From Candidatus Kuenenia stuttgartensis (GTDB taxonomy: Bacteria > Planctomycetota > Planctomycetia > Planctomycetales > Planctomycetaceae), in contig CAMDPK010000009.1 in NCBI GenBank assembly GCA_945904015.1, forward strand, positions 1-64,000: 64,000 nt of DNA, in the 5' to 3' direction. The notes beneath the pieces are model-generated. The model was not told the DNA's origin and did not search any database. It saw only the letters and a program-made list of their open reading frames with translations. The position numbers were made by a program, and so were the translations under genes. Of the stretch, positions 1-64,000 are shown in pieces (the first letter of the stretch is position 1; every line of letters starts with the position of its first letter).

Positions 1-52
1 TTTTTCGCCGTGAGCGTCTGTTTTGAATTCCACGTCCACTCACGGCGAAAAA
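1..52. repeat. Inverted repeat, 14-bp perfect arms
   Basis: Positions 1-14 (TTTTTCGCCGTGAG) are exactly complementary to 39-52, with a 24-base spacer. The left edge is cut by the window, so the arms may be longer. It could be a terminator-like hairpin or a member of the palindromic element population seen throughout the window; it lacks the GTAG foot of the main group. No gene can be tied to it. Confidence 0.5.
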
Positions 53-381
53 GACTCCCCACGGCAACAACCAACTCCTGCGGAGTTCCTGATCATGTCA
101 CCCTGGCTGTTTTATCCCTAACCCAGCGCCCACCAAACGCGGGGAAGCCCATCTGCCATTTGCGTGCCCACCAATATGTTCTTCTTTATCCACGAACCGA
201 CAGCGTATTGGCTGACTTTGTCCGCTACGCACTGAACGACCCAATTGTCACAAGCGTCGGTGCAGCGGTCTCAACGATCATTTTGGAAATGTCTCTTCGG
301 GCCATCGAATCAACTCATCCGGAATCGGTTGAGGTACAGAATGGGGATGGAAAAGAGGGCGCAGCTCTTTGTCTTTGAAGT

Positions 382-636
382 GGCCCGGCGCAGTTGCTGG
401 AGGCGTACACGACCGATTTGCACTTGATCGTGCTGGGCAGCAGCACGACCAGCCTTGCCGTCGCCGTGTTGCAACTGCCGCAGGTCGCCGACGACAAATA
501 TCCCGGCCCAGGTGGAGCGTTGGTCAGCCTGTGTGGGCGTCCGTTCGCCGTCGAGAAGAACGCGATTGTGCTGGCAGGTTCCGATCCCGTCGGAATCAAA
601 GCGGGAGTCGAAGCACACACGCGGTTGCGGAAGTGA
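382..636 (+). pseudogene. Remnant of a protein-coding gene, C-terminal part
   Basis: About 84 codons read without interruption to a stop at 634-636. They have protein-like alternation of hydrophobic residues (LHLIVLGSSTTS, then KNAIVLAGSDPVGIKAGVE). An in-frame stop at 376-378 lies just upstream, and no other frame continues it with a convincing sequence. The phrase 'VLAGSDPVG' resembles segments of large planctomycete secreted or hydrolase proteins, but the family is not recognised. The stop lies directly against the REP-like pair at 639-750. It is most likely the tail of a decayed or truncated gene; a short genuine gene starting at 394 is the alternative. Confidence 0.3.
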
Positions 637-638
637 AA

Positions 639-750
639 GTAGCCGTCATCGCTCCGCGTGACGAGCCGATCGCTTCATCGATGTTGGCAGCCAAATACGA
701 ATCAAATCGTGGTAAGCATCCGGCTCATCACGCGGAGCGATGATGGCTAC
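639..750. repeat. REP-like inverted pair, family A
   Basis: Two 30-base arms (639-668 and 721-750) begin GTAGCC and end GGCTAC. They are complementary at 28 of 30 positions. Each arm also folds on itself: CGTCA pairs with TGACG in the left arm and CATCA with TGATG in the right, so the two mismatches between arms preserve pairing inside each arm. The same family recurs at 50929-51022. It sits at the convergent junction between the gene remnant and the giant gene. This matches the GTAG-foot-plus-hairpin build of REP sequences arranged as a BIME. Confidence 0.75.
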
Positions 751-802
751 AGAGCGCAACATGAAAGCCGCGATTCGAGTCCGTTTTCCCATTTCCCAAC
801 CT

Positions 803-844
803 CTTCAAAACAAAAATGCCCGGCTTCGGAGGTCGAAGCCGGGC
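803..844 (-). terminator. Rho-independent terminator of the first giant gene
   Basis: A 10-bp perfect stem, GCCCGGCTTC (818-827) with GAAGCCGGGC (835-844), has a 7-base loop. On the minus strand it is followed by ATTTTTGTTTTG. It lies about 40 bases past the stop of the minus-strand giant gene, the right place and direction for its terminator. Confidence 0.85.
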
Positions 845-885
845 GATGGCGTTGGCCCGCCGTGGATCAGTTCGTCCCTGTGGAA

Positions 886-3800
886 TTAGAAGTTCAGTTC
901 GTTGAAGATCGTCGATCGAATGCTTGTGAGCTTAAACAGCTCGTTGATCGTTTCGCCGATGCGTTTGTCTCCGGAGGTGTGCGTATCGGTTCCAAGACCG
1001 TCTCCGCCGAGTACCGTATCCGTCCCGCCTTGGCCATCGAGCGTGTCGTCTTCGCCACCTCCGACCAGCCTGTCGGTGCCAGCTCCGCCTAGGATACTGT
1101 CACTGCCGAGTCCACCCAGCAGGATGTCGTTACCCGCACCACCGTTGATGACATCGTTGCCATCGCCCCCATCGACCAGGTCGTCTCCGGTTCCACCATC
1201 GATGGTGTCGTTGTCCATTCCGCCAGTGATCGTATCGTTGTTGGCGTCGCCGTAGAGTTTATCGAGTCCGTCGCGGCCGGCGATCTTGTCGTTGCCCGCG
1301 CCACCGCGGATCGAATCGTCGCCGCTGTCGGGCGTGTTCGCGTTGCCGTAGCCGCCATCCAGGAAGTCGTTGCCGATGCCGCCATCCATGGTGTCGTTAC
1401 CACCTTGACCCCAGATGGTGTCAAGGCCGTCGAGACCGAGCAGCGAGTCGTTACCGGCTCCACCCCAGATCGTGTCATTGCCAAGTCCACCGTTGATGGT
1501 GTCCATGCCGTCGTTGCCATCGAGGCTATCGTTGCCGTCGCCACCGACCACTGAATCATTTCCAGCGTTGGCAGTGATCTTGTCGTCACCGGCTTCGCCC
1601 TGAATCGTATCGCCGGCGGCTGTGCCTTGAACTGAGTCGTTGCCGAGACCCATGAAGGCTCGAATCGCGACCGTTTCGCTGGTCGAGAGCGAACCGTCAA
1701 TCGTGTCGTTGCCGTCGCCACCATTGATGTTCAGCACGGTCAGGTCGAGTACCCCGGCCAGATCGTTGAGCGTGACGAGGTCGTTTCCGCCATTCAGATT
1801 CAGCGTGAAGATTTCGACGCCGAGCAGAATCGTCGTGAACGTCAGGCCTGGATTCAGACGAGCAAGAGCGATGCCTGTCGGAGTTCCCAAAGGATCGCCA
1901 TTGCCCGCCAGCGTGATCGTGAAGATGTCGGCCAACGTCACGCCGCCGTTGAATGTGAACTTGTCATTCGAGCCACCTTGGCCGATCAACAGATCGTTGC
2001 CATCGTTGGAGATCAACTCGTCGTCGCCGGAACCACCGTACAGCGTGTCGAGGCCGTCGTTGCCAGCCAGCGTGATGTTGCCGTTGCCTGTGCCGCTGCC
2101 GTCGAGCGTGTCGTTGCCGTCGTTGCCGTTGACCGTGTCGTCGCCGAGGTTGCCTTCCAGGGTGTCGTTCCCTCGGCCACCACCGACGTAGTCGTTGCCC
2201 TCTCCGCCGTACACAGTGTCGTCGCCAGCAAAGAGCGAGTCGCCTACGTCGTCACCGTGGATGGTGTCGTCTCCCTTTTCGCCGTTGATGAGATCCTGAC
2301 CGGCTCCGCCCAACAAACTATCGCCTTCAGTACCCCCGAAGAGCGTGTCTTGGTCGGCACCACCGTCGAGCGTGTCGATGCCCGTTCCGCCTGTCAGAAC
2401 GTCGTTGCCCGTGCCACCCGAAGCGTTATCGTTGCCGGTCCCGCCGTCGATCAAGTCCACACCGTCGTCGCCGGTGATGACGTCGTCGCCGGCATCACCG
2501 TTGATCGTGTCGTTACCATCGCCGCCATTGATCGTATCGAAGCCGATGCCGCCGGATGCCGTGTCGTTCCCAGCGCCGCCGGTCATGCTGTCGCTGCCGG
2601 AGCCGCCCAGCAGCGTGTCGTTGCCGCCTAATCCGTTCATCGTCACGGAACCGCCGAAGGTCGAAGCATCAATCTTGTTGTTGCCACTTCCAGCCGTGAG
2701 TTCGGCTCTTTCCGTGTTGCTCACCAGATCAAATTCGATCTCGGTGGTGGGCCGTTTGATCGAGAGTCGTGTGCTGGTCAGCGTGATGTTGTCATTCTGG
2801 GCCAACGGATCCGACGGATTCGTCGTGTACCTGATGACGTCATCACCTCCCAGACCGTCGATGATGTCGTTGCCGGCGTCACCGGACATCGTGTCGTCAC
2901 CGAATCCACCGATCAGCAAATCGACGCCGTTGTCGCCAAAGAGGCTGTCGTTGCCGGCATCGCCCAACACTGTGTCGAGGCCATCGCCGCCTCTGACAAT
3001 GTCGTTGTCCGCACCACCATTGACCGTGTCATTATCCGCTCCGCCATCGATGCTGTCGTCGCCGACTCCACCGTTGATGTTGTCGATGCCGGCTTCGCCC
3101 AGGATGGTGTCCTTGCCGTCACCGCCCTCGATGGAGTCGTCGCCACCACCACCCATGATGCTGTCGTCATTGAGATTGCCCAAGAGTGTATCGTTACCGA
3201 GTCCGCCCACGATCGTGTCGTTGTCGGCACCGCCATCGATCAAATCGTTGCCGTCGCCGCCGGTGATCGAGTCGGCTCCCGATTCGCCATTCAGAGTCAC
3301 AGGCAACGTCGCGCTTTCCGCGTTGATCGTGTCATCGCCAACTCCTGCGTCAACGATCAACGCGAACGTCGATGCCGCAGCACCGCCGCTGAGCTGGATG
3401 AAGTTCTTGTCGTCATTGCCAATGACGGTCAACAGCGTCGTAGGATTCCGGAAGGTGACGTCTTCAAACGCTCTCGCGCCACCCGTGGTCGTGCCACTGA
3501 TGGATGTTGACGTATTGCCAACAGAAATCAGAATGATGTCGTCCGCCAAGTCAGCGTCGGGAGCATGGAACGTGCGGCTGTCCGCCGTGGTGAGATCCGC
3601 AATTGGTTCCAGGCCACTGTAAGTCACCATGTAAGTTCCATCGAACACGACGGACCCTGCGTCGGCAGCGGTCGAGAAATAATCGACCGTTCCAAACGTC
3701 GTACCGATCATCTCGTCGAAAACGCCATTGCCGTTCAAATCCTCGAAGGCTTCCACCGTTCCGTTGTCATTGAGGTCCACTTCGGAGTCCAGAATCTTCA

Positions 3801-6800
3801 ACGTGTCCGCTCCAACTTGGTCGAATCCGTTGACTGTGAGGCCACCGGTGGGGATCGGATTTCCGTTCGTGACAAAGACGATGAACAAGTCGTCCTGAGC
3901 CGGTCCACCAAAATCACCATCGATTATCAAAGGTGCATTATCGACCGGCGTGTCGATGAATGTGGTGACTACCCCGCCTGCTTCGACGAGATCGACGATG
4001 AGATTCCCAGTGACCGAGTCCAGATAGACGCGCCAAATATCCGGCGGATCATCGTCATCCGAAATCGTGCCCTCGCCCTGCACCGAGTTCAGCACCGCGT
4101 TCGAGTCCTCAATGCCGTTGATGAATCCCTTCGTGACGCGCAGTTCGAAGGTCTCGTTCGATTCGAACCGCAAATCGTCCAGTACGGTGACGGCAACGTT
4201 CGCCGTCGTGTTGGTTCCCGAGAATGTCAGCGTCTGGCTGACCGAGGTGTAGTCGCCTGAACCGGCGGTTGCCGAGCCATCCGTGGTCTCCACGTTGGCC
4301 TTGATCGTCGCCTGCACCGGGACGCCACCAACTTCCGTGTAGACTCGCTCTTGCAGCGAAACAACGAAGTTCACGACATCGTTGGGAGCCGGTATCCCTT
4401 CCTGTGTCGGAGGCAATGGGGACGAGACATTGAAGCCCAAATCGTCGTTGAAGATCGTGCCGACACCTTTGTCTTTGTCGAACTCGAACGGCAGATCCGT
4501 TGAAGTCAGATTGACGAAGAACGTCTCATTCGCTTCGACCAATTGGTCGGCCTTGACATTGACGTGGATATGTTGGGCGACAGGAAGTTGGCCGTTCGAA
4601 CCCGCGATGAAGGTCAGCGTTCCGGTCGCCAAGCCGACCGGAGCATAGTCCAAACCGGCGACCGTCGCCGTGCCATCCGCAATCGTGTAATTCACGAGGA
4701 ACGTTCGGTTGACGCTGGCGTTCGCCGCATGCACGGCCAATGTCGTGCCGTTGAATCCGCGAACGACCGTGAATTCATTGGTACCCGCATCCACAAACGT
4801 GACCTGCATCTGCTCGGAATCGATCTGAATGGTAAATGGAACGGTGGTCGGAAATGCAGAGACGCTTACCAACGTCAGCGTGGTCGATGTGGCTGAAGAA
4901 TCGACGGCCTGCTGTAAGGTTCCGGGCACCGCGGTCAGTAAGGCACCGACCACCGAAACCGAGAAGTCATAATCCTGGTCCGCCGCCGTCGGATCCTTCT
5001 CGACCTTGTTGTAATTGGTGATCCGGATGCCGGTGTCGTCGGACAGGATTGTGCCGATCGCCTGTGTGCGATCCAGCGTCGGAGTGAACGCGGCGTTGGC
5101 CGGAACCGACAGGTTGACCAGGAACTGCTCATCCGGCTCGATAGTCGGGTCGCCGTTGACCAAGACCTCCAATGTCTGGTTCAGTTGATTCGGCGCGAAG
5201 ACCACGTCACCGCTGACATCGACGAAGTCCTCACCCGCGAATGCGGTGTCCCCTTGCAGGGTGTAATGCACGCGGATTTCTTGAATGCTGGGCTTCGTCA
5301 GCGACAACGTGAAGGTAAAGATCGTCGAGCCGCTGTTGCCCTCCTTCAGGGTGACGTCGTTGATGGTGACATGCACATCTTGCAGCTCGACCGCACCAAT
5401 GTCGCTGTCGCTGTTGGTGGGACGAATGGCTCCGCGCTGATCGAACGGGTCTCCGCCAGCATTGTTGCCGGCGTCGATGATCGGACTGCCTGTGCGGGCG
5501 GAGTGCGTTTGAGTCGGGCCGCCATTGTTCGCCAGTGTTTTCAACACGGGATCGAACGGGCTGGTTCCAGAGCCAACCTGATCGAAGTTCGTGCCATTGA
5601 CGAAACTGAGACCACTGTCGGCGTTGTTGCCGATGAAGTTGTTGTTCTTCGAGGTAAAAGTGCCACGGACGTTCGGAGCTTTCGCTCCTGTGATTGCGGT
5701 CGATGCGTTGTTCGCGACGATCGTGTTGTGTACTTCGACCGTCCCGATCAAGCTGTTGGATAAGCCACCGCCGCGATACGCGACGTTGTCGACCACCGTG
5801 CTGTTCTCGATCTTCACTTTGCCGCTGACCGAGTTCCCCAAGGCGGCATTCGTTCCAGAATCGTTGTTCGAGAGCGTGCTGTTCTTGATCGTCAGATCTT
5901 CTTCGTTGTAGATGGCCGCGCCGCGTGAGCTAGCGAAGTTGTCCAGGAAAGTGCTCTGCTGAATGGTCGCTTGGTTCTGACCCACCGACGTCACGATCGC
6001 TCCAGTGAGATGCGCGACGGCCGTAGTACCAAGGATTCCGCGTTGCACCGTCAGCGTGTTGGTTCCGAGGTTGACGCTGGCCGTCATCTTTTCGGAATCG
6101 ATTTGGATTGTGAACGAGCCTGTCGCGGGGAACGCGGCCACGCTGTTGAGCGTGATTGTCGTGGCAGTCGCCGGGATGGAGAGCAGCGTCACGACGGCGT
6201 TCGCCTGGTGAGCGGCAGCCGTGGTGCCATTGGCAGCGCGTGTCACCGTGAACACGTTGCCGCCGGCCACAGCCGTGACCACCATCTGCTCGGAATCGAC
6301 CTGAATCGTGAACGGCGTCACGTTGGGGAAACTGGCGACGTTGACCAGTTGGATCTGAAGCGTGGCGTTCGTGGCCGCGACTTGCAGGTTGCCAGCGACA
6401 GCGGCGAGCTGCCCGGTCAGGGCCGCGTTGTAGAGTCCGCCGCCGCGCGACTGAGCCAAGTTGCCGCTGAACGAAGACTGCGTGATGGTCGCGCCGCCCA
6501 AGTTATACAGGCCGCCGCCGTGAATGTTGGCGGTGTTGCCCAGCGTCGCGAAGGCGGACGCCGAGTGCGTGGTCACGACGGTGCCGTTGTAGCCGCGAGT
6601 GACCGTGAACTCATCGCCCAGAACCGACGTGACCAGCATCCGCTCCGAGTCGACTTGGATGACAAACGGGCCGCTTGTCGGAAAGTCGCTGACATTGGAA
6701 ACCGTCACTGTCACGCTGGGAGTCACCGTTGCATTCGCGGCGTGTGCGGCTGCGGTCGTATCATTCACGCCGCGGTCCACGGTCAACACGTTTCCGGCGA

Positions 6801-9800
6801 CACCTGTGACCAGCATCAATTCCGAATCCACCTGAATGACGAACGGTGTCGTCGTGGGGAACGTACTCGCGTTGACCAGCGTGACGGTTGTGCCTCCAGA
6901 GAGGACGTCATTCTGCAGCTTGCCGATGACATACGGGATCGCTGCTGCCAAACGGCTGACCGCACCGATGTCCGATCGCAACAGCGTCAGCACGCCGTCA
7001 TTGTACAACGCACCGCCTTGCTGCACCGCTTGATTGCCGCGGAACAAACTGTCTTCGATCGTCAGTGTGCCGAGGTCGCCGTTGTAGATTCCGCCGCCGC
7101 GTCCCGCCGAGCTATTGATCACCAGGACGTTGTCCAGCGTGGTTGTTCCCTGATTGAAAATTGCTCCACCGACGTCGGTCGAAGTCGCGTTCCCGTTCTG
7201 CAAAGTGAGGTTCGACAGCTTCAGATTCACTCCGGGGAAGATCTGGAAGAGGCGATCAATCTGCGCGGCGTCGATGAAGGTCAAATCTGTGCCAGCCCCG
7301 ATGATGTTGAGATCATCAAGAATATCGAGATCACCGGTCTCGGAACTGCTCGCGATGTTGCCGGCCAAGTTGCTTCGGAAGTCTTCCGCGCGGCCGGTCA
7401 GCGTCAGCGTGAAGATGCCTGGCCCCAGGATAATCGTGTCCTCGCCCGGCCGAGCATTCGCCTCCATGATGGCGGCTCGCAACGTGCTTCGGCCATTCGC
7501 GTCGGCATTGATGCCGTCGCCGGGATTCTCATCGACCGTGTCCAGGAAGCTGTTGACGACGAAGCCCGACTCAAACGCTCCGATATCGACTGTCGCCACA
7601 CCGTTACCGTCGCCGTCGAAAACGCGATTCAGACCACGCTGATCATTGAGCTTGACCGCGAAGTTATCGCCCGCATCGCGAGCCGGGCTGCCGAAGAGCA
7701 ACGCGTGTGTCAGCGTCGGACCACCGTTGTCTCGCAGGATGTCGAGTTGCGGATTCTGCCCCACGATGTCGCCACTGCCGTCGCCATTGGCAATCGTCGT
7801 GAGAGTGGTCCCGTCGGGCAGATACGCCGTCACGGCCCCCATGGCTTGGATCAGGTTGTGTCCGCCATTGATAAAGTTGTCGCCATCAATGTCCGCGCCC
7901 GAAGTACTGCCGGCCACGAGCGTGTTCTTCAACGTGATCGGGCCGAACGGCGGAGTTCCGAGGACGTTATTGGCAATCCCAGCACCCACCGGCGCATTGT
8001 TTTCAAACAGCGTGTCGTTCAGCAGCGACGCAGTGCCGAAGTTGGCCAAGCCGCCGCCGCTGGTTGTGGCGGTGTTCGCCGACAGAGTGCTATTGGTCAT
8101 CGTCAGCCCGGCCGCCGACGTGTTGAAGATCGCTCCGCCGCGGCTGGCCAAGTTATCGTTCAAGGTCGTATCGTCGATCGTCAACGACTGCGTCGAACCG
8201 CTCGTGAAGTCCGAGTTGTTGTAGATCGCACCGCCGTCTCCGTTGACCGCCTTGTTATTCGAGAAGGTGACTTCGTCGATCGTGACTTGCGCGAAGTCGT
8301 TATTGACCAGCACGCCGCCGTTTGCGTCGGCCGAGTTGCGGTCGAACGTGGTGCGTCGAACCGTCAACGTGCCGTCGCCGTCGTTGAAGATCACACCGGC
8401 GTCGCCGTGGGACCGGTTCAAGGTGAATGTCGCCGAGCTAATGTCAACGACACCATCCTGGTTGAAGATCGCACCACCTTTGCCATTGTTGGTATCGCTC
8501 GCACGAACGTCGGTCCCCGCTTCGTTGCTGAGGAATTGCGTGCCGGTCCCCGCCACGTCCAGCACAACAAGATTGCCAAAGTTTTGAATTGCGCCGCCGT
8601 TGTCGCTAGCTGAGTTGGTCGTGAATAACCCCTGATTCAACGTCAAACTGCCGCCAGACGTATTGAAAATCGCGCCGCCGTTCTCAAGCGCGGAGTTCAC
8701 TCCAAACGTATCGCGATTCAAAACCAGTGTGCCATCGTCGTTGTACAACGCTCCGCCGTTTCGGGCCGAGTTGTTTTGCAGCAGGCTGTCGTCCAAAACC
8801 AAAGTGGCCGAGGTCTCGTTGTAGATCGCTCCGCCATCGCCATTGGAGTCGCTGACGACGCCATTGACCGAGGCGTCTGCCCGGTTGCCGCTCAAGGTCG
8901 ATGTGCTGATCTTCAAGATCGCGGAGTTGTTGTTGTAGATCGCTCCGCCATCGCGTCCAGCCAGGTTGGTCGTGAAGCTGGTGGAAACCAGTTCCGCGGT
9001 GGCTTGGTTACCGTTGTAAATCGCGCCACCATCGGTCACGGCTTGGTTGGCCGAATAGGCTCCTTCGTTGATCGTGACCGCGCCGTTCTCGTTGTAAATC
9101 GCGCCGCCCTTACCGAACTGCGAACCGCTGGTCGCCGAGCCGGCGATGTTGTTCTGCAAATTGGAACGGTTGATCGTCGTCGAAGAGAGCAACGTCACGA
9201 CGGCGTTCGCAGCATGCGCAACAGCGGTCGTACCACCAAAGCCGCGTGAGACCGTGAATTGATTCGTGGCAACGTTCACCACCGTGACTTGCATCTGTTC
9301 TGAATCAACCAAAATGATAAACGGCGCGGTGCTGGGGAAGGCTGTGACATTCACGAGCGTCAACGTGGCGACTGCATTGGTTGCCGCAGCTTGCAGAGAT
9401 CCGATGATCCCGACTCGCGCGGCGATGAGCGAGACGGTGGCATTCACGGCGTGTGCGGCGGGATTGGCGACGCTGCGAATGACCGTGAATTCATTCGTGG
9501 CGACGTTCACCGCCGTCACTTGCATGTACTCCGAATCGACGAGGATCTGGAACGGAACCGTCGTTGGGAAAGACGCGACGCTGTCAACGGTGATCAAATT
9601 CACGATCGCGTTGACACCGACTTGCAACACGGCCGTAATCGGAGCGGAGGGAGCGGCGTTGAAGATCGCTCCGCCGTTGCCGTCAGCGAAGTTTCCTTGC
9701 ACCGTGGCACCGTTCGTCGTGCCCACATCGGAATCGTTGATCGTGAGCGTGCCGAGGTTGCGGATCGCGCCGCCACTCCGCTCGTAGACCACTTTGCCGT

Positions 9801-12800
9801 TGATGAGCTCGACGCCGTTGAACGACACGTTCGAACCGACCGTGAGGTCGAACAGTCGGTCGTGAGACAGGAGGTCGATATCCGACTTGCCGTCGATGAC
9901 CGTCCGCGGTTGTGGATTGCCCAGAATGGTTGTGGAATCGTCCTTGCCTTTGCCAAAGATCTGCACGCGGCCGGCACCCACGATGACGTCCAAGTCGCCG
10001 ATCCGCGACAAGTCTTCGCCAACCTGGAAAGTCGCTGTGTCGATCGTCGCCGTAAACGGCACGACGATCGTCGCCGTTGTCGCGGTCGTCACCAACTGAT
10101 TGCCATTGGCCAGACCGTCGAATGTCAGCACATACACGCCATCGCGGGCGGCTTGCTTGTTCGAGAAGGTCAGCTCCCACTGCTCGGCGGCGTTGCCGAA
10201 GCCGGGCACCGCGGTGACCGGCGTGCCGACCGGCGGCGCGAGCGTGGCTTGGCTCAGATCCACCAATTGCGGCCCAATGCCCGAACCATCGTCGAATGTC
10301 AGCGTGAAATTATCGAGCTTCACCCCGGCCACTCGTTCGGTGAACTGCAATCGAACCTTCGTGAGTTCGTCGACCCGCACATTGTTGTTGAGCGCGTTGG
10401 AAGACACGTCCGCGAGCCGCACGCCGGCAGATTTCGTCCAATTTCGCGTGACAATGCCGCCCGTCAAATTATTGCTCGCCGAATCCTTGATGGTGATGTT
10501 GGCTCCAACGGCGGGATTGAAAGTCAGCGCATAGTTGCCATTGAGCGCCGTGAGAGTCTGCAAGTTGATCGTGACTGCGGTGCGACCCGCGAAATTGATG
10601 CCTTCGTTCGTAATCGGTGTCACCACCAAGCCCGTGACCGCAGTACCGTTGCGTGTCAGCGTGAAATTGCTCGCAGAAACACCCGTCACCTTTTCGCTGA
10701 AGGTCACGGTCACGGTGCCTGCGTTCTGAATGAACTGATTGGTGATTGTCGCCGGAGTGATCGTCACCGACGGAGCAAAAGTATCTGTGCCTCGCACCCA
10801 ATTCACATTGGCCGCCGCGGCCAGATTCAGATTCTCGATATCGCGAATGTTGACCGGCGTTGACACGCCATTGACGAGCACATTGGCCGTCGGATTGATC
10901 GTCAGGCTGTAGAGACCATTGGTCTGTGTCACGCTGGTCAGGCCGGTGTTCAGCACTCCGGCCGCGATGTCCGCCTTATTCTCGATCTTGTAGACCAAGT
11001 CGCTGACTTTGGTGAGCTGGAACGTAGCCGCCGGCAACGGAATCTGTGTCAGTGTTGGAACTCCACCAACCACCGTAGTCCGAGTGAAAAGGATGTGGGC
11101 CAGATCCAGACCCGCGACTCGCTCCGAGAACGTGATCGTGACCACGCCAACTCCGCCGGTCGTGATCGTCGCGAGCGGCACTCCGGTGATGCTGACCACC
11201 GTCGGAGCTGTTGTGTCTGCAACCAGACGCTTGAGCGAATAGACCTTGCCGTCGAGCATGATCGCGCTCTCGCCGCCCAAGGCGTTGGATTCCATGATCG
11301 CCGAACGGAGCGAGGTCTGACGCAAGCCGTCCTCCGCCAAGCCGTCACCAGGAGTCACGTCGATCGAATCGTCGGTCGTGTTGACGAAGAACGTGCCGAA
11401 CTCGAAGGCTCCGACATCCACCGTGTTGAGGACGTTGGGACCATCCAGGAACCGCAGCGCACCGCGCTGATCCAGCGAAGTCGCATGGTTTTGATCCGTC
11501 ACATTGGCATCCAAACCGCGGTCAATGGCCGGATTGGGTAGTAGTCCCGTGACATCGAACGCCGGCAAAGCGTGAGTTTGGGTCGGACCACCATTGTTCC
11601 CCAACGGCTGCAAATTCGGATTGACGTTGGGCTGATCGCCGATCCCGGTGAAGCCAACCGCCGTGCCCAGCGTCCTCACGAGATTGCCGCCAAGCGACAC
11701 AAACGTGCCGGCAACATCGCTGGGAGTGGCCGCGGCATTCGTCAAAGTATTGTCGGAAACGATCGTGTTGCCGATCGTGACCGTGCCCAAGTTGCGAGAG
11801 ATGCCGGCACCGACGTTCAACGACCGGTTGAAGGCGATGGTGTCATTGATCAGCCGTAAATTACCATCGTTACGGATACCGCCACCGGTCGCACTCTGCG
11901 CGGTGTTTCCCGAGATCGTTACCCCTTCCAGCGTTGCCGAGAACGTGGCCACGTTCATCAAAGCGCCGCCGTGACCGCTCGTGCCAGTCGTACGGTTTCC
12001 AGAGAGCGTGCTGTTGTTGATGAGCAGCGTGCCTGCATTGCGAATCGCACCGCCGGTCGCCACTGCGGTGTTGCCGGAGATCGTCGTGCGATTGATCGTC
12101 AGCGTGCCCGTGTTGTTGATGGCTCCGCCGTCGTCTTGCGATGTGCTGTTTCGGATGAGCGAATCCAGAATCGTCAGGTTGCCGGAGTTACGGACCGCTC
12201 CGCCATCTTCGCTGCCTGTCACCGCACCATTTTGAATCGTGACGCCTTGGATCGTGACCGTCACATTGGGCAGAATCTGGAACAGGCGGTCACGGTTGGT
12301 CGTCGTGAGTTGGTTGGCCAAAGCGGTGGCGTCGATGATCGTGACGCCGACACCCTTGCCGCGAATGACCAGGTTTTGACGGATGTCGAGATCACCGACC
12401 GCCGCGAAGTCTTCTTGCACACCCGCCAGCGACAGCGTGTACGTCCCGGCTCCCAGTTCGATGACATCGTCACCGGCCAAAGCGTTCGCTTCCTGAATGG
12501 CTTGCCGCAATGAATAGGCGCTGCCTGAACCAACCACTTCGTTGCCCTGGCTCGAATCGATGGAATCTCCCACCGTGCTGGGACGCATGGTGCCGTCCTT
12601 GAGCCAAGTCACGGTCTGCGGATTTTTCAACTCGACAGGGACCGCAGCCTTGTTCTTGATCAGACCATTCGCCAGCACCGTCAAGCGGTACGTGCCGTCC
12701 GTGCCGGTCAGCGTGCTGAGATTGATGCGATACTGGCTCTCGGTCACTTTTTGGACCGGGATATTGTCCAACGAAACGGGAATCGCCACTCCGCCCGTCG

Positions 12801-15800
12801 CTTGCCGAGTCAGCAGGAAGTTCTTCGAGGCGTCGGTCACATCGATTCCGGTGACGTTCTCCGAGAAGTTGATCGTCAGCGTGTCGACCGCGCGCAGCTT
12901 CGTGAACCCTTGCAGCGACGGGGCCGGGGTTGTCACCGTGACGCGGCCTTGGTCAATGAAGCTGGTGACTTGCGGACCCGACAGAGTGCCGTCTTTGATC
13001 CACACGATCTCGCTGGCGATGCCGGTGGCTGTCAGCGGATCAGAGTCATCCGACAACGAATTGCCGGTCAGATCCTTCAACGGCGAGACCGTATCGGGAG
13101 TGGCTGTGTTGGAATTGAGCAACCGCAATGTGTAGGTGCCGTCCACATCGGTCAGTCCGGAAGCGGACAGATCGACCGTGTAAGTGGTCGGACCGGTTTG
13201 AGTGATCGGAACGCTGCTGAGCGAGACTACGCGAGTCCATTTCCCGGTACCGGCAACATAAACACCATTGCCAGTTGAGCTGTTGAGTCTGAACTGATTC
13301 TGGTCAACGACGGTGATTGTGAAAATTCCGTTCGCGGCCGTATTTCCCGCAACGCCGCTGATCGTGACCTGATCGCCAGTGACCAACCCGTGCTTCACCG
13401 AGGTGATGACAATCGGCGAAACATTGGTGGCTCCCGTAATCGATCCACCGCGTGTCAACGTGAAGTCTTTGGCGTCGACCGAGCTATTGCCGTTGCTCAA
13501 CTTCTGGAGCGGCTCGCTAAACGTCACCACAATCACGCCGGCATTCGTCCCGCGCGGACTGGTGATCGCGTCGATCGTCCCGGTCGGCGCGGCGTCTGGA
13601 CCATTCGTCCAAATGTCTTGGGCCGCAACGTTGAATTGTCCCGTCGCCGGACCAACGGCATTGAGGGCGACGTCCTTGATCGTGCCATCCGCCAGCAGCG
13701 AGAGAATGTACGTTCCTTGATCGAGCGTGACTGACGACAGGTTCAAAACAAACCGCGTGTCGGTCTGCTGCGAGACCGTCAATCCTGTCAGAGAAACGGT
13801 GCGAACCCAACGTCCACCGCCACTGTAGATGTCACTCCCGATCGAGGAGTCGAGGCTGAATTGATCGTCGTCAATCTTCGTGACCGTGAAGACGCCGTTG
13901 GCGTTCGTGTTTCCTTGCACGCCGTAAATCGTGATGCGATCTCCATCGGCCAGTCCATGTGCCATCGACGTCACAACGATCGTCCCGCCGTTCGTCGCGT
14001 CGGAGATCGAGCCAGCCGTCGCAGCGGTGCCGTCGTCGTAGGCCAGGACATAATGTGCCGAGGCATCCAACGGATTCAGCGGATCGCCGGGATTCTCGAA
14101 GGTGACCTTCTCGCTGAAGATCGTGTTGAGCGCATCCACCGGAGTCTGCCGTGGGTCCGGCGCGACATCGACGATGTCCGCCAGCGGAGCCGCCACGTCC
14201 AGCACCCAAGACGTTGAAAAACTTGTCAGGAATGAGTTGCCGGCGATGTCAACGATGCCGGAGTTCAATGGATTAATGGTCAACCGATAGGTGCCGGGTG
14301 TTGCCGCCATTGCGAGCAAGTTCAATTCGTACTGGTCGCCCGCCAGTTCGAACAGCGGAAACAACACGGGCGAGGAAATGTCGATCTTCGAGGTGATCCC
14401 GGCGGTGTTGGTCAGCAACAAAGTGAAGTCGCTGTTGTCAACGCCGCTGACGGTCTCGCTGAAGTTGATGATGACTGAGGCCGGGTGCGCGTTCACCGGT
14501 GAAGTGATGGTGGTCGTCACCAGCGAATCAGCGACAGAATTCACGAAGGGCAGCGTCGTGTCCACAAGCCAAGTGTCGCTGTCGGCCACTTTCAAAGTGA
14601 CCGCAGCCGCTGCCAAATGCGACGCTGAAGTGGTTCCGTTGAACCCTCGGGAGACCGTCAACGTTGCCCCAGTGACGGCGGTCACCAGCAACTGTTCTCC
14701 CTCGATCGCAATCACGAATGGTGCATCGCTCGATGCGAACAAGGGGAACCCGGCCAAACTGGTCAAAGTGACTTCAGAATCGCTGGAGCTGATGTCCGAC
14801 TGCAAGGTGGATGCGACCGGTTCCGAGATGGAGTTTCCGGCCAAGTCCTGCACCACCGTGTTCAAATCGGTCGAGACCAACCGCAATTCGTAGGTGCCCG
14901 GAGCGCCTGACAGTTGGTTGAGATTCAGTGTGTACTGAGACGCGGTGACTTGCGTGACACCGATGCTGCCCAAATTGACTGGCTGCATCGACACGCCGTC
15001 ATTGCGATACAGTTCGAAGTCCGCGATATCGATGCCTGTGACATCTTCGTCAAAATTGACCGTGACAACCCCGGCCGCCGAATTGCGAGGATCAGGTGTG
15101 ATTGGCGAAATGGTCGCCGCCGGCCGTGACGTATCCACCGTGAAGCTGTAGTTCAACGCGTAGTCTTGCAACACGCCGTCGCCGTCAGTGACGCGCGTCA
15201 GTGGGTTCCCTTGGTTGTTGAACTGCAGATGCACGTCACGAATCGCGGTAAAAGTCGGATTCGAAGAATCCACCGCGAGCACTTGGAATTGATAGTCTCC
15301 GGGCAACGAAGTCACGGAGGTCAAATCGATGGTGAAGCTGCGGAACGCCCCCGGATTATTCGGGTCTTCAGAGCTATTCACCGGCGAGACTGCCAGACCT
15401 GCCAGCGAGACGACGGCATTGTCTCGCAGCAGCCGGAAGTCGGTGATATCCACGAACCGGACATATTCGCTGAAGTTCACCGTCACGGTACCAGGAGTGC
15501 TGTTGCCCAGCGTTGGAAAGTTGCTGACGCTGGGGGTCACAAACGTCGGCGAGTCGACGTTGGGAAAAGTGAACGTCCCTTGAAGAACGGTGTCCCAGAT
15601 CATGTCGATACGACCATTGACGATCGCGACGATCGGGTCATCAAAATTGTCATCGCTGCCAGGCCCTGGCGCAGAAGGACTGTAGAAGGGAAAGCCTTCA
15701 GTCGTTCCCGATCGGTCGAATCCCGCTTCCACACGCAACGTCGTGGGCTGCGGTATGAAACGCTCATCAGAGCCCGGATAAACGAATGAAAAACCGTTTT

Positions 15801-18800
15801 CAATCGGATTGGGGATGGAATCCGTCGCCAAGCGTGTCGCATTTCTCGGACGAGTTCCGGAATTGAATGGCCCAGCAGGAGCTGTCGGCGGAAGCAACCG
15901 ACGTTTGAAGACCGGTTCAGAGTTCACATAATCCGGAGCCGGACGGATCACATCCAAACCGTTGCCGGTATTCCCGGTGACGATCGCATTGATTCGAATC
16001 AACGGATCCAACCACATCCGGTCGATCCGGAAGGCAGTCGTATCCCACTGTCCGACTGTCGTCGGCGGAATGGTGGCAATGTAGGGGACCACTGCAAAAT
16101 CGTTGCCGAAGTTGCCTTCCAGCGTGTTGTCCGTCACTCGCAAGTTGATGCGTCCATTTCCGGCCAAGTAATCACCGCTGTTATTTCCAACTTCGTTGGG
16201 GAACGTGGCGGCAAATGAGTTGTCACCTCCGCCGACAAGGCCCACACCATTACCCACGCCCGCTGCCAGAATGACCAAACCGCTGGCGTTGACATCCGAT
16301 GTCCCGCCCGACTGACGCGGCGCGGGAAGGCTAATTCCATTGTCGCGAATCGTGTTGCGCGATACGTCCAGCATCATGTCTGGGGAATACAAAGAATCGT
16401 CGGTATCCGTTTCTTGAGTGACCCCCAAAAACTGTGTGGCCGCGTTGGGCACGCCATCTTGCACCTGTTCTTGATTCAAGGCCCCGGTGTTGACGACTCG
16501 GAAACCATCGAGTTCGTTGCCGACGATCGTGTTGCGTCCCTGTTCTGTCCCATCACCGAAACGGATTTGCATCGCACCGTTTCCGATGTTCAAGACGTCC
16601 ACACCACGGCCTTCGTTGCTGTCGATGAAATTATTGATCGCCAACACATTGAGCACGTTCAGCGCTGCATTTTGCAAGGGAGCAAAGAGCGTCTCGAATC
16701 CCGTCAACTCGATGCCGTCACCTTGCTCGGCACCGTTGCGTTGTCCGGTGATCACGTTGTCGCGAATCGTCGCGCTGATGAGACCAGGCAATCCCACGTT
16801 GGTGGGCACGGTCGGGATACTATGCACCACTTCGATGTCGATCCCTTTGCCGATGTTCGCCTCAATCTGGTTATGCCGGATATCAATTCTCTCGCTGGCG
16901 CTTTGGAGAAAGAGACCGCTGCTGCTGTTGGTTCGGATGGTGTTGTCTGTGATTGAGACTGATCCGGTGGCTGTGCTCCGGTGGCTGCCTGGGATCGCGG
17001 TGACACCAAAAATCCGAATGCCGTTGCCCCCGTTGTTCTCGATGAGGTTGCTTTGCCCCTCTTGACCAATCACAAGCGGAGTGTTGATGCCCGTCACTTC
17101 GTCCGACAGACCATGACGGCCAGCAATGAGGATTCCGTTTTGGGAATTGTCGCTGATCGTGTTATTGATCCATGTTCCGCCGATCTGTCGTTTATCCGTT
17201 TCGAAATTGGCAAAGACGTCATTCAGATTGATGCCGTTTCCATTATTGAAACGGATCTGGTTATTCGTGATGTCCGCCAATAATCGCGCGTCCGCTTGTG
17301 TTCGCAGGTTGATGCCGTCGTCAATGTTTCCGATGTCTGTTCCATTGGCATCCACGCCGATGAAGTTGCTACTGATGCCGAAGTCCAACAAATCGAGGCT
17401 TCCATTGCGGGCGTCGATCAGGATGCCATTTCGGTTTTGGCCAAAAGTGTTTCCCGATACCGTGACGGCCCGTGTGTTGGCGCTCGAAGCAACCAGCTCA
17501 GACTTGTCTTCCCGCAGAAACTGCAAACCCGCGTGTGAGTTGTTCAGTCCATTGTTTTGGAAAGTATTGTTCAAGATCTGCAGATCCTGAACGATGGAAG
17601 CTTCCTGGCTATTGATCAAGACACCATTCGCCGCGTTGGGTCCAGCCAGACCACTACGTGTGACACCGATGAAGTTGCCTTCGATCAATGAGCTCTTCAG
17701 GATGTTGACTGCCCCTTGGTTGCTGTTGGTTCCTTCCAAAACGACCGAGAGGCCATCCGGAGTCGTTGCCGTCACGGTCGAGGCCACAGGAAAACTCGTC
17801 GAGTTCGTGATCTCGTTGTTGCGAATCACGAAGCTGCCAATCGCAGTGTCTTGCAACGCCAGAGAAACCGCACTTCCCTGACTACCGTTAATGGTGTTGT
17901 CTGAGAAATTCAGCGAGAAGGAATCCCTACTGACCAGAGTCGGTCTCACGGCGACGGTGACCGAGACACCTTCGCGACGGTTGGCAGCAGCACCACCGTC
18001 GATGATGTTGGCGGTGACGTCTGCCAAGAAACTCGTATCCGGACGACCCGTAACAACGATCCCCCGGCCGTTATTGGCGGTCAGCGTATTCTGCGTGATT
18101 CCGTTGGTATCGTTCGCAGTGCCATCGCCTTGAAAATCCAGGAGCAACGGGAGACCGCCGTTCCCAACCACAAACGGGCTGGTGGCAGTCGCCAAGACGG
18201 AAATGGCAGCGGCAGGATTGTTGGCGGTGCCCGACAAGTTGCTGATCGTGTTGCCTGCAATTCTGGCTCCGGCTGTGGTGACGCCGTAATTGCCGAGGTT
18301 GCTGTCAGTGAGACTCAACGCGATGCCATTGGCCGTTACGGCTCCGATACCGCTCGCACCGCTGCCAGTGATGGTGTTGCCGACAATGCGCAAATTGGTG
18401 ACGTCTGATCGTTGCGTACCGACAGCATTGGTCGAGGTGGCGTTGATGCGAATCGCGTCACGAATCGTGTCGGTCACCGCAAATCCAGCAACGTTGAAAT
18501 TCGGGTTATTTGAAATCGAGACGGTGCTCAATGGAGAGTCGGTGGTGGTTATCGCAACGTTGCGAAGGTTGATGTTTTCTTCGACACGTAGATCGCCCAC
18601 AGTCGTGCGGTTCAAGGTGTAGGTGATTCCGCGAGCGCTCGGATTCGCTGCCCCATTCTGAATGCGGCTATTGCGGACGCTGGCCTGATCGATCGCCGCA
18701 TACAGGATCGAATTCACTGACGTGACAACGCTGTAGCCTTCCACCGTCGAATCTGACAATGTCAGCTCGCCAATGTGCGTGGGCTTGCTGACGCTTTCCA

Positions 18801-19434
18801 GTGTGACGTTGACGCCACTGAAGTTTGTGCTGCCCGATCGGATATTCGAGTTCTGGATGCTGACATCGACACCCGTCGTGCTGCTCATATTCTTGAGGCC
18901 GATGTCCAGGCCGGTCCCTCCCGTGCCGGTAGGAGTCACATTGGTTTGATCGACGGCCAAAGACTGCAGAGCGACATTGTCCAACGTGATGCTGATGCCT
19001 TGTTGATTGGCTCCAGCCGTGATGAACACGTTGTCGATCGAGATGTGATTCAACCCCGTCAGATTGCTGAGATTGATACGAATTCCAACGCCAGCTCCGC
19101 TGATCACCGTGGATTCAAAATTCGCAGACTGCGAGACTCCGATCACCAAATCATCGTAGTCGGAGATGCCGTCGTTATTCGGGTCCAGCAAGCTGTTGGT
19201 GATGCTGATGCCGGGGGTGCTGGCTGTGCTCGTGAAGACGTTGGTGCCAGTCACCGGATTGATGTCGATCACGAGCGGCCTGATGGACAACAGCGACCGT
19301 TCTTCCAGCACTTCAGCCAACCGGGCATGACGCAGATTCTGCCGACGGGCATCGGACTGCTTACGGCGAGCGCGGCTCAAGCGATGACGAGTGAACGACT
19401 GACGCAAAGCGCGAATCCAAGACGTCAGCAACAT
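886..19434 (-). CDS. Giant LEPR-XLL surface protein: beta-helix, Ig-like, CSLREA, Calx-beta and RTX domains
   Basis: This 6182-residue protein is probably exported and cell-surface or matrix associated. The N-terminus is basic and carries VLEERSLLS at about residues 42-50, the LEPR-XLL tag typical of very large planctomycete surface proteins. Approximate order: parallel beta-helix repeats (60-1250); Ig-like 'FSExV' repeats (1295-2280); three CSLREA/choice-of-anchor-Q type beta-helix units starting near 2285, 2685 and 3960 (SLRQAIQEANA, SLRSAIMESNA, TLRAAIMEANA); three Calx-beta domains (4690-5090); then RTX GGxGxDxxx calcium-binding repeats (5375-6160). About eight copies of a short 'VDSEQM...RGxNGTTAAAH' module and two E1-FCCH-like modules interrupt these domains. 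GGGAGAAG lies just before the ATG, supporting the start. A terminator follows. Adhesion or matrix function is inferred; no catalytic domain was recognised. Confidence 0.85.
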   Translation of the reverse strand: MLLTSWIRALRQSFTRHRLSRARRKQSDARRQNLRHARLAEVLEERSLLSIRPLVIDINPVTGTNVFTSTASTPGISITNSLLDPNNDGISDYDDLVIGVSQSANFESTVISGAGVGIRINLSNLTGLNHISIDNVFITAGANQQGISITLDNVALQSLAVDQTNVTPTGTGGTGLDIGLKNMSSTTGVDVSIQNSNIRSGSTNFSGVNVTLESVSKPTHIGELTLSDSTVEGYSVVTSVNSILYAAIDQASVRNSRIQNGAANPSARGITYTLNRTTVGDLRVEENINLRNVAITTTDSPLSTVSISNNPNFNVAGFAVTDTIRDAIRINATSTNAVGTQRSDVTNLRIVGNTITGSGASGIGAVTANGIALSLTDSNLGNYGVTTAGARIAGNTISNLSGTANNPAAAISVLATATSPFVVGNGGLPLLLDFQGDGTANDTNGITQNTLTANNGRGIVVTGRPDTSFLADVTANIIDGGAAANRREGVSVTVAVRPTLVSRDSFSLNFSDNTINGSQGSAVSLALQDTAIGSFVIRNNEITNSTSFPVASTVTATTPDGLSVVLEGTNSNQGAVNILKSSLIEGNFIGVTRSGLAGPNAANGVLINSQEASIVQDLQILNNTFQNNGLNNSHAGLQFLREDKSELVASSANTRAVTVSGNTFGQNRNGILIDARNGSLDLLDFGISSNFIGVDANGTDIGNIDDGINLRTQADARLLADITNNQIRFNNGNGINLNDVFANFETDKRQIGGTWINNTISDNSQNGILIAGRHGLSDEVTGINTPLVIGQEGQSNLIENNGGNGIRIFGVTAIPGSHRSTATGSVSITDNTIRTNSSSGLFLQSASERIDIRHNQIEANIGKGIDIEVVHSIPTVPTNVGLPGLISATIRDNVITGQRNGAEQGDGIELTGFETLFAPLQNAALNVLNVLAINNFIDSNEGRGVDVLNIGNGAMQIRFGDGTEQGRNTIVGNELDGFRVVNTGALNQEQVQDGVPNAATQFLGVTQETDTDDSLYSPDMMLDVSRNTIRDNGISLPAPRQSGGTSDVNASGLVILAAGVGNGVGLVGGGDNSFAATFPNEVGNNSGDYLAGNGRINLRVTDNTLEGNFGNDFAVVPYIATIPPTTVGQWDTTAFRIDRMWLDPLIRINAIVTGNTGNGLDVIRPAPDYVNSEPVFKRRLLPPTAPAGPFNSGTRPRNATRLATDSIPNPIENGFSFVYPGSDERFIPQPTTLRVEAGFDRSGTTEGFPFYSPSAPGPGSDDNFDDPIVAIVNGRIDMIWDTVLQGTFTFPNVDSPTFVTPSVSNFPTLGNSTPGTVTVNFSEYVRFVDITDFRLLRDNAVVSLAGLAVSPVNSSEDPNNPGAFRSFTIDLTSVTSLPGDYQFQVLAVDSSNPTFTAIRDVHLQFNNQGNPLTRVTDGDGVLQDYALNYSFTVDTSRPAATISPITPDPRNSAAGVVTVNFDEDVTGIDIADFELYRNDGVSMQPVNLGSIGVTQVTASQYTLNLNQLSGAPGTYELRLVSTDLNTVVQDLAGNSISEPVASTLQSDISSSDSEVTLTSLAGFPLFASSDAPFVIAIEGEQLLVTAVTGATLTVSRGFNGTTSASHLAAAAVTLKVADSDTWLVDTTLPFVNSVADSLVTTTITSPVNAHPASVIINFSETVSGVDNSDFTLLLTNTAGITSKIDISSPVLFPLFELAGDQYELNLLAMAATPGTYRLTINPLNSGIVDIAGNSFLTSFSTSWVLDVAAPLADIVDVAPDPRQTPVDALNTIFSEKVTFENPGDPLNPLDASAHYVLAYDDGTAATAGSISDATNGGTIVVTSMAHGLADGDRITIYGVQGNTNANGVFTVTKIDDDQFSLDSSIGSDIYSGGGRWVRTVSLTGLTVSQQTDTRFVLNLSSVTLDQGTYILSLLADGTIKDVALNAVGPATGQFNVAAQDIWTNGPDAAPTGTIDAITSPRGTNAGVIVVTFSEPLQKLSNGNSSVDAKDFTLTRGGSITGATNVSPIVITSVKHGLVTGDQVTISGVAGNTAANGIFTITVVDQNQFRLNSSTGNGVYVAGTGKWTRVVSLSSVPITQTGPTTYTVDLSASGLTDVDGTYTLRLLNSNTATPDTVSPLKDLTGNSLSDDSDPLTATGIASEIVWIKDGTLSGPQVTSFIDQGRVTVTTPAPSLQGFTKLRAVDTLTINFSENVTGIDVTDASKNFLLTRQATGGVAIPVSLDNIPVQKVTESQYRINLSTLTGTDGTYRLTVLANGLIKNKAAVPVELKNPQTVTWLKDGTMRPSTVGDSIDSSQGNEVVGSGSAYSLRQAIQEANALAGDDVIELGAGTYTLSLAGVQEDFAAVGDLDIRQNLVIRGKGVGVTIIDATALANQLTTTNRDRLFQILPNVTVTIQGVTIQNGAVTGSEDGGAVRNSGNLTILDSLIRNSTSQDDGGAINNTGTLTINRTTISGNTAVATGGAIRNAGTLLINNSTLSGNRTTGTSGHGGALMNVATFSATLEGVTISGNTAQSATGGGIRNDGNLRLINDTIAFNRSLNVGAGISRNLGTVTIGNTIVSDNTLTNAAATPSDVAGTFVSLGGNLVRTLGTAVGFTGIGDQPNVNPNLQPLGNNGGPTQTHALPAFDVTGLLPNPAIDRGLDANVTDQNHATSLDQRGALRFLDGPNVLNTVDVGAFEFGTFFVNTTDDSIDVTPGDGLAEDGLRQTSLRSAIMESNALGGESAIMLDGKVYSLKRLVADTTAPTVVSITGVPLATITTGGVGVVTITFSERVAGLDLAHILFTRTTVVGGVPTLTQIPLPAATFQLTKVSDLVYKIENKADIAAGVLNTGLTSVTQTNGLYSLTINPTANVLVNGVSTPVNIRDIENLNLAAAANVNWVRGTDTFAPSVTITPATITNQFIQNAGTVTVTFSEKVTGVSASNFTLTRNGTAVTGLVVTPITNEGINFAGRTAVTINLQTLTALNGNYALTFNPAVGANITIKDSASNNLTGGIVTRNWTKSAGVRLADVSSNALNNNVRVDELTKVRLQFTERVAGVKLDNFTLTFDDGSGIGPQLVDLSQATLAPPVGTPVTAVPGFGNAAEQWELTFSNKQAARDGVYVLTFDGLANGNQLVTTATTATIVVPFTATIDTATFQVGEDLSRIGDLDVIVGAGRVQIFGKGKDDSTTILGNPQPRTVIDGKSDIDLLSHDRLFDLTVGSNVSFNGVELINGKVVYERSGGAIRNLGTLTINDSDVGTTNGATVQGNFADGNGGAIFNAAPSAPITAVLQVGVNAIVNLITVDSVASFPTTVPFQILVDSEYMQVTAVNVATNEFTVIRSVANPAAHAVNATVSLIAARVGIIGSLQAAATNAVATLTLVNVTAFPSTAPFIILVDSEQMQVTVVNVATNQFTVSRGFGGTTAVAHAANAVVTLLSSTTINRSNLQNNIAGSATSGSQFGKGGAIYNENGAVTINEGAYSANQAVTDGGAIYNGNQATAELVSTSFTTNLAGRDGGAIYNNNSAILKISTSTLSGNRADASVNGVVSDSNGDGGAIYNETSATLVLDDSLLQNNSARNGGALYNDDGTLVLNRDTFGVNSALENGGAIFNTSGGSLTLNQGLFTTNSASDNGGAIQNFGNLVVLDVAGTGTQFLSNEAGTDVRASDTNNGKGGAIFNQDGVVDISSATFTLNRSHGDAGVIFNDGDGTLTVRRTTFDRNSADANGGVLVNNDFAQVTIDEVTFSNNKAVNGDGGAIYNNSDFTSGSTQSLTIDDTTLNDNLASRGGAIFNTSAAGLTMTNSTLSANTATTSGGGLANFGTASLLNDTLFENNAPVGAGIANNVLGTPPFGPITLKNTLVAGSTSGADIDGDNFINGGHNLIQAMGAVTAYLPDGTTLTTIANGDGSGDIVGQNPQLDILRDNGGPTLTHALLFGSPARDAGDNFAVKLNDQRGLNRVFDGDGNGVATVDIGAFESGFVVNSFLDTVDENPGDGINADANGRSTLRAAIMEANARPGEDTIILGPGIFTLTLTGRAEDFRSNLAGNIASSSETGDLDILDDLNIIGAGTDLTFIDAAQIDRLFQIFPGVNLKLSNLTLQNGNATSTDVGGAIFNQGTTTLDNVLVINSSAGRGGGIYNGDLGTLTIEDSLFRGNQAVQQGGALYNDGVLTLLRSDIGAVSRLAAAIPYVIGKLQNDVLSGGTTVTLVNASTFPTTTPFVIQVDSELMLVTGVAGNVLTVDRGVNDTTAAAHAANATVTPSVTVTVSNVSDFPTSGPFVIQVDSERMLVTSVLGDEFTVTRGYNGTVVTTHSASAFATLGNTANIHGGGLYNLGGATITQSSFSGNLAQSRGGGLYNAALTGQLAAVAGNLQVAATNATLQIQLVNVASFPNVTPFTIQVDSEQMVVTAVAGGNVFTVTRAANGTTAAAHQANAVVTLLSIPATATTITLNSVAAFPATGSFTIQIDSEKMTASVNLGTNTLTVQRGILGTTAVAHLTGAIVTSVGQNQATIQQSTFLDNFASSRGAAIYNEEDLTIKNSTLSNNDSGTNAALGNSVSGKVKIENSTVVDNVAYRGGGLSNSLIGTVEVHNTIVANNASTAITGAKAPNVRGTFTSKNNNFIGNNADSGLSFVNGTNFDQVGSGTSPFDPVLKTLANNGGPTQTHSARTGSPIIDAGNNAGGDPFDQRGAIRPTNSDSDIGAVELQDVHVTINDVTLKEGNSGSTIFTFTLSLTKPSIQEIRVHYTLQGDTAFAGEDFVDVSGDVVFAPNQLNQTLEVLVNGDPTIEPDEQFLVNLSVPANAAFTPTLDRTQAIGTILSDDTGIRITNYNKVEKDPTAADQDYDFSVSVVGALLTAVPGTLQQAVDSSATSTTLTLVSVSAFPTTVPFTIQIDSEQMQVTFVDAGTNEFTVVRGFNGTTLAVHAANASVNRTFLVNYTIADGTATVAGLDYAPVGLATGTLTFIAGSNGQLPVAQHIHVNVKADQLVEANETFFVNLTSTDLPFEFDKDKGVGTIFNDDLGFNVSSPLPPTQEGIPAPNDVVNFVVSLQERVYTEVGGVPVQATIKANVETTDGSATAGSGDYTSVSQTLTFSGTNTTANVAVTVLDDLRFESNETFELRVTKGFINGIEDSNAVLNSVQGEGTISDDDDPPDIWRVYLDSVTGNLIVDLVEAGGVVTTFIDTPVDNAPLIIDGDFGGPAQDDLFIVFVTNGNPIPTGGLTVNGFDQVGADTLKILDSEVDLNDNGTVEAFEDLNGNGVFDEMIGTTFGTVDYFSTAADAGSVVFDGTYMVTYSGLEPIADLTTADSRTFHAPDADLADDIILISVGNTSTSISGTTTGGARAFEDVTFRNPTTLLTVIGNDDKNFIQLSGGAAASTFALIVDAGVGDDTINAESATLPVTLNGESGADSITGGDGNDLIDGGADNDTIVGGLGNDTLLGNLNDDSIMGGGGDDSIEGGDGKDTILGEAGIDNINGGVGDDSIDGGADNDTVNGGADNDIVRGGDGLDTVLGDAGNDSLFGDNGVDLLIGGFGDDTMSGDAGNDIIDGLGGDDVIRYTTNPSDPLAQNDNITLTSTRLSIKRPTTEIEFDLVSNTERAELTAGSGNNKIDASTFGGSVTMNGLGGNDTLLGGSGSDSMTGGAGNDTASGGIGFDTINGGDGNDTINGDAGDDVITGDDGVDLIDGGTGNDNASGGTGNDVLTGGTGIDTLDGGADQDTLFGGTEGDSLLGGAGQDLINGEKGDDTIHGDDVGDSLFAGDDTVYGGEGNDYVGGGRGNDTLEGNLGDDTVNGNDGNDTLDGSGTGNGNITLAGNDGLDTLYGGSGDDELISNDGNDLLIGQGGSNDKFTFNGGVTLADIFTITLAGNGDPLGTPTGIALARLNPGLTFTTILLGVEIFTLNLNGGNDLVTLNDLAGVLDLTVLNINGGDGNDTIDGSLSTSETVAIRAFMGLGNDSVQGTAAGDTIQGEAGDDKITANAGNDSVVGGDGNDSLDGNDGMDTINGGLGNDTIWGGAGNDSLLGLDGLDTIWGQGGNDTMDGGIGNDFLDGGYGNANTPDSGDDSIRGGAGNDKIAGRDGLDKLYGDANNDTITGGMDNDTIDGGTGDDLVDGGDGNDVINGGAGNDILLGGLGSDSILGGAGTDRLVGGGEDDTLDGQGGTDTVLGGDGLGTDTHTSGDKRIGETINELFKLTSIRSTIFNELNF
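1000..3320 (-). repeat. RTX (hemolysin-type calcium-binding) repeat block of giant protein 1
   Basis: Several dozen nonapeptides of the form GGxGxDxxx (for example GGAGNDTLLG-type units) are encoded nearly without break, apart from a non-RTX stretch around 1720-2000 and a second around 2640-2830. Such repeats bind calcium and fold as a beta-roll after export. At the DNA level they form a degenerate 27-base periodic array rich in GTCGTTGCC-type words on the plus strand. Confidence 0.85.
4705..4925 (-). repeat. Phage-like beta module inserted inside a Calx-beta domain
   Basis: The second Calx-beta domain reads FSVSVVGALLTAVPG, then about 70 residues containing IQIDSEQMQVTFV and VVRGFNGTTLAVHAANA, then resumes with LVNYTIADGTATVAG. 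In the uninterrupted neighbour, the FTLSLTKPS-type strand continues straight into the VHYTLQGDTAFAGEDF-type strand. The insert is therefore an extra module placed between two strands of one domain. Confidence 0.75.
5985..6915 (-). repeat. Four VDSEQM/RGxNGTTAAAH modules, two tandem pairs
   Basis: Two tandem pairs (about 5985-6390 and 6545-6915) lie between beta-helix coils that read GGGLYN. Each module has three parts: a lead-in ending (F/L)P; a core such as IQVDSEQMVVTAV; and a tail such as VTRAANGTTAAAH followed by a hydrophobic strand. The flanking coils (TITQSSFSGN and TIQQSTFLDN types) are beta-helix turns that would be continuous without the inserts. Confidence 0.75.
9190..9610 (-). repeat. 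Tandem pair of VDSEQM modules splitting a beta-helix unit
   Basis: The coil motif GGAIFNAAPSA is followed by two modules (cores ILVDSEYMQV and ILVDSEQMQV). The coil then resumes with TINRSNLQNN and GGAIYNENGA. In neighbouring units GGAIYN is followed directly by a TINxxx strand, so the pair occupies a single recurrent slot. Confidence 0.75.
13229..14020 (-). repeat. Two E1-FCCH-like modules inserted in successive Ig-like repeats
   Basis: Two inserts (about 13229-13447 and 13800-14020) encode near-identical modules, with motifs HGLVTGDQVTISGVAGNT and HGLADGDRITIYGVQGNT followed by ANGxFT and a GxGxWxR closing strand. Both sit between the FxLxRGG-type strand and the VSLxxxxVxQ-type strand of an Ig-like repeat. 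Other Ig-like repeats in the same protein pass directly from one strand to the other. The module resembles the E1-FCCH-type repeats common in phage structural proteins. Confidence 0.7.
14575..14790 (-). repeat. VDSEQM-type module at the end of an Ig-like repeat
   Basis: After the Ig-like motif DLAGNSISEPVAS the sequence runs through a module with IAIEGEQLLVTAV and VSRGFNGTTSASH. It then returns to the Ig-like end DTWLVDTTLP. Neighbouring Ig-like repeats have no such segment between AGNS and the W of the closing strand. Confidence 0.7.
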
Positions 19435-20085
19435 AGAACTTCTCCCGATCTCTGGAGGCGTTGGGGCTTATCGTAGCGCGGACGGACTGTCCAGCGTCAT
19501 CGGTCGGCCACGGGGTGCTTGCGAAGAGTTAGCTCAACAATCTTCACCACCCGGCAGAATCGTCACGATCGCTCGTGGTCGACTACTGACTGCCTGGTGG
19601 TGGCGTTGGCCCGCACCCACTGACATGCTTGACGATGACGAAACAGACCATCCGCGCGCAGGGCGCAGAGTGGCTAATACTGTTTCGTCAAATCGAAAAT
19701 TGCACTTTTTGACGACTGGCGATTTCGCCACCGAGGAGCGATCTCCGCGGGTCCGCACCATCCACAACGCATCCTGTCGTTGGTTTCGCTTTTGAGCGTC
19801 GTCTCGCTCTTTTGCGAATCGTCAGATCAATGGACGAATCCCGTTTCGCAGGTTCGACCCGAAAAATCCGACTGACCGGTGTGAGTTCCAATCTTGTTGT
19901 GGCCCGCGTGCGCTTCCAATCGGAATTGCGGCATCAAAGTGACGAGCGACCTGATCGCAGTCAATCCCGCATTTTCTGAGTTTTCGATTTCACGGGAGGT
20001 TTGGTCGCTCTTTCGTACCTCGCCGAGCAGCAGTCTACCTCACGGACGACTGACTGTGATTCGCCGAGGCACCGTTCCGGCAGAT
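19435..20085. other. Intergenic region between the two giant genes
   Basis: No convincing coding sequence was seen here; the short open frames lack coherent composition. The part next to 19434 must carry the promoter and ribosome binding site (GGGAGAAG) of the first giant gene. A small perfect hairpin TGGCGATTTCGCCA lies near 19720. No clear terminator for the upstream giant gene was found, so read-through between the two giants is possible. Confidence 0.5.
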
Positions 20086-23000
20086 TTAGCTTCTCAGGTC
20101 GAGCAACTTATCGAAGAGATCGCCGTAAGTGGTCGAAGGGAAAGTGAACGCTGTGTTGATTTCAGCAGACAAGTCGGTCAGCACGTCGAAGCCGGCTTGA
20201 CCGATCAGAGTGTCCTTCTCGCCGATGGTGATACCACCCACCAGCGTGTCTTTATCAGCGTCGTACGATTGCGGGTTCAAGGGGTCCGGATCGTAGCCGC
20301 CGCTGGTGAAGTCTCCTTCAAACAGCAAGTCAGCACCGGCTCCGCCGTTGAGGGAGTCCTTGCCAATGCCGCCAATCAGCGTGTCGTTGTTGTTATTACC
20401 GCTGATGGTGTCATTTCCGGCTTCACCGTCGATGGCGTCATCTCCGTCACCACCGCTGATGCTGTCGTCGCCAGCTCCACCGAGGATCGTGTCATTGCCT
20501 TTGCCACCACTGATTGTGTCACCCTTGACCTTGCCACTGACGACTGGAGTGAACTCGTCACCGCCGTCGATTTGGTCGGCACCCGCGCCGCCGGTGAGTT
20601 TGTCCTGTCCGGCCAAGCCTCTGATGGTCATGGTTCCGGCAAATGTGCCACCGTTAATCGTGTCGTTGCCGGATGTGCCGGTCAGTTCGGCAACTTCGAT
20701 TGTGTTGATGATCAGCTTATCGCTGCCACGGCCCGACATCGTCGTTGGAGTCATCGACAGGCTGGAGACGCCTGCTTCCACGATCGTGTCAAGGAGGCCG
20801 GCTCCACCGTTGAACGTGTCGTCGCCGAGTCCGCCAGTCAGCGAGTCATCGCCACCGCCGCCTTCCAGAACGTCGGCATTCGTTCCGCCGATTAACTTGT
20901 CGGCACCGTCGCCACCTTGCAGCGTCGTCTTGCCGGTAAAGAGGTGGGCATCCAACGTGTTTTCGTCGTCGCCGCCGACCAGCTTCGCAGTCTCGATCGC
21001 GATCAGATCATCAGTTCCCAGGCTGCTGAGTTGAGTCGGTGATAAGAATGTGAAGTCCACATTACCTGACTCGCAGACTTGGTCGATGTCCAAACCGCCA
21101 TTGAGCTTGTTCGTGCCTCCATTCCCGCTCAGCGTGTCATTCCCCGCGTCTCCCGACAACGAGTCGTCGCCATCGCCGCCGATCAAAACGTCGTTTCCAG
21201 CTCCGCCCTGCAACGTGGCAAACCCTGTGAAATCCTTAGCATTCAGTGTGTTATTAGAGGCACCGCCGACGAGAAACGCGAAGAAAATACTATTCAGAGT
21301 ATCCAATCCCAGCCCGGACAAGCTCGAGTCCGTGAGCACAAAGTTGACGTTGCCAGTTTCCTTGAGCGTGTCGGTGCCACCACCACCACCGTTGATCTCG
21401 TCGTCGCCATCGCCACCGGTCAGCACGTCGCCATTTCCGCTGCCGGTCAGGATATCGTCGCCTCCGGCACCGTTGATCGTCGCTTTACCGCCAAAGCCCG
21501 TCGCGTCGATCTCGTTGCCGCTCGATCCACCGGTCAACACCGCTAATTGGAAGTTGCTGACGACAGAATCGGTCACGGATCCAACAGTGAGGCTGGTGTT
21601 GTTGAGTGCCATATTCTCGTTGGCCGTTTCGACCAACGTGTTGAGCTCTAAAGCGCCTGAGCCACCGTCCATGTCGTCGCTGCCGAGTGAGCCGGTCAGC
21701 GCGTCGTTGCCCGCTTCGCCGCGAAGGACATCGTCACCGCTCCCGCCGATGAGCGTGTCATTACCGGCGTCTCCCAGCAATTCCAGGTCACGACCGAAGG
21801 CGGTCGTCGCTTTCAACAAATCGTTGCCGGTGCCCCCCTGCACTGTCACGGCCGGGCCGCTGCTCGGATCCTCAATCGAATTGAAGGTGACGCTGTTGTT
21901 GCCATTGCCAACATCGATCGAGAGACCCAACAGAGTCGGAAAGAACACGGTGGGCGACGTGCTAGATGAAAACTTGCTGACGTGATTGGTCAGAACCCCG
22001 TCATCCGAGACGGTGACGACGTCAGATGCAGAATCGAAAACGAATTTCAACTCTGTCGCAATGACGCTGGCCTCGAACCTGATCGTTTCCACGTCGAGCA
22101 GTTCAATCGGCCCAAAAACGGAACTCGGATCGGTGATCGACGCGGAGTTCGCCGAACTGAATTCCGTTTCGAGTTGATCGAATGCGTTGGCGTTGTTGGC
22201 GTTCACAAACTTAATCGTGTCGTTCAGACTGTCCCCATCAAACACCAAGCCGCCAGCGGGTACGAAATCGCCGCCCGAATAATCCAGCGTCAAAACGTCT
22301 GTGAAATTCGAGCGTCCGGTGACGTAAATATCGGACACAAAGTTCGGATCCTGGGCCAGCATGACGTCCTGTCCCGTGCTGGAGTTGCGAACGTGCAACT
22401 TGTCGCCGATCCGCACGAGGGTCAGCCCGGCCGTGCCGACCCAATTTTCAGGTTCGATCGCCAGCGATTCGAAGTCGTCCTCCAAGCTGACCACAATCGT
22501 TGCTGTCTTGGAGAGTCCGGTCGGCGCAACCAGGCTGTTGTCGGCAACCTTGACCATCAGCGTGAAGGTTGGCTTCGTTTCAAAGTCCAACGCCGCAGAA
22601 TTGGCGACTCGCAGGACTCCGTCGCTATCGACGGAAAATGCGTCGTCGGTATTGCCCGACAGGATGCTGAATGACAGCAGATTCGTAGGCGTATCAATGT
22701 CTTTGAAATCAAGTGTCAGAACTTCGGTCCCATCTTCTGAATTCTCAAGGATGGATGACGTGTCGTCGGCGAGTGTCGGTGCGTCATTGACCGGGTTGAT
22801 CGTGACTTTGAACGTTCGCTCAAAGAAAGCTACATCCCCATCGATCGAAGTATCGTCGGTGACTCGGACGGTGATATTCACTTCGCCAAAGGCGTGAGCA
22901 ATCGGAACAAGCTCGAACGATGCTGTCACAGTGTCTTGATCGATTGTGATTGGCCCAAGGCTGGGAATGATCAATTCATTGTCACTGGTGACTTCGATCG

Positions 23001-26000
23001 ACACGTCTTGCGACGATTCGGTTCCCCCTGGCCCCTCTGAGATTCCGGCCAGTGAAATCAAAATCGGAATCTCAATCGGTTTTTCGTCCCTGATGACATC
23101 AGAGATCGGATCGAGAGTCGGCGGATCGTTGGTGGCGATGCTCGCGACTTGGTAATTGAACGTCTTGGTGACGGATGTCCCATCGGCGTCCGTGATTACC
23201 ACGGTGATGAGAGTCGTCCCGGACACTAACGAAGGCGGCAAGACACTATCAAATTTCAGGACAGCGGTCTGGAGCGCGAGACTGGGAGGAGTCAACGGGT
23301 CTTGTGTGAAATCAACTGGGATCACCGTGTCGGTGAGGAACGCTGAACTGTCGTCATTCGCCGCGGTGGCGGTGATCGACAAGATCTGGGAATTCAAGTC
23401 GCCGTCACTAATGCCACTCAGCGTCACATTCTTATCAACAGAGACTCCCTCGATGAAAACGAAGTCGGAGGGCGGGTCCAGTTTCGGAGCGTCAGAAACG
23501 TTGTTGACGTTGACCAGGAAGTCGCGGACGAACACCGCGTTATCAAACGACGTCCCTTGAAACACAACTTCGCCGCGTGTGTGAGCGACACCTGACGGAC
23601 GAGCGGCCACCGTCAGAATGTTCCCGGCAACGCCCGTGACCGTCATCACTTCGTTGCCAATCTTGATGGAGAAACTCGGCGAGGCGCTCGTTGGGAAGCC
23701 AGCGGCATTGGTCAGCGTGACCGTAGTCACGGTGTCGTCGATGTCCGTTGCCAGGAATCCGGACGTCCCGAGCACACCGTCTGGGCCAGAGTCCTCGACG
23801 GCCACGCGAATCGTTGCTGAGCCAAACAAATCCCCCCTGGGCGTGTACCGCAGAGTCCCGTTCGGATTCGCCGACGAGTAATCCACCGCCACATTGGAAA
23901 TCAGTGCTGACCCGACGAAGTCCACTGTGGTTCCAGCGGTGGGTGTGCCAGCGACGGTTCCGTTGGCACGACGCAGCACCGTGAACGTGTTGAACGCCAC
24001 GACCGGACTGGCGGTCGCAACAGCATGGCTTTGCTCCAAAGTTCCGTCTTGCGCACGATCCACTGTCAAGACGTTGCCGGTCTTGCCAGTCACCAACATG
24101 ACTTCCGAATCGATTCTGATCTTGTAAGGGGATGTCAGCGTCGCGTTTGGGAAAGCGGCGGCATTGGTCAGCGTGACCGTGAGGGCTCCCAACGGTACGG
24201 CCGCGAACAGGGAATTGGTCGGCGTGCCCGTGACCGTCATTTGTTCCGCACCGACCTGAATCGTGAAATTCGGCGTGGCGCTTTTCGGAAACGCCGTGAC
24301 GTCGTCCAAGGTGATCGTGTTCACGAGCTTCGAGGTCACATCGTTCGCAAGCGTCCCTCCCAAGAAAATCGGTCCCAGAGAATCCGACAAGACCAACGGC
24401 GTGACTTTCAGCTTCTGTGACTCCAGCGATCCCGCCGTGATGCCTGTCAGCGGAACGGAGTTCTCACCGGAATCTTCCAGAACCAGTTTGGTCACTGCGG
24501 CACCGACGGCATGCGCGGCGGCCGTGGTTCCGTTGGCCTTTCGCTGCACCGTAAACGTTTTCCCCGAAACCGCCGTGACGGTCATTTGTTCGTTGTCGAT
24601 TTGAATCGTGAAATTAGGCGTGCCGCTCGTTGGAAACGCCGCAGGGTTGGCCACGGTGATCGTGTTGATGGTCGGCGAGACGACCGCGCTGACCGCAGAG
24701 GCCAGCGTTCCTGTGGGCAAAACGAAAGTCACTGCAGCATCGATGGCGTGTGTAGCGGCCACCGTTCCGTTGGCTTTTCGAACCACCGTGAATGTTTTGC
24801 TCGGACCCGTACCCGAAACCTCCGTGACGGTCATTTGTTCGTAGTCGACTTGAATCGTGAAATTGGGGGTGGCACTCGCTGGAAACGCCGAGGCGTCGGT
24901 CAGAGTGATCGTGGTCGCAGTCGGCAACGTCACTGCGACATCCAGCTTGTTGGCTGGCAAAGCGATGGTCACAACGGCACCGGCAGCGTGCGTCGCTGCG
25001 GTGGTCCCATTGGCATGACGCAACACCGTGAAGATGTTGCCAGAAATCGCCGTGACGGTCATTTGTTCGTTGTCGACTTGAATTGTGAAATTTGGCGTGC
25101 CGCTCGCTGGAAACGCCGCGGCATCGGCCACGGTGATCGTGGTCACGGTGGGCGAGATGACGGCACTGGCAAGCGTGCTGTTGGGCAACGCCAGCGGATT
25201 GAGCGTTGGCAGATCATTCACCGCGGTGACGTTGACAACGATCGTCTTCGTTGTGGTCGCGTTGTCGGACAACGTGGCGGGATTTTTGTCCAAGCCGCCG
25301 TCCATGATTTTGACCGTCAGAGTCGCGGTCCCCGATTTGTTCGCAACCAGCGAGAAATTGAGCGTCGCATTGCTGTTCGGTGCCGTGTAGGAGACCGTGG
25401 GATTCGGGATCAACGTCGTGTTGTTGCTGGTCGCCGAAATCACCAAGTATTTCGAGAGATTCAACGGATCGGACGGCTCGAACGGCCCCGCGTCGATGCC
25501 ATCCAGGTTGATCGTCTGCGCCAGAGCATCTTCGAGGATCGCCGGCAACGTGATCTGCGACACGAGCGTGACCGGAATGCCGTTGATCGTCGTGATGGTC
25601 GGATTGTCGTTGACCGGGTTCACAGTCACGTTGAACATGCGCGAGTTCGCGAGATTGTCCGCCGCACTGTTCGGTGCTGTTATGGTGGTGCCCACTAGTT
25701 GATCTTGCAAAGTACCGTTGACTTGGCGGATCACTGTGAAGGTGGTTCCAGAGGTCTCGATAACCGTCATCCGTTCTTCGCCGATGAGGATGTCGAAATC
25801 ATCGGCGCTGTTGCCTGCGGACGAGGTCGGGAAGCGCGAGGCATACGTCACGAAAACGAGGGTGTCTCCGGACGCTGCGGTCAGGGACGCGGCCAGTTTG
25901 TCGATCCCCAAAATCTGGTCCGGGCCACTGTCAGTGACGGTGACCGTCACTGATGCCGTTCCAAATCGATTTGCGCCCGGCACAAACGTGAGCGTGCCGG

Positions 26001-29000
26001 TTGTCGGCGGCGTTAGCCCGCCGCTGGGCTGATCGTTGGCGGTATTGTAGTTCAGCGTCAGGTTCGAGATCAAAATTGCCGTGACGTTGATGGAACCAGT
26101 CGATCCATCATGCTCGCCGGCGGTGGTTCCGTTGATTCCACGAATGACCGTGAGTTCGTTACCCGTGATGTCCGTGACTTGCATCTGTTCCTGTTCGACC
26201 TGAATCGTAAACGGCTTGGCGGGCAATGTGATCGGATTGACGAGCGTCAATGTCGTATCAGTTCTCAACAGCTTCGAAGTCAATGTGCCGAGAACCCCCT
26301 GTCCACTCACGGTATCCGCTGTGGCAACCGTCACCAGCAAATCTTGAGTGTTCGCGTCATTATCCGTGATGCCGGACAAGCTGAACGCAGGCAGCACTAA
26401 TGCGGCCAGGTTGTGAGTTGTCTTCGTCGTGTTGCCGAAACCTCGAGTGACCGTCAACGTGTTTCCCGATATGGCCGTAACCCGCAGTTGTTCGGAATCG
26501 ACCTGGACGGTGAACGGCACTACTTTCGGAAACACACTGCCGTTGACGACCGAAATCGTTGTCTGGATGTTCGTGATATTGGCCGCGAGAGAACTCGATC
26601 CGTCTTCGTTGATGATCAAATTGGGAATGGAATTGATCGTCGGCACATCGCCGATCGGGGCGACGGTGACTAGCAACGTTTGGAAAAACGTCTCATCGAT
26701 CTCCAGAGGAAGCTTGAAGTCGTTGTCCGCTCCGCCATCGAAGACCGTGACGGTGATGTCCGCTGTCCCGGACATATTGGCCGTGGGGGTAAACCGAATG
26801 GATCCCGCCGTATTGCCGTCCGTGTAGACCACAGTGATCGGACCCGTCAAAGCGGGATTGGTAGAGACCGCTTCGATTCGCAAATGCTGACGTGCTCCGG
26901 CCCCTTCGCCGTCGGTGATGCCGCTCAGCGAGATGATCTGTTGGCCGGAACCTTCTGGAATCGTCAGCGTGCCGGCAGTGGTCTGATTGATCACATTCAA
27001 GGTCGGCGGATCGTTGACCGGCTTCACCTGGACCACGATGTCGCGCGTGATGGTCAAATTGTCGAAGGACTTCGGATGCACCACCGTGTCTTGCGCGACG
27101 TGTGCAGTCGCTGTGGTGCCGTCGATTCCGCGCACCACTGTCAGGTTGGTGGCCGTAATGGCCGTGACCCGCAGAATCTCGCTGCCGATGCGAATCTTGA
27201 ACGGCAGCACGACACGATCATTGGGGTTGTGAGCCGCTGCGGTGGTTCCGTCTTCTCCGCGAATGACCGTGAACGTGTTCATGTTCACGCCGGTGACCGT
27301 CATCACTTCGTTGTTGATCTGAATCTTAAACGTGTTGGTCAGCGACGGGCTCGACGGAAAAGCAACCACGCTGCTGAGCGTGACCGTGGTTGCCGTCCGA
27401 GAGACTGGCAACATCAGTTTGTCGGTGGGAATCGCGGTATAGATGGAAGTATCGGCCACGGAAATCAATGTGGCGGTGGCCGTCGCATCCGCGCTCAAGA
27501 CACCGGCAGTTCCCAATTGGAGGTCCGGCCCGCCGTCGGTCAACGTCAAATGAAACACGTCCGAACCCGAAAGCTGAGCGGTCGGTTTGTAATTCAACGG
27601 GGCCGAGTTGGCGGCAATCGCACCGACATTCAGGATGCCCGTTGGCGAGACGAACAATCCCGTGTTGGTGTTCGACACCGTGAGGTTCAACGGCTGAGCT
27701 TCAGCGCCTCCCGCGGTGACTTGCGTCAGCGTCAGAAAATCTAAGAGGGCGTCTTCCTGAAGTGTGATCGACGACGGAGTCGCTCCGAGTGTCGGAACTT
27801 CCGAGACATCGAATCGGAACGTGATGCGTCGCTTGCCGTTGTCCGCAGTCGTGTTCAAGTTACCATCCACGCCGGCATCTTCGACCGTCACTTCGATCAA
27901 CGCCGAGCCGGTTTGCCCGGGAATCGGAGCCAACTTCATGGTGCCAGTGGTCGCCCCATTGCTGTAGACGATGGACGGATCCGGCAGCAGTAGCAGATTG
28001 CTGCTGATGGCGGTGACCTTCAAGTCTTGGCTTTCACCGCCACCGGCGGAGATTCCCGTCAAGCCCAGGGTGATGGGGCTGGAATTCTTTGGGATCGACA
28101 GGTCAGGGAAGGGATTGATGGTTGGCAAATCATTAGTGGGCCTCACCGTGATGTGAAAAACTTTCACGGTGACGCCATTGTCACCCAGTGTCGAAAGCTT
28201 CCGATCAAATCCGGAATCGATCACCGTAACGGTGACGTTTGCTTCTCCGAAACGGTTGGGATTGTTGGTGATCGCCAACGCGGCGGATGAATTGGGCGAC
28301 GTGTAATTCACGACGGGATTGGGCACCACGTCTGGATTGTCGCTGACCGCGAGAACCGTGAGATCCTGAACTTCACCGTCAAAGCGTCGGCCTAAATCGG
28401 GATCCACCACGGCGGTAGCCGGTGTGAGCCCAAAATCGATCAATCCCAAACCCGGCGACGGCACGCTGTTGGACGTCATCGGGAGAATGTCCAGCCCTGC
28501 ATAGACTCCGGCGAACTCGACCGTCACGGGCACCCCTGGCAAGTCGCCGCCCGTGGATTTCACATCAGCGGCGGTGATCGACTGAAGGCCGATCAGAGCG
28601 TCGTTGACACTCAAGGCCCCTGAAATCAACTCAAAAATCGGCGCGGTCGGACGGCGTCCAACGATGGTCAATGCGTTCGGATTTAGAATTCGTTGGTCGC
28701 CTTTCTCCAGCTCGAAGATTTGAATTTGAGGGCGGTTTACCCCAGTCCCCAGATTGTTCGCGCCAACCGCGAGCGGCGGGTGATCGAAGTCGGGTCGATC
28801 CACAAATTCGACCATCCAACTCGATTGCGAAAAGACCGTGACGATGACGTCAACCAAGTACGGCGGACGGTTATTCGCGGTGTTTGGCCCAATCACAGTC
28901 TCGAGCGCAGCTTCGATCGCGTCTCTGGTAGTCACTCCGCTTGGATCGAGTCCGTCGTAAGGAATGTTTACCGTGGTATAGGGGCCATTCAATCCCGATA

Positions 29001-32000
29001 AAGGAGGTTGATTGCCCTGCGTGTATGTCAGTTGAAATGTCGGGTTCGCGCCGCTTGGGGTTCCAAAAATGGAGATAAGCTGTCGCTCATTGTTGAGCAG
29101 CCCCGTGCTGGACGGCAGTCCCGGAATGAAGCCCGGGCCCGGTAGATTAAAAGGATTGCTGTTCACGCTAATGGGGGGCACATCGGTGTTGGCATATTGT
29201 CCGGTGAATTCCACAGTGACAGGTGAACCCGGCAATGGTCCACCTCGCACAATCACGTCACCCGGTTGGATATTCTGCAGACTCTCCAAGGCGGTTTGGA
29301 TTGCGGTTGCGGTTGCGGGTAAATCCACCACAGCGGACAGCGACGTGACTCCATTAAATGACAACAAGAATTGTCCGCTGCCGCTGAAATTCGAGCCGTT
29401 GAGTTGAAGCGTTTGAATTTCGTTCGCACTGAGGCTTGTACGATCGACCGTCAGATCGTCGAGGTTCTTGCGGCCCAACTGATTGACGAACTCAATCGTG
29501 ACTGACTGCGTCAAGCTGATGGGTCCGCCTAAGACTTGGATGTTCGAGGTATTGCCCACCAAGGGCAGTCCGCCCAAGGCACCCTGAATCTGGCCCGCCG
29601 TGGCGTTATAAGTGATCGGCGCGGTGATTTGCAGACGTGAAATCTGGGCTTGATCTTGATGAGCGGTGATCGCCGTCCCATGAATGCCGCGTGTCACCAT
29701 GAACGAGTTGTTGGTCGAGACATAGGTCACTCGCATGTCTTCGTTATCAATTCGCACGTCGAACGACTTGAGATTGGCTGAAAGAGGCGGAAACATTGCC
29801 GCATCCGCCACATTGATCACCGAGTCAATCTGAGTCACCGTCGGAAACGTCGCAGTCAATCCATTGCCATGAGAGGCAAGCAAAGTTCCGTTCACACCCC
29901 GGACGACCGTCAATTGATTGCCGGAAACATCAATGACACGCATTTCCTCGTTATCCACGCGGATCATGAACGTGCTGACGACCGGGGCTGCGGCGCTGTG
30001 TGGAACAGCCGTGGCTGCGTCGCGCACGACAGTCAATGTGGTCGTGGTCGTGTCCGTGGGCATGTCGTAGCTGGAGACGGCATCCGTCACCACCATCACT
30101 TCGTCGCCGATCTGAATCGTGAATGGAACGGTGAGCAACGAAAATGGCGAGGGATTGTTGCCAGCCGTAACAGTCAGTGTGATGACGGAATCGGAGGGGA
30201 TCACTGACACCCCCAAAGTGTCTGCGAGAATCGTCGGTAAATTGCTGACATCTAAGACCGGAAAAATGCTGGTATTTGAGGCATTGAACGGCACAGAGAA
30301 GGACACCTGATTATCGACGTCCCCGGTAAGCCGAGTGGGTGTGAGTGCCGCCAGCCCCGACGGGTCATTCACTGAGGTTGTCCGGAGTTCAATGACACTT
30401 GCGAAATCGGGGTGTGCGGTGGCCACAGTCCCGTGATAGCCACGCTGGACAGTGAGCGTCTTGTGATTGGGATTTCCCGTGACGGGAGTCGCAATCACGT
30501 CGGTGACGAGCATCTCCTCAGCGATCAGCAGACCCACATCGACAGAACTGGGATGCACGGCAGGCAAAGTCCCATTGAAACCGCGAGTGATGACCGTGAG
30601 CGTGCCTCCCCCCGCATCCGTCACGAGTATCTGTTCCTGTTCGATTTGAATCGTGAAATTGCCCAAGGGAAGAGTGGGGGGAGGGTTCGTCAGCGTCAGC
30701 GCTGGATCGCCGGGGTTCAGGGTTGATGTCAGTGTGCCAATGAGGCTCGACCCGACAGAAATCACATACGGCGCGGCCTGCGGGAAGCCGATCGTGTCAT
30801 CCACGTTGAAGGTGGTTTGTGAATCGTTGATCGCATCTTCCAGACTCGTCACAGCCCCAATGTTGTTGGCCAGAATCAGTGTGAAGCTGCCGGCGTTCGC
30901 GTCCGCCGACAAAAACAACGTCTCATTGCGGCTGAGCGACGCCGGCGCGTCGTACGGAATCAGGTCGGTCGTGTACGACTGGGTGCCGTTGTCAAACGTC
31001 AGCGTGAAGGAGCCGTCGTTGACCGGAGATGCCCCCACGGGGACCAGGCTGACCAGTTGCTGCTCATTGCCGATTGGAGACGAGCCGCCACCAGGTGTGA
31101 TGCCCGTCAAGGTGATCGACGGGAAGACGATCGCGCCCAGGCTATGGGCCGCGACCACCGTACCGCCGATTCCGCGAGTCACGGTGAAGAGATTGGGATT
31201 TACGGTGTCGATCGCCGTCACGAGCATCTGTTCCGAATCGACCATCACGGTGAATGGCACGGCCGTGGGAAACAAACTCGCGTCCGTCAAAGTGATCGTC
31301 GTCTGCAACGTCGGCTGAATGCCCGTGACGATCGCCGCAAGCGGACTGGCAGCGTCCTCATTGATCGTGATATCCACAATATTGTCAACGGTCGGCGGAT
31401 CATTGACCGGGATGATCGTGACTCGGAATGTTTCAGTACGCGTGAAATTGTCGAGGGTGTCATCGAAATTTGTGACCGTGACATCGCCAGTTAGTGGGTC
31501 GTACGACTTGCCCACCTTGTTGTCGACACCGCCGTCCTCGACGGTGACTGTGATCACCGCCTCGTTGTCTCCCAAGTTAGTGATGGCAATGGGAGCTCCC
31601 TTGACGGGAGAAAATTGCAAGGTTCCGATCTTGTCCATGGCGGCGGTGTCGTATTGGACGATCGGCAAACCGGTCAGGAAATAGTTCGTGGAATCGGCAT
31701 AGATCAACCGTTGTTGTCCGCCATTGAAAGGATCATCGGCTCCGCCACCCGCGCTGATGCCGGCGAGCGGAATGGAAACCGACGGTGTGTCTTCCTGAAT
31801 CGAAATGTTGGGGATGGGGTCCAGGACTGGCTTGTCGTTGAGCCAAATCGGAACATCCAGACTGTTGAAGCCGTCAGTGATCGTGATCGTGGTTTCCCCG
31901 AACAGAGCGGGGCCGGGAGCAAATCGGACATAGGCCAAGGAAAAGCCAAAGAGACTGCCGGTGCCGAATTCCTGAGACACATCCAGGAAGGTTCCATTCG

Positions 32001-32400
32001 CGTTCTGTAAATTTTGAGCGATGCTGGTGTCGTTGGTAAACGCGAACAGATTTGAAACAAAACCTCCACCTCCACCACCACCTCCGCCGCCTCCGCCTCC
32101 ACCAAACCCGCCCAAAAACAGAGTGATTTGCGATTCATCCATGAAGGCCGGGGTTTCCGTCGAGTCAAATGGCGTGGGTTCAAAAGTGACCTGTGACGCA
32201 TGGGATAAGTTGAGCGGCGACACTGGATTCAAGGGACTCCCCGGAAAGGCGAAGCTGCTCACCAGCAACGCTCGTTCTTCCAGAGTCTCACCGGACTGCG
32301 GCGTCGGAGCACGACGGTGCCGTCGGAGACGTGAGTCACTCAAACGCGGGGACAAACGGATGGTCTCTTTGAACGACTCAAGCCATGAAGACAGAAACAT
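20086..32400 (-). CDS. Giant LEPR-XLL surface protein: cadherin-like repeats, inserted phage-like modules and RTX C-terminus
   Basis: This 4104-residue protein is probably surface exposed. The tag TLEERALLVSS lies near residues 39-49 after an Arg-rich start. A run of 14 glycines follows (about 100-113). Then come many cadherin-like/tandem repeats ending in VNDPPT-type linkers (about 190-3315), and a cadherin domain near 3203-3290 (ILENSEDGTEVLTLDF). RTX repeats fill about 3523-4090. About 17 copies of the 'IQVDxEQMTVT...RxxNGTTAAAH' module interrupt the cadherin-like units, several nested inside one another. A third module type (LPGxPVTVEFxG) occurs between about 28480 and 30000. GGGAG precedes the ATG by 7 bases. 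It shares module types with the downstream giant gene, suggesting common expansion. A role in adhesion or matrix is inferred. Confidence 0.83.
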   Translation of the reverse strand: MFLSSWLESFKETIRLSPRLSDSRLRRHRRAPTPQSGETLEERALLVSSFAFPGSPLNPVSPLNLSHASQVTFEPTPFDSTETPAFMDESQITLFLGGFGGGGGGGGGGGGGGFVSNLFAFTNDTSIAQNLQNANGTFLDVSQEFGTGSLFGFSLAYVRFAPGPALFGETTITITDGFNSLDVPIWLNDKPVLDPIPNISIQEDTPSVSIPLAGISAGGGADDPFNGGQQRLIYADSTNYFLTGLPIVQYDTAAMDKIGTLQFSPVKGAPIAITNLGDNEAVITVTVEDGGVDNKVGKSYDPLTGDVTVTNFDDTLDNFTRTETFRVTIIPVNDPPTVDNIVDITINEDAASPLAAIVTGIQPTLQTTITLTDASLFPTAVPFTVMVDSEQMLVTAIDTVNPNLFTVTRGIGGTVVAAHSLGAIVFPSITLTGITPGGGSSPIGNEQQLVSLVPVGASPVNDGSFTLTFDNGTQSYTTDLIPYDAPASLSRNETLFLSADANAGSFTLILANNIGAVTSLEDAINDSQTTFNVDDTIGFPQAAPYVISVGSSLIGTLTSTLNPGDPALTLTNPPPTLPLGNFTIQIEQEQILVTDAGGGTLTVITRGFNGTLPAVHPSSVDVGLLIAEEMLVTDVIATPVTGNPNHKTLTVQRGYHGTVATAHPDFASVIELRTTSVNDPSGLAALTPTRLTGDVDNQVSFSVPFNASNTSIFPVLDVSNLPTILADTLGVSVIPSDSVITLTVTAGNNPSPFSLLTVPFTIQIGDEVMVVTDAVSSYDMPTDTTTTTLTVVRDAATAVPHSAAAPVVSTFMIRVDNEEMRVIDVSGNQLTVVRGVNGTLLASHGNGLTATFPTVTQIDSVINVADAAMFPPLSANLKSFDVRIDNEDMRVTYVSTNNSFMVTRGIHGTAITAHQDQAQISRLQITAPITYNATAGQIQGALGGLPLVGNTSNIQVLGGPISLTQSVTIEFVNQLGRKNLDDLTVDRTSLSANEIQTLQLNGSNFSGSGQFLLSFNGVTSLSAVVDLPATATAIQTALESLQNIQPGDVIVRGGPLPGSPVTVEFTGQYANTDVPPISVNSNPFNLPGPGFIPGLPSSTGLLNNERQLISIFGTPSGANPTFQLTYTQGNQPPLSGLNGPYTTVNIPYDGLDPSGVTTRDAIEAALETVIGPNTANNRPPYLVDVIVTVFSQSSWMVEFVDRPDFDHPPLAVGANNLGTGVNRPQIQIFELEKGDQRILNPNALTIVGRRPTAPIFELISGALSVNDALIGLQSITAADVKSTGGDLPGVPVTVEFAGVYAGLDILPMTSNSVPSPGLGLIDFGLTPATAVVDPDLGRRFDGEVQDLTVLAVSDNPDVVPNPVVNYTSPNSSAALAITNNPNRFGEANVTVTVIDSGFDRKLSTLGDNGVTVKVFHITVRPTNDLPTINPFPDLSIPKNSSPITLGLTGISAGGGESQDLKVTAISSNLLLLPDPSIVYSNGATTGTMKLAPIPGQTGSALIEVTVEDAGVDGNLNTTADNGKRRITFRFDVSEVPTLGATPSSITLQEDALLDFLTLTQVTAGGAEAQPLNLTVSNTNTGLFVSPTGILNVGAIAANSAPLNYKPTAQLSGSDVFHLTLTDGGPDLQLGTAGVLSADATATATLISVADTSIYTAIPTDKLMLPVSRTATTVTLSSVVAFPSSPSLTNTFKIQINNEVMTVTGVNMNTFTVIRGEDGTTAAAHNPNDRVVLPFKIRIGSEILRVTAITATNLTVVRGIDGTTATAHVAQDTVVHPKSFDNLTITRDIVVQVKPVNDPPTLNVINQTTAGTLTIPEGSGQQIISLSGITDGEGAGARQHLRIEAVSTNPALTGPITVVYTDGNTAGSIRFTPTANMSGTADITVTVFDGGADNDFKLPLEIDETFFQTLLVTVAPIGDVPTINSIPNLIINEDGSSSLAANITNIQTTISVVNGSVFPKVVPFTVQVDSEQLRVTAISGNTLTVTRGFGNTTKTTHNLAALVLPAFSLSGITDNDANTQDLLVTVATADTVSGQGVLGTLTSKLLRTDTTLTLVNPITLPAKPFTIQVEQEQMQVTDITGNELTVIRGINGTTAGEHDGSTGSINVTAILISNLTLNYNTANDQPSGGLTPPTTGTLTFVPGANRFGTASVTVTVTDSGPDQILGIDKLAASLTAASGDTLVFVTYASRFPTSSAGNSADDFDILIGEERMTVIETSGTTFTVIRQVNGTLQDQLVGTTITAPNSAADNLANSRMFNVTVNPVNDNPTITTINGIPVTLVSQITLPAILEDALAQTINLDGIDAGPFEPSDPLNLSKYLVISATSNNTTLIPNPTVSYTAPNSNATLNFSLVANKSGTATLTVKIMDGGLDKNPATLSDNATTTKTIVVNVTAVNDLPTLNPLALPNSTLASAVISPTVTTITVADAAAFPASGTPNFTIQVDNEQMTVTAISGNIFTVLRHANGTTAATHAAGAVVTIALPANKLDVAVTLPTATTITLTDASAFPASATPNFTIQVDYEQMTVTEVSGTGPSKTFTVVRKANGTVAATHAIDAAVTFVLPTGTLASAVSAVVSPTINTITVANPAAFPTSGTPNFTIQIDNEQMTVTAVSGKTFTVQRKANGTTAAAHAVGAAVTKLVLEDSGENSVPLTGITAGSLESQKLKVTPLVLSDSLGPIFLGGTLANDVTSKLVNTITLDDVTAFPKSATPNFTIQVGAEQMTVTGTPTNSLFAAVPLGALTVTLTNAAAFPNATLTSPYKIRIDSEVMLVTGKTGNVLTVDRAQDGTLEQSHAVATASPVVAFNTFTVLRRANGTVAGTPTAGTTVDFVGSALISNVAVDYSSANPNGTLRYTPRGDLFGSATIRVAVEDSGPDGVLGTSGFLATDIDDTVTTVTLTNAAGFPTSASPSFSIKIGNEVMTVTGVAGNILTVAARPSGVAHTRGEVVFQGTSFDNAVFVRDFLVNVNNVSDAPKLDPPSDFVFIEGVSVDKNVTLSGISDGDLNSQILSITATAANDDSSAFLTDTVIPVDFTQDPLTPPSLALQTAVLKFDSVLPPSLVSGTTLITVVITDADGTSVTKTFNYQVASIATNDPPTLDPISDVIRDEKPIEIPILISLAGISEGPGGTESSQDVSIEVTSDNELIIPSLGPITIDQDTVTASFELVPIAHAFGEVNITVRVTDDTSIDGDVAFFERTFKVTINPVNDAPTLADDTSSILENSEDGTEVLTLDFKDIDTPTNLLSFSILSGNTDDAFSVDSDGVLRVANSAALDFETKPTFTLMVKVADNSLVAPTGLSKTATIVVSLEDDFESLAIEPENWVGTAGLTLVRIGDKLHVRNSSTGQDVMLAQDPNFVSDIYVTGRSNFTDVLTLDYSGGDFVPAGGLVFDGDSLNDTIKFVNANNANAFDQLETEFSSANSASITDPSSVFGPIELLDVETIRFEASVIATELKFVFDSASDVVTVSDDGVLTNHVSKFSSSTSPTVFFPTLLGLSIDVGNGNNSVTFNSIEDPSSGPAVTVQGGTGNDLLKATTAFGRDLELLGDAGNDTLIGGSGDDVLRGEAGNDALTGSLGSDDMDGGSGALELNTLVETANENMALNNTSLTVGSVTDSVVSNFQLAVLTGGSSGNEIDATGFGGKATINGAGGDDILTGSGNGDVLTGGDGDDEINGGGGGTDTLKETGNVNFVLTDSSLSGLGLDTLNSIFFAFLVGGASNNTLNAKDFTGFATLQGGAGNDVLIGGDGDDSLSGDAGNDTLSGNGGTNKLNGGLDIDQVCESGNVDFTFLSPTQLSSLGTDDLIAIETAKLVGGDDENTLDAHLFTGKTTLQGGDGADKLIGGTNADVLEGGGGDDSLTGGLGDDTFNGGAGLLDTIVEAGVSSLSMTPTTMSGRGSDKLIINTIEVAELTGTSGNDTINGGTFAGTMTIRGLAGQDKLTGGAGADQIDGGDEFTPVVSGKVKGDTISGGKGNDTILGGAGDDSISGGDGDDAIDGEAGNDTISGNNNNDTLIGGIGKDSLNGGAGADLLFEGDFTSGGYDPDPLNPQSYDADKDTLVGGITIGEKDTLIGQAGFDVLTDLSAEINTAFTFPSTTYGDLFDKLLDLRS
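20130..21830 (-). repeat. RTX repeat block of giant protein 2
   Basis: The C-terminal part encodes GGxGxDxxx nonapeptides broken by longer hydrophobic linkers of the FVLTDSSLSGLG-type. These linkers recur about five times and appear to be a second repeat of around 45 residues alternating with RTX turns. The protein ends shortly after with no sorting signal that could be recognised. Confidence 0.8.
23880..24340 (-). repeat. Module nested inside another module (case 1)
   Basis: The outer module begins with ITLDDVTAFPKSATPNFTI and IQVGAEQMTVTG. It is then interrupted by a complete inner module (about 23990-24220; FPNATLTSPYKIRIDSEVML, then DGTLEQSH) and resumes with NTFTVLRRANGTVAG. Joining the two outer parts gives a normal module closely matching the neighbours at 24480-25190. 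This is direct sequence evidence of insertion into a pre-existing copy. Confidence 0.75.
24480..25190 (-). repeat. Three tandem copies of the module, highly similar DNA
   Basis: Three consecutive copies have cores IQIDNEQMTV, IQVDYEQMTV and IQVDNEQMTV. Stretches such as GTGACGGTCATTTGTTCG recur exactly at the nucleotide level on the plus strand, so these copies are recent duplicates or are homogenised by recombination. Confidence 0.8.
27078..27480 (-). repeat. Module nested inside another module (case 2)
   Basis: The outer copy starts ATATLISVADTSIYTAIPTD and stops at KLMLP. A complete inner module follows (about 27203-27420; TVTLSSVVAFPSSPSLTN, INNEVMTVTGV, VIRGEDGTTAAAH) and ends RVVLP. 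The outer copy then resumes FKIRIGSEILRVTAI and VVRGIDGTTATAH. The residues LP occur at both joints, compatible with a short target duplication. Confidence 0.75.
30400..30830 (-). repeat. Module nested inside another module (case 3)
   Basis: The outer copy TTFNVDDTIGFPQAAPYVI is cut after SVG. An inner copy follows (about 30521-30752; GNFTIQIEQEQILVTDA and RGFNGTLPAVH). The outer copy continues AEEMLVTDVIATPV and VQRGYHGTVATAH. The cut lies in the middle of the IxVDSEQM core. Confidence 0.7.
32062..32103 (-). repeat. Polyglycine tract (GGN)n
   Basis: The plus strand here reads as a run of CCN triplets (CCTCCACCTCCACCACCACC and on), encoding 14 successive glycines near residue 100 of giant protein 2. 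Length change by slippage would be in frame. It probably forms a flexible linker between the export tag and the repeat domains. Confidence 0.85.
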
Positions 32401-32827
32401 CGAGTGACTCCCTGACGTTGCGAGAAGCGCAGCCGGACACGTTCAAGAAAAGATCATCGAACGACGCTGCAACTCCATCATGTTGGCCCGCGTGGACACA
32501 GCATGTCCTCGCTTGTCCAAAATACCCGCCTGTTGGGGGGTGGGAAAGGTGGCTCCGGCAAATTTCTCCACGTTGCCGTCCGGGATGCCACGACACAGCG
32601 GGAACGCCGATATCGACACGTTGAGAGGTTTTGTCAGTCCCGCCTGTCGCAGCGCTTGGCGAAGTCCGATTGGCAGCATTCCAGAGACTCGCACCAAATT
32701 TGGCTCAAGTCCCGGTTTCATCAATCACAGCAAAAAACCGGGGGCATGCTGTTGACTCCGGATGCGTCCACCACGATTGGAGGATCGCTCGTTGCCGCTT
32801 GTCAGAGCCACCTGTAGATTGCTGTGC
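32401..32827. other. Divergent intergenic region
   Basis: This region separates the start of giant gene 2 (minus) from the radical SAM gene (plus), so it should hold promoters in both directions. A hairpin with 8-bp arms CCCGGTTT (32711-32718) and AAACCGGG (32735-32742) lies in it. No small gene with convincing composition was found. An in-frame ATG at 32762 upstream of the chosen radical SAM start is considered less likely. Confidence 0.5.
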
Positions 32828-34648
32828 ATGTCGCTGCGTCGTTCGATTCAACTCCTGCAACTTCCGATCCCGCAACCCGGTTTAGAGCCGGCCAAGGGAA
32901 ACGTGCCGCTCGCTGCCGGCTACCTGAAGATGTACGCGCGACGGCGAGGGTTGGAGGAGTTCTATGACATCGAACTCTTCGCGCCGCGGCTAGCCAACAC
33001 GCTGAGCGATTGCGGGCTTGTCGAGGAAATCCTGGCTCGCGATCCGTGGATGGTCGGGTTCACCTGCTACTTGTGGAACATCGACCGGACGCTGTGGATT
33101 GCGTCTCGGCTGAAGGAACGGCGTCCCGATCTGCGGATCATCATCGGCGGCCCGGAAATCACCGCCGATAACGCCTGGGTCTTGCAGCATCCAGCGATCG
33201 ACTTCGCCGCGATCGGCGAGGGAGAACAAACCTTCGCCGAACTGCTGACCGCGCTGCGGTTCAACAATCACCCGCGCGAGCCGATCGCCGGGCTGTACGT
33301 TTCGATGGGCACCGTGCTCGGACCGCTGCCGGGATTTCGTCAGCCGTTGGCGAGTCTCGACGAAATCAGTTCGCCGTACCTTGAGGGAATCCTCGACGCG
33401 GCTGACGAGGAGATGCTGCTGCTCGAAACGATTCGCGGCTGCATCTTCAAGTGCAAGTTCTGCTACTACCCCAAGAGCTACGACGACCTGTATTTCGTCT
33501 CGCGCGAGAAGATCATCGCCAACCTGCAATACGCGCGGGAGCGAGGGGTCAAAGAAGTCGTGCTGCTCGACCCGACATTGAATCAAGCCCGCAATTTCGC
33601 GGAGTTCGTGCGATTGCTCGCCGACCAGAATCCCGACCGTCAGTGGCAATACTTCGGCGAACTTCGAGCCGAGGGACTCACCACCGACATCGCGAAACTG
33701 CTCCGTGAGGCCAACTTCAACGAGGTCGAAATCGGCCTGCAATCCATCGACCCGTTGGCGATGGAACTGATGGACCGCAAGAACAACATGAAGTCCTTCG
33801 AGCGTGGCGTCGGTGCGATGCTGGACATCGGGATCAAAGTCAAAGTCGATCTGATCATCGGCCTCCCCGGCGACACCCCCGACTCGGTTCGTCGCAGCAT
33901 GCACTACCTGCGTGACACCGGGTTGTACTCCAGCGTGCAGGTTTTCAATCTCGCGATTCTGCCCGGAACCGCCTTTCGCCAAGAGGCGCAGATGCACGGC
34001 CTGCAATACCAGTCGCGATCGCCGTACTACGTCCTCAAGACGCCGACCATCGACCTGCGGACGATGTACGAATTGATGGAAGAAGCCGAAGAAATCTTCG
34101 ACACGGAATTCGACGCACTCCCGTCACCGGCCGAACGCCGGGAGCCGGTGGCCGACAGCCGCGATACCGTTTTCTTCAGCCATTCGGTGAACTTCGACAA
34201 CCCTGTACGGACATCGCTCCCTTCCGCCGCACAGCGCAGCGGCGCGTTTGAATTGCTCTTGCAAGCTGCCGACTTTCGGCAACACCGCGACGAAGCCTGC
34301 GGTCTGATCCGGCAGTTGTTGGAGGACAACCCGCACTCGACGCTCCGCATCGTGCTCGAACCGAACGGCGATCCGGCCTCGTTGACGATGTCCTTCCTGC
34401 AAGCGATCCGCACCGCTTGTTTGCAAGACCCATCGTATCTCGATCGCTTCTACTCAATGCAGCTCGGCCGCCCGAAGGGAGCGAAACACATCGTCATCCG
34501 GTTGCCATGGGTCGCCCGCAATCAGGCCGGGCTTGATTGGATCGACGACGTCGGCCAGTTCGCCTCGATCGTCTGGACCGGCGAGAACATCCCGTCGGAA
34601 GACGACCTGAGCGAAGAACTCGAAGCCCACGAGTTCGTGCTGGCGTGA
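32828..34648 (+). CDS. B12-binding-type radical SAM protein
   Basis: This is a radical SAM enzyme of the cobalamin-binding type (BchE/PA4928-like architecture). The N-terminal region (about 10-170) has a Rossmann-like B12-binding fold lacking an obvious DxHxxG motif. The radical SAM core follows with C205, C209 and C212 in CIFKCKFCYY, which ligate a 4Fe-4S cluster. A GLPGDTPDS segment and EIGLQS are typical of the core barrel. A C-terminal region of about 150 residues has no recognised family. The start is placed at MSLRRSIQLLQLP because it leads directly into the conserved N-terminus; an upstream ATG at 32762 would add 22 unlikely residues. It stands alone, divergent from the giant gene. The substrate is unknown. 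Confidence 0.78.
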   Translation: MSLRRSIQLLQLPIPQPGLEPAKGNVPLAAGYLKMYARRRGLEEFYDIELFAPRLANTLSDCGLVEEILARDPWMVGFTCYLWNIDRTLWIASRLKERRPDLRIIIGGPEITADNAWVLQHPAIDFAAIGEGEQTFAELLTALRFNNHPREPIAGLYVSMGTVLGPLPGFRQPLASLDEISSPYLEGILDAADEEMLLLETIRGCIFKCKFCYYPKSYDDLYFVSREKIIANLQYARERGVKEVVLLDPTLNQARNFAEFVRLLADQNPDRQWQYFGELRAEGLTTDIAKLLREANFNEVEIGLQSIDPLAMELMDRKNNMKSFERGVGAMLDIGIKVKVDLIIGLPGDTPDSVRRSMHYLRDTGLYSSVQVFNLAILPGTAFRQEAQMHGLQYQSRSPYYVLKTPTIDLRTMYELMEEAEEIFDTEFDALPSPAERREPVADSRDTVFFSHSVNFDNPVRTSLPSAAQRSGAFELLLQAADFRQHRDEACGLIRQLLEDNPHSTLRIVLEPNGDPASLTMSFLQAIRTACLQDPSYLDRFYSMQLGRPKGAKHIVIRLPWVARNQAGLDWIDDVGQFASIVWTGENIPSEDDLSEELEAHEFVLA

Positions 34649-34653
34649 GCGAA

Positions 34654-34707
34654 GTAGAACGGACGCCTACGTCCGTTCGATTGACCGGACGTAGGCGTCC
34701 GGTCTAC
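34654..34707. repeat. REP-like inverted pair, family B
   Basis: GTAG (34654) and CTAC (to 34707) bound two hairpins. The left is AACGGAC-GCCTAC-GTCCGTT and the right is ACCGGAC-GTAGGC-GTCCGGT. The arms differ at one base pair (A-T versus C-G), and both sides of each stem changed, so the folding unit is the single arm. It fills the convergent gap between the radical SAM gene and ribD. The CTA of the right foot provides the TAG stop of ribD. Confidence 0.85.
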
Positions 34708-35876
34708 GACACATGACCGCTCACTCGCCCCGACAGTAGCACGTCACCGTCGAGCACCTCGACCCGCTGGTCGTCCAGCAGCCGCGCCTTCGACAGCGGA
34801 TCGCAGCCCTGGCCGCCGACTGGGCCGGGGGCCGTTTGGCCGCCGATCAATTTCAAACCAACGAAGACCTGCACTTCGTCGATCAAATCGAGATCGGCGA
34901 ACGCTCCCAAGATCGCCGCGCCCCCCTCGATCAGGACGTTCGTCATGGCTCGACGTCCCAATTCGGCCAGCACCGCGAGCGGTTCGACCGGCCGAATCTT
35001 TTTGAGATCTTTGGCGGTTGCGGGCGCAGCGGTCTGATCCGCCTCGGCACCCAACACGCAGACCTCCGCACCCGCCGCACGCAAGCGAGCGACATTTTCA
35101 GTGGGAGCATCCGGGCCGGCGAGGATCAGCAGCGGAGCGTCGTTCGCCGTTCGCACCAATTGCGAATCCGTCCGCAGCGACGCGATCGAATCGAGCACCA
35201 CGCGAGTCGCGACTCGCGGCCCCGCTGGCCGAGCGGTCAGCAGCGGATCGTCGCGGCGTGCAGTCTCGGCTCCGACGACGATCGCGTCCATCCGGCCGCG
35301 CAATTGGTGAGCGACGGCTCGCGAGGATTCATTGCTGATCCACTTCGAGTCCCCCGAGCCGGTCGCGATCTTGCCGTCCCAGCTCATCGCCCATTTGGCG
35401 ATCACCCACGGAAGACCGGTCGTCAGTCGCTTGGCGAACGGCGCGGTGAGCCGCTTCGCCTCCGCTTCGAGCATTCCGACCTCGACCTCGACGCCGGCCG
35501 CTCGCAGCTCGGCGATGCCGCCTCCGGCAACTTGCGGGTTCGGATCAGTTCGCCCAACGACAACCTTGCGGATTCCGGCCGCGAGGATCGCTTGCGAACA
35601 AGGGGGCGTCTTGCCGAAGTGACAGCACGGCTCCAACGACACGAACAGCGTCGCGTCCTTCAGCTTCTTTTTGCGGCGACGTTTCGTCGCATCAGCGATC
35701 GCCTCGACCTCCGCGTGCGGCCCGCCGAACTGCTGGTGGAAGCCCTCACCCAGCAGACTGAGCGATTCATCGACGAGCACCGCGCCGACCATCGGATTCG
35801 GCTCAACGAACCCCTGCCCACGAGCCGCCAGCTCGAAGGCACGTCGCATCACGGAATGTCGGTCGGGGAATCGCAT
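34704..35876 (-). CDS. ribD: Bifunctional riboflavin biosynthesis protein RibD
   Basis: It catalyses two steps of riboflavin synthesis: deamination of the pyrimidine product of GTP cyclohydrolase II, then NADPH-dependent reduction of its ribose side chain. The N-terminal deaminase domain shows H54-A-E56 in GGPHAEVEA and zinc ligands C84 and C93 in LEPCCHFGKTPPC. The reductase domain (about 150-385) shows KWAMSWDGKIAT and NVLIEGGAAILGAF. Its 390 residues are close to the family norm. The TAG stop is supplied by the CTAC end of the REP-like pair, so the last residues may have been altered by that element. It is separated from the upstream SEC-C gene by a GA-rich inverted repeat. Confidence 0.95.
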   Translation of the reverse strand: MRFPDRHSVMRRAFELAARGQGFVEPNPMVGAVLVDESLSLLGEGFHQQFGGPHAEVEAIADATKRRRKKKLKDATLFVSLEPCCHFGKTPPCSQAILAAGIRKVVVGRTDPNPQVAGGGIAELRAAGVEVEVGMLEAEAKRLTAPFAKRLTTGLPWVIAKWAMSWDGKIATGSGDSKWISNESSRAVAHQLRGRMDAIVVGAETARRDDPLLTARPAGPRVATRVVLDSIASLRTDSQLVRTANDAPLLILAGPDAPTENVARLRAAGAEVCVLGAEADQTAAPATAKDLKKIRPVEPLAVLAELGRRAMTNVLIEGGAAILGAFADLDLIDEVQVFVGLKLIGGQTAPGPVGGQGCDPLSKARLLDDQRVEVLDGDVLLSGRVSGHVS

Positions 35877-35878
35877 GC

Positions 35879-35962
35879 GAGGGGTGAGGGGCGAGGGGCG
35901 AGGGGCGAGTTGGCTGCATTTGGAATTGCTCGCCCCTCATCCCTCGCCCCTCGCCCCTCCTC
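35879..35962. repeat. Inverted repeat of GAGGGGC words
   Basis: The left side (35879-35910) consists of about four copies of GAGGGGC/TGAGGGG. The right side (about 35930-35962) carries the complementary CCCCTCGCCCCTC-type run. It lies between ribD and the SEC-C gene, touching the latter's stop. It has no GTAG foot. It could fold as a long low-complexity hairpin; its origin as a palindromic mobile element is inferred by analogy. Confidence 0.6.
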
Positions 35963-38165
35963 AACTTTGTCCTGGCAGCCACAGTTTGCTTTCGCCGGCT
36001 GGCTTCTCCGCAGCCGCATCGGGAGTCCAAACTCCGCCGCTGGTGAGCGCACCGACGGCTTCGCCTTCGGTCATCCACGGCGCGGCGACTTTGTAGTGGT
36101 TGACGATGCCGGTCACGTAGCCGCGCAGCTCCGGCACTTTCGTGCCGTAGTGCTCCCACATTCGGCGGAGCAAATTGCTGCAAGCTGGGTCGTGCGGATC
36201 GTCGAGGCGGTATCGCAGTTCGCGCATGTCGCAGTCGAGCTCGTGCTCGAATTGCTCGGCGGTGGGGACGGTTCGCACACGTTCTTTGTCCAGCCAGCGG
36301 ATCGCTTCGGAGGTCTCCATCAACAGCGAGCCGAGATCCGAGAGGAATCGGTAGACCCGCGCCATGTCGAGTTGTTCGTGGCAACTGGTCCGCTCGACGA
36401 TTGTCAGCAGCAGCGGACGCAGGCTCCCCTTGTGCTGAATCAACGCCGCTCGCTTGAACGCCGCGACGAGTTGCTGATCGCTCAGCTTGTCGAACGGCAG
36501 CCGCGCGAATTGCAGCACCGACAGCGTGCCGACGCTCGTGTGTTCGCTGAATTCCCGCGCGGCCGCCGTCGGCAAGTTGTACTTCACCCGCTCGGCGGGC
36601 ACGTCGAACGGCAGACCGAAGCGGTCGGCGTACATGTCGATCTGTTGCAGCCACGCGGCCAGCGGCACGCGCACCGATTCGTCGCCGATCGCCTGTTGCG
36701 GAGTCTTGCCGCCGAGCGCGGCCAGTGGCATCTCCGGCCAATCGCTCGTGAGGAACTTCGACCAGTTGTCGCGGTTGATCCGGCGGATGATGCCCAGCGG
36801 CGTCGAGGCCTCGAAGTGTCGTTTGAATTGCAGCGGGAGGAACTCCTTCTCAAAAACCGTGTTCGTCGTGATCGACTCACCCGTGCTGGGAGCCGTCAGT
36901 TTTTCGATCTCTTCGCCGCCGGCCGCTTCCAGTTTGGCGAGTGCGTCGGTGAAGGTCTCGCCTTCGATGCCGATGATCGCCAGCGCGGCCTCTTGCTGGC
37001 CGGGAGCAACACTGGCGAAGACGACGATTTCGGCGGCGACGCGCGGCACCGTTTCGAGCGTGTAGCTCGTCGAGTCGTTGCCGACCACCGGGCTTTTGTC
37101 GAGCACTCGATACGTCGCGACCGGCTGTCTCGGATCGGGAGCTTGTCCCTCCGGCTGCGGCACGCGCACGAACAGCGGCGTCGCGTCGAGCAGCGTCAGC
37201 AGCTTCGACACCATTTTGATTTTGAACGTCGCCTGCACGACGCGATGAGTGTGCTCGCGATCGCCGCGCCGGCCCAACGTTTGAGCCAGCGTTTCCGCCT
37301 CGACCGCCGCCTCGAAATCATCGGCGTGTTTGGACGAGCGATGCAGTGCCTCGGCCGCAGTTTTTTCGTCGCCGTCCCAGGCGCGGCAGAGCCCCGAATT
37401 CCACCACAGGATGGCGACGGCGACACGCTTCTTCGCCGCGTCATCACCGGACAAGCCAGCCAGTTCGGATTCAGCGGCCTCGGCCAGCTTGGCAAACAAA
37501 CCACCGGCCGCTTCGTTGCAACCGAGGAATGCCAACTTCACCGACTTACGAACTTCCTTCTCGAACGCCTCATCCCCCGCAACTGGCACCAGATCGTGGC
37601 TGCCGCGCAGGATGTACGGGATCTTGGTGTCTCCATCGAACTCGATCAGTTCCATGAAGACGTTCTCGCGGTTCTCCTCGCTGGCCAGCCGCATCGCGAG
37701 ACCGAGGTACTGCCGATGAGCCAACGGACTTCCGACCGACCCCATGAACTCGGCGATAGACCTCGCCAAAAAATAGATGATGTGCGGGTACTCGTTCGAG
37801 CAGCGCTGGAATGCACGTTGGATGGCCGTCTTGCCAGCTTTCCAGCCGCTCCCCAAAAACGATGCCAGCCCAAACAGCGCGATCGAGTACATGTTGTCTG
37901 GCTGGACTTGCAGTACTTTTGTCAGAGGCCCGATCGCTTCCGGCCCGCGCTTGTCCATCATCAGCGTGAAGGCTTGAAGGTTCTTGACCCACGCACTTTG
38001 CGGATGCTTCCTGTCCAACGCATCGAGCAACTGCAACGCCTGCTTGTACTGCTTGGCCGATTGATGCCGCACGACTTGCTCGATCGAGCCTTCGAGGCCG
38101 TGACAGCAAAATTTCAATTTCTTGTTACTGCCGCAAGGACAGGCAGCGTAGACATCCAAAGCCAT
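35961..38165 (-). CDS. SEC-C zinc-motif protein with TPR-like helical body
   Basis: The N-terminus MALDVYAACPCGSNKKLKFC carries a SEC-C metal-binding motif (CPCG...FCCHG), the module that ends SecA and occurs in many nucleic-acid or translocon-associated proteins. TPR-like repeats follow (about 30-330), with phrases such as WVKNLQAFTLMMDKRGPEAI and TKVLQVQPDNMYSIALFGLA. The C-terminal half has no family I can name. At 734 residues it is far longer than stand-alone SEC-C proteins. No signal peptide is seen, so it is cytoplasmic. It lies upstream of ribD on the same strand. Function unknown. Confidence 0.7.
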   Translation of the reverse strand: MALDVYAACPCGSNKKLKFCCHGLEGSIEQVVRHQSAKQYKQALQLLDALDRKHPQSAWVKNLQAFTLMMDKRGPEAIGPLTKVLQVQPDNMYSIALFGLASFLGSGWKAGKTAIQRAFQRCSNEYPHIIYFLARSIAEFMGSVGSPLAHRQYLGLAMRLASEENRENVFMELIEFDGDTKIPYILRGSHDLVPVAGDEAFEKEVRKSVKLAFLGCNEAAGGLFAKLAEAAESELAGLSGDDAAKKRVAVAILWWNSGLCRAWDGDEKTAAEALHRSSKHADDFEAAVEAETLAQTLGRRGDREHTHRVVQATFKIKMVSKLLTLLDATPLFVRVPQPEGQAPDPRQPVATYRVLDKSPVVGNDSTSYTLETVPRVAAEIVVFASVAPGQQEAALAIIGIEGETFTDALAKLEAAGGEEIEKLTAPSTGESITTNTVFEKEFLPLQFKRHFEASTPLGIIRRINRDNWSKFLTSDWPEMPLAALGGKTPQQAIGDESVRVPLAAWLQQIDMYADRFGLPFDVPAERVKYNLPTAAAREFSEHTSVGTLSVLQFARLPFDKLSDQQLVAAFKRAALIQHKGSLRPLLLTIVERTSCHEQLDMARVYRFLSDLGSLLMETSEAIRWLDKERVRTVPTAEQFEHELDCDMRELRYRLDDPHDPACSNLLRRMWEHYGTKVPELRGYVTGIVNHYKVAAPWMTEGEAVGALTSGGVWTPDAAAEKPAGESKLWLPGQS

Positions 38166-38189
38166 GAGCGTCGTCCGTTCGTCTTATTG

Positions 38190-38277
38190 GGAGGATGGTC
38201 CGCCTTTGGCGGATTGCCCGTCATTTTCCTGCATTCCAAAACCGGACAGGCAATCCGCCAAAGGCGGACCATCCTCC
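38190..38277. repeat. Palindromic pair, family C (29-bp perfect arms)
   Basis: Arms 38190-38218 and 38249-38277 are exact reverse complements, starting GGAGGATGG and ending CCATCCTCC. Each arm holds a smaller hairpin TCCGCC-TTT-GGCGGA. It lies in the divergent gap between the SEC-C gene and the UDP-glucuronate decarboxylase gene. It has no GTAG foot, although the flanking GGATGG resembles family D. Confidence 0.8.
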
Positions 38278-38405
38278 GGTTGCGTGGGACACGGGATGTT
38301 AGTCGCTGTTTCCGTCGATTCACAGACAACGCAACCGCGTTGCCAGCGTCGCTGAAAGACTGCTAACGTCCGTCCTCAGACGTCCACAAATCATCGAGAA
38401 AAACC

Positions 38406-39344
38406 ATGTCCACGATCCTCGTCACCGGCGGTGCTGGATTCCTCGGAAGTCACCTCTGCGACCGGCTGATCGCTCGCGGAGACGACGTGATCTGCGTCGA
38501 CAACTTCTTCACCGGCCGCAAGGCGAACATCCAGCACTTGATCGGCAATCCGCACTTCGAGTTGATCCGCCACGACATCGTGCATCCGCTCGTTGTCGAG
38601 TGCGACCAGATTTACAACCTCGCCTGCCCCGCCTCGCCGGTCGCGTACCAGTTCAATCCGATCAAGACGATCAAGACCTCGACGGTCGGCATGGTCAACA
38701 TGCTCGGCCTGGCGAAACGCTGCCGAGCACGCTTCCTGCAAGCCAGCACTTCCGAGGTTTACGGCGACCCTCAAGTGCATCCGCAGACCGAGGACTATTG
38801 GGGCTACGTCAATCCGCTCGGCCCGCGAAGCTGCTACGACGAAGGCAAACGGATCGCCGAGTCGCTGTGCATGAACTACCACACGTCCAACGGCGTCGAG
38901 GTGCGGATTATTCGCATCTTCAACACCTACGGCCCGCGCATGGACCCCAACGACGGCCGAGTCATTTCCAACTTCATCTGCCAGGCTCTGCGCGGCGAGC
39001 CGATCACGATCTACGGTGACGGACAGCAGACCCGCTCGTTCTGTTACCGCGACGACTTGATCGAAGGCATGATCCGCCTGATGGACAACAACGAGCACAT
39101 CGGCCCGGTCAACATCGGCAACCCCGACGAGAAGACGATGCTCGAACTGGCCCAAGCGGTCATCGCCGAGACCGGCTCGAAGAGCGAACTGAAATTCGAG
39201 CCGCTCCCAAAAGACGACCCCAAACATCGCTGCCCCGACATCACCCGCGCCCGCACCTGGCTCGGCTGGGAACCGCGAGTCCCGCTGAACGTCGGGCTGG
39301 CGAAGACGGTGGAGTACTACCGGCAGTTGCTGGCCAGCAAATAA
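38406..39344 (+). CDS. uxs: UDP-glucuronate decarboxylase (UDP-xylose synthase)
   Basis: It converts UDP-glucuronate to UDP-xylose with bound NAD+, supplying xylose for surface glycans. It is an extended short-chain dehydrogenase. The nucleotide-binding [10 protein letters not shown] is at 7-16, the YxxxK catalytic pair is Y144/K148 (CYDEGK), and STSEVYGDP is at 114-122. [10 protein letters not shown] and [15 protein letters not shown] are characteristic of the bacterial UXS group. Its 312 residues are full length for cytoplasmic UXS. The start ATG follows an AGAAAAACC stretch. It is a stand-alone gene preceded by the family C palindrome. Related dTDP-glucose dehydratases differ at the [17 protein letters not shown] region, which favours UXS. 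Confidence 0.92.
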
Positions 39345-39402
39345 TTTCGTCTCGATGTTAGTCAATGCGCGAAGTGACCAGCATCACACGAAAGACGGTT
39401 GT

Positions 39403-39675
39403 ATGAGCGATCCAAGTCCCAATCATGTTGGCAGACGCGATTTTTGGATCGTGTTCGTTCTTTTCCTCGGATACATCGTCAGCATTGGTCCAATGCAGTC
39501 GTTGCACTATCGCGGCTACGTTGCTGGTGGAAGCTGGCGAACGGATCGAGCCTATTCGCCAATCGTTTGGATTTCAGATCATGGTCCCGAACCGATTCAG
39601 ACTGCAATCTACTGGTATGTGCGGCTATTTGATCCCAGCTACAGCCCGTATCGGACACATGGTGGCGTGATTTGA
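39403..39675 (+). CDS. Small single-span membrane protein, unknown
   Basis: A 90-residue product has one hydrophobic segment (FWIVFVLFLGYIVSI) close to the N-terminus, followed by an aromatic-rich soluble tail (LHYRGYVAGGSWR, AIYWYVRLFD). The N-in anchor suggests a membrane-tethered extracytoplasmic tail. The start at 39403 is preferred over an in-frame ATG at 39355, which lies only 10 bases past the decarboxylase stop. No family is recognised. The AT-leaning sequence differs from the neighbours, hinting at acquired DNA together with the following toxin-antitoxin pair. Confidence 0.5.
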   Translation: MSDPSPNHVGRRDFWIVFVLFLGYIVSIGPMQSLHYRGYVAGGSWRTDRAYSPIVWISDHGPEPIQTAIYWYVRLFDPSYSPYRTHGGVI

Positions 39676-39745
39676 CCGGCGCAAAGGCCAACGTACGATC
39701 ACATCCGCTTCCAAACTCACTGAGCGAAACGAGGACGAACCACTC

Positions 39746-39991
39746 ATGACACAAATCGCCGAAACCGTGTTGGACGCCTTACTAGAGTTGCCAGAGGCTG
39801 AACGCAGCGCGATCGCCGACCTGCTTTACGAGAGTCTGTGGAATACCAAGCTGTCGTCTGCCGATGCTGCCGCTTGGCAAGCATTTATCGAGGAGCGACT
39901 CGCCGAGGCCGATCGTGGTGACTTCGCGCCTGGAACAGCATTCGACGTCATCGAAGAGGCTCGTCGGGACTTGGCCGAAGGGAAGCTGTGA
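39746..39991 (+). CDS. Addiction-module antitoxin (TIGR02574-like)
   Basis: An 81-residue, acidic helical protein with the pattern LDALLELPEAERSAIADLLY and ending DLAEGKL matches the small 'addiction module component' proteins found before ParE-type toxins. It should bind and neutralise the toxin encoded next and probably repress the shared promoter. The TGA stop overlaps the toxin ATG by one base (TGATG), a typical coupled toxin-antitoxin arrangement. Confidence 0.8.
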   Translation: MTQIAETVLDALLELPEAERSAIADLLYESLWNTKLSSADAAAWQAFIEERLAEADRGDFAPGTAFDVIEEARRDLAEGKL

Positions 39992-40299
39992 TGGGCTTTC
40001 GGATCGTCGCCGGTGCGAGACGAGATTTCCGTGGCAGCATTGCCTGGTATGAACGAGAAGCCGGATTGGGAGCGAAGTTCATCGCCGCAGTCGAATCCGC
40101 CTTCTGTCGCATCGCAAACGAACCAGAAACACTCCCGTCCGCCGAGAATCCGTGGCCAAGTCGCGGACGTGACATTCGCCGATGTCCTGTGGATGGTTTT
40201 CCCTATCAAGTCTTTTTCGAGATTCGGCCAGACGAACTTGTCGTGCTTGCGGTCGCTCATGGTAGTCGGCGGCCTGGCTATTGGGCACGTCGGCGGTGA
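39991..40299 (+). CDS. ParE/RelE-family toxin
   Basis: The 102-residue basic protein reads FRIVAGARRDFRGSIAWYER, then GLGAKFIAAVESAFCRI, and ends with FFEIRPDELVVLAVAHGSRR. This is the RelE/ParE fold, with the closing VxxVxHxxRxPxxW signature represented by VLAVAHGSRRPGYWARR. ParE-type members poison gyrase and RelE-type cut mRNA; which applies is not decided by sequence. The ATG overlaps the antitoxin stop; a GTG three bases earlier is possible. It ends only 7 bases from the convergent purH stop, the one convergent junction here without a palindromic element. Confidence 0.85.
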   Translation: MGFRIVAGARRDFRGSIAWYEREAGLGAKFIAAVESAFCRIANEPETLPSAENPWPSRGRDIRRCPVDGFPYQVFFEIRPDELVVLAVAHGSRRPGYWARRR

Positions 40300-40306
40300 C
40301 GTTGGC

Positions 40307-41926
<1,620 letters not shown>

Positions 41927-41937
41927 GAATGAACTCC

Positions 41938-42007
41938 GTAGGATGGGCACTCTTGCCCGTCCCTCTTTCCCTCGATGAATGGGGACGGGCAAGAGTGCCC
42001 ATCCTAC
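41938..42007. repeat. REP-like inverted pair, family D
   Basis: GTAG at 41938-41941 and CTAC ending at 42007 bound two 26-base arms that are exact reverse complements. Each arm folds as GATGGGCA-CTCT-TGCCCGTC (one G-T wobble). It lies just upstream of the purH start, between purH and the minus-strand gene at 42052. Confidence 0.85.
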
Positions 42008-42051
42008 AAAACGCGGCCGATGCTAGTCGGCGGCGAAACCACTTCAAAGCG

Positions 42052-43023
42052 TCAGCCGTTGATCCGCTGCATGATCGCGTCATGCAGCGCGGGGACCGTC
42101 GCCTTGTGGTCTCCTTGGATATAAAAACTTTGTCCGCCGTCGGCGACGGTGCGGACGAGAATCGTCTTGAATGGGCGGAAGTAATAGCGCGGGTCGTTCT
42201 TCGGTGCTTCCTGTGAAAGATCATCTCCGAGGCTCGGCAGATCGAAGACGGCGGTCGTGAAGTGACTGATCTTTTCGTCGTGCTGATGCGCGACGTTGCG
42301 AGCCATCGCCAACGCCTTGAGATACACCTCCGGCCCCATCACCGCCGAGCCGATGTTGAGGAACACGCCCCCTTCCAACTTCGTGACAGACTGCGTGAAG
42401 ATCAGGAAGTCGGTGTACGAGGTCGCTCCGGCAGCGGCCCCGTCGAAGTTCGGATGCTCGTGGACAATGTCCTGGCCGATGCAGACGTGAACTGTGACCG
42501 GAACTCGCAGACGGGATCCGGCCGCGAAGATGCTCGTCTCGCGAAACGGAAATCGTTCTGCCTCAATCGTTCTGCCAACCGCTTCCCCGAATCCGAGTCC
42601 ATCACGATGCCCGGCACTGACCGCGTCATTCAACTGTGATGTCTCCTGCCACAAACCGAACTGCCCTTCTTTGACGTACTTGGCCACGCTCTCGCATGTT
42701 TGGCCGATCATCGCGAGTTCGAAATCATGAATCGCCCCAGCTCCGTTGAAGCCGATGTGCGTCACCAATCCGCGCTGCATCAAGTCGATCAACAGCGGAG
42801 CGTTGCCGGCTCGCAACACATGCGCGCCGCAGAGCAGGATGATCGCGCGGCCGTTCCGTTTCGCCTCGACGATCCGCTCGGCCAGAATCGGGATCGCGGG
42901 ATGCTCGAACGGCACTCGCGGGCCGCCGGGGACGTTGAGGATCGCCTCGCGACACAGGTCGTGGACTCGCTCGCCAAGCGGCAGAATCTTGAGTTGACTG
43001 CGATCAAATTGCGAGAACGGCAT
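42052..43023 (-). CDS. Deoxyhypusine-synthase-like protein
   Basis: This 323-residue cytoplasmic protein has the pattern ILLCGAHVLRAGNAPLLIDL then THIGFNGAGAIHDFELAMIG, which resembles the NAD-binding core of deoxyhypusine synthase relatives (COG1899-like) found in bacteria without eIF5A. True synthases carry an active-site lysine in a KNxxPxxxP-type segment; I do not see it, so a different reaction is likely. The C-terminal half has HEKISHFTTAVFDLP-like segments (actual QHDEKISHFTTAVFDLP). It lies upstream of purH on the same strand, separated by the family D palindrome. Assignment rests on motif resemblance only. Confidence 0.5.
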   Translation of the reverse strand: MPFSQFDRSQLKILPLGERVHDLCREAILNVPGGPRVPFEHPAIPILAERIVEAKRNGRAIILLCGAHVLRAGNAPLLIDLMQRGLVTHIGFNGAGAIHDFELAMIGQTCESVAKYVKEGQFGLWQETSQLNDAVSAGHRDGLGFGEAVGRTIEAERFPFRETSIFAAGSRLRVPVTVHVCIGQDIVHEHPNFDGAAAGATSYTDFLIFTQSVTKLEGGVFLNIGSAVMGPEVYLKALAMARNVAHQHDEKISHFTTAVFDLPSLGDDLSQEAPKNDPRYYFRPFKTILVRTVADGGQSFYIQGDHKATVPALHDAIMQRING

Positions 43024-43190
43024 GCAAGTCTCCGATCAAATGTGATCAACGAATAGCCCGGAGTGTGGCGAACGGCTCGTCGCGACGGGAGTCCGAGACC
43101 GTCCCGCTCATTGCAGTGGGCCGCGAGCGGAGATATTCCTCCGGCCTGTGACCGTGCCCCTCAAGGGGGCCGCAAGAACCGGAGACATTT

Positions 43191-46100
43191 ATGCTCGCGA
43201 CGCTCATCCGAATCGTGTTGGTTTTGTGGCTGACGGCGACCACCTGGCAATCGCCGTTGTTGGCCGAAGATTTCGCTGTCACCGCTCCGCCGGTGGAGTT
43301 GAAAGCCGATCCATTTCACAAGAAGTACGTCGATGCGGGCGGCTATCCGATTGTCGCGTCGGAGAAGGTCAACGACTACGCGCTCAAGGAGGCGGCCTAT
43401 CTGGTCAACTTGATGTTGGCGAATCGGCCGGATGTGAAGGCGGCGATGATCAAGAGTGGTTCGCGGCTGTGCATCATCGCTCACAACGAATTCACGACCG
43501 ACGTTCCGGAGTTCGCGTGGCTGAAGCCCAAAGATTATTGGGACGCGCGGGCTCGCGGGACCGGTGGGTCGCAGACTGATCCGTATTGCTCGTGCGGTGA
43601 GGAGAACTTGCTGGCGTATCCCGGCGATCCGTACTCGACCGAGAACATTCTGATTCACGAGTTCGCGCACAACATCCATCTGCGAGGCATGGTCAAAGTC
43701 GATCCAACGTTCGACCGCCGGTTGAAAGAAACCTACGACCGAGCGATGGCGGCCGGACTGTGGAAAGGGAAATACGCGGCGACCAATCATCACGAGTACT
43801 TCGCCGAAGGAGTGCAGTCCTGGTTCGACAACAACCGCGAGAACGACCACGACCACAACCACGTCAACACGCGCGTCGAACTGCTCGAGTACGACCCCGG
43901 CCTGGCGGCGATGTGCCGCGAAGTCTTCGGCGAGACAACGCTCGTCTACTCGAAGCCGACCACGCGGCTTAAGGATCATCTGGCCGGCTACGATCCGACG
44001 AAGGCACCGACATTCGTCTGGCCGGAGCGGCTCAATGAGGCTCGCCGACAGATTCGCGAGAAGGCGGTCAATCGTTCGAAGGAGGCTGAGAAGAAGGTCG
44101 AGAATCGCTCTGCGGTCAGCGATAAATCGTTATTGACGGTCGATCGAATCTTTGCGTCGAAGGACTTCGACGAGGAAGGTCGCAACACAATTGTTTGGAA
44201 GAAGCACGGGCCGGGATATTTCACCTTTGAGCCTTGGCCGAAGCGTCCCGCCGCAGATCCGCCAGCGAAAGACGGCGAGACGCCTCCAGCACGGCAGCTT
44301 GTGTGGCATGACACGGCGAGCACTGAAACGAAAGTCGTTGTCCTGGCCGAGTTGTTCACTCCGGCCGATGCGGAGAAGGACGACAAGGGCCACAAGAAGC
44401 CGCTGAACGTTGAGTCCTTTCAGTTCTCGGACGACGAATCGAAGTTGCTGATCTTCACGAACAGCCGTCGCGTCTGGCGACGGAACACGCGAGGAGATTA
44501 TTGGGTGCTCGACATCGCGAAGCGCGAATTGAAAAAGCTCGGAGGCGATGCCAACGGAAAACCGTCGACGCTGATGTTCGCGAAGTTCTCCCCCGATGTG
44601 TCCCGCGTCGCGTTCGTGCGGGAAAACAATCTCTTTGTCCAGAATCTCGCGGACATGAGCATCACCGCGCTGACGAAGGACGGCTCGGCGACGCTCATCA
44701 ACGGCACGTCGGATTGGGTCTACGAGGAGGAACTCGATCTGCGAGACGGCTATCGCTGGAGTCCCGATGGAAAATCGATTGCGTTTTGGCAGATCGACTC
44801 GTCCGGCGTGCGCGAGTTTTTCCTCATCAACAACACAGACGATTCGTACTCGAAGCCGATCGGCATTCGGTATCCGAAGGTCGGCGAACAGAACTCGGCC
44901 GCGCGGATCGGAGTCGTCAGCGTGACTGGTGGCGAGCCGAAATGGCTCGACGTTCCGGGTGATCCCCGCAATCACTACCTCGTGCAATTGGAGTGGACGC
45001 CGGACGGAAAACAGCTCGCGCTGCAACAGTTCAACCGGATTCAGAACACGAACCGCGTGATGCTGGCCGATCCGCAGACCGGAGCGACGCGCACGATCCT
45101 CACCGAGTCCGATCCGGCGTGGCTGGAAAACGAGAACCCGTTCCGTTGGATCAAGAACGGCGAGCAATTCCTTTGGATCAGCGAACGCGACGGCTGGCGG
45201 AGGCCGTATCTCGCGAAGGCAACGGAGGATAATGAATCGCCGCTTCGTCGCGTCACTCAAGAACAGTTCGACATGATCGGCCTTGAGGCGGTCGATGAAA
45301 CGAACGGGGCGATTTACTACGCCGCTTCGCCAGACAACGCGACGCAACGCTACCTCTACCGTGCGACTCTCGACGGCGAAAAAGGGGAGCGGCTGACGCC
45401 GGCCAATCTGCCCGGTTGGAACACCTACAACATTTCGCCGGATGGCAAATTCGCGGTCCACAGCTATTCGGCATTCTCGCGTCGACCGACCGTGCAGCTC
45501 ATCACGCTGCCGGAGCACAAACATGTGCGACTGTTGGTCAGCAATTCAAAGCTGTGCGTGGCGCTCGCCGCCCTCAAGCGGCCAACGGCTGAGTTCTTGC
45601 GGCTCGACATCGGCAACGACGTGCAGCTTGATGCGTGGTGCCTAAAGCCGCCCGGCTTCGATCCGGCCGCGATCAAAAAGTATCCGCTGCTGATCCACGT
45701 CTACGGCGAGCCACACGGCCAGACGGTGCGCGATGCCTGGAACAGCAAGTATGGGTTGTGGCATTGGATGTTGGCTCAGCAAGGCTACCTCGTGGCGAGC
45801 GTCGATAATCGCGGCACGATGTCCCCTCGCGGTCGCGAGTTTCGCAAGATCGTGCATCGTCAAGTCGGCATCTTGCACCCCACTGAGCAAGCCGCTGCCG
45901 CGCGCGAAATGCTCAAACGCTGGCCACAAGCCGACCCGGATCGCGTCGGCATCTGGGGCTGGAGCGGCGGCGGCTCATCGAGCCTGCACGCGATCTTCCA
46001 ATTCCCGGACCTGTATCGCACAGCGATCTCGATCGCGCCGGTCCCGAATCAAAAGCTGTACGACACGATATACCAAGAGCGCTACATGGGCCTCCCGGCC

Positions 46101-46397
46101 GACAACGCCGAGGGTTTCACGCGCGGCTCGCCGATCACTCACGCCAAGAATCTGAAAGGCAATCTGCTGATCGTCCACGGCACCGGTGACGACAACTGCC
46201 ACTATCAAGGAGTCGAACTTTTGATGAACGAGCTGATCTCGCACAACAAGAAGTTCTCGATGATGGCTTATCCAAATCGCAGCCACGCGATCTCGGAAGG
46301 GCAGAACACGACGCGGCATCTCTTCAGCCTGATGACCGAGTATCTGCATCAGCATCTGCCAGTCGGTCCCGTACCACAGAAGTCAGCATCGGAATGA
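43191..46397 (+). CDS. Secreted fusion of a zinc metallopeptidase-like domain and a DPP-IV type prolyl oligopeptidase (S9B)
   Basis: A signal peptide is evident (LIRIVLVLWLTATTWQ, cleavage near LLAEDF). Residues about 30-280 form a metallopeptidase-like domain with H156-E-x-x-H160 (HEFAHNIH) and E202/E206 in HHEYFAEG as likely third zinc ligand. A lysine-rich linker (about 280-310) leads to a DPP-IV family beta-propeller with DWVYEEE (E512, E513, the amino-terminus-binding pair in DPP-IV). The alpha/beta hydrolase domain follows with S925 in GWSGGG, D1000 in HGTGDDN and H1032 in NRSHA. Both catalytic sites look intact. It is followed 66 bases later by the secreted amidohydrolase gene, so the two may be co-transcribed. 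GGAGA precedes the ATG. Peptide scavenging in the periplasm or outside is inferred. Confidence 0.85.
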   Translation: MLATLIRIVLVLWLTATTWQSPLLAEDFAVTAPPVELKADPFHKKYVDAGGYPIVASEKVNDYALKEAAYLVNLMLANRPDVKAAMIKSGSRLCIIAHNEFTTDVPEFAWLKPKDYWDARARGTGGSQTDPYCSCGEENLLAYPGDPYSTENILIHEFAHNIHLRGMVKVDPTFDRRLKETYDRAMAAGLWKGKYAATNHHEYFAEGVQSWFDNNRENDHDHNHVNTRVELLEYDPGLAAMCREVFGETTLVYSKPTTRLKDHLAGYDPTKAPTFVWPERLNEARRQIREKAVNRSKEAEKKVENRSAVSDKSLLTVDRIFASKDFDEEGRNTIVWKKHGPGYFTFEPWPKRPAADPPAKDGETPPARQLVWHDTASTETKVVVLAELFTPADAEKDDKGHKKPLNVESFQFSDDESKLLIFTNSRRVWRRNTRGDYWVLDIAKRELKKLGGDANGKPSTLMFAKFSPDVSRVAFVRENNLFVQNLADMSITALTKDGSATLINGTSDWVYEEELDLRDGYRWSPDGKSIAFWQIDSSGVREFFLINNTDDSYSKPIGIRYPKVGEQNSAARIGVVSVTGGEPKWLDVPGDPRNHYLVQLEWTPDGKQLALQQFNRIQNTNRVMLADPQTGATRTILTESDPAWLENENPFRWIKNGEQFLWISERDGWRRPYLAKATEDNESPLRRVTQEQFDMIGLEAVDETNGAIYYAASPDNATQRYLYRATLDGEKGERLTPANLPGWNTYNISPDGKFAVHSYSAFSRRPTVQLITLPEHKHVRLLVSNSKLCVALAALKRPTAEFLRLDIGNDVQLDAWCLKPPGFDPAAIKKYPLLIHVYGEPHGQTVRDAWNSKYGLWHWMLAQQGYLVASVDNRGTMSPRGREFRKIVHRQVGILHPTEQAAAAREMLKRWPQADPDRVGIWGWSGGGSSSLHAIFQFPDLYRTAISIAPVPNQKLYDTIYQERYMGLPADNAEGFTRGSPITHAKNLKGNLLIVHGTGDDNCHYQGVELLMNELISHNKKFSMMAYPNRSHAISEGQNTTRHLFSLMTEYLHQHLPVGPVPQKSASE

Positions 46398-46463
46398 AGT
46401 CCTCATGGATTCACGTCTTCACCGAACCTCCCATCGCCTCTCTCTTCCATCAGGAGCGTCACT

Positions 46464-48296
46464 GTGAGCAGCCTGCGATTGTCCAATGTTGTGTGGATGG
46501 CCGTGTTCTCTCTGTTCGGTGTTGGTGCGATGGGAGCCGACGACATTCGCGAGTTGAAGCTGCGCGACTGGGAACCGAAGTCGATGCTGGTGACGAAGAC
46601 GACCATTCTTGAGAAGCCGCGGTTTCCGGTGATCGACATTCACAACCACCTGGGCGGCGGCCGGCAGTTTCTCACGCCGGAGCGGGTGCAACGGTATCTG
46701 ACGGAGATGGACGAGGCCGGAGTGCGCACGGTCGTGAATCTTGATGGCGGTTGGGGCGACCGATTGCAGGAAACGATCGAGGTGCTCGACAAGACACACC
46801 CCACTCGATTCGCGACGTTCGCGCTGGTCAACTTTGACGGCATCGACGACGACGATTGGTCGGAACGCGAAGCCTCGCGGCTCGCCGAAGGATTTCGGCA
46901 AGGGGCCAAGGGGCTGAAGATCGACAAGCGGCTGGGGCTGCGCTACCGCTACAAAAGCGGCAAGCTGATGCCGGTGGACGATCCGAAACTCGACGCGATT
47001 TGGGAGACGTGCGGCAAGCATCAGAAGCCGGTCGTGATTCACGTTTCCGACCCGGCCGCGTTCTTCACGCCGCTGGATCGGTTCAACGAACGCTGGCATG
47101 AACTCAACGCGAATCCCAACTGGCTATTCTTTGGCGACCAGTTTCCGAAGCGGGAGGACATCCTCGACCAACTGCATCGCGTGATCGAACGGCATCCCAA
47201 GACGACGTTCGTCAACACGCACTTCGGGAACAATGCCGAAGACCTCGCGGCAGTCGGAGAGAAGCTCGACAAGTATCCGAACATGCTTGTCGATTTCGAC
47301 GCCCGCATTTCGGAACTCGGCCGAGCGCCGTATTCGGCCCGGCGGTTCTTCGTGAAATATCAAGACCGCATCCTGTTCGGTACCGACACGACTCCTCGGC
47401 GCGATGCGTTCCGCATTTACTACCGTTTCCTGGAAACCGACGACGAATACTTCAACTGCGCGGCCAGTCATCATCTCCAAGGTTTCTGGATGATTTACGG
47501 CCTGTACTTGCCCGACGAGGTGCTCGAAAAGATTTACCACAAGAATGCCGAGCGCGTGCTGGGGCTGACTCCGCGTCCCGATGCCAACGCGCAGGCCGCG
47601 ACGACGGACCCTGCCGGCCAGGTGCTGCGAGTCCGTTCAACCGCAGATTTCGAGATCACCGGCGACGGCAAAAACGAGGCGTGGTCGAAGGTCGAATGGC
47701 AATCGCTCTACCGCCGCAACGGGGCTGGCCTGCCGCTGCTCGAAGAGCCAGCAAACCGCTCGCGTGTGAAGCTACTTTATTCCACGCAGGGTTTGTACGT
47801 GTTGCTGGACGGTGCCGATAAAAAGTTGACCGCGACGTTCGACCGCGACGGCGCTCACCTGTGGGAAGAAGATTGCTTCGAGGTCTTTCTGTGGCCCGAC
47901 GAGAAGCAGCCAAATTATTTCGAGTACGAAATATCACCGCTCGGTTTTGAGTTGCCGCTGTTGATGTCGAACCAAAACGGAAAACTCTTTCGCTGGCAGC
48001 CGTGGACATTCGACGAAGAGCGGCAAGGCATCCCCCGCAAGGTTCGTAAAGCGACGTCGATCACCGGCGGCCCGAAGCAATCGGGAGCAGACATCTCCGG
48101 TTGGACGGCTGAAGTGTTCTTGCCGTACCACTTGCTTCAGCCGCTCAACAACGTGTCGCCCAAACCGGGGACAACTTGGCGAGCCAACTTCTACCGCATG
48201 GATCACGACGGCGGTCGCACGACCGCTTGGAGTTGGGCACCCGTCGGTCGCAGCTTTCACGAAATCCAAAAATTCGGAACGCTGACGTTCGAGTAA
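46464..48296 (+). CDS. Secreted amidohydrolase-2 family protein with CBM9-like C-terminal domain
   Basis: A signal peptide runs to about residue 25 (VWMAVFSLFGVGAMGADD). The amidohydrolase-related TIM barrel (about 50-370) shows the metal motif VIDIHNHLGG, then KPVVIHVSDP, TTFVNTHFGNNAED and ILFGTDTTPRRD, the ligands expected for amidohydrolase family 2. After a short linker, residues about 390-610 resemble the family 9 carbohydrate-binding-like domain (DFEITGDGKNEAWSKVEW, LWEEDCFEVFLWPDEK). The start is a GTG with AGGAG 7 bases upstream. It is adjacent to the metallopeptidase/DPP-IV fusion. The substrate is unknown; sugar lactone or aromatic acid chemistry is typical of the family. Confidence 0.8.
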   Translation: MSSLRLSNVVWMAVFSLFGVGAMGADDIRELKLRDWEPKSMLVTKTTILEKPRFPVIDIHNHLGGGRQFLTPERVQRYLTEMDEAGVRTVVNLDGGWGDRLQETIEVLDKTHPTRFATFALVNFDGIDDDDWSEREASRLAEGFRQGAKGLKIDKRLGLRYRYKSGKLMPVDDPKLDAIWETCGKHQKPVVIHVSDPAAFFTPLDRFNERWHELNANPNWLFFGDQFPKREDILDQLHRVIERHPKTTFVNTHFGNNAEDLAAVGEKLDKYPNMLVDFDARISELGRAPYSARRFFVKYQDRILFGTDTTPRRDAFRIYYRFLETDDEYFNCAASHHLQGFWMIYGLYLPDEVLEKIYHKNAERVLGLTPRPDANAQAATTDPAGQVLRVRSTADFEITGDGKNEAWSKVEWQSLYRRNGAGLPLLEEPANRSRVKLLYSTQGLYVLLDGADKKLTATFDRDGAHLWEEDCFEVFLWPDEKQPNYFEYEISPLGFELPLLMSNQNGKLFRWQPWTFDEERQGIPRKVRKATSITGGPKQSGADISGWTAEVFLPYHLLQPLNNVSPKPGTTWRANFYRMDHDGGRTTAWSWAPVGRSFHEIQKFGTLTFE

Positions 48297-48304
48297 AACA
48301 CTCT

Positions 48305-48382
48305 GGCGAGCGGAGGGTGTCAACCCTCCGAGTTTTCATGCCTGCGGACAAGCACTCGGAGGGTTGACACCCTCCGCTCGCC
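48305..48382. repeat. Palindromic pair, family E (28-bp perfect arms)
   Basis: Arms 48305-48332 and 48355-48382 are exact reverse complements, with ends GGCGAG and CTCGCC. Each arm contains its own hairpin CGGAGGGT-GTCA-ACCCTCCG. It lies at the convergent junction of the amidohydrolase and HAD genes and encodes the last residues of the latter. A decayed copy of the same family is inside the ABC permease gene at 54443-54543. Confidence 0.85.
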
Positions 48383-49259
48383 GGTATGCCCAGAGGTAGT
48401 CTAGCAGCGTTCTCGCATCGCGGTAATCGGGAACGACGACATCGGCACCGACGCCGATCAAGCGGTCGCGTTTCCACGGATCGGGTCGGCCACTCTTGTC
48501 CTTCTCATCGCTGGCAACGGCGATCGCGGTGCCACCAGCGGTTTTGATGTTGTCGATCTCGACGAAGCCATCACCGAAGCCGAGCAGCCGTGAGCCAGCC
48601 GCGTTGTTCTCTCGCAGGATGCGTTCGATGACCATCTGCTTCGAGAAGTTTTGGAAGTCATCGCGTGCGCCATAAATGTGCCGGCCAAAAAACGGTGTCA
48701 GGCCGAGGAGGTCACACTCCTCGCGAACGTAGACCTCGTCGGTGCCGCTGGCAAGGTACAGCGCGACGCCGCGCGATTGCAGCTCGCGCAGCAAATCCAC
48801 GGAACCGGGGACGAGACATTCCTCAGCGGCGACGTGACCGGTGCGAAGTCCTTCGCGTCGATGATTGATCCGCACGAGCAGTCGGTCGTGGTATCGCTGT
48901 TTGCAAACCAGCGGCTCTTCGGGAGAGCCGCCTCGTTGCCGGACTTCCTCGGCCAAACGCATCATCTGATAGATCGTTTGTTTGCCGTTGAGCTGCATGA
49001 TGAAGTCGAGGCTGAGCTTCGCCAGTTCGCCATCCGATTCGGACGTGCCGGTCGCGCGTAGCACCTCGACCATCAGCGGAACCATGACTTCCGGCCAGCC
49101 TTCGCGGACGAGACTGAGCGTGCCGTCGAAGTCAAAGACGGCGTGGCACGGTGGTTCGGTGAGTGTGACTTCGCGGACGATTTCGATGGCGGTCGTCGGC
49201 AAAAACCGCGTCGGGCCGATCTCGGTGACGCGGCGTTGATAGTCGGTTTCGTGGGACAT
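48336..49259 (-). CDS. HAD-superfamily hydrolase
   Basis: This is a cytoplasmic HAD-type phosphohydrolase, with nucleophile motif D43-F-D45-G-T (HAVFDFDGTLSL). Motif II is in ALYLASGTDE, motif III near FSKQMVIERIL, and motif IV is GFGDGFVEIDN. A helical cap lies between about 55 and 160. The phosphoglycolate phosphatase-like group is the closest by motif spacing, but the substrate is unknown. The last codons (about GVNPPSACPQA) are encoded by the right arm and loop of the family E palindrome, so the gene's tail has been replaced or extended by that element. Confidence 0.8.
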   Translation of the reverse strand: MSHETDYQRRVTEIGPTRFLPTTAIEIVREVTLTEPPCHAVFDFDGTLSLVREGWPEVMVPLMVEVLRATGTSESDGELAKLSLDFIMQLNGKQTIYQMMRLAEEVRQRGGSPEEPLVCKQRYHDRLLVRINHRREGLRTGHVAAEECLVPGSVDLLRELQSRGVALYLASGTDEVYVREECDLLGLTPFFGRHIYGARDDFQNFSKQMVIERILRENNAAGSRLLGFGDGFVEIDNIKTAGGTAIAVASDEKDKSGRPDPWKRDRLIGVGADVVVPDYRDARTLLDYLWAYRRAEGVNPPSACPQA

Positions 49260-49439
49260 GGCCCAAGAATAACGGCCTGTCGCTCAAGATTTCGACCGTG
49301 TGGCCGAATCTGCCTGACCGTCGCTCGATGGCGAGCGGCCCAGAAAAACGGTTCAATACGAATTGCTCATGGCCGATGGCCTCGACTGCTTGTCGCGGCT
49401 GAGTCTGTCTGGCCAAATCTTTCTGTGAGGATGCACGTC

Positions 49440-50375
49440 ATGTTATCGCACATCATTCGAGGTTTTCGTTTCGGAACTGTGTTGTCGTTGTCCCTGCTGG
49501 CGTCGGGTTGGGCCGTGCCGTTGATGGCTCAGGTGAAGCTCGAACACAAGTACGTCGATGGACGAAAGACCGTCGTCCATACGACGATGAAACTCAAACA
49601 GACGTTGACGCTTGCCGGAATGGCTCAAGAAACCGAGTCCGAACGGTTTCTCATCTCGACGGATCAAGCAAGCAAACGCGATGCGGATGGCAAGATTCGG
49701 ATCGAGAAAAAGACCGACAAGCTGTCGGTGACACTCAAAATCCAAGGGATGGAAGTGACCTTCGATTCGGACGATCCGGACAAGAAGGCGAGCAACCCAC
49801 TGCTTGAGCCAATTGTGCAACTCTTGCGAGTGTCCGCCAAATCCAAGCCCGTCGTTATCCGCGATCAATCCGGCAAGGTGGTCGCCGTGGAAGGGCTTGA
49901 AAAGCTGGCTGAGGAAATCCCGGAAGCGTTTCGTGGAGATGCCGACCCGGAGAAAATCAAGAAGGCGGCGAATCAAGAGCTTGAGACGCTGCCCAGCGAG
50001 GCCATTAAACCGGGGGCGACTTGGACGAAGACGTCCGAAATGCCGCTCGGCGGCGGTCAGACAATGAGTTTTACGACCGACTACAAATACATTGGCGAAG
50101 TCAAAGAGGCGGGTAAGACGCTGCACAAGATCGAAGCCAAGACAACCGCTGTTTCGCTGACGATCGCCGATAATCCGATGTTGAAGCTCACCAAGTGCGA
50201 GTTGAAGCCGACCGAATCCAGCGAGACGTTGCTGTTCGACCGCGAAGCGGGTGAGCAACAGTCCTCAAAGGGCAAGGTGCGAATTCAAGGTGTCCTCGAT
50301 CTCGAGATCAACGGCATGGCGTTTCCCGGAAAGTTGGACCTGACGATCGAAACCGAAGCCGTTCGACAACCTTAA
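49440..50375 (+). CDS. Secreted DUF6263-like protein
   Basis: This 311-residue protein has a signal peptide (FGTVLSLSLLASGWAVPLMA, cleavage before QVKLEH). The body is rich in beta strands with charged turns (VHTTMKLKQTLTLAGMAQE, TTDYKYIGEV) and ends LTIETEAVRQ. The pattern of a KxxTxxxxxMxM-like lipid-binding-type barrel fits DUF6263, common in planctomycetes and Bacteroidota. The start at 49440 has GAGG nine bases upstream; an ATG at 49431 is possible. A terminator follows at 50406. Function unknown. Confidence 0.65.
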   Translation: MLSHIIRGFRFGTVLSLSLLASGWAVPLMAQVKLEHKYVDGRKTVVHTTMKLKQTLTLAGMAQETESERFLISTDQASKRDADGKIRIEKKTDKLSVTLKIQGMEVTFDSDDPDKKASNPLLEPIVQLLRVSAKSKPVVIRDQSGKVVAVEGLEKLAEEIPEAFRGDADPEKIKKAANQELETLPSEAIKPGATWTKTSEMPLGGGQTMSFTTDYKYIGEVKEAGKTLHKIEAKTTAVSLTIADNPMLKLTKCELKPTESSETLLFDREAGEQQSSKGKVRIQGVLDLEINGMAFPGKLDLTIETEAVRQP

Positions 50376-50405
50376 ACGGACGGAGCCAAGAGATCATTCA
50401 AGAAG

Positions 50406-50432
50406 AGCGGCCACTCGGCCGCTTTTCGTTTT
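50406..50432 (+). terminator. Rho-independent terminator
   Basis: The stem AGCGGCC (50406-50412) with GGCCGCT (50417-50423), loop ACTC, is followed by TTTCGTTTT. It lies 30 bases after the DUF6263-like gene and just before sixA, so sixA probably has its own promoter nearby or depends on read-through. Confidence 0.8.
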
Positions 50433-50446
50433 CGGGAAAGGCCGCG

Positions 50447-50911
50447 ATGCGACTGCTGCTGATCCGACATGCCCGCGCCGCGTCCAGTCACCACCTGCCG
50501 GATGCCGAACGTCCGCTGACCGATGAAGGTCGATCCGAATTTGAACGAGTGGCTCGCGACATCGTCGATCGAGTTGTGACTCTCGAATTCATTTTTCATA
50601 GCCCGGCGCGACGTACCACCGAAACCGCGAGCATCCTGGCGACGGCATCCGGGTTGCCGGCTCGCGCGCTGGAGATTGCACCGTGGCTGGCACTGGGCAA
50701 CGGCTGCCGAGACATCTTGCCGAAAATCGCTCAACCTCCGGCCGAAGTGACCGCGCTCGTCGGGCACGAACCGATCATGAGTTCGCTGACAGCGATGCTG
50801 ATGGGGGGCGGACGATTATCGTTCTCGCCTGGGGCCAGCGCGTGTCTGGAGTTCGACGAAGCCATCGAAGTCGGACAGGGCCGGTTGCTGTGGATGCTGG
50901 AACCGCGTTGA
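50447..50911 (+). CDS. sixA: Phosphohistidine phosphatase SixA
   Basis: A 154-residue single-domain histidine phosphatase. R7-H8-A (LLIRHARAAS) supplies the phospho-accepting histidine and H107 in VGHEP is the second catalytic histidine. HSPARRTTETA carries the conserved arginine. SixA removes phosphate from histidine phosphotransfer proteins such as PTSNtr or ArcB-like domains; the partner is not visible here. Length fits the family. GGGAAAGG lies before the ATG. It is convergent with xdhC across the family A REP-like pair. Confidence 0.88.
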   Translation: MRLLLIRHARAASSHHLPDAERPLTDEGRSEFERVARDIVDRVVTLEFIFHSPARRTTETASILATASGLPARALEIAPWLALGNGCRDILPKIAQPPAEVTALVGHEPIMSSLTAMLMGGGRLSFSPGASACLEFDEAIEVGQGRLLWMLEPR

Positions 50912-50928
50912 GCATGAAGGAGTTTGCG

Positions 50929-51022
50929 AACGTAGCCGTCATTGCTCCGCGTGACGAGCTGAGTGCTTCACTGCCGCGGATTGGCGACTCGGCTCATCAC
51001 GCGGAGCAATGACGGCTACGTT
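50929..51022. repeat. REP-like inverted pair, family A, second copy
   Basis: This is the same family as 639-750. The left arm is AACGTAGCCGTCATTGCTCC and on (50929-50959), and its complement (50992-51022) ends GGCTACGTT. The core CTCCGCGTGA is shared. It sits at the convergent sixA/xdhC junction, and the TAG stop of xdhC (51016-51018) is read from its CTAC foot. Confidence 0.8.
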
Positions 51023-52167
51023 GGCGATACCGCCAACGACTCCAACAAGCTGGGGCGGCGATAGCGTTCGGGAATCTCGCCGAGATTTCGATGCGCGATC
51101 AGTTCCGCCACGATACTGACGGCAATCTCCGGCACGGTCTGCGAACCGATGTCGAGGCCCAGCGGGGCGTACACGCGAGACAGCGCTTCGCGCGAGATGC
51201 CGTCGCGCAACAAATCTTCAAAGATCATTTTGATCTTCCGCTGGCTGCCGATCAGGCCGACGTATCGAGCCGGTGTTTCGGCGAGGTGATACAACGCTTG
51301 TTCGTCGTGCTGATGTCCTCGAGTCACGATCAAGCAGTAGGTGTTGTGGTCGATGTCGAGCCCGCTGAGCGACGCATCGATCTCGCCAACGATCAGCCGC
51401 TTCGCCTGCGGGAAGCGCTCGGCGTTGCAGTACTGCTCGCGATCATCGACAGCCCAGACGTCGAAGTCGCATGCAGCAGCCAGTTCGCCAACTCGTTGAC
51501 CGACGTGTCCGGCTCCGACGATGACCAATCGGCAGCGACGCAGGTGCGGCAAGAACGACACGCCCCCCGCGACGTACGGTCGAGGCCGCTGCGACAACGG
51601 TCGCAAGTGCTGACCAATCGTCGGCGGAAGTAGACCGGACGCCCACGTCCGGTCAATGGGATCGGTATCAGCCGTCCGGACGTATGCGTCCGGACTACGG
51701 CTTGCGGTCGCGATCACCTCGCCAGAGTCGTTGAGCAAAAAACGATCGGCGGCTTGTCCGTCCGCCTTCTCCGGGTCGAGGATCACGGCCTCGGTGCAAC
51801 CTTGGTCGGTCGCGAGCAGCTCCAGCAGTCGGCGGTAATAGCCGAACTCCGCTTCACCGCGCACGGGATCGACCAGCATTTTCATCCGGCCGCCACAGAT
51901 CAGTCCATCATCCCAGCCGTAATCGCTGTCGAGATTGAACGTCAGCAATTCGGTTTGACCCGCATCGAGCAATCTTAATGCCCGCCGTTTGACCTCTGCT
52001 TCGACGCATCCACCTCCCAGCGTGCCGACCTGCGAGCCATCCGGGAAGACGAGCATCGTCGCTCCCGCCTTTTGCGGCGTAGACCCGCGAGTCTCGACGA
52101 GCGCGGTGTACGCGACCGGCTGATGACGTGAAACCGCTTCGCTTAGTTGTTGAAGAACGTGGTGCAT
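51016..52167 (-). CDS. XdhC/CoxI-family protein carrying an in-frame REP-like insert
   Basis: This is an XdhC-type maturation factor for molybdenum hydroxylases (sulfuration or insertion of molybdopterin in xanthine dehydrogenase relatives). The N-terminal XdhC/CoxI domain has VETRGSTPQKAGATMLVF, GTLGGGCVEAEV and GWDDGLICGG. The C-terminal Rossmann domain has LVIVGAGHVGQRVGELA and VTRGHQHDEQAL, GLIGSQRKI. Between them, about residues 157-180 (RSPDAYVRTADTDP and following) are encoded by a family B REP-like pair. The start MHHVLQQLSEAVSR is chosen because upstream codons have no homology pattern. No molybdenum enzyme gene is in the window. Confidence 0.88.
   Translation of the reverse strand: MHHVLQQLSEAVSRHQPVAYTALVETRGSTPQKAGATMLVFPDGSQVGTLGGGCVEAEVKRRALRLLDAGQTELLTFNLDSDYGWDDGLICGGRMKMLVDPVRGEAEFGYYRRLLELLATDQGCTEAVILDPEKADGQAADRFLLNDSGEVIATASRSPDAYVRTADTDPIDRTWASGLLPPTIGQHLRPLSQRPRPYVAGGVSFLPHLRRCRLVIVGAGHVGQRVGELAAACDFDVWAVDDREQYCNAERFPQAKRLIVGEIDASLSGLDIDHNTYCLIVTRGHQHDEQALYHLAETPARYVGLIGSQRKIKMIFEDLLRDGISREALSRVYAPLGLDIGSQTVPEIAVSIVAELIAHRNLGEIPERYRRPSLLESLAVSPT
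51630..51698. repeat. REP-like inverted pair, family B, inside xdhC
   Basis: GTAG (51630) and CTAC (to 51698) bound two hairpins, ACCGGAC-GCCCAC-GTCCGGT and TCCGGAC-GTATGC-GTCCGGA. The outer pair changes A-T to T-A on both sides, so pairing within each arm is maintained. It is read in frame as part of the interdomain linker of xdhC and belongs to the same family as 34654-34707. Confidence 0.85.
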
Positions 52168-52234
52168 GACGAATCGGATGCTCCTGCGAATGTCACTTCG
52201 CCTCTTCGCGAGGCAACTGGACGGCATTCCAAAC

Positions 52235-52270
52235 AAAAAGGTCTTCTCACGCGAGCGAGAAGACCTTTTT
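52235..52270 (-). terminator. Rho-independent terminator (possibly bidirectional)
   Basis: A 14-bp perfect stem, AAAAAGGTCTTCTC (52235-52248) with GAGAAGACCTTTTT (52257-52270), has an 8-base loop and T-rich tracts on both strands. It lies after the small minus-strand open frame at 52315-52512 and upstream of xdhC, so it would insulate xdhC. Confidence 0.85.
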
Positions 52271-52314
52271 TGTTTTTGTCGGTGGCGAAATCCGCATCAC
52301 ACCTGCGAGGCGGA

Positions 52315-52512
52315 TTATGTCCCGTGGAGCTCCGAATTCATCGGCAAGTCAGACGCGAGCAGCGGCTGGCACTCCAGGTCGGACAGATCGTCCCCGCGAT
52401 CGGCATCATCCCAGGCGAATTCAGCGCCGAGCGACACTAATCCGAGATCAGGGGAAGTCACCGGCGAGCGATCCGTCGCCGTAAGCTCCTCAGAAGAAAA
52501 AATGACGGACAT
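52315..52512 (-). CDS. Possible small acidic protein (65 residues)
   Basis: The frame MSVIFSSEELTATDR... is acidic (many Asp/Glu, few basic residues) and leucine-containing, ending SDLPMNSELHGT. ACGAGG precedes its ATG by about 7 bases. It is bracketed by two strong hairpin terminators (52608-52658 upstream, 52235-52270 downstream) with an A-rich stretch before it, as expected for an independently transcribed short gene. No family is recognised. It could be a small cytoplasmic protein or peptide precursor, or the space could instead hold a non-coding RNA. Confidence 0.4.
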   Translation of the reverse strand: MSVIFSSEELTATDRSPVTSPDLGLVSLGAEFAWDDADRGDDLSDLECQPLLASDLPMNSELHGT

Positions 52513-52607
52513 GGCAAAACCTCGTGAAAATGGAACAGAGAAAAACGAACAAAAAAAACAACAGAACGAGCCGGCAAGATACCGGCCAAAACTGAAGACA
52601 AAATGAA

Positions 52608-52658
52608 GCTCGGCCTCCGAGCGAAGGAACAGAACTAAAAAGTGCGCGGAGGCCGAGC
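52608..52658 (-). terminator. Hairpin terminator after eboE
   Basis: Arms GCTCGGCCTCCG (52608-52619) and CGGAGGCCGAGC (52647-52658) pair perfectly across a 27-base loop. On the minus strand a T-rich stretch (TTCATTTTGTCTTC) follows. It lies directly after the stop of the eboE-like gene. Confidence 0.7.
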
Positions 52659-52675
52659 GAAAAATCGGAGGATTC

Positions 52676-53854
52676 TCACTGTCCGGCCAGCAAATCGCGT
52701 GTCGCGGACAGTTCGCGGGCCAAGCCAGTGACCAAATCGGGCTTGTCGCCGCCGGGGAGGACGTTCCAGGTGTAAGTCTCGACTTCCAAATGGGGGGCGT
52801 AGGCCAATTTTGTGACCGCGTCCAATCCCTTTTTCAAATCGGCGCGAGTGGTTTCGAGCGGCCCGATCCGCTCGGCATCGACGGGAACGTGAAAATGAAT
52901 CCGCCAGCAGTCGGCCGATGCGAACTCCGCCGGCGGAGTGCAAGCCAACTCGGTGGTCAGGTCGAGCACTCGCCGCACGTCGCCGGACGGAGACCGAGCG
53001 AACGTCTGATGCAAATAGCGCGGCTCAACGAAGTGCGCCAGTGCCTCTCGCGCGGCAGCATTCGTTCCGGGGTTCGTCAGTTGCAGTGCGCAGGTGATGT
53101 GAACCTTGTTGATGCGAATGTCTTCGCGAGCCAGCGACACGATCGACTCGGCGACATCCTCGAATTCCACCGACTGATGGCAGACGTCGTAACAGACGCC
53201 GAGGTGCCGTTGGACGGCGTCGAGTCCTCCGAAACTCGCGGCTCGGTCGCGCAACCGACGGAAGAAGGCAATCGTCTCGGCCGTCGTTTCGAGAACGCAA
53301 CACGGCTCCGGCTCGATCGCCAGCCGAATCGTCTGTCCGGTCTCTGCTTCCAGTTGAGACAATCGTCGCGCGAACTCAATTAGTTGTCGAATGCAGTTCG
53401 ACTCGAAGTCTGCCGCTGTCGCCAACGTCTTGAATCCGAGCGGCATCGTCGAGAGGCTGCCATCCGCGCCGGCCGGCAACGTCGAGCGGATCAACTCGGC
53501 CAACACGCGAGCACAGTCCCACGAGTACTCCAAGCGGCTGGGCTGCGTCCAATCCGGCAGGTACACGTTCTCTTTGACTCGCTCGCTGTGAAAGTCTCCA
53601 AACGGAAACGCATTGAGCGTGTAGGTACACAATCCCAACTCCGCCACGCGGGCCGCGAAGCGTTTCGTGCCCTCCGTCTCGGCCAACAATTCGCGGATCA
53701 CCGGTTGAGCCAACCACAATCCCGCAGCCAACGGCGAGCCAAATCGCTGACCCGCTGGGACTGTGAACTCGGTCAGCCCACGCTCGACCTGAGCGACCGT
53801 CAGGCCCGGATGCACGTTGGTGCAATAACTCAGAGGCAACGAAATCAGCGACAT
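52676..53854 (-). CDS. eboE: Metabolite traffic protein EboE-like (TIM barrel)
   Basis: This 392-residue xylose-isomerase-like TIM barrel has SYCTNVHPGLTVAQVE at the N-terminus, CTYTLNAFPFGDFHSERVKE, VYLPDWTQPSRLEY, LSTMPLGFKT and IEPEPCCVLE. These match the EboE family, which belongs to the ebo gene cluster needed to move specific metabolites across the cytoplasmic membrane in cyanobacteria and others. The expected partner genes (eboA, B, C, D, F) are not next to it. AGAGGGG precedes the ATG at 53854; in-frame codons upstream run into the palindrome at 53885-53950 and are not used. It lies downstream of a MacB-type permease gene. The direction of any transported product is unknown. Confidence 0.72.
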   Translation of the reverse strand: MSLISLPLSYCTNVHPGLTVAQVERGLTEFTVPAGQRFGSPLAAGLWLAQPVIRELLAETEGTKRFAARVAELGLCTYTLNAFPFGDFHSERVKENVYLPDWTQPSRLEYSWDCARVLAELIRSTLPAGADGSLSTMPLGFKTLATAADFESNCIRQLIEFARRLSQLEAETGQTIRLAIEPEPCCVLETTAETIAFFRRLRDRAASFGGLDAVQRHLGVCYDVCHQSVEFEDVAESIVSLAREDIRINKVHITCALQLTNPGTNAAAREALAHFVEPRYLHQTFARSPSGDVRRVLDLTTELACTPPAEFASADCWRIHFHVPVDAERIGPLETTRADLKKGLDAVTKLAYAPHLEVETYTWNVLPGGDKPDLVTGLARELSATRDLLAGQ

Positions 53855-53884
53855 GATCCCCTCTCGACTTGAATTGATCTCTGC

Positions 53885-53950
53885 GTAGCCACGCTCGCCA
53901 AGAGCGTGGGAAAACTGGTGAGTACCCACGCTCTTGGCGAGCGTGGCTAC
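53885..53950. repeat. REP-like inverted pair, family F
   Basis: GTAG (53885) and CTAC (to 53950) bound two 26-base arms that are exact complements. Each arm folds as CCACGCTC-GCCAA-GAGCGTGG. It lies between the ABC permease and eboE-like genes, both on the minus strand. Confidence 0.85.
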
Positions 53951-53972
53951 GAATCCTCTTTGGCGGGGCAAC

Positions 53973-55370
53973 TCAGCCTCGGCGGATCGCTTCCATCGGT
54001 GACAGACGCATGGCCCAGACAGCCGGATACAAGCCGCCGAGCAACCCAACAACGGTGCTGAACACGACGCTAAACACAAGCAGGCCGGGACTCGCGAACA
54101 AGTTCACGCGGTCGGGCCAGCGAGCGTTGACGACGATCGTCACCGTCCAACCAATCAGTCCGCCTAGCACTCCGCCACCCAAGCCGAGCGTCGCGCTTTC
54201 GAACGTGATCAGCTTCAGCACGTCCCACGGCGACCAGCCGTTCGCTTTGAGGACGCCGAACTCGATCACTCGTTCTGTGACGCTCATCAGCATCGTGTTG
54301 ACGATGCTCAGCACGGCGATCGTCATGCCGATGCCCGTCAGCAGCGCGAGTATCAGATTCAGATCTTCGCTCAGCTCTTTGAAGCGATCCGAAAAATCGG
54401 AAGCGTTGCGAACCTCGACCGGCGAAGGCGTTCTTGATTTCGGGCGAACGGAGGGTGTCAACCCTCCGAGTTCATCCTTTCGATTCAGGTTTGCATCGGT
54501 TGCTGATTCCTCGGAGGACTGATCCGCCACAGGCGGACTCGCCGGGGTATTCGTCCCGGCCAACGCTCGCAGCATGAAACCAACGGCGTTCGACGACTTC
54601 GACTGACTCGATCCACTCGGTTGCCCCAATCCCGCCAGCGCGAGCAACGACATCGGAGAACCCGTCGTCAGCGGACGATCCTGCAAAAGTTCTTTGAGAC
54701 GACGTCCAACCTCCTCGTTCGAGGCGCTGCCATCCGGCTCGACGTAGTACCCGCTGACCGCTTCCTGATCGAACCAGCCGAGCTGCCGCAACGTGTCTCC
54801 ATCCACCAGGATCGCGACGTCCAACAGCAGCGAGCCGACGTGGTACAAACCGACGATCTCGAACTCGATGCTGTTGACGCTCAGCGTGTCGCCAACTTTT
54901 TTGAGATGCTCCTCGGCGATCTGGCGACTGATGACGACCCTCCGCTGACCCGCATCGTCCGGCGACAGGAACCGCCCCACGATCATCGACTCGGTGTAGA
55001 CCCCCTTCCGCAACTTGATCCGCGAGGGGATATCCACACCGAACAGAAATCGCGGCGGAGCCATCACTGGTTTCTCTTCGATGATGTTGGCTCGCATCCA
55101 AATCTCAGGGGCCACGACATGCACGCCGGGGATGCGCTCCATGTCCGCTTTCCAGTTTTTCGGCAACCGCGAGAACAACGGGATCGGTGCGCCCGCCTGC
55201 ATCACGATCAAACCTGGGATGCTTTTGAAGCTGCGATCAAACGTCTGCTCCAAACCGCGAGCGACCGAGAACAGACCCACCATTCCCGCGATCGCGACCG
55301 TCAGCCCCAGCAACGACAACGCCGAACGCGCGGGCCGGCTGAACAAATTGCGAAGGGCAAATTTCCACAT
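53973..55370 (-). CDS. MacB/FtsX-type ABC transporter permease
   Basis: This inner-membrane permease of the MacB/LolCE type has one N-terminal transmembrane helix (ALSLLGLTVAIAGMVGLFSV). A large extracytoplasmic domain follows (about 45-330), then three C-terminal helices (LALLTGIGMTIAVLSIVNTM, LGGGVLGGLIGWTVTIVV, VVFSTVVGLLGGLYP), ending RLSPMEAIRRG, the classical FtsX end. The ATPase partner is not adjacent. Residues about 277-310 are low-complexity and encoded by a decayed family E palindromic element. Its neighbours are leuD upstream and the eboE-like gene downstream, with no evident functional link. The substrate is unknown; lipoprotein or peptide export is typical of the family. Confidence 0.85.
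   Translation of the reverse strand: MWKFALRNLFSRPARSALSLLGLTVAIAGMVGLFSVARGLEQTFDRSFKSIPGLIVMQAGAPIPLFSRLPKNWKADMERIPGVHVVAPEIWMRANIIEEKPVMAPPRFLFGVDIPSRIKLRKGVYTESMIVGRFLSPDDAGQRRVVISRQIAEEHLKKVGDTLSVNSIEFEIVGLYHVGSLLLDVAILVDGDTLRQLGWFDQEAVSGYYVEPDGSASNEEVGRRLKELLQDRPLTTGSPMSLLALAGLGQPSGSSQSKSSNAVGFMLRALAGTNTPASPPVADQSSEESATDANLNRKDELGGLTPSVRPKSRTPSPVEVRNASDFSDRFKELSEDLNLILALLTGIGMTIAVLSIVNTMLMSVTERVIEFGVLKANGWSPWDVLKLITFESATLGLGGGVLGGLIGWTVTIVVNARWPDRVNLFASPGLLVFSVVFSTVVGLLGGLYPAVWAMRLSPMEAIRRG
54443..54543. repeat. Decayed family E palindromic element inside the permease gene
   Basis: The left arm (54443-54470) repeats the family E arm of 48305-48332 at 27 of 28 positions. The right side (54510-54543) keeps CTCGGAGG and the CGCC end but has diverged and gained a GATCCGCCACAGGCGGA hairpin. 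It is translated in frame within the extracytoplasmic domain. Confidence 0.7.
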
Positions 55371-55454
55371 GCTTTTCTTCCCGCGACCGAGGTGGAATTC
55401 TCATTGTGAGCCTCTTGCCGCGAGGCGGACGATCCAACTTCGACCGCGAGCGGC

Positions 55455-56051
55455 TTAGCTCGCCGCGAAGTGATTCAGGTACGGCAGCTTCGCCGCCGTC
55501 GCCGCGATGCCGTGCTTGTTGTCGAGCAGTTGGCCGAGGAAGTCCCACTGGCCGGTCGTCAGTGACAGACGAGCGCTGTCGGCCATCGTCACTTTGACAC
55601 AGATCGAGCCGGCACGAACTTCGCCAGCCATGAGATCGACGCTGACGACGAGCTTCGGATCGGCTTGGATCGCCGCTCCCAATTTGTCGATGTCCGCTCG
55701 CGAGGCGCAGACGCACGGAATTCCCAGCGACGTGCAGTTGCCGAAGAAGATTTCCGCAAACGACTCAGCCACGATGGCTTTGATGCCCCAGCGCAGCAGC
55801 GATTGTGGCGCGTGTTCGCGTGATGATCCGCAGCCGAAATTGCGTCCGGCCACCAAAACGCTGCTTCCCTGAAATCTCGGATCGTTGAACGGATGCCGTG
55901 AATCCTGCTGGCGGTCGTCCTCGAAAGCGTGCTCGCCCAGCCCATCGAACGTCACGCAGCGCAGGTAGCGGGCCGGGATGATCCGATCCGTATCAATGTC
56001 ATCCAACAACAACGGCACGGCAGTGCCGGAAACGGTCTCAATGATTTGCAT
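55455..56051 (-). CDS. leuD: 3-isopropylmalate dehydratase small subunit LeuD
   Basis: It is the small subunit of the leucine-pathway isomerase that converts 2-isopropylmalate to 3-isopropylmalate with LeuC. The 198-residue protein shows [35 protein letters not shown] and [19 protein letters not shown], all diagnostic of LeuD. The start [14 protein letters not shown] is chosen; in-frame codons upstream extend into the palindrome at 56149-56261 and have no homology pattern. leuC is not in the window next to it, unlike the usual leuCD order, so leuC must be elsewhere. Confidence 0.93.
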
Positions 56052-56148
56052 GATTCTCGTCGCGGGTTTGGGTGGTTTCTGAAAAAGACGGCTCATACTA
56101 ACCCGAAGCGTCAGCGAGGGCGAATGTTCCCTGAGCACCAAATTCGAC

Positions 56149-56261
56149 GTAGGGTGGGACCAGCTCGCTTCGAGCGCCGGCCCACTTTCCCCGCGTTCAT
56201 TGATGGCGTTGACCATTCGCTGGTGGGCCGGCGCGGCGAAGCGCCGCTGGTCCCACCCTAC
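56149..56261. repeat. REP-like inverted pair, family G
   Basis: GTAG (56149) and CTAC (to 56261) bound arms of about 37-39 bases beginning GTAGGGTGGGACCAG. The distal stem of the left arm is CTCG-CTT-CGAG. In the right arm (read inward) it is CGGCG-CTT-CGCCG, a change that keeps pairing in each arm although the two arms no longer match there. It lies in the divergent gap between leuD and the DUF1501 gene. Confidence 0.8.
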
Positions 56262-56344
56262 AAAACGTGACGCAGTTGCCTGTTTCGAGACGTCGTCGTC
56301 AGGATTAGAATCCAACCTCGCTTCGCCGACCTAGTGAGCTGACG

Positions 56345-57784
56345 ATGCCTCCGTCTTGGCAAGACCACCCGCAGCCCGTCATCCATTCGCCACGAGTCTC
56401 GCGGCGCGAATGGTTGCGTATCGGCGGACTGAGCGGGTTGGGGTTGAACGAGTTCATGCTCCGCAGTCTGCGTCGCGAAGCGGCGGCTCTCGGCGACGAC
56501 AGCCGAACGCCTGCGGGCACAGCCAAGCGTTGTGTCTTCATCTTTCTCTTCGGTGGGCCGAGCCACATCGACTTGTGGGACATGAAGCCGCACGCGCCGG
56601 AAAACGTGCGCGGCATCTTTCAGCCGATCGCGACTTCGGCGACTGGCATCCAGTTTTCGGAATTACTCCCGCATCTCGCCAAAGAGGCGGACAAGCTCTG
56701 CCTGCTGCGGTCGATGACTCACGGCGATCCCGTTCACGGCACCGCGTGCAGCCAAGTCATCACCGGTCGACCGCATCGTCGGCCCGGCACGACCGACACG
56801 CTCGCGCCGGACGATTGGCCGTCGTTGTCGGCGATGGTCAAGCGGTTTGGAACAGCCGCTGGCGGGATGCCGTCCTCAGTCGTGCTGCCGTGGTATCTGA
56901 TGTTTCCCAGCCAAGGCGCTCGCATCGCTGGTCAGTCGGGTGCTCTGATGGGCGAACAGCACAATGCCTTTCTGATCGAAGGCGATCCCAGCCGCGCCGA
57001 TTTTTCCGTGCCCGGCATTCGCTTGCCGACCGATGTCCCGACCGCACGACTCTTGCGTCGCGAAGGACTGCTTCGCGAAGTGAACTCTGTCCGACGATCC
57101 ATCGAAGAAGGGCCGCGCAGCCAACTGATCAGTGATCAATACCGCCAAGCCTTCTCGATGATCTCCGGCGAGCAAACCGCCGCCGCGTTCGATCTCGACC
57201 GCGAGTCGCCGATCACTCGCGAACGATACGGCTCGCACAAATTCGGACAGAGCCTGCTGCTCGCGCGGCGACTCGTCGAACGGGATGTTTCGCTCGTCAG
57301 CGTCAATTGGGACGACGACACTCGCGACGAAAAACAATCACCGTTCTGGGACACGCATCACGACAATTTCAACCGGCTGAAGAAACTCGCTCCCGTGTTT
57401 GATCGTGCATTCGCGGCGTTTCTCGCGGATCTGTCCGAGCGCGGTTTGCTCGACAGCACGCTGGTCGTTGCGCTCGGCGAGTTCGGACGCTCGCCGAAGA
57501 TCGGCCAGTTCACGCAGAACGCCGCGACCGAGAAGACCGGCCGCGATCACTGGCCTCACGTCTTCACCGCGCTAGTCGCTGGCGGTGGCGTTCCCGGCGG
57601 GCACCTCTTCGGAGCGTCCGACCGTCTGGGTGCCTACGTTGCCGACAAACCCGTTTCGCCCGCCGATCTCGCGGCCACGATGCTCACGCATCTCGGAATT
57701 GATTCCAGTCAACGGTATCACGCTCCGTTGCTCGGCGAATCGTTCCCGATCTGTACTGGGCATCCCATCCGCGATTGGAGCTGA
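56345..57784 (+). CDS. DUF1501 protein (planctomycete sulfatase-like)
   Basis: A 479-residue protein with a twin-arginine-like start (SRREWLRIGGLSGLGL), suggesting folded export. DUF1501 hallmarks follow: CVFIFLFGGPSHIDLWDMKP, LLPHLAKEADKLCLLRSM, GDPVHGT and the C-terminal VVALGEFGRSPKI with GRDHWPHVFTALVAGGGV. The family has an alkaline-phosphatase/sulfatase-like fold and is greatly expanded in planctomycetes, usually next to a DUF1549/DUF1553 protein; no such partner is present. The stop is separated from the GTG start of the Nif3-like gene by two bases, so the two are probably translated together. Confidence 0.9.
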   Translation: MPPSWQDHPQPVIHSPRVSRREWLRIGGLSGLGLNEFMLRSLRREAAALGDDSRTPAGTAKRCVFIFLFGGPSHIDLWDMKPHAPENVRGIFQPIATSATGIQFSELLPHLAKEADKLCLLRSMTHGDPVHGTACSQVITGRPHRRPGTTDTLAPDDWPSLSAMVKRFGTAAGGMPSSVVLPWYLMFPSQGARIAGQSGALMGEQHNAFLIEGDPSRADFSVPGIRLPTDVPTARLLRREGLLREVNSVRRSIEEGPRSQLISDQYRQAFSMISGEQTAAAFDLDRESPITRERYGSHKFGQSLLLARRLVERDVSLVSVNWDDDTRDEKQSPFWDTHHDNFNRLKKLAPVFDRAFAAFLADLSERGLLDSTLVVALGEFGRSPKIGQFTQNAATEKTGRDHWPHVFTALVAGGGVPGGHLFGASDRLGAYVADKPVSPADLAATMLTHLGIDSSQRYHAPLLGESFPICTGHPIRDWS

Positions 57785-57786
57785 CC

Positions 57787-58587
57787 GTGATTCGACTGCA
57801 AGATGTCGTCTCGTTCCTGCGCGAGTTCGCGCCGCCGGAACTCGCCGAAGACTGGGACAACGTCGGCTTGTTGATCGGCGATCCTGCCGAAGAGATTCGA
57901 TCCGTGCTGACCTGCCTGACGCTGACACCGAACGTGGCCGACGAAGCGATCTCGCGCGGTGCTCAGTTGATCGTCACGCACCATCCGGTGCTGTTCCGCC
58001 CCGTCCAGCGACTGACGGCGGAGACCTCTGAGGGTCGAATGCTGCTGTCGTTGATCCGAGTCGGCATCTCGGTCTACAGCCCGCACACCAGCTACGACAG
58101 CGCCGCCGACGGCATCAACGCTCAATTGGCGCGGCTCTTCGAATTGCGAGACGTCCAACCGTTGCGACCGAACGCCGCGCTTGCGAGCGAAACTCAGCCC
58201 GTCGGCTCAGGACGTTGGGGAACTTTGCCGAGTGCGATGACACTTCGCGATCTGATCGAACGTATCAAGCCCGCGCTGCGAGTCTCGACCGTGCAATTCG
58301 TCGGCGATTTGAATCGACCAATCACCAAGCTCGGCATCGCCTGCGGCGCGGCAGCGGAGTTCCTGCGCGACGCCGCCCAGCACGGCTGCGAGGCACTGCT
58401 GACTGGAGAAGCCCGCTTCCATTCATGCCTCGAAGCCGAGACCGCGAACATCGCGCTCATCCTCCCCGGCCACTTCGCGACCGAGCGTCCCGCGATGGAG
58501 CAACTCGCGCTCGTGCTGCGAGCGCGATTCGCCGAGCTGGTCGTTCAAGCCAGCCAGAGCGAGTACGATCCGGTGAAGTTCTTCTGA
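57787..58587 (+). CDS. Nif3-like dinuclear metal-binding protein
   Basis: A Nif3/YbgI-family protein of about 266 residues. Metal-binding motifs visible are LIVTHHPVLF, YSPHTSYDSAADGIN and, near the end, GEARFHSCLEAE with LPGHFATERP. Members form hexamers with two metal ions per subunit; GTP cyclohydrolase I type 2 activity has been proposed for some, but the general role is unclear. The GTG at 57787, directly after the DUF1501 stop, gives the normal N-terminus (VIRLQDVVSFLREF); a TTG at 57775 is an alternative. Confidence 0.88.
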   Translation: MIRLQDVVSFLREFAPPELAEDWDNVGLLIGDPAEEIRSVLTCLTLTPNVADEAISRGAQLIVTHHPVLFRPVQRLTAETSEGRMLLSLIRVGISVYSPHTSYDSAADGINAQLARLFELRDVQPLRPNAALASETQPVGSGRWGTLPSAMTLRDLIERIKPALRVSTVQFVGDLNRPITKLGIACGAAAEFLRDAAQHGCEALLTGEARFHSCLEAETANIALILPGHFATERPAMEQLALVLRARFAELVVQASQSEYDPVKFF

Positions 58588-58593
58588 TCTGAA

Positions 58594-58609
58594 ATTTGAG
58601 ATCTCAAAT
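58594..58609. repeat. 16-bp perfect palindrome
   Basis: ATTTGAGATCTCAAAT is fully self-complementary and lies between the Nif3-like stop and the DUF983 start, about 8 bases before the ATG. It could be an operator half-site pair, a small hairpin affecting translation, or the remnant of a palindromic element. No second copy was noticed in the window. Confidence 0.5.
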
Positions 58610-58616
58610 CCCGGCC

Positions 58617-59030
58617 ATGTCCGAACGCACTCCCGCCACACTCTGGTCCCGCGCGATGCGCCTTCGCTGCCCGCGCTGCGGTGAAGGCCAGCTCTTCTCC
58701 GGTTGGTTCCGCATGCACGAGCGTTGCTCCGCGTGCAACCTGAAGTACGAACGCGCCCCCGGCTATTTTCTCGGATCGACATACTTCAACTACGGTCAAA
58801 CCACGGTGACGATGGCAGCCGCGTACCTGATTCTGCACTTCGGTTTCGACGTCCCGAAGAATTGGATCGTCCCACCGTTGGCCGTCTATTGCATGCTCTG
58901 GCCGCTGTTCTGGTTCCGCTACGCCCGAGCGCTGTGGCTGGCCTTCGACTGCTTCTTTGATCCGACCGATTTCGAATCGGACGACGGAACCGGTGACGAG
59001 TACCACGATTCACTGCCACCGCAAGACTGA
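58617..59030 (+). CDS. DUF983 membrane protein with zinc-ribbon
   Basis: A 137-residue DUF983 protein. It has a zinc-ribbon-like CPRCGEGQLF ... CSACNLKYE at residues about 20-45, then two hydrophobic spans (TVTMAAAYLILHFGF and PPLAVYCMLWPLFWF). DUF983 genes are often found with cytochrome oxidase genes in proteobacteria, and here the cytochrome oxidase cluster lies just beyond on the opposite strand. The start MSERTPATLW is preferred over a frame beginning at 58596 within the palindrome. The acidic tail has no known role. Confidence 0.85.
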   Translation: MSERTPATLWSRAMRLRCPRCGEGQLFSGWFRMHERCSACNLKYERAPGYFLGSTYFNYGQTTVTMAAAYLILHFGFDVPKNWIVPPLAVYCMLWPLFWFRYARALWLAFDCFFDPTDFESDDGTGDEYHDSLPPQD

Positions 59031-59050
59031 GCTGAAGTGATTTGAAAACC

Positions 59051-59115
59051 AGCACGACGCGCGAGCGAGTGGTCAGATCCTCGCAGGAAAAAACCACTCG
59101 CTCGCGCGTCGTGCT
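59051..59115. repeat. Palindromic pair, family H (23-bp perfect arms)
   Basis: Arms 59051-59073 and 59093-59115 are exact reverse complements starting AGCACGACG and ending CGTCGTGCT. It lies at the convergent junction between the DUF983 gene and the respiratory cluster. No GTAG foot. It may act as a bidirectional terminator-like structure, but no T-tract follows on either strand. Confidence 0.8.
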
Positions 59116-59134
59116 AATTTTGAAACCATTTTGT

Positions 59135-59455
59135 TCACGCGGTCGCCGGCTGCGCACCTTCGGGCAACAAATTCAGTGAGTTTGCGTCGGCGGTGAATCC
59201 GCCGTATTGCCCCAACGCTTCGAGGGCCGCGTTCTCCCGGCGGCTCAACGAGTACACGCAGAACGCGACGCCGCCCGCCAGGCTGAAGATCATCCCCATC
59301 ATGAAGAGGATCGAATACATATAGGCCCGCGGCAGCAGAGAGTCCTGTTCGTTGGCGATCTTGCACATCGGGCAAGCCTGAGCCGGCTGAGTTACCGGAC
59401 CGAACATCCCGATCCCAAAAATCAATGCGGCCAGCAACAACACTTTGCGAGTCAT
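59135..59455 (-). CDS. Small secretory/membrane protein with CPMC motif, in the oxidase cluster
   Basis: A 106-residue protein. It has a signal-like N-terminus (VLLLAALIFGIGMFGP), then ACPMCKIANEQDSLLPRAYM with a CxxC pair just after the probable cleavage site. One transmembrane helix follows (SILFMMGMIFSLAGGVAFCV) and an acidic tail. The CxxC suggests copper or haem-related redox handling outside the membrane. It is the last gene of the respiratory cluster, 37 bases after the DUF420 gene, so co-transcribed. No named family is recognised; a role in cytochrome oxidase assembly is inferred from position. Confidence 0.65.
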   Translation of the reverse strand: MTRKVLLLAALIFGIGMFGPVTQPAQACPMCKIANEQDSLLPRAYMYSILFMMGMIFSLAGGVAFCVYSLSRRENAALEALGQYGGFTADANSLNLLPEGAQPATA

Positions 59456-59492
59456 TTTGAATTCCTCTCGTCCCCTCGGAGCGGCACGGAGT

Positions 59493-59984
59493 TTACGAAC
59501 TCGGCCAGTGATAAGCCAAGAAGTAAATCACTACTCCCGTCACCGACACGTACACCCAAATCGGAAACGTCACTTTCGCGACCCGGCGATGCCCTGCCCA
59601 ATTCGCCGCCTGTCCGAGCCGCTCGGCCTTGTCTGCCGAAAGCCCCTTCCAAATGGTCACCGGCGCGAGCACCGCCACGAAGAATGCCAAGAACACATGG
59701 CTGATCAGAATCGAATAATAGATCGGACGAATCAGTCCGACTCCCACGAAGGCTTTTGAGCCGCTGCCCGTGTAGCTCTTGAGCACTCCGTGATACACGA
59801 GATAGCAGGCCAGAAACACCGCCGACACAGCGAAGGCCGCCAGCATCGTCCGCTTGTGAGCGTCCCGCTGCCCACGACGAATCAACCGCCAGCCGAGCAA
59901 CAACAACACGGTCGCCAATCCATTCAGCGACGCATTCAGCGGCGGCAACCACAGCACCCAGTCAGGAACGTCAGGCTTCGTCAT
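59493..59984 (-). CDS. DUF420 (CtaM-like) cytochrome oxidase assembly protein
   Basis: A 163-residue membrane protein with four predicted helices (NGLATVLLLLGWRLI, MLAAFAVSAVFLACYLVYHG, YYSILISHVFLAFFVAVLA, VTFPIWVYVSVTGVVIYFLA). The DUF420 histidines are in YHG, ISHVF and KR-adjacent positions. CtaM of this family is needed for maturation of some haem-copper oxidases in Gram-positive bacteria. The start overlaps the SCO1 stop by four bases (ATGA), implying translational coupling. Confidence 0.87.
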   Translation of the reverse strand: MTKPDVPDWVLWLPPLNASLNGLATVLLLLGWRLIRRGQRDAHKRTMLAAFAVSAVFLACYLVYHGVLKSYTGSGSKAFVGVGLIRPIYYSILISHVFLAFFVAVLAPVTIWKGLSADKAERLGQAANWAGHRRVAKVTFPIWVYVSVTGVVIYFLAYHWPSS

Positions 59985-60784
59985 TCGGATTTCGACTTTC
60001 CTTCGTCAGCGGGTGTGTCGTCCGTCGTCGTTTTCTTCAGCCGCTTTTTCAACTCGCGGCGCAACTGTGAAAACTCCGCCTCGTCGGTCGAGAGCCACTT
60101 GCCTTGCACAACACCGTGCTCATCGACCAGCAGCACATTGTTCGTGTGGATGAACTCGAAACCGGGTGCCCGCAGTTCGCCCTCCGCCTCTTGCACCGGC
60201 ATCAGAAAGCTGCCGTTGATCAGCCGATAGATTTTGTCCTTCTGGCCTGTCGGATCGGTGAGAAACAGCCAGCGATCCGAATCGGCTTCGTACCCGGCGG
60301 CGTACTTGGAAAGCTGCTCCGGCTGATCTCGTTCCGGATCGACGGTGATCGTCACCAGCCGCAGGTCAGTGTCCGTGAAGAACTCCTTCTGCAACCGCTG
60401 CATCGCCGACGAGACTTTCGCGCACGGCCCCGCGCAGTTCGTGAAGATGAAACTCACGACCCACGGATGCCCTTCGAGGTCTGACTTGTGAACGACTCGC
60501 CCGCTGCGTTCCGTGAGTTCAAAATCGGAGATGCCCGCGTCGCTCCACTTCATCTCGATCTTCACGACTTTCGGCCGGCCGTTGTTGTCGTCCTCCTCCT
60601 CGATCGTGTCCGTTCCGCGAGCGAACGGCTTCGAGTCAGCGTTGCCGCGACCGCGCATTCCAAACGCGACCCAGGCTCCGATCAGCACGAAGCAAAACAA
60701 TCCGTTGATCACGAAAAACCAGCGCAGCGCACTGGGCGGGCCGCTCGACTTCGTCGAGTTGTCCGTCGAAGAACTATCGGACAT
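59981..60784 (-). CDS. sco1: SCO1/SenC copper chaperone
   Basis: A 267-residue membrane-anchored thioredoxin-fold protein that delivers copper to the CuA centre of cytochrome oxidase subunit II. One N-terminal anchor helix (FFVINGLFCFVLIGAWVAF) precedes the copper-binding C117-x3-C121 (TNCAGPC), and the distal ligand H213 is in FEFIHTNNVLLVD. The linker of about 40 residues after the anchor is acidic. It overlaps the upstream permease gene by 11 bases and the DUF420 gene by 4, so it is part of a tightly packed operon. Confidence 0.93.
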   Translation of the reverse strand: MSDSSSTDNSTKSSGPPSALRWFFVINGLFCFVLIGAWVAFGMRGRGNADSKPFARGTDTIEEEDDNNGRPKVVKIEMKWSDAGISDFELTERSGRVVHKSDLEGHPWVVSFIFTNCAGPCAKVSSAMQRLQKEFFTDTDLRLVTITVDPERDQPEQLSKYAAGYEADSDRWLFLTDPTGQKDKIYRLINGSFLMPVQEAEGELRAPGFEFIHTNNVLLVDEHGVVQGKWLSTDEAEFSQLRRELKKRLKKTTTDDTPADEGKSKSE

Positions 60785-61631
60785 TGATCACGCTCCTGCG
60801 GTGAGTCAGCCAGCAGGCCAGCATCACCGTCAAAACACAGAACCCAAACGTCGCTGCGAAGCACGTCGATAGACTCGGCAACGAACTGCTCGCTGAAACC
60901 TCCGCCAATGTCGGAGACATCAACCGCCGCAGGCCGGCGACTCCGTAAGTCAGCGGATTCAACCGCATCACCCACGACAACCAGCCTGACTCCGGCACCG
61001 GAAAAAACGAACCAGACAGCAGCCACATCGGCATCAGAAACACGCTCATCAACGCGTGAAACCCCTGCGTCGAATCGAGCGACCAGGCCATCGAGTACCC
61101 CAACGCCGTCAGTGCGAACGCCACCAATCCGAGGAAGCCGACCATCGCCAGCCAACCGACTGGCGACAGATGCCAACCCAGGCTCGGCCCCAATCCGACA
61201 AAATGCAACAGAGGTCCGATCACCAAAAACAATGCCGCCTGAATCAGTGCGAGCAACGTTCCACCCGACAGCTTCCCCAAGACCAATGCCAATCGCGACA
61301 CCGGTGCGACGAGCACCCCCTGCAAAAACCCCTCGCGACGATCCTCGATGATCGAGATCGTCGAGAAGATCGCCGTGAACAACACGATCATCACCGTCAC
61401 GCCTGGGAAGAAATACTCCTGATAGCTCATTCCGCTGGGTGCCCATTCCGGAGCCTGAAACGATCCGCGCAGTCCCGCTCCGAACAACACCCAAAAAATC
61501 AATGGCTGCCCCAACGCTCCGACGACGCGCGATCGCTGCCGAAAGAATCGCAGCAACTCACGCCACGTCAACGTCCAGATCGGCAGCCAGAAGGCGGTGC
61601 GGTTGGCAGGGGTTAACGATGTTTGAGTCAT
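60774..61631 (-). CDS. ABC-2 type transporter permease
   Basis: A 285-residue integral membrane protein with six predicted helices, typical of ABC-2 permeases. WRELLRFFRQRSRVVGALGQ is the amphipathic start, IIEDRREGFLQGVLVAP the conserved loop between helices 2 and 3, and SGSFFPV with LNPLTYGVAGLR the C-terminal signature. With the ATPase gene directly upstream it forms an exporter. Insertion between cytochrome oxidase subunit and SCO1 genes recalls the CcmAB/NosFY-type or YfiN-like exporters linked to copper-oxidase assembly, so an accessory role is plausible but not shown. Its 3' end overlaps the sco1 start. Confidence 0.88.
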   Translation of the reverse strand: MTQTSLTPANRTAFWLPIWTLTWRELLRFFRQRSRVVGALGQPLIFWVLFGAGLRGSFQAPEWAPSGMSYQEYFFPGVTVMIVLFTAIFSTISIIEDRREGFLQGVLVAPVSRLALVLGKLSGGTLLALIQAALFLVIGPLLHFVGLGPSLGWHLSPVGWLAMVGFLGLVAFALTALGYSMAWSLDSTQGFHALMSVFLMPMWLLSGSFFPVPESGWLSWVMRLNPLTYGVAGLRRLMSPTLAEVSASSSLPSLSTCFAATFGFCVLTVMLACWLTHRRSVINVR

Positions 61632-61642
61632 GCTCTTGGAAC

Positions 61643-61728
61643 AACGAAGAATGAAGAACGAGGAATGAAGAACCGAAAGCGATGCTTTTCATTCTCCGTT
61701 CCTCATTCCTCGTTCTTCATTCTTCGTT
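61643..61728. repeat. Inverted repeat of GAAGAATGAAGAACGAGG words
   Basis: Low-complexity arms (61643-61673 and 61698-61728), built of GAAGAATGA/GAACGAGGA words, are nearly complementary. The element fills the gap between the ABC permease and ATPase genes and encodes the ATPase C-terminus (KNEERGMRNGE). It has no GTAG foot. It resembles 35879-35962 in being a purine-rich inverted repeat. Confidence 0.65.
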
Positions 61729-62651
61729 CCCTCCTCTTCCCAAAACCGGTGTCCCGTCTTCGCGATGAAGACATCTTCCAGCGAGGGCTTGCCGAGCGAC
61801 ACCGATGTGATCTCTTCGGGAAACGCTTCGACAAGTTCTCGCAACAGTTCGTGTCCACGAGCACGCTCGATCCGTAGCGTCTGACCGAGCAACTTGGGTT
61901 CGATCCCAAACCGCTCTGCGATTCGCTGCGACAATTTCGCCGGCTCTTCCGCTGAGATCGTCAGACAATCGCCGCCGATCTCGGCTCGCAACTCAGCGGG
62001 AGTTCCCAATGCGACCAACTGACCACAATCCAACAGGCCCAGCCGGTCGCACTTCTCGGCCTCCTCCATCAAATGCGTCGTGACCACGATCGTCACGCCG
62101 CTCTCACTGCGAAGCTGCTGCAAGTAACGCCACAAATCATGCCGCGCGCCGGGATCGAGTCCCGTGCTCGGCTCATCGAGCAGCAGCAATTCCGGATCGT
62201 GCAGCATTCCCTTCGCGATTTCCGCTCGTCGTTGCAGGCCGCCGGACAAGGAGTTCACCAAAGCGTGCATGCGATCGGTCAAACCCAGCCGAGCCAGCCG
62301 ATCATCAATCCGCGCCGCCAGTTCTCGGCCACGCAACCCGTATAGATGGCCTTGGTGGACGAGGTTTTCTCGCACCGTCAACCGCCGATCCAAGCTGGGT
62401 GCTTGAAACGTGACGCCAATCCGCTGCCGAATCTCGGCCGAGTTCGTCGCGACGTCTCGATCCAGCACGCTCACATGCCCCGACTGAACCGGCAGCAACG
62501 TCGAGAGCACTCGAAACAGAGTCGTCTTGCCGCCGCCATTCGGACCCAGCAGTCCAAAGATTTCCCCGCGCCGAATTTCGAACGTCACTCGATTGAGCGC
62601 CGGCCGATCGCCATAGGCATGAGACAAGTCATCAACACGGATGGCGATCAT
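61689..62651 (-). CDS. ABC-2 transporter ATP-binding protein
   Basis: A 320-residue ABC ATPase. It has Walker A GLLGPNGGGKTT (about 34-44), Q-loop VTFQAPSLD, signature LSGGLQRRAEIAKG (about 135-148), Walker B LLLLDEPSTGLDP and H-loop VTTHLMEEAE. After about 220 residues the DUF4162-like C-terminal segment (ISAEEPAKLSQRIAERF, LRELVEAF) follows, as in drug or DrrA-type exporters. The final 14 or so residues are encoded by the low-complexity inverted repeat and are probably not functional. The partner permease lies immediately downstream. Confidence 0.92.
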   Translation of the reverse strand: MIAIRVDDLSHAYGDRPALNRVTFEIRRGEIFGLLGPNGGGKTTLFRVLSTLLPVQSGHVSVLDRDVATNSAEIRQRIGVTFQAPSLDRRLTVRENLVHQGHLYGLRGRELAARIDDRLARLGLTDRMHALVNSLSGGLQRRAEIAKGMLHDPELLLLDEPSTGLDPGARHDLWRYLQQLRSESGVTIVVTTHLMEEAEKCDRLGLLDCGQLVALGTPAELRAEIGGDCLTISAEEPAKLSQRIAERFGIEPKLLGQTLRIERARGHELLRELVEAFPEEITSVSLGKPSLEDVFIAKTGHRFWEEEGTKNEERGMRNGE

Positions 62652-62672
62652 GATGCGGGGCAGCGACCGATC

Positions 62673-63047
62673 TTAGTGCTCGGCGGCGGCCGATCCGTGA
62701 TGCGCCGCCGCGCGAGCTTCGTGTTCCGCATAGTCTGCGGATTGCGGCACATCCTGGGTGTAGTAGTGCTCGCCGATGTCGGGAGTCAGAGCCAGCGGCA
62801 AACCCAACGCGAGAATCGTCGTCGGTGCGAGCAGCACGTACTTCCAACCCCGCTCGAACTTCAAGTGCATGAACCACGCCATCACGCACAGCGCCTTGCA
62901 CGTCGCCACCGAAAGCACGGCGACCACTTTGACGCCCCAAGACAGATCCACCACATCCGCCATGATCGAAATCAACGTGAAGACGCACAGTGCTCCGAAG
63001 ATGACCGCGTACTTGGGATGTTCGTGCTGGGAATGCTCGTCGTGCAT
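62673..63047 (-). CDS. Cytochrome c oxidase subunit IV family protein
   Basis: A 124-residue small oxidase subunit (CoxIV-like of caa3/CtaF group) has three predicted helices (YAVIFGALCVFTLISIMADV, VVAVLSVATCKALCVMAWFM, YVLLAPTTILALGLPLAL) and the conserved KALCVMAWFMHLK. The N- and C-termini are histidine-rich (HDEHSQHEH, AAHHGSAAAEH), which may bind metal. It is read 102 bases after coxIII, a gap that contains a REP-like pair. Confidence 0.88.
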   Translation of the reverse strand: MHDEHSQHEHPKYAVIFGALCVFTLISIMADVVDLSWGVKVVAVLSVATCKALCVMAWFMHLKFERGWKYVLLAPTTILALGLPLALTPDIGEHYYTQDVPQSADYAEHEARAAAHHGSAAAEH

Positions 63048-63060
63048 TAGTGTTGTCCTC

Positions 63061-63146
63061 GTAGGTCAGGCTTCCCAGCCTGACACGTTTGTCTTTCGCG
63101 AATCACCGTCTGTCGCCGCAGAGTCAGGCTGGGAAGCCTAGCCTAC
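63061..63146. repeat. REP-like inverted pair, family I
   Basis: GTAG (63061) and CTAC (to 63146) bound 24-base arms that are complementary at 22 positions. The left arm folds as GTCAGGCT-TCCC-AGCCTGAC with a perfect 8-bp stem; the right arm has a slightly decayed stem. It is placed inside the oxidase operon between subunits III and IV. Confidence 0.85.
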
Positions 63147-63149
63147 GGG

Positions 63150-64000
63150 TCAAACGATATAGAGCAGCGGGAACAGGAAGATCCACACCAAATCGACGAA
63201 GTGCCAATACAGGCCACTGTTCTCCAAGAAGTCATGCCAGCCTTCCAGGTTGGCCTGCTTCAGCAAGATCCAAAACAGGATCATGCCGATGATCACATGC
63301 AGCGCGTGGAAGCCGGTCATCAGGAAGTAGCACGACGCGAAAATGTTGCCGTACAGAATCGGATGCGGCTCGTGGACCGACTTGAAGACGTAGCCCCATT
63401 GCTCGTTCGACTTCAGCCCGGCGAGCTGCGTTTCGACTTCATGCAGCGACAGATCCTCACGCAGGATGCCCTGCTTCATCAGATCAAACTGTTTGAACAT
63501 CTCGCCGAAGCCCCGGAACTCCTCAGCCTCTTTGACTTCCGGCTTGCTGGCGGCTTCAGCCAGCAACGCCTTCAACTTTGTGGCGTCGTCTTTCGGCTCT
63601 GGCAGCTTCTCGGCGGCTTTGGAACTGACCGCTTTTGCGGCCAGGCGTTCCAGTCGATTCGCGACTGCCGTTTCCGATTCGCGGAGCACTTTCGCTTTCG
63701 CCTGCTGATCGTTTTCCGCGATGTGGCCCGGCAGAATGTCGTGGTCGATCTTGCCGTAGTACTCGAACCCCTTGATGCCGAGAAACACAAAGGCCAACGC
63801 GAACGTCCACTGCAAAAACTTGCGAGCTTTTCCGAAATCGTGTGCGCCCATCGCCTCGTGCGCGACCACGACGAAGTAGCTCGAAAGAATCAGTACGAAC
63901 GTGTTGATGCCGCCGGCCGCAACGCGGATGTGGGTCACATCGGGATCGGTCGGCCAGCCTTTCGATCCCATCCGCAGCACGATGTAGGTGCCGATGAACG
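63150..64000 (-). CDS. coxC: Cytochrome c oxidase subunit III, 5' end beyond the window
   Basis: Haem-copper oxidase subunit III, with at least 283 codons present. The frame is open to the window edge (FIGTYIVLRMGSKGW precedes the first usable start), so the N-terminal helices are missing. VAHEAMGAHDFGKARKFL and LMTGFHALHVIIGMILFWIL are characteristic, and the end reads YWHFVDLVWIFLFPLLYIV. Between the second visible helix (FVFLGIKGFEYYGKI) and the HPILYGNIF helix is a hydrophilic, Ala/Lys/Glu-rich insert of about 120 residues (63350-63750), likely coiled coil, absent from ordinary subunit III. Confidence 0.92.
   Translation of the reverse strand, partial: FIGTYIVLRMGSKGWPTDPDVTHIRVAAGGINTFVLILSSYFVVVAHEAMGAHDFGKARKFLQWTFALAFVFLGIKGFEYYGKIDHDILPGHIAENDQQAKAKVLRESETAVANRLERLAAKAVSSKAAEKLPEPKDDATKLKALLAEAASKPEVKEAEEFRGFGEMFKQFDLMKQGILREDLSLHEVETQLAGLKSNEQWGYVFKSVHEPHPILYGNIFASCYFLMTGFHALHVIIGMILFWILLKQANLEGWHDFLENSGLYWHFVDLVWIFLFPLLYIV

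Follow-up and report, generated by a model that had tools for sequence, protein, structure and literature searches.

This locus raises the question of how a pair of REP sequences came to lie within the reading frame of xdhC and how the gene could tolerate it. The element occupies positions 51630-51698 of the 64-kb window, that is, the whole stretch of DNA analysed here, and is built from two 24-nt REPs and a spacer of 21 nt (24 + 21 + 24 nt = 69 bp). REP 1 (51630-51653, + strand, GTAGACCGGACGCCCACGTCCGGT) reads GTAG-AC-CGGACG-CCCA-CGTCCG-GT. The spacer (51654-51674, no strand, CAATGGGATCGGTATCAGCCG) is followed by the inverted REP 2 (51675-51698, - strand), which also measures 24 nt, reads GTAG-TC-CGGACG-CATA-CGTCCG-GA on the - strand and appears on the + strand as TCCGGACGTATGCGTCCGGACTAC with a CTAC end. 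With a 5' GTAG followed by a short stem-loop, the element agrees with the GTAG REP superfamily. Folded as single-stranded DNA, the element reaches -24.4 kcal/mol (z = -5.85 in comparison to shuffles). The preliminary description of a 69-base element, a multiple of three without a stop in the frame read, was exact in coordinates and length, and the XdhC ORF is open throughout the element.

That the frame is open depends on the loop of one REP. Out of 100 REP loops, 82 read CCTA and 12 CCCA; REP 1 of xdhC carries CCCA, which gives TGGG on the coding (-) strand, and the same applies to the sister species G005. The common CCTA loop (TAGG on the coding strand) would create ACG TAG, an in-frame stop, in the frame in which xdhC reads the second half of the element, so that the frame is open because the loop is CCCA/TGGG. 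The CCCA loop in this copy agrees with a filter by which only insertions compatible with the frame are retained; alternatively, the loop could have changed after insertion.

The gene itself (xdhC, 51016-52167, - strand) encodes an XdhC_CoxI domain and an XdhC Rossmann domain in 383 amino acids, counted from a conserved ATG at 52167; the listed ORF (51016-52236, - strand) begins with a TTG at 52236. Using the numbering from the conserved ATG, the REP pair is read on the - strand as residues 157-180 (RSPDAYVRTADTDPIDRTWASGLL), located between Pfam XdhC_CoxI and XdhC_C. The proposed link of about 23 translated residues between the domains was therefore right as to frame and position, with translation itself being what we infer. 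In an AlphaFold2 model based on 31 sequences (mean pLDDT 86.7), residues 159-178 form the main segment with a pLDDT below 50 and are predicted to be disordered; the closest solved structures are 2we7/2we8 and 3on5. Outside the element, a dN of 0.006 and a dS of 0.295 in comparison to G005 reveal strong purifying selection, which identifies xdhC as a working gene. The gene ends within a second REP pair of another GTAG family (50932-51019, no strand; GTAGCCGTCATTGCTCCGCGTGACG..., written as GTAGCCGTCATTGCTCCGCGTGACGAG...CTCATCACGCGGAGCAATGACGGCTAC), whose GTAG represents the TAG stop codon of xdhC. In relatives this TAG is kept, together with remnants of the same or of other repeats, and a further copy of this REP-pair family is located at 639-750 of the window.

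Comparison of orthologues within the genus separates filled from empty alleles of xdhC. In the sister species G005 (98% amino-acid identity), the same REP pair occupies the same position and the spacer is identical, and the second hairpin shows a mismatch. In eight further species (G006, G009, G003, G011, G002, G010, G007 and G004), the linker is short and free of insert and palindrome; it reads GEVIATASQDGTTKPLPSSIGQ in the first group of these species. Insert-free orthologues thus exist, as the reading of an in-frame GTAG-type REP pair in the linker had anticipated, and the check for orthologues with a linker of the same length and sequence free of palindromic DNA yielded none. A gap in the orthologues at residues 157-180 had also been predicted with a size of about 23 residues; the gap is there, but it spans 16 residues, since about 21 nt of the earlier linker have been lost: 69 nt came in, and the net gain relative to G006, G009, G003 and G011 is 48 nt. 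With insert-free homologues and a preserved frame, the xdhC element belongs to the intragenic in-frame REPs.

The CGGACG stem defines a family with many members. We searched for exact matches, a procedure that favors undecayed REPs in the sample, and found 177 matches (89+88) to GTAGNNCGGACGN{2,6}CGTCCG in the 7.43-Mb source genome and 0+0 in the reversed control. The copies mostly occur as inverted doublets, whose spacers measure -1 to 43 nt and have a different sequence at each site; 43 distinct inverted pairs in the sampled loci correspond to the doublet arrangement of REPINs. The genus appears to consist of uncultivated planctomycete MAGs, and 11 of its 12 genomes contain the family with 2 to 177 copies each; it is absent from the other genera searched in the same family or class, with the exception of one stray match in G039, a genome of the same class. 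Within the window, a sister pair with a 6-nt spacer lies at 34654-34707 (no strand) between convergent genes, downstream of the gene at 32762-34648. This pair had been noted as intergenic; it is real, but not purely intergenic, because the convergent gene 34704-35876 (- strand), which is RibD-like by sequence, takes its TAG stop from the terminal CTAC of the pair. GTAG ends of REPs repeatedly coincide with the TAG stop of the upstream gene (L209, L161, L216 and 34704 in the window).

We sampled 61 sites of this family on contigs C1-C67, of which 49 were judged to lie outside genes, in line with the mostly extragenic location of the GTAG REP superfamily. The remaining 12 are intragenic and all are read through in frame, which answers the suggested scan for further in-frame copies with a positive result. 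No gene split by a REP pair was found among the sampled sites, the extragenic calls being based on ORFs and partial orthologue comparison only. Besides xdhC, the hosts include a Cys/Met PLP enzyme (insert in the catalytic domain, where it separates the PLP-lysine region from the following conserved block), a sarcosine-oxidase-like FAD enzyme (insert flanked by two aligned blocks), a SpoU rRNA methylase, an ATP-grasp protein, an ABC ATPase-permease, a DUF1553 protein, a GSDH-like protein and four others. Ten of the 12 sites share one frame, encoding V-x-R-T-P-T-S...P-D-V-G-V-R-x-T or a decayed form of it. At ten of the in-gene sites besides xdhC, every orthologous allele compared is in frame, with a dN/dS of the flanks well below 1. 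Empty alleles are exemplified by two other genes (SAK[NSSPSKPA]DLG and EPN[PPPSADAPK]FPR), and wherever empty orthologues are available the net gains are divisible by three, e.g. +27, +30 or +57/+60 nt. The bases gained or lost at the target differ from site to site, so that insertion follows no single rule and there is no constant target duplication. One candidate, L203, was dropped from the in-gene sites as its reading resembles an intergenic stretch before a new start.

Some in-gene pairs (L195 3033-3082 and L193 2995-3044) are identical or nearly identical between species; for L195 and G002, 51/51 nt are identical at a flank dS of 0.30, where silent sites would predict more changes. Such pairs could reflect gene conversion, a recent transfer or constraint.

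Based on these data, we consider it highly probable that the 69-bp element is a genus-confined REP pair, which was inserted in frame into the xdhC linker and is tolerated there as a disordered stretch. According to this proposal, a REPIN, or head-to-head GTAG dimer, whose family is restricted to a single planctomycete genus would have entered the linker in the ancestor of the source species and G005, replacing about 21 nt of older linker. The frame would have survived because the net change was +48 nt, and the loop variant CCCA/TGGG in one REP copy would have avoided a stop in this frame. The gene may have remained functional since the 24 extra residues are disordered and lie between two domains, whereas selection would remove copies that cause a frameshift or land in a folded core. 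Transposition was presumably carried out by a RAYT-like Y1 transposase, and the insert is probably translated into a selectively neutral peptide.

Alternatively, the peptide might have been co-opted, so that REP-encoded residues are useful to XdhC, for example for binding or domain spacing, and are kept by protein-level selection. Retention of the insert in both species that have it would agree with this idea, as would the genus-wide persistence of in-frame pairs in other genes such as the Cys/Met PLP enzyme, where all five relatives compared carry the insert in varying states of decay. However, dN and dS are about equal inside the xdhC element (relative to G005, with 4 changes only), the stretch is predicted to be disordered, unrelated proteins carry the same type of peptide and eight relatives manage without it, which makes co-option very unlikely. 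Just as unlikely is that the pair is kept for a role of the DNA or RNA, such as an mRNA hairpin or a site for gyrase or a nucleoid protein, its coding being incidental. Some in-gene pairs indeed vary less than silent sites predict (L195 versus G002), but gene conversion among many copies or recent insertion would lead to the same pattern. Besides, hairpins have decayed in shared copies (the xdhC REP of G005; the PLP enzyme of G003, G009 and G011), and many orthologues lack the pairs altogether. A third view takes the spacer as pre-existing host DNA with two REPs inserted on either side (2 x 24 = 48 nt). The xdhC net gain of exactly 48 nt and a linker which, after subtraction of the REPs, has the length found in relatives both agree with this view, but at the long-spacer sites L149, L220 and L153 the spacer sequence is missing from the empty alleles. 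This refutes it as a general rule; at xdhC alone it could still hold, which we regard as very unlikely. Finally, an ordinary fast-evolving linker with an accidental palindromic look, compatible as such with the varying linker length of XdhC between genera, is refuted by the match to a 177-copy family with GTAG ends (control 0) and by the empty orthologues.

Counting against the favored reading, no cognate transposase was found by neighbourhood. In the standard model, GTAG REPs are mobilised by a RAYT-like Y1 transposase. The source genome contains 10 hits to PF01797, 8 of them over the cut-off. No REP of the CGGACG-stem family was detected around these 10 hits (at least 1.5 kb where the contig allows), and none of this REP lies near the examined RAYT genes of relatives, so that an arrangement of the REPtron type was not encountered in this set. 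For the source genome, the lack of a REP-flanked RAYT is not final because the genome is 91.7% complete. The palindromes beside some of its PF01797 genes belong to other families. RAYT-like genes of the source genome adjoin such other palindromes (e.g. AACCCGAAGCGTCAGCGAGGGCGAACG) at L352 2886-3096, L347 1981-2419 and L348 3380-3638, and a sequence related to RAYT-adjacent palindromes is present in an ABC-transporter linker of G006 (L313).

Our data also allow insights into the use of the same linkers by other palindrome families. The linker at L200 contains a CGGACG-stem REP pair in the source genome, a GGGCAGGTT-type pair (VGQVSNLPGEDWQVEILPHE) in G011, a GTAGGGTGGGAC-type insert in G003 and G009 and a cousin REP (CTTGGACGCCCTCGTCCGAG) in G006. 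Since the protein segment in the source genome still ends with WQVENLPHE, its sequence reads as a CGGACG-stem pair inserted into an older GGGCAGGTT-type pair. At L195 (G009), L225, L145 (G003) and L192 (G006), the same linker is occupied by single or cousin elements of different types, and the L201 linker of G002 contains an AT-rich repeat. The first three of these other types are repeat families within the genus, with GGGCANGTT as the commonest and fewer copies of the others. This commonest family accounts for 315 hairpins in the source genome (GGGCANGTT-loop-AACNTGCCC, with paired changes at N), including two likely in-gene cases; it is seemingly read in frame as VGQVFNLP...GQVENLPH at L190 3724-3798 and L200 2038-2121. 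A search for GTAG..CTAC pairs in genes over 353 kb of the source genome identified no clear in-frame pair outside the CGGACG-stem family.

In total, the 64-kb window holds 8 GTAG...CTAC pairs of six families, compared to 0 in shuffles. Four more of these inverted pairs, from four families, are located at 41938-42007, 53885-53950, 56149-56261 and 63061-63146.

From the sequence comparison, the shared linkers may be the outcome of few permissive linkers together with REP-in-REP events. A more far-reaching idea, which is conceivable but rather doubtful, is that some linkers in this genus are reusable landing sites, where families enter, replace each other or nest at the same codons with the frame kept, thereby rewriting the linkers repeatedly.

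The locus provides a clean case outside Rickettsia of mobile palindromes lengthening working proteins, documented by orthologues with and without the insert from about a dozen related genomes. Three questions thereby become testable: whether such inserts are neutral, what the insertion reaction does to its target and for what reason several families strike the same linkers. In addition, programs for gene calling and structure prediction encounter such inserts as unexplained linkers with the signature VxRTPTSxxPDVGVRxT.

GTAG and CGTC REPs within genes have been described before; dimers or grouped repeats that encode 20-30 residues made up more than half of these inserts (Di Nocera et al., 2013; PMC3733652). 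The same study reports GTAG ends that supply TAG stops, two Xanthomonas recB genes with REPs at roughly the same position, planctomycete REP families including R. baltica and an intragenic example in uvrA of Opitutus terrae. An in-frame GTAG-type REP, which the preliminary description implied to be new, had therefore already been catalogued, planctomycete families included. The xdhC element shares with these intragenic dimers the GTAG end, the size of the stem-loop, the head-to-head arrangement, the in-frame insert of 20-30 residues and the TAG stops of neighbouring genes. In contrast, it belongs to another family with a CGGACG stem that is restricted to one genus, and for this family we show insert-free orthologues and the re-use of linkers by other families. 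With the Rickettsia RPEs, to which it had been likened, it has in common that in-frame palindromic repeats occur in genes of unrelated function and are tolerated in proteins. However, RPE-4 and RPE-6 have been equated with CGTC elements (PMC3733652), so that the published description sets them apart from the GTAG-tagged xdhC element of another phylum. REPINs were defined in Pseudomonas fluorescens, where they are linked to RAYTs and nearly all extragenic, with 14/1067 16-mers overlapping genes (Bertels and Rainey, 2011; PMC3116915). The inverted REP doublet is the unit in both systems, whereas in the CGGACG-stem family about a fifth of the sampled sites lie in genes, the spacers are unique to each site and no RAYT neighbour was found. 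In consequence, the xdhC element represents a new family and adds a well-documented example to a phenomenon already known; its novelty is lower than first estimated, and the re-use of linkers by several families is the part worth following.
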